Origin: Rhodopseudomonas sp. AAP120
Lineage (GTDB): Bacteria; Pseudomonadota; Alphaproteobacteria; Rhizobiales; Xanthobacteraceae
Direction of reading: 5' to 3'
DNA length: 43,754 nucleotides
Assembly: GCF_001295845.1 (NCBI RefSeq)
Contig: NZ_LJIC01000199.1
Location: forward strand, 1-43,754
The notes under the pieces are model-generated. The model had not been told where the DNA came from and did no database searches. It saw only the letters and a program-made list of their open reading frames with translations. Below, in pieces: positions 1-43,754 of this stretch. Position 1 is the first letter of the stretch. Each line of letters begins with the position of its first letter. A program made the translations under genes and the position numbers.

Positions 1-57
1 CGGGGTCCCGGGTCTGCGGAGCAGCGCTGCGCGCTGCACCGCGCCCGGGACACGGGG
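1..57. repeat. Right arm of palindromic repeat family A (cut by window edge)
   Basis: This begins with CGGGGTCCCGGGTCTGCGG and ends near CGCCCGGGACACGGGG. It is the right arm of the family found complete at 4308-4449, 12106-12270 and 16361-16506. The left arm would lie outside the window. The rest of 58-162 shows only the surE leader, with no other gene. Confidence 0.75.
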
Positions 58-162
58 GCGGGGTGGTTGATGCAACCGCAGCCGCCCGGAATTTGCCTCT
101 CTGGCCCGGGCCGGATATGACGTCGGCCTCAACAACGACCTTCAGAGAGGCGCCCGAGCGAC

Positions 163-930
163 ATGCGGATTCTGTGCACCAATGACGATGGCATCCATGC
201 GCCCGGGCTCAAGATGGTCGAGGAGATCGCGCGGGCGCTGTCCGACGACGTCTGGGTGGTGGCGCCGGAGCTCGACCAGTCGGGCGTGTCGCATTCGCTG
301 TCGCTGAACGATCCGCTGCGGCTGCGCGAAGTCGGCCCGCGGCATTTCGCGGTGCGCGGCACGCCGACCGACTGCGTGATCATGGGCGCGCGGCACATCC
401 TCGGCGACAAGGCGCCGGATCTCGTGCTGTCCGGCGTCAACAAGGGCCGCAACGTCGCCGAGGACGTGGTCTATTCCGGCACCATCGCGGGCGCGCTGGA
501 GGGGACCATCCTCGGCTTCCCGTCTTTTGCGCTGTCGCAGGAATTCTCGATCGACACCCGCACTTCGCCGCTGTGGGACACCGCGAAGGCGCACGGTCCG
601 GACATCCTGCGCAAGGCGATCAAGGCCGGCGTGCCGAAGAACACGGTGATCAACATCAATTTCCCGGCCTGCCTGCCGGACGAGGTGCAGGGCGTGCGCG
701 TCACCCGGCAGGGCAAGCGCAATCAGGGCTTCCTGAAGATCGATCAGCGCCACGACGGACGCGGCAATCCGTATTACTGGATCGGATTCGAGCGCATTCT
801 GGTCGCCGACATGCCGGCCGAAGGCACCGATCTCGCCGCGCTCGCGGCGCGCTACGTCTCGGTGACGCCGCTCCGTCTCGACCGCACCGACGAAGCGTTC
901 TCGGCGACGCTGGCACAGACGCTGGGGTGA
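163..930 (+). CDS. surE: 5'/3'-nucleotidase SurE
   Basis: SurE is a cytosolic metal-dependent phosphatase that dephosphorylates nucleoside 5'- and 3'-monophosphates and is linked to stationary-phase survival. The N-terminal NDDG (residues 7-10) supplies the metal-binding Asp8 and Asp9. Ser40 in DQSGVSHS and Asn93 in SGVNKGRN complete the family metal site. The 255 residues match the usual 250-265. The ATG follows a GAGAGG-containing leader and opens the conserved MRILCTNDDG start. It lies 16 bp before a GrpB-family gene and 1.1 kb before pcm, recalling the surE-pcm-nlpD order of many proteobacteria. Confidence 0.97.
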   Translation: MRILCTNDDGIHAPGLKMVEEIARALSDDVWVVAPELDQSGVSHSLSLNDPLRLREVGPRHFAVRGTPTDCVIMGARHILGDKAPDLVLSGVNKGRNVAEDVVYSGTIAGALEGTILGFPSFALSQEFSIDTRTSPLWDTAKAHGPDILRKAIKAGVPKNTVININFPACLPDEVQGVRVTRQGKRNQGFLKIDQRHDGRGNPYYWIGFERILVADMPAEGTDLAALAARYVSVTPLRLDRTDEAFSATLAQTLG

Positions 931-946
931 AGCGGGGTCACGACAA

Positions 947-1465
947 GTGACCCTGCCTGAACGGTTTCACGTGGCCGCGGATCACGAACTGGCCCGTGAG
1001 GCGGCCGAGCGGCTGTTTGAGTCGATGCAGGCGCAGCTCGTTGCCGTTCTCCCCGCGACCTGCGAGGTCCTTCACATCGGCGCCACGGCCGTGCCGGGCT
1101 GTCTCACCAAAGGCGACCTCGACATCGTCGTGCGAGTGAAACGTGAGGATTTCGAAGCCGCGGAAGCGGCGCTCGCCGCTAGGTTCGCGCGCAACTCGGG
1201 CTCAATCCAGACCGATGCGTTCGCTGCCTTCGAGGACGAGGCCTGCACGCCTCATCTGGGCATCCAGCTCACCGTGAAGGGCGGGGAGCTGGACATCTTT
1301 CACCGCTTCGTCGCGGCCTTGCGCGCCGATCCGGTTCTGGTGAGCCGCTACAATGCGCTGAAGATCGCGCACGATGGTCAGCCGATGGACGATTATCGGG
1401 CTGCGAAAGACGCGTTCGTGACGAATGTTCTGCGCCTCGCTTCGAGCGAGCCGCGCAATGAGTGA
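947..1465 (+). CDS. GrpB family (UPF0157) nucleotidyltransferase-fold protein
   Basis: This 172-residue protein carries the GrpB/UPF0157 hallmark HIGATAVPGC near residues 43-52, followed by the acidic strand GDLDIVVRV, which resembles the catalytic strand of nucleotidyltransferase-fold enzymes. A second conserved stretch (HLGIQLTVKGGELDIFHRF) follows near residues 104-122. Members are standalone or fused to CoaE; the substrate is unknown. GTG is the chosen start because it precedes the conserved N-terminal helix and lies only 16 bp after the surE stop, which suggests cotranscription. The family call is firm, the biochemical role is not. Confidence 0.85.
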   Translation: MTLPERFHVAADHELAREAAERLFESMQAQLVAVLPATCEVLHIGATAVPGCLTKGDLDIVVRVKREDFEAAEAALAARFARNSGSIQTDAFAAFEDEACTPHLGIQLTVKGGELDIFHRFVAALRADPVLVSRYNALKIAHDGQPMDDYRAAKDAFVTNVLRLASSEPRNE

Positions 1466-1471
1466 GGGACT

Positions 1472-1843
1472 TTAAACCGCCCCCCGCAGGGTGCTGTCGA
1501 GCGCCTTTTTCAGCGACTCGATCTGGAATGGCTTCTGCAGCGCAGGGCGGTCGCGGTAGTCCTCGGGAACGCCCTGGGTGCCATAGCCGGTGGCGAAGAT
1601 GAACGGGCGGTTGCGGGCCTTGAGCACGTCGGCGACCGGCGAAATCACCTTGCCGTTGACGTTGACGTCGAGAATCGCGACGTCGAAGTCGGTAGTGCCG
1701 GCGAGCTTGACGGCTTCATTGATCTCGCCGGTTTCGGCGGCGACGCTGAAGCCGAGCTCTTCCAGCATGTCGACGACCATCATCCTGATCATGGCCTCGT
1801 CTTCCACCAGGAAGACGGTGCCGGCCGGCTTGTCGATCGTCAT
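1472..1843 (-). CDS. Single-domain response regulator (CheY-like receiver)
   Basis: This 123-residue receiver domain has no output domain. The acidic pair is in VFLVEDE (Glu14-Asp15), the phosphoacceptor is Asp59 in AILDVNVNG, and Thr85 and Lys104 (LQKPF) complete the switch. An upstream in-frame extension exists, but ATG at 1843 is preferred because AAGGGA precedes it at good spacing and the receiver fold starts right after it. Such regulators in alphaproteobacteria act in phosphorelays by protein contact, for example with histidine kinases. No partner kinase is in the window. It converges on the GrpB gene with a 6 bp gap. Confidence 0.93.
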   Translation of the reverse strand: MTIDKPAGTVFLVEDEAMIRMMVVDMLEELGFSVAAETGEINEAVKLAGTTDFDVAILDVNVNGKVISPVADVLKARNRPFIFATGYGTQGVPEDYRDRPALQKPFQIESLKKALDSTLRGAV

Positions 1844-2052
1844 CGGATCATTCCCTTGGAAGCCGCCCGCAATCTGGGTCGGCTGGTGGCGACAAACTCG
1901 CAAATATACCGGTAGGACGCAATCTCAACCTTCCGCCGCTCGCCCGGAGTGCAACACAGGCTTGCCAGAATTCCGGCAGCAATCCAACAATTTGATGGAA
2001 TCGGGCAATCGCGGCGGAACGCCGCTGATTCGTGCCGGTCAGCGAGAGGGTG

Positions 2053-2706
2053 ATGCACAGTTCCGTAGCGGCTCCGCCGGAAAAGATGATGTTCCAGCTG
2101 AGCCTGCGGCGGCGCGGGATCAGCGACCGCGGCGTGCTGCAGGCGATGGAGGCGGTGCCGCGCGATCGCTTCGTCGATCCGATTCATCGGCCCAACGCGT
2201 GGCGTGACACCGCGCTGCCGATTCCGTGCGGCCAGACGCTGAGCCAGCCGTTCGTCATCGCCTACATGACCGAGCAGCTCCGCATCGAGCCCGCCCACCG
2301 CGTGCTCGAGATCGGTACCGGCTCCGGCTATCACGCCGCGGTGCTGTCGCGGCTGGCGCAAAGCGTGGTCAGCGTCGAGCGGTTCAGGACGCTGGCCGAC
2401 CGCGCACGGGGGCGGCTGCGCGAGCTGAACTACGGGAATGTCGAGGTGCTGCTGGCCGACGGCTTCGCGCTGCCGGACGGTCAGGGCACGTTCGACCGTA
2501 TCCTGGTCACCGTCGCCGTGGCCGAGATGCCGCAGTCGCTGCTCGACCTGCTCGACCCGGGCGGCGTGCTGATCGCGCCGATCGGGCCCGCGAGCGGCCG
2601 CCAGACGCTGATCCGCGTGCAGCGCAAGGACGACGAGCTGATCCGCCGGCCGCTGGTCGACGTCCGCTTCGTCGCGGCGCTACCGGGCGTCGCCCGCGAG
2701 CTGTGA
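2053..2706 (+). CDS. pcm: Protein-L-isoaspartate O-methyltransferase
   Basis: Pcm uses S-adenosylmethionine to methylate isoaspartyl residues in aged proteins and start their repair. The 217 residues include the family GQTLSQPFVIAYMTEQL stretch and the SAM-binding motif I VLEIGTGSGYHAA. A later VTVAVAEMPQSLLD segment fits motif II. ATG at 2053 is preferred because GAGAGGG lies just upstream; a GTG at 2032 in frame would add seven residues. The next gene, 112 bp on, is nlpD-like, so the surE-pcm-nlpD neighbourhood is kept. Confidence 0.95.
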   Translation: MHSSVAAPPEKMMFQLSLRRRGISDRGVLQAMEAVPRDRFVDPIHRPNAWRDTALPIPCGQTLSQPFVIAYMTEQLRIEPAHRVLEIGTGSGYHAAVLSRLAQSVVSVERFRTLADRARGRLRELNYGNVEVLLADGFALPDGQGTFDRILVTVAVAEMPQSLLDLLDPGGVLIAPIGPASGRQTLIRVQRKDDELIRRPLVDVRFVAALPGVAREL

Positions 2707-2818
2707 CACGCGTGCATCAAAGCGTGTCGTCAAGGCCCGTCTCGGCTCAGGCTTAAAGCGTTGTTTACTCCGTACGTGTTTACTCAATTTACCTTGAGTT
2801 GCGTATGAGTGAGTAACC
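2707..2818 (+). promoter_or_regulatory. Intergenic leader of the nlpD-like gene with direct repeat
   Basis: This 112 bp gap is AT-richer than its surroundings and holds two copies of GTTTACTC about 16 bp apart (near 2762-2785). They are a plausible promoter or binding site for the lipoprotein gene. No terminator is visible after pcm. The regulatory role is inferred only from position and composition. Confidence 0.3.
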
Positions 2819-4225
2819 ATGTCCCGCGTAGTCGAGTTGCTTTGCTCGCGTCGGGCTCCGCAGATGGCGGTGCTGGCGTTTGTGTCGGTCGGATTCAGCG
2901 CCTGTAGCGCGGACATGCAGACCCGCTTCCAGCAGGCGCCGTTCGGGCCTGTGGAATCCACCGGGTCGGTGCAGCAGCGGCCGCAGCCGCAGCGTTACGC
3001 CGAACCGCGCGAGCTGCCGCAATATGCGCGCCCGCAATATCAGCCCGCCCAGCCGCAGTATCAGTCGCAGGCCCTGCCGCCGATCTCGGCGCCGGCTTCC
3101 TATCCGGTGGCGGGTGGGGGCAACGGCATGTCCGGCGGGGGACGCGGTGTGGCGTCCTACGAGCCGCCGCCGCGTTACGAGGCTCCGGCCCGTCCGGTCG
3201 AGGCGACCGGCACGGTCGCGCCGCGCTCGGTCGCCGCCGCGCGTCCGGCCCCGGCGCCCGCCGCCGGCACCACCATCATCGTCGGCACCAGCGACACGCT
3301 GGAAGGCCTGTCGCGCCGCTACAACGTCTCGACCGCCGAGATCCTGCACGCCAACGGCTACAAGGGGCCGCGCCGCCTGCAGCCCGGCCAGTCGCTGGTG
3401 ATCCCGCAGCGGACCGCCGCGGTCCAGGCTCCGGTCGCGGCGCCGCCGGCCGCGCGCCCGGTCGCCGCCGCTCCGGCGATGGCGCCTGCGCGGGTGCACT
3501 ACGTCAACAGCGGCGACACGCTGATGAGCCTGTCCCGCCGCAACAACGTCTCGCTGTCCGAGCTGGCGCGGGCCAACAATCTGTCGACCACGGCGCACCT
3601 GAAGCCGGGCATGAAGATCAACATCCCGGGCGGGCAGGCGACCGCGATGGCCGCCCCGGTGGCTGCTGCGCCGGCTCCCGTCGCCCAGGCGCCGGCGCCG
3701 ATCGCGGCTGCCCCGGTCCGGATGGCGACTGCGGTCCCGGCCGAGCCGGTGCAGAAGGCCCGCATGGTGGCGCCGACCGAAACGCCGGCTGCGGCCGAGC
3801 CGGCCGAGGCTTCGCCGGTGAAGGCGGCCGAAGCCACCGGCGCGCTGCCGAGCTTCCGCTGGCCGGTGCGTGGCCGCGTCATCACCGCGTACGGCGCCAA
3901 GACCAACGGCAAGTCCAACGACGGCATCAACCTCGCGGTGCCGGAAGGCACCCCGATCAAGGCGGCCGAAGACGGCGTCGTGGCCTATTCGGGCAACGAG
4001 CTGAAGGGCTACGGCAACCTCGTGCTGGTGCGTCACTCCAACGGCTACGTCACCGCCTACGCCCATGCCAGCGAGCTGATGGTCAAGCGCGGCGAAACCA
4101 TCAAGCGCGGCCAGGTCATCGCGAAATCCGGACAGTCCGGCGAAGTGGGCTCACCGCAGCTGCACTTCGAGATCCGCAAGGGATCGTCCCCGGTCGATCC
4201 GCTCAAGTTCCTCAACGGCGCCTGA
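2819..4225 (+). CDS. nlpD: NlpD-like lipoprotein: two LysM domains and degenerate M23 (LytM) domain
   Basis: This is a predicted envelope lipoprotein. A hydrophobic stretch (residues 16-28) ends in a lipobox-like FSAC with Cys29. A long Pro/Ala/Gln linker leads to LysM 1 (about 152-196) and LysM 2 (about 226-269), which bind peptidoglycan glycan. A LytM/M23 domain follows at about 350-465. The active-enzyme HxxxD metal pair reads N367-D-G-I-N371, while His416 and His449 are kept. Two ligands are therefore lost, as in E. coli NlpD, where the domain activates an amidase instead of cutting peptidoglycan. Length is 468 residues. A strong terminator follows. The surE-pcm context supports the NlpD name. 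Confidence 0.88.
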   Translation: MSRVVELLCSRRAPQMAVLAFVSVGFSACSADMQTRFQQAPFGPVESTGSVQQRPQPQRYAEPRELPQYARPQYQPAQPQYQSQALPPISAPASYPVAGGGNGMSGGGRGVASYEPPPRYEAPARPVEATGTVAPRSVAAARPAPAPAAGTTIIVGTSDTLEGLSRRYNVSTAEILHANGYKGPRRLQPGQSLVIPQRTAAVQAPVAAPPAARPVAAAPAMAPARVHYVNSGDTLMSLSRRNNVSLSELARANNLSTTAHLKPGMKINIPGGQATAMAAPVAAAPAPVAQAPAPIAAAPVRMATAVPAEPVQKARMVAPTETPAAAEPAEASPVKAAEATGALPSFRWPVRGRVITAYGAKTNGKSNDGINLAVPEGTPIKAAEDGVVAYSGNELKGYGNLVLVRHSNGYVTAYAHASELMVKRGETIKRGQVIAKSGQSGEVGSPQLHFEIRKGSSPVDPLKFLNGA

Positions 4226-4260
4226 GCAACGCCGTCGAGAGAAACTGCCTGACAGACTGG

Positions 4261-4294
4261 ATGCCCGGCGCCAATGCCGGGCATTTTTGTTTTG
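4261..4294 (+). terminator. Rho-independent terminator after nlpD-like gene
   Basis: A perfect 9-bp stem pairs ATGCCCGGC (4261-4269) with GCCGGGCAT (4276-4284) across a 6-nt loop. It is followed by TTTTTGTTTT. It sits 36 bp after the stop codon and is a textbook intrinsic terminator on the plus strand. Confidence 0.93.
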
Positions 4295-4307
4295 CGGGTG
4301 TTCTCTG

Positions 4308-4449
4308 CCGTGTCCAGGACAAGACGCGCAAGCGTCGCAGATCCGGGGCCCCGGTTACTTCTCGCCGGCGGCGGGCGCCGAAAACCGGGGCCCCGGATCT
4401 GCGGCGCAACCCGCCGCGAGCGGCGCGTTGCGCCTTGTCCGGGGCACGT
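4308..4449. repeat. Palindromic repeat family A, complete copy
   Basis: The left arm (GTCCAGGACAAG ... GCAGATCCGGGGCCCCGG) is the reverse complement of the right arm (CCGGGGCCCCGGATCTGC ... CTTGTCCGGGGCAC), with a short spacer between them. Either strand could form a long hairpin. The same design recurs at 12106-12270 and 16361-16506, always in intergenic DNA. Confidence 0.85.
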
Positions 4450-4525
4450 GACGGATTGTTATCTCGCGTCGCGCTGCCCCTCGAGCCGGCCGGCTCGGGC
4501 GAGCCGCACGGCGATATCCGCTCAT

Positions 4526-4573
4526 CCGTGTCCCGGACAAGACGCGCAGCGTCGCAGATCCGGGACCCCGGTT
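4526..4573. repeat. Left arm only of palindromic repeat family A
   Basis: CCGTGTCCCGGACAAG to GCAGATCCGGGACCCCGG matches the left arm of the family. The right arm is missing, so this is a truncated copy next to the complete one at 4308-4449. With that copy it fills most of the gap between nlpD and the outer-membrane gene. Confidence 0.75.
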
Positions 4574-4623
4574 GCTGCCGATCGTCCGATAGCTTGGGAG
4601 CGGTGAAGCCGGCGGCCGACTTG

Positions 4624-6333
4624 TTACTTGACGTCGAACTTGTAGGAGGCCTGCAGGAAGCTGCCGTAGCGCTCGACGCGGATCGGCAGCAACTGCGTGG
4701 GCACCGGGCTGCCGAAACCCGCCGTCTCGACATCGGTCGCCCACATCGCCCAGTAGCGGCCGCCGACACCGACGTTGAAATTCGGCGTCACTTCGTAGCT
4801 GAGGATCGCTTCCAGCTGCACGCCCTGTCCGACGCCCCAGGCCGGCGAATCCTTGACGCCGACGTCGGTCCTGTTGTGATGGATGTCGAGCGCCGAGATG
4901 TGGGTGTAGGGCAGGTAGGCGGCGTCGAGCGACAGCTTCGCTCCGGGCGCTACCGTCAGGCTGCCGTTCGCGCCGATCCGCAGCGAATGCCAGTCTTCGT
5001 TCTGGGTGATCGCGATCTGGTTCGTCGGAAATGGCACCGAACAGGGTGAGGCAAAACCGACCAGAGCGATCTGCTCGCAACCGAAGGAATCCTTCCGGTC
5101 GCGGTAGAAGTTGTAGCCCGCGAATATGCCGAGCTTGCCGGACGCATGACTCACGAGGTCGATGCCGGCATCCAGGGTCGCGTAGGCGATCGTGCCGGTG
5201 ACCTTGGCGTGCGACGTGTTTGAATACGCCGCCGCGAAGTCGGGATCGGTCGGGAACCAGTCCTCGTCGTTCATCTTCCCGGCGACCAGACCGCCGCCGC
5301 CGGCGAAGCCTTTCACGAACAGCTTGCGCGGACTGTCGATCCGCCAGAACACTTCGCCCGAATGCCCCTCGCTCTCGTAGGTGAGACGGGAGACGAGATG
5401 GTTCTGCTGCGCCGTGATGGTGTTCAGCGTGAGGTCGTTCTGATAGCGCCCGTGGCTGTACCAATAGCGCGCGCCGACGTCGACCTGCCACCCCGACCCG
5501 GAGGGCACCGGTGCCGTGAGCGGGAGAAAACCGACCGCTTCGTCGGCGCCAGCGGGGCGGCCGAAATAGTAGTTGAGACCGAGCTTCACCAGATGTGCGT
5601 CCTGCCGGGCGCTGGTCGGCGAGCCGAGCGTGTTCTGCAGGCTGGTGATGTCACCAGGGGTCTGCAGAATTCCGCCGCCAGGACTATCGATCCCGCGCGT
5701 GCCGAAATTGGCGTAGTCGTATTCGGCGCGGACCGCCCAGCGCGACGACAGCGCATGCTCGATGCCGGCGCCGACGGTCCAGCCCCACCGGGTCGCGTTG
5801 AGATTCGTGGCGGGCTGCTCCAAGTAGTCGGACGCATTGGTGGTGATCGTCAGGTCGCCGACCAGAAACGCCGCGCCGCCTTTGACATAAACCAGCGAAC
5901 GTCCCTGTGGCCCGAACGCCTGTCCGAACCGGCCGGTGAGGGTGCCGATCGCGTGTTCGCGCACACGGCAGTTCGCCGACACGAAGTGACCCGAATAGGC
6001 CAGGCAGGTATCGGTGCCGTCGGCATCGAGCGCCGTTGCATCGACCTCCACGCCGAGCACCCAGGGCGAGCCCGGCAGCTGCCAATTATAGCCCGCCTGC
6101 AGGCCTCCGAGGGCCTTCGGGACTCTCACCGTATCGCCGTAGATCGAGGGGCCGTAGGGATTGTCGACCTTGGTGGTTCCATATCCGGCGCCGAGATGGG
6201 CGCCGAGATAAAAGCCGGTCCAGTTCCAGGCGGCATTCAGGGGAGCGGGCGACGGGCGCGCGATATCCGATGCCTGGGCGGCGCCGCAGGAAGCGGCCAG
6301 CGCCGTGGAGAGACCGATAATGGATTTGCGCAC
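4624..6333 (-). CDS. Outer-membrane protein: OMP25-like barrel fused to omptin-like protease domain
   Basis: This 569-residue protein has a signal peptide (about 1-22, ending AQAS). Residues about 30-260 form an OMP25/opacity-type barrel (WNWTGFYLGAHLGAGYG to LGLNYYFG). Residues about 280-569 form a second barrel that resembles omptins. DEDW with Asp356 and Asp358 matches OmpT Asp83/Asp85, and DIH with Asp483 and His485 matches OmpT Asp210/His212. The spacing of 127 residues between the pairs is the same as in OmpT. The chain ends in a barrel-type strand, SFLQASYKF. GTG at 6333 is chosen for its GGGGGAA upstream; the upstream ORF extension lacks a signal peptide. The first barrel is certain; the omptin assignment comes from motif and pattern only. 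Confidence 0.82.
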   Translation of the reverse strand: MRKSIIGLSTALAASCGAAQASDIARPSPAPLNAAWNWTGFYLGAHLGAGYGTTKVDNPYGPSIYGDTVRVPKALGGLQAGYNWQLPGSPWVLGVEVDATALDADGTDTCLAYSGHFVSANCRVREHAIGTLTGRFGQAFGPQGRSLVYVKGGAAFLVGDLTITTNASDYLEQPATNLNATRWGWTVGAGIEHALSSRWAVRAEYDYANFGTRGIDSPGGGILQTPGDITSLQNTLGSPTSARQDAHLVKLGLNYYFGRPAGADEAVGFLPLTAPVPSGSGWQVDVGARYWYSHGRYQNDLTLNTITAQQNHLVSRLTYESEGHSGEVFWRIDSPRKLFVKGFAGGGGLVAGKMNDEDWFPTDPDFAAAYSNTSHAKVTGTIAYATLDAGIDLVSHASGKLGIFAGYNFYRDRKDSFGCEQIALVGFASPCSVPFPTNQIAITQNEDWHSLRIGANGSLTVAPGAKLSLDAAYLPYTHISALDIHHNRTDVGVKDSPAWGVGQGVQLEAILSYEVTPNFNVGVGGRYWAMWATDVETAGFGSPVPTQLLPIRVERYGSFLQASYKFDVK

Positions 6334-6448
6334 GCCAGTTCCCCCGTTTGCCCCGATCCGACATCGCCGTCCCTGCGACCGCGATGTACGAATCATATGA
6401 GCAGTTTGGAACGGTTGGCGCCGTTTTCGAAGCGGATCGTAATCGAGG

Positions 6449-6472
6449 CGATTACTTGACCACGATTACTTG
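6449..6472. repeat. Short direct repeat at the 3' end of the AAA+ gene
   Basis: CGATTACTTG occurs at 6449-6458 and again at 6463-6472. The second copy contains the stop codon of the ATPase gene read on the minus strand. It looks like a small slippage duplication, and a function is not evident. Confidence 0.5.
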
Positions 6473-7458
6473 GTATCGAGCCGCACCTTCAGCCGCCCCG
6501 CGAGGTCCTGGACGAACTGCCAGGCGACGCGGCCGGAGCGCGAGCCGCGCGTGGTCGACCACTCCAGGGCCTCACGTTCGAGTTGCTCGTCGTCGATCGC
6601 CACGCCGAAATGGCCGCAATAGCCACGGACCATCGCCAGGAATTCATCCTGGCTGCATTTGTGGAAGCCCAGCCAGAGGCCGAACCGGTCCGACAACGAC
6701 ACTTTCTCTTCGACCGCTTCGCCCGGATTGATCGCGGTCGAGCGCTCGTTCTCCACCATCTCGCGCGCCAGCAGGTGGCGGCGATTCGAGGTGGCATAGA
6801 GAATCACGTTGTCTGGCCGGCCTTCGATGCCGCCTTCGAGCACGGCCTTGAGCGACTTGTAGGACGCGTCGTTGCCGTCGAACGACAGGTCATCGCAGAA
6901 CACGATGAAGCGATACTCCGAGGCGCGCAGCAGCGTCATCAGCGCCGGCAGGCTTTCGATGTCCTCGCGGTGGATTTCGATCAGCTTCAGGTTGCCGGCG
7001 ACGTCGGGTCGTGCGTTGACATGCGCGTGAGCGGCTTTCACCAGCGACGATTTGCCCATGCCACGCGCGCCCCACAACAAGGCGTTGTTGGCGGGCAGGC
7101 CGGTCGCGAACCGCTCGGTATTTTCGATCAGGGTGTCGCGCATCCGGTCGACGCCCTGCAGCAGCGACAGGTCGACCCGGCTGACCCGGGGAACCGGCGC
7201 GAGGCGTCCCTCGGGATGCCAGATGAAGGCTTCCGCGGAGGCCAGCGCGGCGTCGGCCGGCGGGGCCGAAGTGCCGGCCAGATGGGCCGAAATGCCTTCC
7301 AGCGCGTGTGCGATACGCTCCAGCAGGACGCTGTCGAGCGGCGCGGCGGCGGGTTTGGCAGCCGGGCTGCGGCGCTTGGCTGAGGCCACGCGGGCGGGCT
7401 TGCGGGCGGCTGATTTCGGGGCGGGGCGGGCGGAGCGGGATTTGGTTGTCTTGGCCAT
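6466..7458 (-). CDS. DUF815-family AAA+ ATPase
   Basis: This 330-residue P-loop ATPase has Walker A GARGMGKS at about residues 130-137 and a Walker B-like YRFIVFCDDL at about 182-191. A basic, Ala/Pro/Lys-rich N-terminus (1-40) precedes the fold. ATSNRRHL matches a sensor-1-type segment, and SDRFGLWLGF follows. These are features of the DUF815 (COG2607) family, whose role is not established. ATG at 7458 is chosen because GGAAG lies upstream and longer in-frame extensions lack conserved features. The next plus-strand gene, yajC, is divergent, with 188 bp between them. Confidence 0.88.
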   Translation of the reverse strand: MAKTTKSRSARPAPKSAARKPARVASAKRRSPAAKPAAAPLDSVLLERIAHALEGISAHLAGTSAPPADAALASAEAFIWHPEGRLAPVPRVSRVDLSLLQGVDRMRDTLIENTERFATGLPANNALLWGARGMGKSSLVKAAHAHVNARPDVAGNLKLIEIHREDIESLPALMTLLRASEYRFIVFCDDLSFDGNDASYKSLKAVLEGGIEGRPDNVILYATSNRRHLLAREMVENERSTAINPGEAVEEKVSLSDRFGLWLGFHKCSQDEFLAMVRGYCGHFGVAIDDEQLEREALEWSTTRGSRSGRVAWQFVQDLAGRLKVRLDTK

Positions 7459-7646
7459 TCTTGCACTTCCTGACGGCGCAGCCATATCGGGCTGTGGCAC
7501 CCCGGGCAAGCCGCGGAAACGGGACGCCGTCAAGGAGGTGGCAGCGTTGCAATTGGGACCGCGGCCGCTATAGTCCGCGCGAATTTGCGCCCCCCGGACG
7601 TCGCCCCCGCGCCGTGCCGGCTCGCTTGTTTTCACGGGGAATCCGG

Positions 7647-8078
7647 ATGTTTGTTACTCCTGCGTTTGCTCAGGCCGCTGCCGCTGGCGGCGACGCCAAC
7701 AGCATGCTGATGTCGCTGCTGCCGTTCGCGCTGATCTTCGTCATCATGTATTTCCTGATTCTGCGCCCGCAGCAGCGGAAGGTGAAGGAGCACGCCGAAC
7801 TGGTGAAGAACGTCCGCCGCGGCGACACCATCATCACCTCGGGCGGTCTGGTCGGCAAGGTCACCAAGGTGATCGACGACGATACCGTGGAATTCGAAGT
7901 CGCCGACGGCGTGCGGGCGCGTCAGATGCGCCAGATGATCACCGGCGTGCGCAGCAAGGGCGAGCCGGTCAAGGATGTGCCGGAAAAGGGCAAAGGCAAG
8001 AAGGACACCGCCAAGGAGAGCGAGGCCAAGGCTGACACCAAGGTCGAGCCCGCCAAGGACGACACCGCATCGAGCTGA
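7647..8078 (+). CDS. yajC: Preprotein translocase auxiliary subunit YajC
   Basis: YajC is a small inner-membrane partner of SecDF in the Sec holotranslocon. The 143 residues comprise an Ala-rich N-terminus, one membrane segment (about 23-42, SLLPFALIFVIMYFLILRP) and a cytosolic domain with the family GDTIITSGGLVGKV. The tail from about residue 107 is unusually rich in Lys, Glu and Asp, which makes the protein longer than the typical ~110. ATG at 7647 fits the Sec-type N-terminus and follows GGGGA. It heads yajC-secD-secF, spaced 41 bp and 25 bp. Confidence 0.96.
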   Translation: MFVTPAFAQAAAAGGDANSMLMSLLPFALIFVIMYFLILRPQQRKVKEHAELVKNVRRGDTIITSGGLVGKVTKVIDDDTVEFEVADGVRARQMRQMITGVRSKGEPVKDVPEKGKGKKDTAKESEAKADTKVEPAKDDTASS

Positions 8079-8119
8079 TGCGGACGCTGCGCCTTCCAGG
8101 TTTCTGACGGGACAACTCG

Positions 8120-9721
8120 ATGCTGTATTTTACACGGTGGAAGGCGCTGGCGGTCATTGTGACGGCGCTGGTGGTCTGCCTTTGCGCCGTTCCGAACTTC
8201 TTCCCCGAACATACCGTCAAGACCTGGCCGAAATGGGCGCAGCGCCATCTGGTGCTGGGCCTCGATCTGCAGGGCGGCTCGCATATCCTGCTGGAGGTCG
8301 ACGCCAATTCGGTCAAGAAGGACAAGCTGGAATCGGTGCGCGACGATGCCCGCCGCGTGCTGCGTGAGGCCCGGATTGCCTATACCGGCCTGGCGCTGAA
8401 GGGCGATGTCGTCGAGGTCAAGATCAGCAAGGACAGCGACGTTCCGCAGGCCCTGACCAAGTTGCGCGAACTGTCGCAGCCGCTCGGCGGCCTGATGGGC
8501 TCGAGCGGCCAGCGCAGCCTTGAGGTCGCCGACGCCGGCGGCGGCGTGATCCGGCTGACTGTGCCGCAGGCGGCGATCGCCGAGCGCGTCCGCCAGTCGG
8601 TCGACCAGTCGATCCAGATCGTCGAACGCCGCGTCAACGAGCTCGGCACCGTCGAGCCGCTGATCCAACGCCAGGGCGCCGACCGCATTCTGGTCCAGGT
8701 GCCGGGTCTGCAGGATCCGACCCGCCTCAAGGAGCTGCTCGGCAAGACCGCCAAGCTCGACTTCCGCATGGTCGATTCGTCGGTGTCGCCGGACCAGGCG
8801 CTGGCCGGCCGCGCGCCGCCGGATTCCGACGTGCTGATGAGCGCGCAGGCGCCGAAAACGCCGTATGTGATCAAGAAACAGGTGCTGGTGTCCGGCGCCG
8901 ACCTGACCGACGCGCAGCCGGGCTTCGACCAGCGCACCAGCGAGCCGATCGTCAGCTTCCGCTTCAACACCAATGGCGCCCGCAAATTCGCCCGCGCCAC
9001 GACTGAAAACGTCGGCCAGCCGTTCGCCATCGTGCTCGACAACGAGGTTATCTCGGCGCCGGTGATCCGCGAGCCGATCACTGGCGGCTCCGGCCAGATC
9101 TCGGGCAACTTCACGGTGCAGCAGGCCAACGATCTCGCCATCCTGCTGCGCGCCGGCGCGCTGCCGGCGCCGCTGACGATCATCGAGGAACGCACCGTCG
9201 GTCCCGGCCTCGGCGCGGACTCGATCGCCAAGGGCGAGCTCGCCGCCTATGTCGGCTCGATCCTCGTCATCATCTTCATGCTGCTGACCTACCGGCTGTT
9301 CGGCGTGTTCGCCAACATCGCCGTGGCGGTCAACGTCGCGATGATCTTCGGCGTGCTGTCGCTGCTCAACGCGACGCTGACGCTGCCCGGCATCGCCGGC
9401 ATCGTGCTCACCGTCGGCATCGCGGTCGACTCCAACGTGCTGATCTACGAGCGCATCCGCGAGGAGCTGCGCGCCGGCCGCAACGCGATCTCGGCGATCG
9501 ACGCCGGCTTCAAGCGGGCGCTGGCGACGATTCTCGACTCCAACATCACCACCTTCATCGCCGCCGCGGTGCTGTTCTACATCGGCACCGGCCCGGTGCG
9601 CGGCTTCGCCGTCACCTTCGGCATCGGCATCATCACCACCGTGTTCACCGCCTTCACCGTGACCCGGCTGATCGTCGCCGCCTGGGTCCGCTGGAAGCGG
9701 CCGCAGGTCGTGCCGGTCTGA
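8120..9721 (+). CDS. secD: Protein translocase subunit SecD
   Basis: SecD is an inner-membrane RND-type protein that uses proton motive force with SecF to pull proteins through SecYEG. One N-terminal membrane segment (about 8-27) is followed by the family motif GLDLQGG (47-53) and a large periplasmic domain. A C-terminal block of five membrane segments (about 375-525) follows, with GIAVDSNVLIYERIREE in between, a conserved SecD/SecF signature. The 533 residues match alphaproteobacterial SecD. It lies in one transcription unit with yajC and secF. Confidence 0.98.
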   Translation: MLYFTRWKALAVIVTALVVCLCAVPNFFPEHTVKTWPKWAQRHLVLGLDLQGGSHILLEVDANSVKKDKLESVRDDARRVLREARIAYTGLALKGDVVEVKISKDSDVPQALTKLRELSQPLGGLMGSSGQRSLEVADAGGGVIRLTVPQAAIAERVRQSVDQSIQIVERRVNELGTVEPLIQRQGADRILVQVPGLQDPTRLKELLGKTAKLDFRMVDSSVSPDQALAGRAPPDSDVLMSAQAPKTPYVIKKQVLVSGADLTDAQPGFDQRTSEPIVSFRFNTNGARKFARATTENVGQPFAIVLDNEVISAPVIREPITGGSGQISGNFTVQQANDLAILLRAGALPAPLTIIEERTVGPGLGADSIAKGELAAYVGSILVIIFMLLTYRLFGVFANIAVAVNVAMIFGVLSLLNATLTLPGIAGIVLTVGIAVDSNVLIYERIREELRAGRNAISAIDAGFKRALATILDSNITTFIAAAVLFYIGTGPVRGFAVTFGIGIITTVFTAFTVTRLIVAAWVRWKRPQVVPV

Positions 9722-9746
9722 CGACGCTAATCCGAGAGAGCTGCAA

Positions 9747-10841
9747 GTGACATCGACACAGTGGGTTTTGATCGGGCTGGGCGCGCTGGTGACGGTGCTG
9801 ACGATCGTCAGCATCATGGGCTGGCTGCCGTCGCTGCGGATCGTCCCGGACAACACGCATTTCGACTTCACCCAATTCCGGCGGATCAGCTTCCCGATCT
9901 CGGCGGTGCTGTCGATCGCCGCGATCACGCTGTTCTTCACCCACGGGCTGAACTTCGGCATCGACTTCAAGGGCGGCACGCTGCTTGAGGTGAGGGCGCA
10001 TTCCGGCGCGGCTGATATCGCGGGGATGCGGCAGACGCTGAGCAAGCTCGATCTCGGCGACGTTCAGCTGCAGCAATTCGGCGGCCCGGCCGAGGTGCTG
10101 ATCCGCGTGGCGCAGCAGCCCGGCGGCGACCAGGCGCAGCAGGCGGCGGTGCAGAAGGTGCGCGCGGCGCTCGGCGACTCCGTCGACTATCGCCGCGTCG
10201 AGGTGGTCGGCCCGCGCGTTTCCAGCGAGCTGCTGGCGTTCGGTATGCTCGGCCTCATCCTGGCGATCCTGGGCATCCTGATCTATCTGTGGTTCCGCTT
10301 CGAATGGCAGTTCGCGCTCGGCGCGATGATCGCCAACGTCCACGACATCGTGCTGACGATCGGCTTCATGTCGATCAGCCAGGTCGATTTCGACCTGACA
10401 TCGATCGCGGCGCTCTTGACCATTCTCGGCTACTCGCTGAACGACACCGTCGTGATCTACGACCGTATCCGCGAGATGCTGCGGCGCTACAAGAAGATGC
10501 CGATGCCGCAGCTCTTGAACGAGTCGATCAACTCGACGCTGTCGCGCTCGATCATCACCCACGTCACCGTGACGCTGGCCCTGCTGGCGCTGTTCCTGTT
10601 CGGCGGGCAGGCGATCCACTCCTTCACCGCCGTGATGATCTTCGGCGTGGTGCTGGTCGGCACCTACACGTCGATCTTCATCGCGGCGCCGATCCTGATC
10701 TATCTCGGCGTCGGCACCCACCGGCTCGACACGCCGGACGATCAGCCGGAACTCCCGGAGCCGGCCGCGGCGGTTGCGGCCCCCGCGGCTGCGCCGGCGG
10801 CGAAGAAGCCCGCCAAGGCCGGCAAGTCAGGGAAGCGCTGA
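9747..10841 (+). CDS. secF: Protein translocase subunit SecF
   Basis: SecF partners SecD in proton-driven export. It has an N-terminal membrane segment (about 50-70), the motif NFGIDFKGGTLLEV (about 70-83), a short periplasmic domain and five further membrane segments. SLNDTVVIYDRIREML is the SecF signature. The final ~40 residues form an Ala/Pro/Lys-rich tail. The 364 residues include an N-terminal extension relative to E. coli SecF. GTG at 9747 lies 25 bp after secD and follows GAGAGAG. The next gene begins 2 bp after its stop, so coupling is likely. Confidence 0.97.
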   Translation: MTSTQWVLIGLGALVTVLTIVSIMGWLPSLRIVPDNTHFDFTQFRRISFPISAVLSIAAITLFFTHGLNFGIDFKGGTLLEVRAHSGAADIAGMRQTLSKLDLGDVQLQQFGGPAEVLIRVAQQPGGDQAQQAAVQKVRAALGDSVDYRRVEVVGPRVSSELLAFGMLGLILAILGILIYLWFRFEWQFALGAMIANVHDIVLTIGFMSISQVDFDLTSIAALLTILGYSLNDTVVIYDRIREMLRRYKKMPMPQLLNESINSTLSRSIITHVTVTLALLALFLFGGQAIHSFTAVMIFGVVLVGTYTSIFIAAPILIYLGVGTHRLDTPDDQPELPEPAAAVAAPAAAPAAKKPAKAGKSGKR

Positions 10842-10843
10842 GT

Positions 10844-11227
10844 TTGGCGGACCGCTCCGAGATCCCGCATTTTCCCCGGACGGCGTCCGTCGACGCCTAT
10901 GGCAAAGGCGGGTTCTATTTCGGCGACATGTCGCATGTCGGCTCGCTGCTGTTTCTGCCGGACGCGGTGTGGGGCTGGGACGTCACCCGGCCCGACCAGA
11001 TCGACCGCTATGCGCTGCAGCGCGTGTTCGACAATGCGAACGCGATCGAAACGCTGATCGTCGGCACCGGCACCGACGTCTGGATCGCGCCGCGGCCGCT
11101 GCGGGAGCAACTTCGCGCCGTCGGCATCGTTCTGGATACGATGCAGACCGGACCCGCCGTGCGGACCTACAACATCATGATCGGCGAACGCCGCCGGGTT
11201 GCGGCCGCGCTGATCGCGGTGCCATGA
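10844..11227 (+). CDS. Mth938-domain (DUF498) protein, NDUFAF3-like
   Basis: This 127-residue protein contains the Mth938/DUF498 fold: AYGKGGFYFGD, the strand ETLIVGTG followed by IAPRPLREQLRAVGI, and the terminal AVRTYNIMIGERRRVAAALI. Mitochondrial NDUFAF3, a complex I assembly factor, belongs to the same family. TTG at 10844 is proposed because the reading frame is open with GGGAAG upstream and the conserved domain begins soon after; the first internal ATG would remove it. It follows secF by 2 bp and overlaps the next ORF by ATGA. The rare start and family membership are inferences from sequence. Confidence 0.82.
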   Translation: MADRSEIPHFPRTASVDAYGKGGFYFGDMSHVGSLLFLPDAVWGWDVTRPDQIDRYALQRVFDNANAIETLIVGTGTDVWIAPRPLREQLRAVGIVLDTMQTGPAVRTYNIMIGERRRVAAALIAVP

Positions 11228-12081
11228 GCGAGCCCGGCGGCGAGACCGGCGCGGCGTTGTGCGCCGCCTTGGTGCGAGGCGCCGATTTCGACCGCTACGC
11301 CGCGACGCTGTTCGTCGATCCGCCGGTGCGGCGATCGCTGTTGGCATTGTATGCGTTCAACACCGAGATCGTCCGCGTGCGCGAACAGGTCAGCCAGCCG
11401 CTGCCCGGCGAGATTCGGCTGCAATGGTGGGCCGACACGCTGGCCGGCAGCGGCCACGGCGGCGTCGAGGGCAATCCGGTCGCGGCCGAACTGCTGCGCG
11501 CCGTCGGCCAGCACGCGCTGCCGGTGGCGGCGCTGTCGCAGTTGATCGAGGCGCATTTCTTCGACCTCTACAACGATCCGATGCCGGACGTGGCGGCGCT
11601 CGAGGCCTACGCCGCCGATACCGATGGCACGCTGCTGGCGCTCGCCGCACGGATCGTCGATCAGGGCTCGGGCGCGATCGACCATCTCGCCCGCCACGCC
11701 GGCATGGCGCTGGGCCTGACGCGGGCCATCGCGCGGTTGCCATTCGACGCCTCGCGGCGCCAGCTGTTCCTGCCGCTCGATTTGCTCCAGCGCCACGGCA
11801 GCAACGAAGCGGACGCCTATGCGGGCAAGGAGACGCCGGCGCTGCGCCAAGCGCTTAATGACCTCATCGCCATTGCGCTGGAGCACCTCGACGCTGCCCA
11901 GCAGTTGCTCGCCGAAGCCCCTCCGGCCGCCCGGCGCACCTTCCTGCCCCTGGCGCTCGCCCGCCGCGACCTCGGCGTGATGGCTGAGGCCGACACCGAT
12001 TTGTTCGCGCCGTTCGATCGCGCGCGGCTGACGACGCTGTGGACCCTATGGAAGGCGTCACGCTCGCGCAGCTTCCGCTGA
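11224..12081 (+). CDS. Squalene/phytoene synthase-fold protein lacking catalytic aspartates (NDUFAF6-like)
   Basis: This 285-residue protein has the all-helical trans-isoprenyl diphosphate synthase pattern (YAFNTEIVRVREQV, RLQWWADTL, GMALGLTRAI). The Asp-rich motifs that bind Mg-diphosphate in true synthases are absent: the first has NTEIVRVRE and the second RLPFDASRRQ. This fits the NDUFAF6 subfamily, complex I assembly factors in mitochondria. It overlaps the Mth938 gene by 4 nt (ATGA), which implies coupling to a NDUFAF3 homologue. A hopanoid role (HpnC/HpnD) is less likely because no other hopanoid genes are near. Confidence 0.82.
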   Translation: MSEPGGETGAALCAALVRGADFDRYAATLFVDPPVRRSLLALYAFNTEIVRVREQVSQPLPGEIRLQWWADTLAGSGHGGVEGNPVAAELLRAVGQHALPVAALSQLIEAHFFDLYNDPMPDVAALEAYAADTDGTLLALAARIVDQGSGAIDHLARHAGMALGLTRAIARLPFDASRRQLFLPLDLLQRHGSNEADAYAGKETPALRQALNDLIAIALEHLDAAQQLLAEAPPAARRTFLPLALARRDLGVMAEADTDLFAPFDRARLTTLWTLWKASRSRSFR

Positions 12082-12105
12082 TGCGCGGGCCTCCCCGGAA
12101 ATAAC

Positions 12106-12270
12106 CGTGCCCCGGACAAGGCGCAGCGCCGCTCGCGGCGGTGCGCCGCAGATCCGGGGCCCCGGTTTTAGTGCTTCCCCAACCCCTTCCGCGCGAGGTT
12201 GATGGCGTTGAACCGGGGTCCCGGATCTGCGGCGACGCGCTGGGCGCGCCGCCTTGTCCGGGACACAGGG
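12106..12270. repeat. Palindromic repeat family A, complete copy
   Basis: The left arm CCGTGCCCCGGACAAGG to CAGATCCGGGGCCCCGG faces the right arm CCGGGGTCCCGGATCTGC to CTTGTCCGGGACAC, with a ~50 bp spacer. It fills the convergent gap between the NDUFAF6-like gene and trmFO and may act as a terminator-like structure for both. Confidence 0.85.
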
Positions 12271-12289
12271 GTGAGGTGGTGGAGTGAAA

Positions 12290-13729
12290 CTACGCTGCGG
12301 CTGCTGTTCGCGGCAGGGCCTCGGCGATCCATCCGTCCATCTCGGCCAGCGCGCGGGCGCTGAGGGCCTGCTTCTTGGCGACGGACTTTTCCGGGCCGCG
12401 GAGCTTCTTGCCGTCGGGGCCTTTGGTCGGCGGATTGGCCAGCGGCGGGAACAGGCCGAAATTGATGTTCATCGGCTGGAAGGAGCGCGGGCCGGCGTCG
12501 ATCGTTTCGATGTGGCCGCCGGTGATGTGGCCGAGCAGGGCGCCGAGCGCCGTGGTCGGTGGCGGCGCGGTCAGCGGCGTCCCGAGCGCATCGGCCGCCG
12601 CGGCGAGGCCGGCGAACAGGCCGACGGCGGCGGATTCGACGTAGCCCTCGCAGCCGGTCATCTGGCCGGCGAAGCGCAGCCGCGGCGCCGCGCGCAGCCG
12701 CAGGCTCTCATCGAGCAGCTTCGGCGAGTTCAGAAACGTGTTGCGATGCAGTCCGCCAAGCCTTGCGAATTCAGCGTTTTCCAGCCCCGGGATGGTCCTG
12801 AAAACACGCTGCTGGGCACCGTAATTCAGCTTGGTCTGGAAACCGACCATGTTGAACAGGGTACCAAGCTTGTTGTCCTGGCGGAGCTGGACGATGGCGT
12901 AGGGCTTCACCGTCGGATTGTGCGGATTGGTCAGGCCGACCGGCTTCATCGGCCCGTGACGCAGCGTCTCGCGGCCGCGCTCGGCCATCACCTCGATCGG
13001 CAGGCAGCCGTCGAAATACGGCGTGTCCTTTTCCCAGTCCTTGAAGTCGACCTTCTCGCCGGCGATCAGCGCGTCGACGAAGGCGTCATACTGCTCGCGA
13101 CTCATCGGACAGTTGAGATAGTCGGCGCCGGTGCCGCCGGGGCCGGCCTTGTCGTAGCGCGACTGAAACCAGGCGATCGACATATCGATCGAGTCGCGAT
13201 GCACGATCGGCGCAATGGCGTCGAAGAACGCCAGCGCGGATTCGTCGGTCAGTGCCCGGATCGCCTCGGCGAGCGGCGCCGAGGTCAGCGGCCCGGTGGC
13301 GACGATGACGTTGCCCCAATCCTCCGGCGGCAGGCCGGCAATCTCTTCGCGGCGGATTTCGATCAGCGGATGCTCGGCCAGCGCCTTGCTCACCGCGGCC
13401 GAAAACCCATCGCGATCGACCGCCAGCGCGCCGCCGGCCGGCACCTGATTGGCGTCGGCCGCGCGCATGATTAGCGAGCCGAGCTTGCGCATCTCGGCAT
13501 GCAGCACGCCGACCGCGTTGTTGGCGGCGTCGTCGGAGCGGAAGGAATTGGAGCAGACCAGTTCGGCCAAACCGTCGGTCTTATGCGCCTCGGTCGATCG
13601 GTGCGGCCGCATCTCGTGCAGTACGACGCGAACGCCGGCGCGCGCCACCTGCCAGGCGGCTTCGGAGCCGGCGAGGCCGGCGCCGATGATGTGGACGGGA
13701 TGATGCGAGGTGGGGAGGGTACTGGTCAT
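12290..13729 (-). CDS. trmFO: Methylenetetrahydrofolate--tRNA-(uracil-5-)-methyltransferase TrmFO
   Basis: TrmFO (formerly GidA-like Gid) makes 5-methyluridine at position 54 of tRNA using methylenetetrahydrofolate and FAD. The N-terminal dinucleotide-binding motif [13 protein letters not shown] (about 13-25) is present. So is [18 protein letters not shown] (about 57-74), which contains the conserved Cys. The C-terminal GLFAGLAAA marks the FAD-binding GidA fold. The 479 residues match the family. ATG at 13729 is the only start near the FAD motif. DUF1127 is the nearest neighbour upstream on the same strand. Confidence 0.97.
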
Positions 13730-13828
13730 GCGCTACAGCTAGCGCGTTTCAGCACCGGGTCAATCGTTTCGGACCGGCCATACGTCCCACGATCAGGTCC
13801 CGCCTCAGGCGAGGTCCAGATACGACAA

Positions 13829-13848
13829 CGCCCGCAGTGATGCGGGCG
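13829..13848 (-). terminator. Hairpin terminator candidate after the DUF1127 gene
   Basis: CGCCCGCA (13829-13836) pairs with TGCGGGCG (13841-13848) across GTGA. Read on the minus strand it is followed by TTGTCGTAT, a weak T stretch. It lies 28 bp after the DUF1127 stop and before trmFO. The stem is certain and the terminator role is likely. Confidence 0.6.
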
Positions 13849-13876
13849 TCATCCGTGAACGGGTCGGTTCGGACGG

Positions 13877-14029
13877 TCAGCCATTAAAGTGACCGGACGC
13901 CACGCGCGGAATGTCCGAGCGGTCGAGTCCGATGTCGGCCAGTTCGCGATCGCTGAGCTGCGAGAGTTCAGCGAGGTTGCGCTGATAGTCGCGGAACGCG
14001 CGAAGGGCGCGAATGAGCGAAAGCAACAT
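13877..14029 (-). CDS. DUF1127 microprotein
   Basis: This 50-residue protein reads MLLSLIRALR and continues through FRDYQRNLAELSQLSDRELA to DIGLDRSDIPRVA. That is the DUF1127 (YjiS) domain of alphaproteobacteria: an Arg-rich first helix followed by the LSDxELxDIGLxRxDI core. DUF1127 proteins bind RNA or regulate metabolism in the species studied; no target is known here. AAGGAG lies 8 nt before the ATG, so translation is likely strong. A hairpin is present just upstream. Confidence 0.93.
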   Translation of the reverse strand: MLLSLIRALRAFRDYQRNLAELSQLSDRELADIGLDRSDIPRVASGHFNG

Positions 14030-14049
14030 GACGAAGTCTCCTTGTGTCG

Positions 14050-14079
14050 CGGTTCAGTCCTTCGGAAGGGGCCGAACCG
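14050..14079 (-). other. Leader hairpin upstream of DUF1127
   Basis: CGGTTC (14050-14055) pairs with GAACCG (14074-14079), with inner pairs CCTT/AAGG around CGG. It lies 6 bp before the ribosome-binding site of the DUF1127 gene. It may influence the mRNA leader, but no riboswitch or attenuator logic is visible. Confidence 0.4.
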
Positions 14080-14259
14080 TTGATCGGAATATAGGGGCGA
14101 CTCGCCGAAACCAGCAGCGAAAATGTTGCACCGCAGCTAAGCGATATTGGTATACCTTCGACAAGGAATGATTAACCGTTTCGGCGCAGCTCGCCGCCCG
14201 CCCCAAGACGCCGCGAGTTCGTCACGGTTGGCTCACATTCGGCCTATTTAGGAGATATA

Positions 14260-14373
14260 GTGCATTTCGAAGGTGTGATGATGCCTTCTGAAGCCTCTAA
14301 AATCCCGGGAAGCATGCAGGAATTTTCCGACCCGGGGGCTGAGCGGGTTAAGCTATCGGCGCAATTGTCGTGA
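14260..14373 (+). CDS. Possible small ORF (37 aa), unknown
   Basis: A GTG preceded by AGGAG with a 5-nt spacer opens a 37-codon ORF starting VHFEGVMMPSEASKIPG. No family is recognised. It stands alone in the ~480 bp gap between DUF1127 and the DUF2189 gene, where I see no other gene. The good ribosome-binding site is the only support, so it may be noise or a leader peptide. The opposite strand holds a 66-codon ORF with no better evidence. Confidence 0.3.
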   Translation: MHFEGVMMPSEASKIPGSMQEFSDPGAERVKLSAQLS

Positions 14374-14447
14374 AGTCCATGCCTTAAACGCATAATGAAC
14401 TCGTATTCATGCGAGCAGTTAAATTGATCTGCCGCAATGCACAATCG

Positions 14448-14489
14448 TCCGGAAGCGCGGCGCCGCCGTTTGGCGCCGACGCTTCCGGA
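14448..14489 (-). terminator. Strong hairpin after the DUF2189 gene
   Basis: TCCGGAAGCG (14448-14457) pairs with CGCTTCCGGA (14480-14489), with an inner CGGCGCC/GGCGCCG stem. It lies just after the stop of the minus-strand DUF2189 gene. There is no clear T tract on either side, so it could be a terminator without U-run or an mRNA-stabilising stem. Confidence 0.55.
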
Positions 14490-14505
14490 TCGGGCGTGCC
14501 GGCCC

Positions 14506-15405
14506 TCAGCCCTCGCTGCGTGGCTTCCATTGCAGCAGGGTCGCCGGGAAATCGGCGGCCGAGCGCCTGATGCGGCGGGACGGACGGATCTGTGGCGGGA
14601 TCGGGTTCCGCTCGACCGCCCGGCGATAGAGGTGCCAGCTGGCGTGGCCGAGCAACGGAATCACCACCGCGAGGCCGAGGAATGCCGGTAAGGAGCCGAG
14701 CACCAGCAGCGCGGCCACGATCAGGCCCCAGGCGGCTATTTGGAGCGGGTTACGCGCCGTGACGCGCAGCGAGGCGGCGATCGCCTCGGCGATGCCGGCC
14801 TGACGATCGAGCATCATCGGAAACGACACCACGCTGACGCACAGCGCCGCAATCGCGAACAACAGGCCGATGCCGCAGCCGACGACGATCAGCATCCATC
14901 CCTCCGGCGTCGTCAGGACGCGCGCGAGGAAATCCGGGATCGCAGCCGCCGGCGCATAGCCGAAGGCGGAGACATAGATCGCCTGCGCGGTCGCGATCCA
15001 CACCACGAACACGGCGAGCAGGATCGCGCCGAGCCCGAGCATTGCGCCGAACGACGGTGAGCGCATCACGTCGAAGGCGTGCCACGCGGAGATGTCTTCG
15101 CCGGCCTCCCGGCGTCGGCTCAACTCGTACAATCCGAGCGCGGCGAACGGGCCGATCAGCGCGAAGCCGGCGGCGAGCGGAAACAGCAGCGGTAGCACCG
15201 AGTAGCCGAGCACGAGCCGCGCCAGCGCCAGACCGAGCACCGGATAGATCACGCACAGCATGATGGCGTGGCTCGGCACCGCCTTGAAGTCCTCCCAGCC
15301 GCGACGCAGGGCGTCGTGCAGATCAGCGAAGGCGAGGCGATGAACCATCGGCTCGGCCGCGCGTGTCGTCACTCCGGGACTATCGACAGGGTAGATCGTC
15401 GCCAT
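14506..15405 (-). CDS. DUF2189 integral membrane protein
   Basis: This 299-residue inner-membrane protein has about six hydrophobic segments, for example SHAIMLCVIYPVLGLALARL and IAAWGLIVAALLVLG. The soluble N-terminus contains ALRRGWEDFKAVPSHAI, typical of DUF2189. The function is unknown. ATG at 15405 is chosen over 15420 because GGGAG sits 8 nt upstream of it. A Lys/Arg-rich C-terminus ends the protein. There is no obvious partner. Confidence 0.85.
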   Translation of the reverse strand: MATIYPVDSPGVTTRAAEPMVHRLAFADLHDALRRGWEDFKAVPSHAIMLCVIYPVLGLALARLVLGYSVLPLLFPLAAGFALIGPFAALGLYELSRRREAGEDISAWHAFDVMRSPSFGAMLGLGAILLAVFVVWIATAQAIYVSAFGYAPAAAIPDFLARVLTTPEGWMLIVVGCGIGLLFAIAALCVSVVSFPMMLDRQAGIAEAIAASLRVTARNPLQIAAWGLIVAALLVLGSLPAFLGLAVVIPLLGHASWHLYRRAVERNPIPPQIRPSRRIRRSAADFPATLLQWKPRSEG

Positions 15406-15433
15406 GTTCGTTTCTCCCATGTTGGTACATGTT

Positions 15434-15478
15434 GCGAACCGGCTCTTGGGCCGAGACCGGCGGGCCGGCTTGGTTCGC
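15434..15478. other. Inverted repeat in the 15406-15824 intergenic gap
   Basis: GCGAACC (15434-15440) is the reverse complement of GGTTCGC (15472-15478), with a GC-rich spacer. It may be an operator for the divergent DUF2189 gene. The rest of the 419 bp gap shows no gene, tRNA or convincing promoter. Confidence 0.3.
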
Positions 15479-15824
15479 GGAAACGATCAGGAACAGTGCA
15501 CCAGACGCGAGAGCAGAACGATCTGGTCTTGTTGACCCGAGCATGCCGCGAGCTGTGCGTGAAGCTTAGCGCCGTTTGCCGCGATCGCTTGCTCACGCTT
15601 CGGTGAGCTTCGATGGATCGATCTCGCGGTGAGTTAGTTGTGCACATGCAGCGTTACGATCGCACACCGCGGTGGATGCGCTGCAGAAATTGATTAGTTC
15701 GCTCTGTGATCGGGTCACGTGGGTATTCATCGCACTGCCATATTTGGCAAGGTCACGCCGAGCGGCTAGGCTTCAAGCCGGAGTGCGCGGATCGTCGCCA
15801 GCTCCGGCCAACATGGGAGAACGT

Positions 15825-16217
15825 ATGAGCATTTTCGGCAAGATCATGAGCGCGATCTTCGGCAGCAGCGCCGATGCCGCATCGCCCACCGCGCCCAGCG
15901 CGAGCGATACGACCACGGCGGGTGCTGGAACCGCACCGGCGCAGACCGCTCCGACCCAGACCGTCGACGTCGCGCCGATCCTCGACAAGGCCGTGGCCGA
16001 CAAGGGCGAGAAGTTGGAGTGGCGGACCTCGATCGTCGACCTGATGAAAGCCCTTGATATCGACTCCAGCCTGTCGGCGCGCAAGGAACTCGCCAAGGAG
16101 CTCGGCTTCACGGGCGACATGAACGACAGCGCCAGCATGAACATCTGGCTGCACAAGCAGGTCATGACCAAGCTCGCCGCCAATGGCGGCAAGCTGCCGG
16201 CCGATATCAAGCACTGA
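15825..16217 (+). CDS. DUF3597 domain protein
   Basis: This 130-residue protein begins MSIFGKIMSAIFG, followed by an Ala/Thr/Pro-rich stretch (about 17-50). The folded DUF3597 domain spans about 55-130 (VDVAPILDKAV, LEWRTSIVDLMKALDID, ARKELAKELGF). DUF3597 proteins are small, helical and of unknown function, and often resemble LysM-adjacent proteins. ATG at 15825 follows GGGAGAACGT and matches the usual N-terminus; the longer in-frame ORF from 15672 is not supported. A strong terminator follows. Confidence 0.88.
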   Translation: MSIFGKIMSAIFGSSADAASPTAPSASDTTTAGAGTAPAQTAPTQTVDVAPILDKAVADKGEKLEWRTSIVDLMKALDIDSSLSARKELAKELGFTGDMNDSASMNIWLHKQVMTKLAANGGKLPADIKH

Positions 16218-16242
16218 GCGCCCGCACAGTCGCTGGAACGAC

Positions 16243-16268
16243 AAGGCCCGCTTCGGCGGGCCTTTATT
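16243..16268 (+). terminator. Rho-independent terminator after the DUF3597 gene
   Basis: AAGGCCCGC (16243-16251) pairs with GCGGGCCTT (16256-16264) around the stable tetraloop TTCG, followed by TATT. It lies 25 bp after the stop codon. Confidence 0.85.
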
Positions 16269-16360
16269 ACGTTGGTCGTGAGGATGCGGGTAGAAGGGCG
16301 ACGTGCTACTCGCCAAGCTCGACGGTTTGCCGGATTTGTCGATCAAGATCGTCTGATGAC

Positions 16361-16506
16361 TCCGTGTCCCGGACGCGGTGCAGCACGAAGTGCTGCTCCG
16401 CAGATCCGGGACCCCGGTTTGGGTGTTCGGAGAGTTAACCGGGGCCCCGGATCTGCAGCGCATCACGCCGCGAAGGGCGGCGCGCTGCGCTTTGTCCGGG
16501 GCACGC
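16361..16506. repeat. Palindromic repeat family A, complete copy
   Basis: TCCGTGTCCCGGACGCGG to GCAGATCCGGGACCCCGG faces CCGGGGCCCCGGATCTGC to TTTGTCCGGGGCAC. This is the third complete copy of the family in the window and sits between two convergent genes. Confidence 0.85.
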
Positions 16507-16507
16507 G

Positions 16508-16798
16508 TCACCGCGTCAGGTCGGCATATTCCGGGTGGCTGTCGAGATAATCGGCGACGAAGCCGCAGCCGGCGGTGACCTTCAATCCGTCGGCGCGGAT
16601 GTGCTCGAGCGCGCCGCGCACCAGGCAGGAGGCGATGCCGCGGCCGCGCAGCGGCGGCGGGGTCTCGGTGTGGGTGATGATGACGCGTCCATTGACGCGG
16701 CGATAATTCGCGAACGCGATCTCGCCATGGGCATCGAGCTCGAAGCGGCTTTGCGCCTTGTTGTCACGCACGTCGGCCGCGGTTGTGGTCCCGCTCAT
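16508..16798 (-). CDS. Small GNAT-like N-acetyltransferase (GCN5-related, PF14542 type)
   Basis: This 96-residue protein has the acetyl-CoA pyrophosphate-binding loop RGRGIASCLVRGALEHIR (about 50-67). The C-terminal signature VADYLDSHPEYADL follows, as in the small NATD1/YidJ-type family. Its substrate is unknown. AAGGGGAA lies upstream of the ATG at 16798. The family is clear; whether it modifies a protein or a small molecule is not. Confidence 0.88.
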   Translation of the reverse strand: MSGTTTAADVRDNKAQSRFELDAHGEIAFANYRRVNGRVIITHTETPPPLRGRGIASCLVRGALEHIRADGLKVTAGCGFVADYLDSHPEYADLTR

Positions 16799-17023
16799 GG
16801 CATTTCCCCTTAGGTTGCTTTCGCCGTGTTGGCTGTGGTTCCTGCCGCCCCGGCAGCGCCGTGGCCTTCAGGTGTTGTCGCGTCTGCTCATGTCAAGGGT
16901 GGTGCGGCATTGCAAGGCGGTCACGGCTGCAATGCGCACCGCTGTGGATGGCTCGTCGCTTCAAGCCATAGGGAGACGCCGGACGCAATACGGGAAATCC
17001 CTGAGGCGCGCGATGGTACAGCA

Positions 17024-17800
17024 TCAGACCAACCCCTCGTCCGGAATGTTGAGGATGGTGCCGCACGCCTTGCAATGCACCGCGTCGGCATCGTGGCGCT
17101 GCAGCGCGCAGGTCGGGCAGGGGAAGCGCACCTTGTTGGGGCTGATCAGCGCGCGCGCCAGATTGAAGAACAGCGTGACGCCGAAGATCATGATCACCAC
17201 GGTGATCATCCGCCCCGTCGTGCCCGGCAGCGTGATGTCGCCGAAGCCGGTCGTGGTCAGCGCCGTGACGGTGAAGTACAACGCGTCCGCGTAGTTGGCG
17301 ATCTGCGGATTGCGGAAGTGCTGGGTCTCGTACACCAGGGCCGTCATCACGAAGATGAAGACCGCGAGATTGGCGATCGCGATCACCACTTCCTCGTTGC
17401 GACGGAAGAAGCTGCTGTCGCTGCGCAGCCGCGCCAGCATCTGATAGTCGCGGAGCAGCCGCAGCGTGCGCAGGATGCGCAGGAAGCCGCCGGCTTCGCC
17501 GGTCAGCGGCGCCAGGAACGACACGATCGCGACGATGTCGGTCCAGGTCGCGAGCCGGCCGAACTCGCGCAGCGGCCGGCGGCTGGCATAGAGCCGCGCC
17601 GCGAAGTCGATCAGGATCAGCGCGCCGAACACGGTGTCGAGCGTCTCGATCAGATCGTGCGGCGGCAGGAACGAGGTGCCGACGATGAACAGCACCGTGA
17701 CGATGTCGAAGGCGAGCAGGCCGTAGCGGAACGCCACCCCGCGCGGCGAGGCGCCTTCGTAGAGTTCGCGCACGCCGGCGCGGAAATCATGCAGCGTCAT
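17024..17800 (-). CDS. Six-TM voltage-gated-type potassium channel with C-terminal zinc ribbon
   Basis: This 258-residue ion channel has membrane segments S1-S6, an S4 with Arg108, Arg111, Arg114 and Arg117 (LRILRTLRLLRD), and the selectivity filter TTTGFGD (182-188) followed by S6. An S4 with regular Arg spacing suggests voltage sensing. After S6 a zinc ribbon pairs Cys228/Cys231 with Cys243/Cys246. This combination is unusual and could bind metal or sense redox. ATG at 17800 starts the first domain; the longer ORF to 17905 adds a Pro/Ala-rich stretch without features. Confidence 0.88.
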   Translation of the reverse strand: MTLHDFRAGVRELYEGASPRGVAFRYGLLAFDIVTVLFIVGTSFLPPHDLIETLDTVFGALILIDFAARLYASRRPLREFGRLATWTDIVAIVSFLAPLTGEAGGFLRILRTLRLLRDYQMLARLRSDSSFFRRNEEVVIAIANLAVFIFVMTALVYETQHFRNPQIANYADALYFTVTALTTTGFGDITLPGTTGRMITVVIMIFGVTLFFNLARALISPNKVRFPCPTCALQRHDADAVHCKACGTILNIPDEGLV

Positions 17801-17919
17801 GGCGCGGTTGTGGCCGGGACGGGCGGCCGAAGCAAGCCGGCGCGGAGGACGCTCGGCGAGGCCGGAACCGGGTGCGGCGGCAGCTGGTCGGTCGGTGGGG
17901 ATCATCGCCGCGAATGAAC

Positions 17920-18460
17920 GTCACGCACACCCCTCCGTTCCCGCGGCGCGACGCGCCCGGGTTTTGCGGTGAACGTTCCGCCCTCGGGATCACGAGGGCG
18001 CGCGGAACGCCGGGTGCCGATGCACCCGCGGCCTCGTGTGCAGCAAACAAAGCACACGAGTTAGTCACCACGGTCACACCGGACTTGCCCGGCGTTCCGC
18101 ACGCAGTGGTTTTAACGGCCTGGTTCGACGAAGACCCCTGGTGGGCGGCCCTGAGTAATCCACCATTGTGGGAGGCTGACGCACCGTCCGCGTTCGCCCG
18201 AGGAGGTGAGGCCGCCGCCTTGTCGGGTCGGCGGCCGGGCACCTCGGGGCGGGCGCGGCTTGGCGCTGCTCCCTGCGCAAGGACGATGCGCCGGGATATC
18301 GCGACTTTGGCCGTCCGGGAGCTGCGCGGGTCGTCGACCCCTGCTCACGCGCCACGGTTACCCGTGAGGCGATCGGAGGCCAGAACGCCTCTCCCGTCCA
18401 CCGCATCCCGCCCCGCGTCCGTGACGATCGCGAACGCCCCTCGCAGCGAGGCGGGACGAA
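17920..18460. repeat. Composite non-coding repeat with structured core (Bradyrhizobium-group dispersed element)
   Basis: This segment lies in the 17801-18617 gap and matches, from memory, a dispersed repeat of Bradyrhizobium and Rhodopseudomonas whose spurious ORFs litter databases. The core at 18002-18100 is highly structured. GCGGAACGCCGGG (18002-18014) pairs perfectly with CCCGGCGTTCCGC (18088-18100). Inside it CTCGTGTG (18033-18040) pairs with CACACGAG (18053-18060), and GGGTGC/GCACCC form a small stem. Long ORFs on both strands lack protein-like composition, so I do not call a gene. It may be a non-coding RNA or a mobile MITE-like element. Confidence 0.6.
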
Positions 18461-18461
18461 C

Positions 18462-18487
18462 GGACTATAGTCACAGGTTTATAGTCC
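18462..18487. promoter_or_regulatory. Operator-like palindrome upstream of the acyltransferase
   Basis: GGACTATA (18462-18469) and TATAGTCC (18480-18487) form a perfect 8-bp inverted repeat with a 10-nt spacer. The AT-rich site stands out in GC-rich DNA, 131 bp before the acyltransferase. It resembles a dimeric repressor site; no regulator is identified. Confidence 0.45.
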
Positions 18488-18617
18488 TGTCAAGCGGGCG
18501 CGATGGACACCCGCGCGGCCGCGGAGCGTCGGTTCGCCCGACGAGCTCGCCGCGGCATTGTCAGGATACCGCCGCCTGGGTACAGTATCGGGGTAAGGCG
18601 CTTGCACAGCGCGTGTT

Positions 18618-19745
18618 ATGACGCCGCAGCGAGCCGCCGCCATCATCATGCCTGCCGATCTGACCCTGCCGTTGCGCCCCGCCACCGAGGCCGCGGCGAG
18701 CGCGCGCGCCGCGACGAAGTTCGACGGCATCCAGGCGTTGCGCGCGCTGGCAGCGAATGCGGTGCTGCTCGCGCATCTCACGGTGATCGAGAAGAAGTAC
18801 AATCACGGCGCCGCGCTGCTGCCGGCCTGGTTCGACGGCGGCGTGTTCGGCGTCGATGTGTTCTTCGTCATCTCCGGCTTCATCATGGCGTCGCTGACGC
18901 GCCGGAGCTGGCACAGCTTCGCGGCGGCGCGCGCCATCCGGATCCTGCCGCTATACTGGTTCTACACCACGCTCGTGCTGGCGGCCTCGCTGATCAAGCC
19001 GCAATGGGTCAACAGCGCGCTCGACCAGGCGCCGTCGATCTGGCGCTCCTATCTGCTGATCCCGGGCAGCACGTTTCCGCTGCTCGCGGTCGGCTGGACG
19101 CTGATCCACGAGGCTTATTTCTACGTGGTGTTCGCGCTGATCCTGGCGCTGCGGCTGCCCTACGTCGCCGCCATCGCCGGATGGTCGGCGCTGATCGGCG
19201 CGGTGTGGCTGCTGATGCCGGCGGAGGCGGGCAATGCGGCGGTGTTTCCGGTGCTGGCGCTGGCGGTCAATCCGCTCACCTTCGAGTTCATCGGCGGCGT
19301 GCTCGTCGCGCTCGCGCTGCAGCGGTTCGGCGCTCGCTTGCCGGCCGTCGTGCTGGCGCTCGGCGCGGCCGCCTTGCTGGCGAGCATCGGCCTCACGTCC
19401 GACCGGATGTCGCTCACCTATGGCCACGGCCTGTGGCTGCGGATCGTGCTGATCGGGTTGCCCTGCGCGGCGATCGTGTACGGCGTGGCGGGGCTGGAAT
19501 TGCACCAGCGGCTGGCGCTGCCGGCGTGGATGCTGCGTCTCGGCGACGCGTCGTATTCGACCTATCTGGCGCACGTGCTGGTCGCCTCGGCGATCGGCCA
19601 CGCCATGGTGGTGCTGCCGTTCGGCGGCGTCGGTTATGAGGCGATCCTCGTGGTCGCCTGCCTGATCGCCGCCAATGTGGTGGGCCTGCTCAGCTTCCGC
19701 TGGATCGAAACGCCGATGATCCGGCTCGGGCGGAAGCTGGTCTAG
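18618..19745 (+). CDS. Acyltransferase family 3 membrane protein (OafA-like)
   Basis: This 375-residue integral membrane O-acyltransferase has about ten hydrophobic segments. The family motif RALAANAVLLAHL contains the R-x10-H pair (His52 in the AHL). GVFGVDVFFVISGFIMASL near residues 75-93 is the PF01757 signature. Such enzymes acetylate lipopolysaccharide, exopolysaccharide or Nod-factor-like sugars; the substrate is unknown. ATG at 18618 is taken; another ATG at 18648 is possible. No SD is evident. A palindrome lies upstream. Confidence 0.9.
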   Translation: MTPQRAAAIIMPADLTLPLRPATEAAASARAATKFDGIQALRALAANAVLLAHLTVIEKKYNHGAALLPAWFDGGVFGVDVFFVISGFIMASLTRRSWHSFAAARAIRILPLYWFYTTLVLAASLIKPQWVNSALDQAPSIWRSYLLIPGSTFPLLAVGWTLIHEAYFYVVFALILALRLPYVAAIAGWSALIGAVWLLMPAEAGNAAVFPVLALAVNPLTFEFIGGVLVALALQRFGARLPAVVLALGAAALLASIGLTSDRMSLTYGHGLWLRIVLIGLPCAAIVYGVAGLELHQRLALPAWMLRLGDASYSTYLAHVLVASAIGHAMVVLPFGGVGYEAILVVACLIAANVVGLLSFRWIETPMIRLGRKLV

Positions 19746-19824
19746 CGGGCCGCTGGCGCGAGCGCGGCGACTGGCGAGCTTCAGGCTCTCTGAATGCGGC
19801 CGACTCGCCGCATGCGCGCAGCGT

Positions 19825-20193
19825 TCATTGCCCGCAATTCCACACCGGCCCGATCGGCGTCTGCGTCCAGCACGGCCCGATGCTGCCGCCATTGTAGCGG
19901 CCGCGATAGAAGCCCGGCCGGCCGAGATAGCGCCATTCGCCGCTCCAGCCGCCGTTCCAGCGATAATATTCCGGCGTCCGGTCGATGTACCACGGCCGCG
20001 GCCGGTGCATCATCGCGAGCTGCTCGCGGTTGAGCTTCTGCATGAACAACGGCACCGAATTGCTCGGCGGCTGCACATAGCCGGGCAGGCCGCTGCTCTG
20101 CGCGCGCTTGGCCTTCTTATGCGAGGCGGCCGAGGCGGTGAGGGGAACGAGCGCAAGTGCGACGGCGAGCGTGAGGGAGGTGAGGCGGGTCAT
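19825..20193 (-). CDS. Small secreted protein of unknown function
   Basis: This 122-residue protein begins with a clear signal peptide (about 1-22, LTLAVALALVPLTASA, cleavage after SAA). The mature part is short and rich in Tyr, Trp, Gly and Pro (YYRWNGGWSGEWRYLGRPGF). It ends with two Cys (PCWTQTPIGPVWNCGQ), which may form a disulfide. I do not recognise a family. It converges on the acyltransferase with a 79 bp gap, so no operon is implied. Confidence 0.75.
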   Translation of the reverse strand: MTRLTSLTLAVALALVPLTASAASHKKAKRAQSSGLPGYVQPPSNSVPLFMQKLNREQLAMMHRPRPWYIDRTPEYYRWNGGWSGEWRYLGRPGFYRGRYNGGSIGPCWTQTPIGPVWNCGQ

Positions 20194-20270
20194 GGGGGGA
20201 GTTTAGACGGGTGGGGGCGGGAGGGCGAGACACATTCGGGTGCGACGCGGGTGGCGCGCGGTCGCGGCCG

Positions 20271-20343
20271 GTAGCCCGCATGAGCGCAGCGACATGCGGG
20301 AGCGCCGATGGCCCCGGGCGTCGCTTCGCTCAGCCGGGCTACG
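20271..20343. repeat. Palindromic repeat family C, copy 1
   Basis: GTAGCCCGCATGAGCGCAGC to GTCGCTTCGCTCAGCCGGGCTAC, about 73 bp, has GTAGCCCG/CGGGCTAC ends and internal palindromic halves. A second copy is at 20808-20879. I know similar repeats from memory in several alphaproteobacteria. Confidence 0.8.
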
Positions 20344-20402
20344 ACCTGTCGCCACGCTGACAATCGTCCGCGCCGATGCTAAGATTGTGACGGAGGACTT
20401 CG

Positions 20403-20630
20403 ATGTCAGACCTGCTCGCACGCATTACCATCGATCCGAACGTGCTCCACGGTCGCCCCTGTATTCGCGGTATGCGGATCAGCGTCTCCGACGTATTGGC
20501 GCAGCTCTCGTCGGGAGCGTCGCGCGACGACATCCTGCGAGACTATCCGTATCTGGAAGACGCGGACATCGACGCGGTCCTGGCCTTCGCCGCCGAGCAA
20601 GCGGATCGCCCGGTCGTCGCGGCGGAATGA
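20403..20630 (+). CDS. DUF433 antitoxin (VapB-like), no toxin follows
   Basis: This 75-residue protein is a DUF433 member: ITIDPNVLHGRPCIRGMRI (8-26) followed by the winged-helix part VSDVLAQLSSGASRDDILRD. In most genomes DUF433 lies just before a DUF5615 PIN-like toxin. Here the next ORF (from 20629) runs into a repeat at 20653 and shows no PIN motifs, so the antitoxin appears orphaned. GGAGG lies 6 nt before the ATG, so it should be expressed. The surrounding repeats suggest rearrangement. Confidence 0.88.
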   Translation: MSDLLARITIDPNVLHGRPCIRGMRISVSDVLAQLSSGASRDDILRDYPYLEDADIDAVLAFAAEQADRPVVAAE

Positions 20631-20652
20631 TTTCGCGACGCATCGACAACAC

Positions 20653-20746
20653 CTCGTCATGCCCGCGCTTGTCGCGGGATCCACGCCTTGAGAGCCTGAT
20701 GATATCAAAAGGCGTGGATGGCCGGGACAAGCCCGGCCATGACGAG
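20653..20746. repeat. Palindromic repeat family D
   Basis: CTCGTCATG at 20653 and CATGACGAG at 20738-20746 are perfect inverted ends. Inside, GCCCGCGCTTGTCGCGGGAT and GGCCGGGACAAGCCCGGCC form the classic palindromic halves. It begins 23 bp after the DUF433 stop, exactly where a toxin gene would be expected. Confidence 0.8.
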
Positions 20747-20807
20747 TGGATAGGGCGAGAAGAACAGTGATCGAGGTGTCGGCGCGTCGCTGATCAGCGT
20801 TTGGCCG

Positions 20808-20879
20808 GTAGCCCGCATGAGCGCAGCGACATGCGGGGAGCGCCAAAGCCCCGGGTGTCGCTTCGCTCACCCGGGCTAC
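20808..20879. repeat. Palindromic repeat family C, copy 2
   Basis: GTAGCCCGCATGAGCGCAGC to TCACCCGGGCTAC is a near copy of 20271-20343. The two copies and the family D element flank the DUF433 gene. Confidence 0.8.
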
Positions 20880-20912
20880 GCTTGCTGGCCCTGGAGGTTG
20901 AGAGAATACCAG

Positions 20913-21536
20913 TCAAAGCGGTGACGTAATCGCAATTTCCACGTCCGGCGGCCCTCCATTCGGAGGAGCCATCGGTGGCGAAGACTTCGCATCAAATGCG
21001 ATCCCAGCGGCAGCTAAGGCGCGAAGTACACCTGCTTCGGCAGGCGATGGATTGCTCGGGTCCTTTAAACTGAGTGAGAGCCCAGTTTTCGGATGAAAGG
21101 AGCTGCCCAAAAATGCCCCGTTTGAAACTTTCCATCCGACACTTTTGAAGAAATTGGAAAGGTGGGCAGCATACCCTGTAGCATCCGCGCTGGCCATATC
21201 GTTAGTGATGAGGATGGTGCCTGCGACGTTGCCAATCGCGCCTGACATCGCCCTCGTTTGGTCAGGCGACAGCTTTCGAGGCATCATCGAGGCGACGGTT
21301 GCCTCTAACCTGTCGAGGCGGGCTCTTGCTTCGTCTGGAGTGGCGCCGCTGAGCTTTTCTTTGTAGTCGTCTCGCTGACGCTGTGCGAGCTCCGCACGGT
21401 CCTTTACAGTTTCAATGCGCTCTGAATAGAACAGGTGCGCAATTCCAAATGTGCCAACTACGGTTAGTAGAAATAGCACAATGAAAGGAATTGGGTTGGC
21501 GAGAAACTGAGCTCCGTAGTCTTTGAAGAAATTCAT
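20913..21536 (-). CDS. Membrane-anchored coiled-coil protein of unknown function
   Basis: This 207-residue protein has one N-terminal membrane segment (about 16-36, PIPFIVLFLLTVVGTFGIAH). A charged coiled-coil follows (about 38-85, rich in Glu, Arg, Gln), and then a globular C-terminal domain with ILITNDMASADATGYAAHL. No family is recognised. Codon use and GC are lower than in the neighbours, which suggests recent acquisition. Its ATG overlaps the TGA of the upstream ORF (ATGA at 21533-21536), a sign of translational coupling. Confidence 0.75.
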   Translation of the reverse strand: MNFFKDYGAQFLANPIPFIVLFLLTVVGTFGIAHLFYSERIETVKDRAELAQRQRDDYKEKLSGATPDEARARLDRLEATVASMMPRKLSPDQTRAMSGAIGNVAGTILITNDMASADATGYAAHLSNFFKSVGWKVSNGAFLGSSFHPKTGLSLSLKDPSNPSPAEAGVLRALAAAGIAFDAKSSPPMAPPNGGPPDVEIAITSPL

Positions 21537-21892
21537 TGAATTCGTCCAATATGACGGGCGTTGAGTGGTCGGAAATCAAGAGTCTCACAATCCTTTATAA
21601 TATCAAGATAGCGAGAAGATGGACAGATTGTCCAAATGGCTAATACTCGATACCCGCCAACAAGCGGCAGCTGTATCAATAATTCGCTCCTTACCGTCTC
21701 AAAAATCGTCTCGCAAAACCGATGTTCGGAGATGCTCGCGCATTCGAAATGTGCAGGGTTCTCCATGCACAGCGGGCCTGCGGTGAGAATCGGATTTGCA
21801 CTAAAGAGCCAACGAACGATCACAAGTGTGTAATTGGATTCCACATGCTGCTCGCCCATTCGGCTGAGGTGACGGTCATTCCCTGGACGCAT
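21533..21892 (-). CDS. Hypothetical protein coupled to the coiled-coil gene
   Basis: The frame begins at ATG 21892 (a TTG at 21928 is an alternative, directly abutting the antitoxin-like gene) and ends in a 4-nt ATGA overlap with the next ORF. The 119-residue product has strand-like hydrophobic stretches (NYTLVIVRWLFSANPIL, GGYRVLAIWTI) but no known family. Coupling and lower GC support a gene; lack of homology and poor start signals keep confidence low. Confidence 0.42.
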   Translation of the reverse strand: MRPGNDRHLSRMGEQHVESNYTLVIVRWLFSANPILTAGPLCMENPAHFECASISEHRFCETIFETVRSELLIQLPLVGGYRVLAIWTICPSSRYLDIIKDCETLDFRPLNARHIGRIQ

Positions 21893-21928
21893 TGAAAATA
21901 GAAGATCAGTCAGGTCAGGATGCTGCAA

Positions 21929-22144
21929 TCACTCCGCAGCGACAGGCATCAATTCGAACACGCGTCCGTATTTTGCCGCTTCGGTCAGGTCACCGCGACG
22001 TAGCGCTTCGCGCGCGCATTCCAACTTGCGCACCTCTGCTGGCGACAAATAGGGCGACCATGCGGTGTCGTCCTCGATCAATTCGACTTGAACCTCGGCG
22101 CAGTATCGACCTTCGTGGATGAACTCTTTCGACACTCGCGTCAT
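21929..22144 (-). CDS. Antitoxin-like partner of the DUF4258 protein
   Basis: This 71-residue protein starts MTRVSKEFIHEG with ATG at 22144. It overlaps the stop of the DUF4258 gene by ATGA. Its acidic, helical sequence (VELIEDDTAWSPYLSPAEV, ECAREALRRGDL) fits a small antitoxin that wraps a toxin, although no DNA-binding domain is evident. The toxin-first order occurs in some systems, such as HigBA. The role is inferred from context. Confidence 0.7.
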   Translation of the reverse strand: MTRVSKEFIHEGRYCAEVQVELIEDDTAWSPYLSPAEVRKLECAREALRRGDLTEAAKYGRVFELMPVAAE

Positions 22145-22464
22145 CGCGGCCTCCGCTGCATGAAGTCCGCAGACCATCGTTGCGGATCAGGTCGATACGC
22201 CGTCACCAAAACGGCCGGACGGCTGGTGGCCTTCGGAATTCCCCACATCACGTGAATAGGACCGACGCGGTCGAACTGCAGCGTCAAAAGCGACGGTTCT
22301 TTGCGACTATCGGGATAGTCCTCGACCACCATAGCCGCAGGCAGTCCGGCAATTACGTCTTCTGCCAAAATACCATCGTTCGCGAGTTCGCGGAAGCCGT
22401 GCCGAGAGACAAGATAGTCGCCCGCTGACACAAGAGATTGCACCCTGCGAAGTGTCTCGCTCAC
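22141..22464 (-). CDS. DUF4258 domain protein (RelE-like putative toxin)
   Basis: This 107-residue protein has the DUF4258 core: YLVSRHGFRELANDGILAED (about 18-37), then LPAAMVVEDYP, and the strands LLTLQF and PIHVMWGIP with VLVTAYRPDPQRW at the end. DUF4258 proteins belong to the RelE/BrnT-like RNase fold. His21-Gly22 and Arg91 could take part in catalysis, as in BrnT, but that is inference. GTG at 22464 lies 6 bp after the uvrA stop, so it may be read from the uvrA transcript. Confidence 0.78.
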   Translation of the reverse strand: MSETLRRVQSLVSAGDYLVSRHGFRELANDGILAEDVIAGLPAAMVVEDYPDSRKEPSLLTLQFDRVGPIHVMWGIPKATSRPAVLVTAYRPDPQRWSADFMQRRPR

Positions 22465-22470
22465 ATGCCC

Positions 22471-25503
<3,033 letters not shown>

Positions 25504-25581
25504 GCAGGGTGTCCAGACGCGACGGGGCGCAGGTTGGGCGCGGCCGGATCAACCAGGCCGCCGCCATGGGAGCGGAGCCTG

Positions 25582-25596
25582 GAACATAGGAAGAAC
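25582..25596 (-). promoter_or_regulatory. LexA (SOS) box of uvrA
   Basis: GAAC (25582-25585) and GAAC (25593-25596) are separated by exactly seven bases. This is the alphaproteobacterial LexA consensus GAAC-N7-GAAC (GTTC-N7-GTTC on the other strand). It lies 79-93 bp upstream of the uvrA start codon, and TATGTT on the minus strand overlaps it. Confidence 0.85.
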
Positions 25597-25714
25597 GACA
25601 AGCAATTTCCAGAGCCGAGGCGTGCCCATCAACCGGATTGTTGCGCAGCCCTCGCGCCATGCCAGAGCGGCCGGCAATGTTCCCACTCCGCGACCGCCTG
25701 CGAGGGTCCTCGCG

Positions 25715-25743
25715 AGAAAAAAGGCCGGCGCGAGGCCGGCCTT
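25715..25743 (-). terminator. Rho-independent terminator of the first OMP25-like gene
   Basis: AAGGCCGGC (25721-25729) pairs with GCCGGCCTT (25735-25743) with loop GCGAG; six A residues (25717-25722) give a U tract on the minus strand. It lies 26 bp after the stop. Confidence 0.9.
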
Positions 25744-25768
25744 CGAGGACTCCTGGATTTCAGCGCAG

Positions 25769-26536
25769 TCAGTACTTGGCGAGCACCGGGCCGCCAAACT
25801 TGTAGCTCAGACGAACCACCGCGGATTGTAGATCCTTCGGCTTGACGTCGAACGCATAGGTCGCGGGAGCTGCGGCGCCGGCGAGCTGGTAGTTCTTGGT
25901 TTCGAAGCTGTAATAGGCGTATTCCAGGCCGACGATCCAGTTCCGGGTGAGGCCGTATTCCCAGCCGGCCCCCACGGTCCAGCCATTGTGCCATTGCGAA
26001 TCCGAGCCGGAGCCCACGAAGGGCAGGACGACGTCGCTGACGCTGAGCTTCGACTGCACGCCGGCATAGCCGCCCTTGGCGTAGAACAGGTTGTTGTTGA
26101 CGGCGATGCCGAGGCGGCCCGTCACCGTCGCCAGCCATTCCAGCTTCCAGCTGAACTCGTCATCGCGCGCACCGAACTCGTTGTTCAGCAGCGACTTCTT
26201 GATGTCGATGCCGGCCAGCGTGCCCTCGAGGCCGAACACGACGTTGGACACCTGCCAGTTGTAGCCGATCTGGCCTCCGCCGAAGACCCCGCTGCCCTTC
26301 TGCGAGGCTCCTTGGCCGGGCGAGAGGTCGGCGAAAGCGGCGGTTCTGGCCGTGTTGGTCGCTTCCTGGGTGACCCAGGCGCCGCCGATGTGGCCGCCGA
26401 CATAGAAGCCGGACCAATCATAAACCGGCACGATCGGCGGCGGCACGGCCTTGTAGGCGCGAACGGGAAGGTCCGCCGCGACGGCGGGAGCGGCGAACGC
26501 AAGTGCTGCGACGCCGGTGAGCAACAGCCTTTTCAT
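25769..26536 (-). CDS. OMP25/RopB-like outer-membrane beta-barrel porin
   Basis: This 255-residue protein starts MKRLLLTGVAAL and has a signal peptide (1-21, cleavage after AVAA). The mature start carries the family segment DWSGFYVGGHIGG (about 40-52), and the C-terminus VRLSYKFGGPVLAKY is a barrel signature. It resembles Brucella Omp25 and rhizobial RopB. Such proteins stabilise the outer membrane. ATG at 26536 follows GGAGAA. A paralogue lies upstream at 26960, in the same orientation, with its own terminator. Confidence 0.93.
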   Translation of the reverse strand: MKRLLLTGVAALAFAAPAVAADLPVRAYKAVPPPIVPVYDWSGFYVGGHIGGAWVTQEATNTARTAAFADLSPGQGASQKGSGVFGGGQIGYNWQVSNVVFGLEGTLAGIDIKKSLLNNEFGARDDEFSWKLEWLATVTGRLGIAVNNNLFYAKGGYAGVQSKLSVSDVVLPFVGSGSDSQWHNGWTVGAGWEYGLTRNWIVGLEYAYYSFETKNYQLAGAAAPATYAFDVKPKDLQSAVVRLSYKFGGPVLAKY

Positions 26537-26601
26537 AGCATTCTCCAGTTGAAAGACTCGAACTTCCAACCGGAACGATAGTACGGACACCCAGAAACGG
26601 C

Positions 26602-26619
26602 TGTAGCAGGGCCGCTACA
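26602..26619. promoter_or_regulatory. Inverted repeat upstream of the first porin gene
   Basis: TGTAGC (26602-26607) and GCTACA (26614-26619) form a perfect 6-bp inverted repeat around AGGGCC, 66 bp before the porin start. It may be an operator. The rest of the 26537-26872 gap shows no gene. Confidence 0.3.
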
Positions 26620-26872
26620 CTCGGTTCCAAATTACAACCAGTAGTTTTACCTGTATCACATGACACACGATATGCGAGTACCGCGACGAGTCGTCTATCG
26701 GAGCCGAGCGGAGGCAGATGGAGGTGTTCGGTGGTGGGTGGATCGAGCGGAAAGCCGGCGTCGGACGGCACGAGGCGAGTGTGATCAGATTCGGGTTCGC
26801 CCGACTCCTCCGCTTCCGAGGCGCCTGGCTTCTCAGGTGGCGCTACCGGCCGGTGAACGAGCGCATTGGCCG

Positions 26873-26912
26873 AAAAAGCGAAAGGCCGGCGCGAGGCCGG
26901 CCTTTCGTGTTT
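26873..26912 (-). terminator. Bidirectional-type terminator of the second OMP25-like gene
   Basis: CGAAAGGCCGGC (26879-26890) pairs with GCCGGCCTTTCG (26896-26907), loop GCGAG. Five A residues before it give a U tract on the minus strand. Its core and loop equal those of the terminator at 25715-25743, consistent with duplication of the whole gene unit. Confidence 0.9.
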
Positions 26913-26959
26913 TAGATATTGCCGTCGTCGATAGTCGCCTTCCGGAGAAGGCGCGAAGC

Positions 26960-27676
26960 TCAGTACTTCGCGACGACCGGGCCGCCCCAGCGATAGTTGA
27001 TGCGGGCGGTGACGATATCGGCGTCCTGCTTGATGCGCTCGACAGCGGTGTTGGTGAAGGTGACGTCCTTCTTGTCGAGGAACAGGTGATCGTATTCCAC
27101 CGCGAACGACCAGTTCGGGGTGAAGCCGTATTCGAAGCCGGCGCCGACCGCCGCACCCCAGCGGGTCTCCGACGCGGTGCCGCTGATGGCGCCGCTCGGC
27201 AGAATGAAGCTGTACTTGTCGCTGACCACCGCGGCGCCGCCCTTGGCGTAGAGCAGGGCGTTGTTCCAGGCGTAGCCGACGCGGCCGGTGAACAGGCCGA
27301 AGGCTTCGATCTTGGACTGGTTGGTGGCCGGGCCGAGAAGGCTGACGTTCGAGCCCTTGAAGTCGGCCCAGTTGCCCTGCGCTTCGACGCCGAACACCCA
27401 GGCGCCGACCTGCCAATTGTAGCCGATCTGGCCGCCGGCGGTGGCGCCCGATGCGTCGTGCGAGCCTTCGCTCAGCAGGCCGGGAGTATAGAAATCCCAG
27501 CTCTTGCGGCTGGTGCCCCAGCCGCCGTTGGCGCCGACGTAGAAGCCGGACCAGTTGTAGAGCGCGACGATGACCGGCGGAGCCTTGGTGTAAGGACGGG
27601 CCGCGAGATCGGCCGCCATCGCAGGCGCCGCACCCAAAGCGATCAATGCAACAGTGCCGAGCAAAAGCTTTTTCAT
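26960..27676 (-). CDS. OMP25/RopB-like outer-membrane beta-barrel porin
   Basis: This 238-residue protein has a signal peptide (MKKLLLGTVALIALGAAPAM, cleavage after AMAA), NWSGFYVGANGGWG near 42-55 and a C-terminal barrel strand ending GGPVVAKY. It is paralogous to the gene at 25769-26536, sharing the last residues and terminator core. The two are separately terminated, so each probably has its own promoter. The start ATG at 27676 is fixed by the signal peptide. Confidence 0.93.
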   Translation of the reverse strand: MKKLLLGTVALIALGAAPAMAADLAARPYTKAPPVIVALYNWSGFYVGANGGWGTSRKSWDFYTPGLLSEGSHDASGATAGGQIGYNWQVGAWVFGVEAQGNWADFKGSNVSLLGPATNQSKIEAFGLFTGRVGYAWNNALLYAKGGAAVVSDKYSFILPSGAISGTASETRWGAAVGAGFEYGFTPNWSFAVEYDHLFLDKKDVTFTNTAVERIKQDADIVTARINYRWGGPVVAKY

Positions 27677-27856
27677 CGTAATGACCCCGGTTATCCCCTT
27701 GGCGGCTGCGTGTCCCCCGCAAATGCCGCCCGGCGCGCGCGCCTTGTCGATTTCGTGATGGAACTATACGCGGTTCCGCGAAAAATGCCGTCTCCGAAAA
27801 GTCACACTTGAGGACGAAGTGAGGCATACGGAACGCGATGATATTTCAGCCGGAAT

Positions 27857-27890
27857 CCGCCGTTCGAGGCATCGAGATACCGAACGGCGG
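27857..27890. other. 10-bp inverted repeat between porin and ssb
   Basis: CCGCCGTTCG (27857-27866) pairs perfectly with CGAACGGCGG (27881-27890), 14-nt loop. No U tract. It sits in the 465 bp divergent region between the porin (minus) and ssb (plus). It may be an operator or an mRNA stem. Confidence 0.35.
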
Positions 27891-27955
27891 CCGCCCGATC
27901 CGCCGTGCTCGTTGCGCCACGTCAAAAGTCCGCTCTGCCGCCGGCGTTTCTGCTC

Positions 27956-27984
27956 TTGGCCGGAACAAAGATGGAACGTATATG
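27956..27984 (+). promoter_or_regulatory. Promoter of ssb with embedded LexA (SOS) box
   Basis: A -35-like TTGGCC (27956-27961) and a -10-like TATATG (27979-27984) are 17 bp apart. The spacer contains GAAC-N7-GAAC at 27963-27977, a perfect alphaproteobacterial LexA box. A LexA dimer there would block RNA polymerase. It lies 158 bp before the ssb start. Confidence 0.8.
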
Positions 27985-28141
27985 TATGATCCCGGTGGAT
28001 AACGGGGGCTGTCGGCCGCTTTGCGGCCCTCCGAGGATGGGCGCCGCGTGGCGGACAGCGTAAGCGCTATCGGGACAGCAGACGCCCGGCGCGGCGGTCC
28101 GCGCGAGGCGCGTGGACGATTCGAACTTGAAGGAGACGGCG

Positions 28142-28687
28142 ATGGCGGGAAGCGTGAACAAGGTGATCCTGGTCGGGAATCTCGGCGCCGATCCTGAGAT
28201 CAAGCGGACCCAGGACGGACGGCCGATCGCCAATCTGCGGATCGCCACGTCGGAGAGCTGGCGCGATCGTGCCACCGGCGAGCGCAAGGAAAAGACCGAG
28301 TGGCACCGCGTCGTGATTTTCAACGAAGGATTGTGCAAGGTCGTCGAGCAGTACCTCAAGAAGGGCGCGAAGGTTTACATCGAAGGCCAGCTGCAGACAC
28401 GCAAATGGACCGATCAGAGCGGCGCCGAGCGCTACAGCACCGAGGTTGTGCTGCAGAACTTCAATTCGGTGCTGACCATGCTGGACGGTCGTTCGGGTGG
28501 CGGCGGTGGCGGCTACGGCTCGGATGATGCCGGTGGCGATTTCGGTTCGGGCGGTCCGTCGGGCGGCTACAGCTCGGGCGGTGGTGGCTACAGCTCGGGC
28601 GGCGGCTCGCGCCGTCCGGCGGCGGCCAGCAGCGGCGGCGGTGGCGGTGGCCGCGCCAACGATATGGACGACGATATTCCGTTCTGA
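28142..28687 (+). CDS. ssb: Single-stranded DNA-binding protein
   Basis: Ssb binds ssDNA in replication, repair and recombination. The OB fold covers about 1-110 ([40 protein letters not shown]). A flexible Gly/Ser-rich linker (about 118-170) follows, and the tip NDMDDDIPF is the conserved acidic tail that recruits partners. The 181 residues match alphaproteobacterial Ssb. ATG at 28142 follows AAGGAG; an upstream in-frame ATG at 28112 lacks a site. A LexA box lies upstream. Confidence 0.97.
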
Positions 28688-28710
28688 GTATTCAGCGGGG
28701 TGGGGGATGC

Positions 28711-28747
28711 GCGGCCGCCTGGGCAACCGGGCGGCCGCTGCCGTTTG
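28711..28747. terminator. Hairpin between convergent ssb and membrane-protein genes
   Basis: GCGGCCGCC (28711-28719) pairs with GGCGGCCGC (28730-28738); TGCCGTTT follows. The T tract is short. It lies 24 bp after the ssb stop and 24 bp before the stop of the minus-strand gene. Confidence 0.6.
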
Positions 28748-28761
28748 GAGCTGCGCCGCGC

Positions 28762-29121
28762 TTAGTCGCTCAGCAACGCGTGGCCGAGCAGCAGCTGGCT
28801 GGCGCCGAACAGCGTGCCGAAGATCCGCTGATTGTGCCGCGCGAGCCAGCGCGGCAGCCAGATGTCGAAATTGTCGGCTCGGTCGTCGGTGTAGCGTGCG
28901 GCGACGCTGGTCAGCGGACAGCGCATCCGATTCAGCAGCAACACCAGGACTTCGCCCCAAACAAACAGGCTCATCCAAAGCGCGGCGATGAGCTCGCCGC
29001 GCAGGGTGGCGATCGGGATCAGGACGATCGAACCGGCGAAGAACGCCCAGATCGCAGTGTGCGCAGCGCGCACCGCAGTGAGCGCCCGGGCGCTGTGCGC
29101 CGTGCCGGCCGGCCTGGTCAC
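28762..29121 (-). CDS. Small integral membrane protein, translationally coupled to the CNNM/CorC gene
   Basis: This 119-residue protein has about three hydrophobic segments (AIWAFFAGSIVLIPIATLR, LWMSLFVWGEVLVLLLNRM, FGTLFGASQLLLGHALL). A conserved-looking RCPLTSVAARYTDDRADNFD loop recalls uncharacterised DUF2784-type proteins, but this is only a resemblance. GTG at 29121 overlaps the TGA of the upstream CNNM/CorC gene by 4 nt, so the two are likely translated together. A joint role in metal or envelope homeostasis is inference. Confidence 0.68.
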   Translation of the reverse strand: MTRPAGTAHSARALTAVRAAHTAIWAFFAGSIVLIPIATLRGELIAALWMSLFVWGEVLVLLLNRMRCPLTSVAARYTDDRADNFDIWLPRWLARHNQRIFGTLFGASQLLLGHALLSD

Positions 29122-30413
29122 GCCGCCGCCTCGACGTCGGGGATCCGGGTCGCCAGGATCTTGTCGATCCGCCGGCCGTCGAGATCGAGGATTTCGAGTT
29201 GCCAGCCCTGATACTCGAACTTGTCGCCGATGCCCGGCAGCGCGCCGTAGTGCTGCAGCACCAGGCCGGCGACGGTGTGATAGTCGCGATGCGGCGGGAT
29301 CGACACCGGCAGCAGGTCGCCGAACTCGTCGACCGGCATCCAGCCGGCGATCAGATACGAGCCGTCCTCGCGGCGCACCGCGGCGGGCTCGGGCGGGCCT
29401 TCCTCGGTGCCGAACGCGCCGACGATCGACTCCAGAATATCGGCCGTGGTCACCACGCCCTCGAAAGCGCCGAACTCGTCATAGACCAGCGCCATGTGTA
29501 CCGACGACTGTCGCAGCGTGGCGAGCACGTCGCGGGCGTCGGCCGAGGATGGGATGATCGGGGCGTCGCGCACCAGCGCGCGCAGATCCGGCTTGTCGCC
29601 GCGCAGATAGACCTCGAGCAAATCCTTGGCCTGGATGATGCCGATCGGATCGTCGCGGTCGCCGTCGGTGACCGGCAGACGCGAATGCGGACTTTTCAAA
29701 AAGGCCTCGCGGATCTCCTCCAGCGAGTCGCCGAGGTCGACCAGATCGACCTCCGGCCGCGGCGTCATCACCGCGCCGACCGGCCGGTCGCCGAGCCGCA
29801 TCACGCCGGCGATCATCTCGCGCTCGCCGGGTTCGAGCACGCCGGCGGTTTCGGCCTCCATCACCAGATTGTGGATCTCCTCCTCGGAGATCTTGTCCTG
29901 CATCACGCCGCTCTGGCCGAGCAGGCTGAGGATCGCCTTGCCGGAGAAATCCAGCACGAACACCAGCGGCCGCGAGATCCTGGCGATCAGCGCCATCGCC
30001 GGCGCGACCTTGGCGGCGACCGCTTCGGGATTGCGCAGCGCGACCTGCTTGGGCACCAGTTCGCCGACGATCAGCGTCGCATAGGTGATCACCGCCACCA
30101 CCAGGCCGAAGCCGAGGATGTCGGCGAACGGCACTGACAGCGCGTTGAGATACTCGGTCAGCCGCTGGCCGAGCGTGGCGCCGGAGAACGCGCCCGACAG
30201 CACGCCGACCAGCGTGATGCCGATCTGCACGGTTGAGAGGAACTTGCCGGGGTCTTCGGCCAGCGTCAGCGCCTGTTTGGCGCCGCGAACGTTCTTCTGG
30301 GCGAGCAGGGCCAGCCGGGCCGGACGAGAGGAGACGATCGCCAGCTCAGACATCGCAAGCAATCCGTTGGCGACGATCAGCGTCACCACGATTGCCAATT
30401 CCACCGATAGCAT
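29118..30413 (-). CDS. CNNM/CorC-HlyC family membrane protein
   Basis: This 431-residue protein has an N-terminal DUF21/CNNM membrane domain (about 1-185, four hydrophobic segments, GELVPKQVALRNPEAVA). A CBS pair follows (about 205-330, VGAVMTPRPEVDLVD, GIIQAKDLLEVYL). The CorC/HlyC C-terminal domain ends at DKILATRI. Family members are linked to Mg2+/Co2+ export or, historically, hemolysis. ATG at 30413 is chosen because it starts the hydrophobic domain directly. It lies 84 bp downstream of mazG. Confidence 0.92.
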   Translation of the reverse strand: MLSVELAIVVTLIVANGLLAMSELAIVSSRPARLALLAQKNVRGAKQALTLAEDPGKFLSTVQIGITLVGVLSGAFSGATLGQRLTEYLNALSVPFADILGFGLVVAVITYATLIVGELVPKQVALRNPEAVAAKVAPAMALIARISRPLVFVLDFSGKAILSLLGQSGVMQDKISEEEIHNLVMEAETAGVLEPGEREMIAGVMRLGDRPVGAVMTPRPEVDLVDLGDSLEEIREAFLKSPHSRLPVTDGDRDDPIGIIQAKDLLEVYLRGDKPDLRALVRDAPIIPSSADARDVLATLRQSSVHMALVYDEFGAFEGVVTTADILESIVGAFGTEEGPPEPAAVRREDGSYLIAGWMPVDEFGDLLPVSIPPHRDYHTVAGLVLQHYGALPGIGDKFEYQGWQLEILDLDGRRIDKILATRIPDVEAAA

Positions 30414-30497
30414 GGCGCCTGCGCCGCCCCCTCTGCTGGTTACACCAGCGCTCAAGATAGGGTGTCGCAGGCCCGACCGGAACCGGCCGGTGCAGCT

Positions 30498-31331
30498 TTA
30501 TCTCGCCGTGCCGGCGGATTCGGCGGCTTTGGCCTCGTTCCACAAGGCGTCCATTTCGGCCAGCGTGGCGGCTTCCGGCGATTGGCCGCGGGCGGCGAGG
30601 GCGCGCTCGATGTAGGCGAAGCGGCGTTCGAATTTGGCGTTGGTGCCGCGCAGCGCCATCTCCGGATCGGCGCCGGTGTGGCGGGCGAGGTTGACCAGCG
30701 CGAACATCAGGTCGCCGGTTTCCTCCGCCATCTCGGTCTTGTCGCCACGCTCCAGCGCCGCCTCGATCTCGTCGGCTTCCTCGCGGATCTTGTTCAGCAC
30801 CTCGCGCGGATCGTTCCAGTCGAAGCCGACCTTGGACGCCTTGCGCTGCAGCTCCATGGCGCGCGACAGCGCCGGCTGCCCGGCCTTGACGCCGGCCAGC
30901 ACCGAGTTCGCCGGCTCCTCGACGGCACCTCGGCGGGCGGCGCGCTCGGCCTTCTCCTCCGCCTTGATGCGATCCCACACGCCTTCGACATGCGACGGCG
31001 CGATGTTGCCGTCGGCGTCGGCGAACACGTGGGGATGGCGGCGGATCATCTTGCGGGTCACCGCCTCGACCACGTCGCCGAACGCAAACGCGCCGCGCTC
31101 CTCGGCGATCCGCGAATGAAACACCACCTGCAGCAACAGGTCGCCGAGCTCGTCGCGCAGATCTTCGAGATCGTGGCGGGCGATCGCCTCGGCGACCTCG
31201 AACGCTTCCTCGATGGTGTAGGGCGCGATCGTCGCGAAATCCTGCTCGAGGTCCCACGGGCAGCCGGTGCCCGGTGTGCGCAGCTGCGCCATGATCTCGA
31301 TCAGGCGGGAGATATCGCGGGAAGGGGTCAT
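30498..31331 (-). CDS. mazG: Nucleoside triphosphate pyrophosphohydrolase MazG
   Basis: MazG hydrolyses NTPs and dNTPs to monophosphates. The 277-residue protein carries two MazG domains. The first has EEAFEVAEAI with LRDELGDLLLQ. The second has EEADEIEAAL with EETGDLMFALVN. These E-rich helices bind Mg2+. Length fits E. coli-type MazG (~263). It may act in nucleotide-pool cleaning. No mazEF partner is in the window. Start ATG 31331 lies immediately before the conserved N-terminal helix. Confidence 0.95.
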   Translation of the reverse strand: MTPSRDISRLIEIMAQLRTPGTGCPWDLEQDFATIAPYTIEEAFEVAEAIARHDLEDLRDELGDLLLQVVFHSRIAEERGAFAFGDVVEAVTRKMIRRHPHVFADADGNIAPSHVEGVWDRIKAEEKAERAARRGAVEEPANSVLAGVKAGQPALSRAMELQRKASKVGFDWNDPREVLNKIREEADEIEAALERGDKTEMAEETGDLMFALVNLARHTGADPEMALRGTNAKFERRFAYIERALAARGQSPEAATLAEMDALWNEAKAAESAGTAR

Positions 31332-31441
31332 GGCGGGGTCCGGTGTGAGGCGATGCCTTCCTATGCCGCAAGCGGGCGCGGCGGCCCAGCAAAAATCAGC
31401 GTGATTTGGCGGCGGCGGCGCGTGGTGCTAGAGCGAGCCGC

Positions 31442-32158
31442 ATGACCGAACACCGTTCCGACCAGACCGCGCTGGTGCTGTTCTCCGGTGGGCAGGACTC
31501 CGCGACGTGCCTCGCCTGGGCGCTGACGCGATTCGCCCGCGTCGAGACCATCGGCTTTGCCTACGGCCAGCGTCACGCCGTCGAGCTCGATTGCCGCGAC
31601 AGACTGCTCGACGGTTTTCGCGCCATCAATTCCGAATGGGCCGCCCGGATTGGCGACAGCCACACGCTGGATATCCCGACGCTGAGCGCGATTTCCGACA
31701 CGGCGCTGACGCGTGACGTCGAAATCGCGATGGGCGCGGACGGGCTGCCCAACACCTTCGTGCCGGGCCGCAACCTGATCTTCCTGACGTTCGCGGCGGC
31801 GCTGGCGTATCGCCGGGGCATCGCCGACGTCGTCGGCGGCATGTGCGAGACCGATTACTCCGGCTATCCGGATTGCCGCGACGACACCATCAAGGCGCTG
31901 CAGAATGCCGTCAGCCTCGGCATGGCGCGCGACGTCACGCTGCACACGCCGCTGATGTGGCTGGACAAGGCCGCGACCTGGCAACTGGCGCATGATCTCG
32001 GCGGCACCGCTTTGGTCGATCTGATCCGCGAGCAGTCGCACACCTGCTATCTCGGCGAACGCGGCGCGCGCCACGACTGGGGCTACGGCTGCGGCGAATG
32101 CCCGGCCTGCGCGCTGCGCGCCAAAGGCTGGCGCGAATATCAGGCGCGCGCGGGCTAG
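31442..32158 (+). CDS. queC: 7-cyano-7-deazaguanine synthase QueC
   Basis: QueC converts 7-carboxy-7-deazaguanine to preQ0 with ATP and ammonia, in queuosine biosynthesis. The PP-loop motif SGGQDS is at residues 15-20. A zinc site is formed by Cys202, Cys217, Cys220 and Cys223 near the C-terminus. The 238 residues match the family. ATG at 31442 begins the PP-loop domain; an upstream in-frame codon at 31406 is unlikely. No queD/queE neighbours are present. Confidence 0.97.
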
Positions 32159-32287
32159 CTCGCGCAGACGTCATCGGAATCACACTTGCGTATGATGGAC
32201 TGCGGGGCCGCGATCATGATGATCGGGGTGCGGCGGCTGGAGCGGTTTCGTCGATTGAATGATCGGTGCTTGCCGCGAGCACTGAGT

Positions 32288-32393
32288 CCTCATCCTGAGG
32301 AGCCCGGCGAAGCCGGGCGTCTCGAAGGATGGGGCCACGCAGTGCCGGCGGCCCATGGTCCGAGACGGCGCTGCGCGCCTCCTCACCATGAGG
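32288..32393. repeat. Palindromic repeat family B, copy 1
   Basis: CCTCATCCTGAGGAGCCCGG to CGCCTCCTCACCATGAGG, about 106 bp, with internal CCCGGCGAAGCCGGG and GAGACGGCGC. A second copy is at 35155-35259. No gene lies in the 32159-32463 gap otherwise. Confidence 0.85.
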
Positions 32394-32463
32394 TTCTACT
32401 TGTGGCTGGCGCTTCGAATTTCCCAGCTTGACTTTGATGGAAAACAACTAGCCAGGAAATGCT

Positions 32464-33762
32464 GTGCGATCTTCTTCGTTTTCGTCGTTATCGCGCTCCG
32501 CCGCGCGCTTGGTCATAGCAGCGCTCGCGCTGCTGGCACTGTCCGCGCCCGTCGCGGCGGCGGATTGCGATCCGCAGGCGACCGCGCCGGCCCACGGCCG
32601 GTTCAAGGCCGTCACCGCTTACTTCGACAACGAGATCGCCACCGGCAAGCTGCCGGGCGCCGTGGTGCTGGTCGAGCAGCGCGGCCATCCGCTGTATCTG
32701 CAATGCTTCGGCTTCCGTACGGCGGCGCGCGTGCATCCGATGACGCCCGACACGCTGTTCGCGCTGCATTCGATGACCAAGCCGATCACCAGCGTCGCGG
32801 CGATGATGCTGATCGATGCCGGCAAACTGTCGCTGCAGGATCCGGTGTCGAAATACATCCCGGCCTTCGCCGACGTGCAGGTCGGCATCGAGAGCGTGGC
32901 GGACGGCAAGCCGGTGCTGCAGCGCGTGGCGCCGAACCGGCCGGTGACGGTCGAAGACCTGATGCGCCACACCTCGGGCATCACCTACGGCTATATCGGC
33001 GGCGAGCTGATCCGGCAGGCCTACACCGACGCGCACATCTTCGATGGCGCATTCGACAATGCGAGCTTCGCCGAGCGCATCGCGCACCTGCCGCTGGCGC
33101 GCCAGCCCGGCACGCTGTGGCGCTACGGCCATTCCACCGACGTGCTCGGAAGGATCATCGAGATCGTCTCGGGGCAGACGCTGTATGCGTTCGAGAAGCA
33201 GCACCTGTTCGATCCGCTCGGCATGACCAGCACCAAATACGTGCTGGACACCGACGACGAGAAGGCGCGGATGGCCGAGCCTCGGCCGGACGATGTCGTG
33301 CTCAACCGCGCCGAGCGCCAGCGCCGGGCGCATCCGGAGTGGCAGTCCGGCGGCGGCGGGCTGGTGTCGACGATCACCGACTACGCGCGCTTCGCCCGCA
33401 TGATCCTGAACGGCGGCGAGCTCGACGGCCGGCGCTATCTCAGCCCGGCGGCGTTCGCGGCGATGACCACCGACCACATCGGGCCGGGCTCGGGCGTCGA
33501 GCGCGATTACTTCTATTTCCCAGGCGACGGCTTCGGCTTCGGCTACGGCTTCGCGGTCCGCGTCGAACCCGGCGAGGCCAAACCGCCACCGCCGGGATCG
33601 CTCGGCGAGCTGAAATGGGACGGCGGCGCCGGCACCTATTTCGGCGTCGATCGCAAGCTGGGGTTGATCTACATCCTGATGGAGCAGACCGAGACGGAGC
33701 GCGGGCGGGTCGGCCCAGCGTTCAAGAAGCTGCTCTATGACGGCCTGGCGGCGAGCGACTGA
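32464..33762 (+). CDS. Secreted serine hydrolase of the beta-lactamase/penicillin-binding fold
   Basis: This 432-residue protein has a signal peptide (about 1-33, LVIAALALLALSAPVAAA). The active-site SxxK is Ser103-Met-Thr-Lys106 (HSMTKPITS). A second catalytic Tyr221 is in RYGHSTDVLG, in place of Y-x-N. A WDGGAGTYFG near the end occupies the third-motif position. Members act as esterases, D-aminopeptidases or beta-lactamases; the substrate is not known. GTG at 32464 follows AGGA. Its 3' end overlaps the next convergent gene by 28 nt. Confidence 0.88.
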   Translation: MRSSSFSSLSRSAARLVIAALALLALSAPVAAADCDPQATAPAHGRFKAVTAYFDNEIATGKLPGAVVLVEQRGHPLYLQCFGFRTAARVHPMTPDTLFALHSMTKPITSVAAMMLIDAGKLSLQDPVSKYIPAFADVQVGIESVADGKPVLQRVAPNRPVTVEDLMRHTSGITYGYIGGELIRQAYTDAHIFDGAFDNASFAERIAHLPLARQPGTLWRYGHSTDVLGRIIEIVSGQTLYAFEKQHLFDPLGMTSTKYVLDTDDEKARMAEPRPDDVVLNRAERQRRAHPEWQSGGGGLVSTITDYARFARMILNGGELDGRRYLSPAAFAAMTTDHIGPGSGVERDYFYFPGDGFGFGYGFAVRVEPGEAKPPPPGSLGELKWDGGAGTYFGVDRKLGLIYILMEQTETERGRVGPAFKKLLYDGLAASD

Positions 33763-34880
33763 AGCAATGCGCGGCGGCCCGCGAAGGTCGTCCACGCCGA
33801 CAGCGCCATGCGGCCCTTGATGCTCATCGGCCGTTCCAACGTCAGCAGCGGCTCCGCCTCGCAGCCGAGCCGCGTCTTGTAGTCGTAGCCGCCGGCGCCG
33901 AGATCGAACCGGCGCACGCCGCTCTCGATCAGCCAGCGGATGATCTCGCTGACCAGCACGATCCCGGGCGAGCAGCGGTCCCATTCGGCGCCGAGATGCG
34001 CCAGCCGCACCGTGGTGCAGCTCTGCTGATGCAGCAGGCTGTAGGCGATCGCCACGACGGTGCCGGCCGATTCCAGCACCGACAGCATCGCGAAGCGCTG
34101 CGCCGCGCCCTGGTCGACGACCGCGCGATAGAAGCTGGAATAGGCCGGCCGGTCGAGCACGTAGCGCTTGCCCCGGCCGGCGACGCGCTCGCGCTGCAGG
34201 CTGTCGAGCCGGTCGAGCAGGGGCAGCGCTTCGGCCGGGTCGGTGATCATGCGAACGGTGAAGCCGCCATGCGCGTCGAAGGCGCGGTGATGCTGGCGCA
34301 GCGCCTTGCGAAACTTGCGCGGCCGGGCCGCGAGGTAATCGTCCCAGCTCGCCGGCAGCGCGGCGACGTTGCGCACGGAGCCGTGCGCCGCGTTGGCGAG
34401 CAGCGCCAGCGGATTGACCCGTCCGTCGTTGACGCCCGGCAGATTGCACAGCCGCACCACGTCGACCGGCGGCAGCGCGGCGAGCGCCGCGTCGAACGCC
34501 TCGGCGGCGGCAGCCGGCGTCGAGGGGGCTGCAGGACCGAGCAGCGGAAAGCCATAATCAGATACGGAGAGATCGGCGAACTCGACCAGCGTGACGCCGT
34601 AGAACCGCCGCAGCACCAGCGGCAGCAGCATCGCGATCTCGCCGCGCACGCCGTCGCGGACGGTGACCAGCAGTGGCTCCGCCTCGGCCGACGGGCCGAG
34701 CACGCGAAGCCAGGGCGCCAGCCAGTTCACCGACTGGAACGGTGTCGCCGCCGCCTGTGGGCCGAGGGTCGCGGCGCGCGACAGGAAACGGCCGATGTTG
34801 TCGGTACAGTCCGCCACATAGCGCTCAGTGGCTTTTGCCACCCATCCGATGGACCGTTCACACGTCTCGATCTGCAACAT
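33735..34880 (-). CDS. FemAB/CelD-type GNAT acetyltransferase (COG5653-like)
   Basis: This 381-residue protein fits the Acetyltransf_6 (PF13480) family. The sequence contains PRKFRKALRQHHRAFDAHG and then a GNAT core (AMLSVLESAGTVVAIAYSLL, CSPGIVLVSEIIRWLIE, RFDLGAGGYDYKTRLG). Family members transfer acyl or amino-acyl groups, including for cellulose or envelope polymers (BcsL/CelD). A specific substrate cannot be given. It overlaps the convergent serine hydrolase by 28 nt. The ATG at 34880 is taken as start; no SD is visible. Confidence 0.85.
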   Translation of the reverse strand: MLQIETCERSIGWVAKATERYVADCTDNIGRFLSRAATLGPQAAATPFQSVNWLAPWLRVLGPSAEAEPLLVTVRDGVRGEIAMLLPLVLRRFYGVTLVEFADLSVSDYGFPLLGPAAPSTPAAAAEAFDAALAALPPVDVVRLCNLPGVNDGRVNPLALLANAAHGSVRNVAALPASWDDYLAARPRKFRKALRQHHRAFDAHGGFTVRMITDPAEALPLLDRLDSLQRERVAGRGKRYVLDRPAYSSFYRAVVDQGAAQRFAMLSVLESAGTVVAIAYSLLHQQSCTTVRLAHLGAEWDRCSPGIVLVSEIIRWLIESGVRRFDLGAGGYDYKTRLGCEAEPLLTLERPMSIKGRMALSAWTTFAGRRALLQSLAARPS

Positions 34881-35154
34881 CGACCTTCAACTCATCGCAG
34901 CCGCGCCATCACAGAAGATGTCCGGGCGAGCTACAATGACCGATCGACGTGGCCAGATCGTTGATCCACGCAGCAATCGAATAGTTTTTAAAACAGCAAC
35001 CTTAACGGCGACGAGGTGAAATCGCTCGATTTGTCGTAAATTCGAACGCGGCGGCGCCGCGCATGCAGAGTAGCCGCCGCCATCTGTCGCTGAGGCGCTA
35101 GAACGCTTCATCGATTGAGCGAAGCGCTAACGTCCTTTCCACATTGCACTGAGC

Positions 35155-35259
35155 CCTCATCCTGAGGAGCCCGGCGAAGCCGGGCGTCTCGAAGGATGGG
35201 CACCGCATCCCATGCGGCCCATGGTTCGAGACGGCGCTTCGCGCCTCCTCACCATGAGG
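35155..35259. repeat. Palindromic repeat family B, copy 2
   Basis: CCTCATCCTGAGGAGCCCGG to CTCCTCACCATGAGG, near-identical to 32288-32393. The rest of 34881-35318 shows no gene. Confidence 0.85.
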
Positions 35260-35318
35260 TTGACTATGTGGCAGCCGTCCCGATCGCCAACCCTGATTTC
35301 GTCAAGAACTGAAACGCT

Positions 35319-35711
35319 CTAGGAGGACGCTTTGAAATCGTCCGGCACCAGTTCGATCGGACGGCCGTGCGGGGTGCGGTCGGCGGCGCCGTCCCAGGCG
35401 TCGCGATACTGCGCCTGCGTGGCCGCGCTGGCGACGCCCTTGGTGGCGACCATGCGCTCCAGCGTGGAGAGCCAATGCTGGTAGTAGGTATCGCCGGTGT
35501 CGGGATCGCCGCGCTGCTGAGCGCGGGTGATCTCTTCGGCAAGCGCCGCCGCCCATTCCGGCCACGTGAACAGCCCGCGCGCGTGCAGCGTGACCGCCAA
35601 GGCGAAGGCATGCGCTTCCCAGGGTTCGCGAAACACCGGGCCGTTGGCATCGCGGGGCAGGCCGGGCACGCTGCCGGCGGCACTCGCGGAAGCTTGCGCG
35701 TGAGCGCTCAT
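35319..35711 (-). CDS. Nitrile hydratase accessory protein (activator)
   Basis: This 130-residue protein resembles nitrile hydratase accessory/activator proteins, which share sequence with the N-terminal part of the beta subunit. GPVFREPWEAHAFALAVTLH parallels the beta subunit's EPVFHAPWERRAFALTLAMA. TYYQHWLSTLERMVATKGV follows. It is likely needed for cobalt insertion or maturation of the alpha subunit. ATG at 35711 overlaps the beta stop by one base (TGATG); a GTG one codon earlier is possible. Confidence 0.88.
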   Translation of the reverse strand: MSAHAQASASAAGSVPGLPRDANGPVFREPWEAHAFALAVTLHARGLFTWPEWAAALAEEITRAQQRGDPDTGDTYYQHWLSTLERMVATKGVASAATQAQYRDAWDGAADRTPHGRPIELVPDDFKASS

Positions 35712-36367
35712 CACGCCGGCTCCAGATAGCTGTCCCAGGCGTCGACCGAGACCCGGAGCCCGGGCTCGGCCTCGTCGCCCCAGATGTCGCGGCCATCGAA
35801 GGTCACGGTGTAGAGCGATTGCGGCTGCTCGCCGGCGCCGCGCGCATTGGTGTCGGGGAAGACGTGAGCGCCGTGCAGCAGTTCGACCACGCCGACATGG
35901 CCGCGGACATAGCGCGGCAGCCGGACATGGCCGCGCGGATGCAACGTGCGGGCGCGGACGCGGTCGCCGATCTTGAACCGGCCGGGCCCCGTAGCCGGAC
36001 GATCAGTCGGGCCGCCGCGCGCCAGCATGGGCGCGACCTCGTCGGCGCGCAGCGCAGCGACATCGCGGCGGCGATGCAGCGGCCGGCCCGCGGCGATCTC
36101 GTCGGGCGTCACCAGATCGCGCTCCGCCATCAGCTGTTCGAGGCCAGCGATCCAGATCTGGTAGTAGCTCTTTGACAAATAGTCGGCCGGCGAGCGGTTC
36201 TCGCGAGCGAAGCGCGTCATATCGATGTTCCAGCCGCCAGGCCGCGCCATCGCCAGCGTCAGCGCGAAGGCGCGGCGTTCCCATGGCGCGTGGAACACCG
36301 GCTCGTTCGGCTCGGGGATGACCGGCCCGAACCCGTCCATCCCGCCCATATCGTGCGCGCCGTCCAT
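35711..36367 (-). CDS. Nitrile hydratase subunit beta
   Basis: This 218-residue beta subunit pairs with alpha to hydrate nitriles to amides. It has [20 protein letters not shown] at the N-terminus and EPVFHAPWERRAFALTLAM. The C-terminal SH3-like barrel comprises RFKIGDRVRARTLHPRGHV and RLPRYVRGHVGVVE. ATG at 36367 overlaps the alpha stop by one base (TGATG) and matches the canonical MDGxHDMGG opening. The order alpha-beta-accessory on one transcript is typical of Co-type operons. Confidence 0.96.
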   Translation of the reverse strand: MDGAHDMGGMDGFGPVIPEPNEPVFHAPWERRAFALTLAMARPGGWNIDMTRFARENRSPADYLSKSYYQIWIAGLEQLMAERDLVTPDEIAAGRPLHRRRDVAALRADEVAPMLARGGPTDRPATGPGRFKIGDRVRARTLHPRGHVRLPRYVRGHVGVVELLHGAHVFPDTNARGAGEQPQSLYTVTFDGRDIWGDEAEPGLRVSVDAWDSYLEPA

Positions 36368-37011
36368 CAGGCGATCTCCGCCGGTGAGCGGGCGAGCCCG
36401 GTGCCGATCATGCTGTCGCGGGTGACGAGATCGGCGAGGCGGTCCTCGCTCAGTCCTTCGGTGCCTTCGGGCCGCATCGGCACCACGAGATAGCGGATCT
36501 CCGCGGTCGAATCCCACACGCGGATCGCGGTCTCGTCCGGCAGCGTCACGCCGAAATCGGCCAGCACCGCGCGCGGCTCCTTCACGGTGCGCGAGCGATA
36601 CGGCGCGGACTTGTACCAGACCGGCGGCAGGCCGAGCACCGACCACGGATAACAGGAGCACAGCGTGCACACGACCATGTTGTGGGTGGCCGGCGTGTTC
36701 TCGACCGCGACGATGTGCTCGCCCTGGCGGCCGGTGTAGCCGAGTTCGGCAATCGCCGCCGTCGCGTCCTTCAAGAGCCGCTCGCGATACGCCGGATCGC
36801 TCCAGGCCCTGGCGACGACGCGCGCGCCGTTGCGTGGCCCGACCTTGGTTTCATAGGTCTCGATCAGCACGTCGAGCGCCGCCGGATCGACATAGCCCTT
36901 TTCGGTCAGGATGGTCTCGAGCGCGCGCACCCGCAGTTCGGTCTCGGACAGCTCGGAATGGTCGTGATCTTGATGATAGTGGTGCGCAGGCGCGTCGTGA
37001 TGGTTGCTCAT
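36367..37011 (-). CDS. Nitrile hydratase subunit alpha, cobalt type
   Basis: This 214-residue alpha subunit has the metal-binding loop CTLCSC (Cys115-Thr-Leu-Cys118-Ser-Cys120). Thr116 in the loop indicates the Co(III) type, Fe(III)-type enzymes having Ser there. The N-terminal tail is rich in His (seven in residues 4-18), not part of the usual fold. The core runs [40 protein letters not shown] at 37011 is chosen; MLRRM at 37023 is an alternative. The upstream gene is the divergent enoyl-CoA hydratase. Confidence 0.96.
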
Positions 37012-37101
37012 GCGACGCAACATAGATTGGAAATTGTCGCGCTGTCGAGCCGGGAAGCTGTTAGCCTGCGGGCAATCAAGAACGACGATCGGGGAGGCGA
37101 C

Positions 37102-37908
37102 GTGACGGAATTCGTGACGATCGAGCGGGGGCTCGGGCCGGAGGGCCGCATTGCGGTCGTGCGGTTCGATCGCGGCGACGGGCTCAACGCGCTGTCGCCC
37201 GAGGCGATGCGGCAGCTGACCGACGCGGCGCGCAGCTTCGAGGATGATGGCGACACCTCGGTCGTCGTGCTCGCCGGGAGCACCAAGGCGTTCAGCGCCG
37301 GCTTCGACCTCAAGGACCCCGAGGGCCGCAGCCGGGCCGAAATGGATCTCGGCGCGCTGCGCCGGCATCTCAAGCTCGGCCCACGGCTGACGCGGGCCTG
37401 GCAGGAGATGGAGCAGATCACGATCGGAGCGATCGAGGGCTTCTGCGTCGGCGGCGGTGTGGCGCTCGCGGTGGCGCTGGATTTCCGGGTGATGGCCCGC
37501 GACGCGCATCTCCGCGTGCCGGAGATCGGCCTCGGCATGAACATGAGCTGGCAGAGCGTGCCGCGCATGCTGCATCTGATCGGGCCGGCGCGCACCAAGC
37601 AGGCGGTAATCCTGGCCGACGACCGGATCGGCGCGGATGAAGCCTACCAATGGGGACTGGTCGAACAACTTGCAGACCCGGGACAGGCGTTCGCGGGAGC
37701 GATGGCGCTCGCCGAGAAAGTCGCCGCGCAGCCGCCGATGTCGGTGGCGATGACCAAGCTCACCGTCAACCGGCTGGCCCACGCGCTCGACGACCTCGCC
37801 AGCCACATGGACCTCGACCAGTTCGCACTCGCCGGCATGAGCGAGGACCACAAGGAAGGCGTGAGCGCCTTCCTGCAGCGGCGTAAGCCGCGGTTTCGCG
37901 GGCGCTGA
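37102..37908 (+). CDS. Enoyl-CoA hydratase/isomerase family protein
   Basis: This 268-residue crotonase-fold enzyme has the two oxyanion-hole segments, [10 protein letters not shown] (about 63-72) and [16 protein letters not shown] (about 113-128). A catalytic Glu is likely Glu141 in VPEIGLGMN. The other crotonase Glu site (about 120) is Val, so it may be an isomerase or specialised hydratase. GTG at 37102 has GGGGAGG upstream. It is divergent from the nitrile hydratase operon across 90 bp. A link to nitrile or amide catabolism is only inferred. Confidence 0.92.
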
Positions 37909-37917
37909 CGCCTGCGG

Positions 37918-40215
37918 TCAGCTCGGCAGGCGGATGTCCGCGGTGCGTCGGATGGTGATGCCGCGGTCGGAGAACGCTTCCTCGGTCACGGTCTCGCGCA
38001 GCACGTCCCAGCCGCTGACCGGGCCGAAGCTGATGTCGAGCGACTTCTCGATGTCAGCGATCCGGCGCTGACGGATTTCGAACCGGCCGGGATTGATGGC
38101 CTCCACGGCGAGATCGCGGACCAGGTCCGCCTGGTCGAGCACGAAGCCGATTGCGCCGGGGTCGGCGTTGCCGTCGCGCCAGATCACGATCTTGAAGAAC
38201 GCCAGCGGCACCAGCGCGTCCTTCAGCGGCTTGTCGTTGGTGCCGAACACCGGGCCGTTGAAGACGCTCAGCCGGGTGCGCTGGGCGTTGCCTTGTTCGG
38301 TGATGTAGTTTTCCAGATCGCCCCAAAGATCCAGGTTCGCGCCGGTGAACTCGTTCGACTGGTTGAGCAGATAGTGCTGCGGGGCGGAGTTGGTGTAATG
38401 GAAGCTGTCCTTGTTGGCGGCGATCGCCGCGGCGTCGTCGGCGCCCCAGGCGGCATCGTCACGACGCGTGAGGTGACCGCGGTCGTAGAGGTTGTCTTTC
38501 CCCTTGTAGTATTCGTTGTCGAGCTGCTGATCATCGTCCAGCCTCGGATCGAGCCGCCACGATCCGCCGCCTTCCTTGCGCGACGCCTGCGCCGCGGCGT
38601 CGAAATCGACGTTGCAGGCTGAGACGTAAGCGAGCCGCCGGTCGGCATTCATCAGCACGCTGAAATGATGATAGCGCAGTTCGTAGGTGTCGTCCGGCCG
38701 CGCCTTGCGCGGGACGCGTAGCAGGCGGCCGAACCGCGGCCGGCGCTTGATCGTCGGCAGCGGCACCTCGACGCCGAGGAACTTGCGGTCGTAGCCGTCG
38801 CGATCGGCGTAGTCGGCCGGATTGATCCGCTCGACTACGAGTTCCGACCGCAGCGACTCCGGCGCGGCGGACGCCGCCTCAACCCGCGCAGTCGTCGCCG
38901 CCGCAACGTCGCCGATCGACACGGTGACGCGGATCGGAATGTCGACCGAGAGCGTGCGCGCGCCGGCGCTGCGGACGGGGTCGACGACGACGTCGACGAT
39001 GGACTCTTTCGGCGACACCTTCGTCGTCGGTTTCGGCTTCGGCTCCGGCTGGATGTTTTCAGGCGTCGGCGGTTCGGCCGCCGGCGGATCGGGCTCCTTC
39101 GCCGCGAGGGTCTCCTTGAGCAGCGCCAGCGCGTCGCCGCTGACCTTGAGGCCGGACAGCGCGCCGATCAGGCTGGAGACCCGTATGCCCTCGTTGGCGA
39201 CCCACTGGATGCTCGCCACCGGATCGCCCTGGTGCCAGATACCGCCGTCCTTGTTGAGCCAGTTGCGGTTGGCGTCACGGGCCGGGACGCCGGAATGGTG
39301 CAGCGCGACGACGTCCCATTGGTCGTTCAGCACCGGCGAGCCCGACGATCCCTTTTCGGTGTCGGCCTCGTAGTGGATGAACGGGCCCATCGCGTCGTTG
39401 GCGTCCTTCTCGTCGCCGGTGCGCAGGTCCAGCACCCGGTTCTCGCGCAGCACGACTTCCTTCGGCCGCCCAAGCGGATGCTGGATGATGTTGAGATAGT
39501 CATTGCCGTTGATGGCGATCTTGCCCTGGGCCTGGTGCAGCGGCAGCCAGCCGTAGCGCGACAGCGGGGCGTCGCGCACGCTCCTCGGCGCGACCGCGAC
39601 CAGCGCATAGTCCAATTTGTCGTCGGCGACGAAGAAGCGCTCCGGCTCGAACCAGAACACCTGCGGGGTCTTGGCAGGACCGTAGGCGCTGTGCTCGTAA
39701 TCCATTTCGACGCCGCACGCCGCCGCGGTGTCGGCGGTGTCCAGCACGTGCTTGTTGGTGAGCATCAGTCCCGGACCGATCAGAAAACCGGTCGCCAGTT
39801 CGCGGACGCCGCTGCTGGCCTTCACCACCACGCGGCCGACCGAGCGGGCACTCGCGAGGCCGCGCTGCAGGAATTCGATCGACAGGAAATCGCGGGCACC
39901 CATCACCACTTCGTTGACCAGGCGATCGTTGAGATCCTCGGGCGCGACCGGATCGGGGCTGGCGATCAGCTCTTTGAGCAGCGGGCTCGACGGCGGCCGC
40001 TCGCCCTGCGAGGTCCGGCGGATGTCGTCGATCAGGTAGTTGACCCGCAGTGCCAGCCGGGCCGGGCTGTCCGCCTGCAGCGGCTTGCCGGCCTCGACCG
40101 CCGCGGTGCGGGCGTCGCGGACCTGGCTGCGCGCGTCCCAGCGCTCCGCGGCTTCCCGCGCGCGCTGCAACAAGAGTTCATCGTAGGCTTGATCGCTATC
40201 TATCGGGGCGGCCAT
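37918..40215 (-). CDS. Trypsin-like serine protease fused to DRGH-type DNA/RNA non-specific endonuclease
   Basis: This 765-residue protein has no signal peptide or membrane segment. Residues about 1-125 are helical. A trypsin-like domain (about 126-355) has His156 (TNKHVLD), Asp202 (LDYALVAV) and Ser293 (KGSSGSPVL). A Pro/Lys-rich hinge (about 374-405) and a linker follow. The nuclease domain (about 480-760) has the DRGH motif with His581 (LYDRGHLTRRDD), FHYTNSAPQ with Asn609, and an Asn about 627 before LWGDLE. ATG at 40215 follows AGGAG. Both active sites look intact. Cytosolic activity against own or phage nucleic acid is inferred from the missing signal peptide. Confidence 0.9.
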   Translation of the reverse strand: MAAPIDSDQAYDELLLQRAREAAERWDARSQVRDARTAAVEAGKPLQADSPARLALRVNYLIDDIRRTSQGERPPSSPLLKELIASPDPVAPEDLNDRLVNEVVMGARDFLSIEFLQRGLASARSVGRVVVKASSGVRELATGFLIGPGLMLTNKHVLDTADTAAACGVEMDYEHSAYGPAKTPQVFWFEPERFFVADDKLDYALVAVAPRSVRDAPLSRYGWLPLHQAQGKIAINGNDYLNIIQHPLGRPKEVVLRENRVLDLRTGDEKDANDAMGPFIHYEADTEKGSSGSPVLNDQWDVVALHHSGVPARDANRNWLNKDGGIWHQGDPVASIQWVANEGIRVSSLIGALSGLKVSGDALALLKETLAAKEPDPPAAEPPTPENIQPEPKPKPTTKVSPKESIVDVVVDPVRSAGARTLSVDIPIRVTVSIGDVAAATTARVEAASAAPESLRSELVVERINPADYADRDGYDRKFLGVEVPLPTIKRRPRFGRLLRVPRKARPDDTYELRYHHFSVLMNADRRLAYVSACNVDFDAAAQASRKEGGGSWRLDPRLDDDQQLDNEYYKGKDNLYDRGHLTRRDDAAWGADDAAAIAANKDSFHYTNSAPQHYLLNQSNEFTGANLDLWGDLENYITEQGNAQRTRLSVFNGPVFGTNDKPLKDALVPLAFFKIVIWRDGNADPGAIGFVLDQADLVRDLAVEAINPGRFEIRQRRIADIEKSLDISFGPVSGWDVLRETVTEEAFSDRGITIRRTADIRLPS

Positions 40216-40424
40216 GGGCTGCAACTCCTGAAAACACTTGGGTAAAAATCGGGCATTTGGAAATAAGCTGGATTAGCTTACGTCGCTTGGTCGTAAGTTG
40301 TCAGTGTTTTGTTCGATCAAAACCGTGAAGTTCGGAAAATTCTCTCCCTCTGCCGGGGCTGGACTGATGTTATGCCATTCCGTCTGAAAACTTTCGAATA
40401 TCAGGACCAACGGGGAGGAGTTCG

Positions 40425-40742
40425 ATGATCACTACCATCGTGCAGTTCGCTCTGGCCGAGCCGATCAGCCTCGGGGAGGCGGCGAAGCGGTTTAGGAGCA
40501 GCGCGCCGAAGTATCAGAAGATGCCGGGCCTGATCCGCAAATATTACATCCGCTCCGAAGACGGATGCACCGCAGGCGGCGTCTATCTGTGGGACTCGCG
40601 TGCAGCCGCCGAGGCGGTTTACTCCGGTGAATGGCGGACGCGGGTTGCGCAGCTCTATGGCGCCGAGCCGGTGATCTCGTGGTTCGATAGCCCGGTGATC
40701 GTCGACAATGCCGCCGGCGGCGCGATTACGGCGGCGGCCTGA
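40425..40742 (+). CDS. YdhR-like monooxygenase-fold protein
   Basis: This 105-residue protein has the dimeric alpha/beta-barrel pattern of the YdhR family: MITTIVQFALAEPIS, YQKMPGLIRKYYIRSEDG, GVYLWDSRAAAEAVYSG. The motif GLIRKYYI with GGVYLW is typical of putative antibiotic-biosynthesis-type monooxygenases. Its substrate is unknown. GGGGAGGAG lies 5 nt before the ATG. It is divergent from the protease-nuclease gene over 209 bp. Confidence 0.85.
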   Translation: MITTIVQFALAEPISLGEAAKRFRSSAPKYQKMPGLIRKYYIRSEDGCTAGGVYLWDSRAAAEAVYSGEWRTRVAQLYGAEPVISWFDSPVIVDNAAGGAITAAA

Positions 40743-40755
40743 CCGGGGCAGGCGT

Positions 40756-40974
40756 TCACGAGCTGAGCGCGCCGCCCAGCGCCGCGCCGAGGCCGAGCAC
40801 CAGGCAGCCGCCGGCCGCGTAGGCCAAATATTCGGGATGGCCGCAGAACAGCGGCGCGGTCTCGCAGGCGCTGACCGCCCACGACGTGCCGTAGTACAGC
40901 TGGCCGTGCGCATTGGAGAAGATCGCCGCAGCCGCTCCCAGAGCGATCGCGAAGAAGATGAATAAGACTGCCAT
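40756..40974 (-). CDS. Small hydrophobic membrane protein
   Basis: This 72-residue protein has two hydrophobic stretches: MAVLFIFFAIALGAAAAIF (1-19) and YAAGGCLVLGLGAALGGALS at the end. They are separated by a polar loop (SNAHGQLYYGTSWAVSACET) with two Cys. No family is recognised. ATG at 40974 is taken rather than an extended start at 41133, which would add a polar, low-quality stretch. Confidence 0.55.
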   Translation of the reverse strand: MAVLFIFFAIALGAAAAIFSNAHGQLYYGTSWAVSACETAPLFCGHPEYLAYAAGGCLVLGLGAALGGALSS

Positions 40975-41123
40975 CAATGGACTCGGAATCGGGAACCGTC
41001 GGGAACTCACCCTGCGCTGCCGATGCAGCCGCGGCAATTGGGAGAAATCCGAGCAAGCGCACGATGCTGCACGTGACAGGCGTCCGGCGCTGTCTGGTGC
41101 AGCGACGCAATCTATCTGCGCGG

Positions 41124-43184
41124 CTATTGCCACATCCGGCGCATCCGGGCGCCGAGATCGATCGGCGGCGCTTTGCGGGTCGGATAACCCGGCGTCGCCG
41201 TGGCTTTCGGCCAGCTCACGCGCTCGAAGGCGCCGAGCAGCCGGTCCGGGATGAAGCGGCTGCGCGACGCATAGACGTGGCGGTCACCCATCGCGGCCTG
41301 GCCGTGGACAAAAAAGCGCTGCGGCACCACGAGGTGCAGATCGTCCTTGGCGCGTGTCATCGCCACGTAAAGCAGCCGGCGTTCCTCCTCGATCTCCGCC
41401 GAGGTGCCGGTGCCGAGATCGGACGGCATGCAGCCGTCGACGACGTTGAGCACGAACACCGACTTCCACTCCTGGCCCTTGGCGGAATGGATCGTCGATA
41501 GGATCAGATAGTCCTCGTCACGCGTCGGCACCCCCGCCTGATCGGACGTCGCGTCCGGCGGGTCGAGCGTCAGCTCGGTCAGGAAGCGTTCGCGCGACGG
41601 ATAACCCGAGGCGATCTGCGCGAGCTGCACCAGATCGGCGCGACGCGTTTCGGCGTCTTCGTGGATGCGGCCGAGATGCGGCTCGTACCACGCGACCGCG
41701 CGCTCGATTTCGGTCGGCCAGCCGGCGGCACCGCTGCGGAGTTCACCGACAGCTTCGACAAAGCCGCGCCAGTCGCCGGCGCGCGGCGGGGCCGGCAGAT
41801 CGGCGAGGGCGCCGAGCGGATCGGCGGCGGCGTCGATGCCGTCGAGCACCTTCTGGGCCGACGCCGGACCGACGCCCTGCATCAGCAGCAGCACGCGAAA
41901 CCCGGCGACGCGGTCGCGCGGGTTCTGCACGAAGCGCAGCAGCGCCAGCATGTCTTTAACGTGCGCGGCATCGAGAAACTTCAGGCCGCCGAATTTGACG
42001 AACGGAATGTTGCGGCGGGTCAGTTCGAGCTCGAGCGGCGCCGAATGCGACGAGGTGCGGAACAGCACCGCCTGTTGCTTCAGTGTGGTGCCGCTCTCGC
42101 GATGCTCGAGCACGCGCTCGACGATGTAGCGCGCCTGATCGGCTTCGTCGCGGACGCCGACGAGTTGAGGCGGCGAGCCGGCGGCGCGGTCGGTCCACAG
42201 GTTCTTGGTGAAGCGCTCGCGGGCAAGATCGATCACCGCATTGGCGGCGCCGAGGATCGCCTGGGTCGAACGATAATTGCGATCGAGCGTGATCAGGCGG
42301 GCGGGCGGGCTGAACGCCTTGGGAAAGTCCAGGATATTGCGCACCGTGGCGGCGCGAAACGAGTAGATCGCCTGGGCGTCGTCGCCGACCACGGTGAGGC
42401 CGCGTCCGTCCGGCTTGAGCCCGAGCAGCACCTGCGCCTGCAGCGCGTTGGTGTCCTGGTACTCGTCGACCAGCACGTGATCGAACCGGCCGCCGATCTC
42501 CTCGGCGAGATCCGGTTCGGCCATGGTCTGCGCCCAGTACAGCAGCAAATCGTCGTAATCGAGCACGTTGTGGCGCTGCTTGGCGTCGACGTAAGCGGCG
42601 AACAGCTGCTTCAGCTCGGCCGCCCAGCCGGCGCACCACGGATAGTTGGCGCCGAGCACCTGATCGAGCGGCTGGCCGGCATTGACGCAGCGCGAATAGA
42701 TCGCGAGGCAGGTGCCTTTGGTCGGAAACCGGCTCTCGGTTTTGGAGAAGCCGAGGTCGTGCCGGACCAGGTTCATCAGGTCGGCGGAGTCTTCGCGATC
42801 GTGGATGGTGAAGCCCGGATCGAGCCCGATCCGCTCGGCATGCTCGCGCATCAGCCGCGCGCCGATGCCGTGGAACGTCCCCGCCCAGCTCAGCGCGCCG
42901 GTGAGGGCGCCGGCACGATCGCCCATCACCCTGCGGGCGATGCGCTCGACCCGCTGCGTCATCTCGTTCGCGGCGCGGCGCGAGAACGTCATCAGCAGGA
43001 TGCGATGCGGATCGGCGCCGTTCAGCACCAGATGCGCGACGCGGTGCGCCAGCGTGTTGGTCTTGCCGCTGCCGGCGCCCGCGATCACCAGCAGCGGCGG
43101 GCACGCCGCCGCGCCGACGCCGTGCTCGACGGCGCAGCGCTGCTCTGGATTCAGGGCGTCGAGATATGAAGCGGGCAGAGACAC
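41124..43184 (-). CDS. UvrD/PcrA-family ATP-dependent DNA helicase
   Basis: This 686-residue superfamily 1A helicase has Walker A AGAGSGKT (35-42), LVDEYQDTN as motif II, GDDAQAIYSFRAA (motif III) and DRNYRSTQAILGAAN (motif IV). The C-terminal LLYVAMTRAKDDLHLV (motif VI) follows. Family helicases unwind DNA 3'-5' in repair. The order of motifs is complete. Whether it is UvrD proper or a Rep/PcrA paralogue is not settled; no LexA box was found just upstream, in contrast with uvrA and ssb. Confidence 0.95.
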   Translation of the reverse strand: MSLPASYLDALNPEQRCAVEHGVGAAACPPLLVIAGAGSGKTNTLAHRVAHLVLNGADPHRILLMTFSRRAANEMTQRVERIARRVMGDRAGALTGALSWAGTFHGIGARLMREHAERIGLDPGFTIHDREDSADLMNLVRHDLGFSKTESRFPTKGTCLAIYSRCVNAGQPLDQVLGANYPWCAGWAAELKQLFAAYVDAKQRHNVLDYDDLLLYWAQTMAEPDLAEEIGGRFDHVLVDEYQDTNALQAQVLLGLKPDGRGLTVVGDDAQAIYSFRAATVRNILDFPKAFSPPARLITLDRNYRSTQAILGAANAVIDLARERFTKNLWTDRAAGSPPQLVGVRDEADQARYIVERVLEHRESGTTLKQQAVLFRTSSHSAPLELELTRRNIPFVKFGGLKFLDAAHVKDMLALLRFVQNPRDRVAGFRVLLLMQGVGPASAQKVLDGIDAAADPLGALADLPAPPRAGDWRGFVEAVGELRSGAAGWPTEIERAVAWYEPHLGRIHEDAETRRADLVQLAQIASGYPSRERFLTELTLDPPDATSDQAGVPTRDEDYLILSTIHSAKGQEWKSVFVLNVVDGCMPSDLGTGTSAEIEEERRLLYVAMTRAKDDLHLVVPQRFFVHGQAAMGDRHVYASRSRFIPDRLLGAFERVSWPKATATPGYPTRKAPPIDLGARMRRMWQ

Positions 43185-43431
43185 GAATCAGCGCCTGTCG
43201 GGATGAAAGGCGACGCTTCCAGATTCCTGCTTTGTTCGCAACGGCGTTGTGGGCGCGCCGGCGCGTGCGGTGGGGAATTGCCGGCAGACGGACCACGCTG
43301 CGGAAAAAATGTCACACGGTCCCGGCTATGCTGCCGCAGATGTTGCGTTATGGTTCGGTGGCGGCTGCGGGCGGTCTGTGGCCGGGGTGCAGGTCGATGG
43401 CGTGCGAACGACGCCGAGCAGAGGGAGCTGG

Positions 43432-43754
43432 ATGGTGCGAGGATCCATATTTGTTGGGGCTGCGATCGTGGTGATGACCTCTGCGAGCGCGATGGCGCTC
43501 GATCTCGACACGGTGGCGATCGAAAGCGGCAAGCTGGTGATCACCGGCAAGACCACCAAGCCGGGGCAGGAGGTCGAGGTCGTCGGCACCGGCGACAAGA
43601 TCAAGAGTTCGTCCTCGCGCCGTTTCAAATTCTCGCTGAGCTATTTGCCCGAAACCTGCAAGCTCGACCTCAAGGCCGGCGAAGAGACCGTCAAGGACCT
43701 GATCGTCGCCAATTGCGGCCCGCGCGGCCCGAAGGGCGAGGCGGGCGCCGCCGG
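43432..43754 (+). CDS. Secreted protein with collagen-like tail (3' end outside window)
   Basis: The reading frame starts at ATG 43432 with GAGGGAG upstream and is open to the window edge (107 codons). A signal peptide (about 1-23, cleavage near AMA) is followed by a beta-rich domain (LVITGKTTKPGQEVEVVGTG). CGPRGPKGEAGAAG near the edge is a Gly-X-Y repeat start. Bacterial collagen-like proteins are often secreted or surface-linked. The rest of the protein lies outside the window. Confidence 0.72.
   Translation, partial: MVRGSIFVGAAIVVMTSASAMALDLDTVAIESGKLVITGKTTKPGQEVEVVGTGDKIKSSSSRRFKFSLSYLPETCKLDLKAGEETVKDLIVANCGPRGPKGEAGAA

Follow-up and report, generated by a model that had tools for sequence, protein, structure and literature searches.

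Descriptions of omptins mostly present them as single-barrel proteases of bacteria infecting animals or plants; their catalytic residues, an acidic pocket and an LPS site are conserved (PMC3048539). In OmpT, mutation of the four catalytic residues abolishes activity, and the dibasic specificity is set by Glu27, Asp208 and Asp97 (PMC11410778). Multi-barrel outer-membrane proteins have been described as a class (Solan et al., 2021, PNAS). One survey lists, as TC 1.B.72.2.3, an alphaproteobacterial fusion of 577 aa that joins a Brucella-Rhizobium domain to a PomS/T domain with limited similarity to omptins, and it also reports a 1086-aa TPR plus PomS/T protein (Reddy and Saier, 2016; PMC4827864). 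Among the literature matches listed, we found nothing on the catalytic residues of such fusions, on a change in their specificity or on four-barrel chains.

The window, by which we mean the whole 43,754-nucleotide stretch of DNA analysed, carries the gene studied here (Table 1). From its computed sequence relationship, residue conservation, architecture and predicted fold we infer, with a probability of roughly 0.65, that it encodes an outer-membrane chain of two barrels. The second barrel would be an active endopeptidase at the cell surface, working by the omptin mechanism with a non-dibasic preference, and the first would anchor, position or partner the protease or aid its folding.

As judged from sequence comparison, the gene is conserved. 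The source genome is Rhodopseudomonas-like, and the closest named relatives of the 569-aa protein come from six Rhodopseudomonas loci (75-82% identity). Substitutions relative to the copy at L003 show a third-position bias (201 of 321 fall at third codon positions), and DUF815 and LysM/M23 neighbours are shared by all six Rhodopseudomonas loci (6/6). In the window the copy is flanked by DUF815 and the LysM/M23 gene and adjoins yajC-secD, and its start position is common to most relatives. The same neighbours were not found beside L009-L012. Judging from its relatives, the host looks like a free-living phototroph. Its genome holds three copies of the C-terminal module: the window gene, a fused paralogue on C227 and, on C149, a longer chain of some 1000 aa. 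The C227 copy lies near HSP90, CrtC and a periplasmic binding protein, and the C149 copy lies beside DctP/DctM and an FKBP isomerase. Gene context was considered as a clue to the substrate and set aside, as nothing is common to the neighbourhoods of the copies. A phage origin was likewise rejected, as a PHROGs search to E 0.01 had no hits. The four matches in an NCBIfam scan of the protein were weak and fell well short of their cut-offs; a promoter scan found none, and Rfam (gathering scores) and tRNA scans of the window returned no hits.

Table 1. Features of the two-barrel gene, with positions in the window and the basis of each assignment
Feature	Position	Strand	Details or basis
Whole gene	4624..6333	-	569 aa, GTG start; stop 4624-4626
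Putative signal peptide, residues 1-21, cleavage after AQA	6271..6333	-	Sequence read by eye
N-terminal 8-strand OmpA/Omp25-type barrel, residues 34-258	5560..6234	-	Pfam OMP_b-brl; model strands 40-57 to 239-256
Linker between barrels, residues 259-280	5494..5559	-	AlphaFold2 model, partly low confidence
C-terminal 10-strand omptin-fold barrel (predicted), residues 281-569	4627..5493	-	Pfam, profile matches, predicted fold
D356-E357-D358, corresponding to the OmpT Asp83/Asp85 pair	5260..5268	-	Profile alignments, family conservation
D483-I484-H485, corresponding to the OmpT Asp210/His212 dyad	4879..4887	-	Profile alignments, family conservation
A481 at the OmpT Asp208 (S1 pocket) position, acid lost	4891..4893	-	Family alignments

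The Pfam Omptin model (PF01278) scores the whole protein at 20.4 bits, below the cut-off of 22.6, and residues 281-569 alone at 22.6 bits (E 6.6e-5), exactly at that cut-off; the paralogue in the same genome passes it with 26.1-27.4 bits. Single-sequence searches of the PDB matched no omptin. With a 9-row profile of the domain, and hits accepted up to E = 1, the PDB yielded OmpT alone (E 4.8e-5), with the DxD and DxH motifs in register. The family set comprised 98 domain hits, 93 of them distinct, from which 77 were kept (>100 bits, at least 240 residues, non-identical). As reference we took L014-L016, three true omptins that PF01278 finds in the same bacterial family. Profile-profile comparison of the 77 relatives with these omptins gave a match of 95.9% (E 5.3e-9), in which DxD and DxH are aligned. 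The N-terminal barrel profile served as a control and reached 5.1% against the 77-relative family (E 0.0076, 23 columns) and 14% against the true omptins (E 0.002, 27 columns). By these comparisons the omptin relationship of the domain is more than chance. The omptin match that the earlier note expected from PF01278 is therefore present, at the Pfam cut-off for the domain and clearly by profile-profile comparison. In a quick tree, a long branch separates the module family from the true omptins.

The same note had described the chain as an OMP25-like barrel, or porin, fused to an omptin, with two full barrels in all. Its Omp25-type assignment stands, as the N-terminal part matches Pfam OMP_b-brl (E 2.7e-19) and has eight predicted strands; a classical porin it is not. 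The full-length AlphaFold2 model, built with 11 sequences, places eight strands at residues 40-256 and ten at 282-568, with the fourth of the ten split in two. The best full-length model has a pLDDT of 74.2 and a pTM of 0.68, and the other four have pLDDT values of 38-58. A model of the C-terminal domain by itself (12 sequences) also has ten strands, with a pLDDT of 87.6 and a pTM of 0.82. The structure modelling thus returned the two separate barrels that had been proposed, and the chain is predicted to be a multi-barrel outer-membrane protein with two complete barrels. That confidence is confined to the best of the five full-length models counts against the protease reading, and it is also what could be said for a single larger barrel formed jointly by both parts. 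Such a joint barrel seems hardly credible given that the best model resolves into an 8-strand and a 10-strand set with a linker, that the C-terminal domain is predicted to fold alone, that 31 of the 77 relatives have no detected second barrel and that the order of the two parts is swapped in L020.

Foldseek searches of the PDB ranked OmpT or Pla chains first to eleventh, for the full-length and domain models alike. Omptin chains matched the domain model with E-values from 7.3e-14 to 5.6e-10 and Foldseek TM-scores of 0.72-0.82 on target length. The next match, a Legionella porin (E 9.2e-7), fell behind the last of the omptin chains by about three orders of magnitude. In the predicted 10-strand barrel, strands 3 and 7 end with DEDW and DIH, respectively.

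The catalytic residues of omptins were recognized correctly at the outset: D356/D358 and D483/H485 align with the OmpT pairs, and all four are present in 72/77 relatives (49/53 after thinning to <70% identity). In the looser set they occur in 74, 79, 76 and 75 of 93 sequences, with gaps counted as misses. The four residues rank 11 to 28 of 288 columns by conservation, and the loop 2 and loop 4 stretches around them have mean conservation of 54% and 47% (limits hand-drawn from the model). Besides the tetrad, G352, E357, T373, G500 and G502 stand out in these loops. A wide range of residues occurs between D and H, and E stands between the two D in 70/77. The spacing between the motifs, which had been offered as further evidence of an omptin, does not help. 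D358 and H485 are indeed 127 residues apart in the window protein, but the DxD-DxH spacing ranges from 119 to 157 across the family and is exactly 127 in only 4/72, so the value is coincidental and carries no weight.

The main rival to a working protease is that the barrel is a catalytically dead omptin fold used as a porin, an adhesin or a structural protein, with the tetrad retained because it stabilizes the protein or binds a metal or ligand. Conservation similar to that of the tetrad is seen at other loop positions (E357 in 70, T373 in 72 and C431 in 72 of 77), so conservation alone is no proof of catalysis. Part of the tetrad is absent in 5/77 relatives, some weaker matches lack it, and the Pfam score of the whole protein is under the cut-off, all of which count against the protease reading. 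The profile seeds (A3) were all tetrad-bearing and favour tetrad-bearing relatives, so tetrad-free ones may be under-counted. A similar fusion was placed among the PomS/T general porins in the 2016 survey (PMC4827864), and PomS is an anion-selective porin (PMC3561449). Loss of the acid at the Asp208 position, described below, would also suit a dead enzyme. We nevertheless regard this alternative as unlikely, though it deserves serious attention, because the tetrad ranks so high within loops that are mostly variable, the residue between D and H differs among relatives, and omptins precede porins among the best PDB matches.

Two further observations concern individual relatives and residues. The weak-matching relatives L069-L075, L086 and L087 have no tetrad and are possible porin-like or dead cousins. 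In loop 3, the cysteines C419 and C431 (window positions 5041-5079) are both present in 59/77 relatives, and a disulfide between them in this extracellular loop is possible.

The specificity pocket has changed. At the position of OmpT Asp208 the window protein has A481, and the acidic feature of the S1 pocket is missing. Across the family this position is G, A or N in 74/77 and D in 1/77, in a row without the tetrad; none of the 72 tetrad-bearing relatives has an acid there (0/72). D is retained in L014-L016, the true omptins used as reference. A candidate for Glu27 is D300 (D in 59/77), although the register of strand 1 is ambiguous. The Asp97 position corresponds to N372 or T373 depending on register, with D at column 372 in 14/77 relatives and at column 373 in none.

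With the Asp208-position acid absent in all 72 tetrad-bearing relatives, classical dibasic specificity is not expected, and the loss suggests a substrate preference that differs from OmpT's for dibasic sites. A classical omptin that cleaves dibasic sites, with an N-terminal barrel simply added, would share the fold and the tetrad, and D300 in place of Glu27 or the occasional D at the Asp97 position (under one of two registers, and not in the window protein) could be cited for it. We consider it very improbable, given the Asp208 column, in which the sole D belongs to a tetrad-free row, the retention of D by the true omptins of the same family and the long branch that sets the module family apart. 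The module has an omptin-like core but lacks this one omptin feature, and it is therefore not filed as a classical omptin. It also follows that an active enzyme could still give a negative result in an assay with dibasic peptides, since the Asp208 acid is part of the dibasic pocket.

We counted genomes carrying the module with the C-terminal domain profile, including the source genome in each count. It was detected in 14/16 genomes of the genus, 43/149 of the family (E 1e-10) and 62/397 of the order (E 1e-8). In the wider samples it occurred in 2/289 genomes class-wide and in 11/299 phylum-wide (E 1e-6), two of the latter outside the class. The Pfam Omptin model itself identified 11/149 genomes of the family.

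The 77 domains occur in several architectures. Most are 8+10 fusions (43) or have no detected second barrel (31); the remaining three are a four-barrel chain, a domain that follows a long N-terminal part and a reversed fusion, L020, a minus-strand ORF of 596 aa with the omptin-like barrel first and the 8-strand barrel second. In the quick tree, six architecture labels (including true omptins) required 8 changes, compared with a minimum of 5 and a shuffled mean of 30, and the starred branches alone force 3 changes for the fusions. These label changes suggest that the module was probably joined, freed or moved several times. By sequence, it has probably been shuffled among positions, standing alone, second, first or inside four-barrel chains.

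The domain preceded by a long N-terminal part lies in a 1115-aa open frame (L057:155-3499, minus strand), in which weak TPR matches are followed by a middle part without assignment and then the omptin-like domain. A BcsC-like label for this frame was discarded, as Pfam gives only TPR-type and YfiO matches, all under their cut-offs. By description only, it resembles TC 1.B.72.2.4, and the match to the 1086-aa TPR plus PomS/T protein of the 2016 survey is likewise one of description. In a Hyphomicrobium, two fused genes stand in tandem (L011:4001-7538), and L077 likewise holds a tandem pair.

The longest chain in the source genome is the C149 copy (L056:2764-5835, plus strand), in which OMP_b-brl was detected three times and the omptin-like domain is third in order. 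Four-barrel chains of this type were identified in 13 genomes: 5/16 of the genus and 9/149 of the family sample, with the source genome in both. The barrel order is 8-8-10-8 in ten and 8-10-8-8 in three, as assigned by our own profile; Pfam scans of three of the chains left the omptin-like domain unnamed. The homologues are 40-78% identical to the source-genome copy over the aligned parts, and DED and DNH are kept in 13/13. One genome (G142) encodes a true omptin (L014) alongside a four-barrel omptin-like chain (L160).

A wider proposal, to which we give even chances, is that the family is an omptin-fold protease clade with a new, non-dibasic specificity, found mainly in one alphaproteobacterial order. 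Its domain would act as an exchangeable module in multi-barrel chains, including the conserved four-barrel form of about 1000 residues in both barrel orders, with one barrel as the enzyme and the others holding or feeding it. For the window protein, the preferred protease reading supposes that the secreted chain forms two separate barrels in the outer membrane, first the 8-strand one of OmpA/Omp25-like type and then the 10-strand one with the omptin fold. The Asp-Asp pair in loop 2 would then lie opposite the Asp-His dyad in loop 4 and activate water. If active, the protein would be a tethered outer-membrane enzyme, and its relatives would offer a natural case of barrel-insertion machinery handling up to four barrels per chain as well as a family suited to tests of what the omptin specificity pocket means.

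The fusion had been suggested as possibly novel, but a two-domain fusion of such description has been in print since 2016 (PMC4827864). The window gene likely belongs to the same family as TC 1.B.72.2.3, with which it shares an N-terminal OMP_b-brl domain, a C-terminal domain of limited omptin similarity and a similar length; the two were matched by description and length only. TC 1.B.72.2.3 differs in being classed with PomS/T, with 12 predicted strands, and catalytic residues are not mentioned in its section of the survey (PMC4827864). MnoP-type fusions (OMP_b-brl plus OprB), for which Rhodopseudomonas is named, similarly join an Omp25-type N-terminal barrel to another barrel in alphaproteobacteria, but their second barrel is an OprB-type porin (PMC4827864). 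With the multi-barrel proteins of Solan et al. (2021) the chain shares more than one complete barrel, as predicted here. With the omptins OmpT and Pla (PF01278) it shares a predicted 10-strand fold, the Asp-Asp pair, the Asp-His dyad and their loop positions. The module differs from them in that many members are fused to at least one 8-strand barrel, the Asp208 acid is lost, the Pfam score is only at the cut-off and the family forms a separate clade. The omptin fold and its catalytic residues thus appear here within two- and four-barrel chains, with a changed specificity pocket, in an apparent phototroph.
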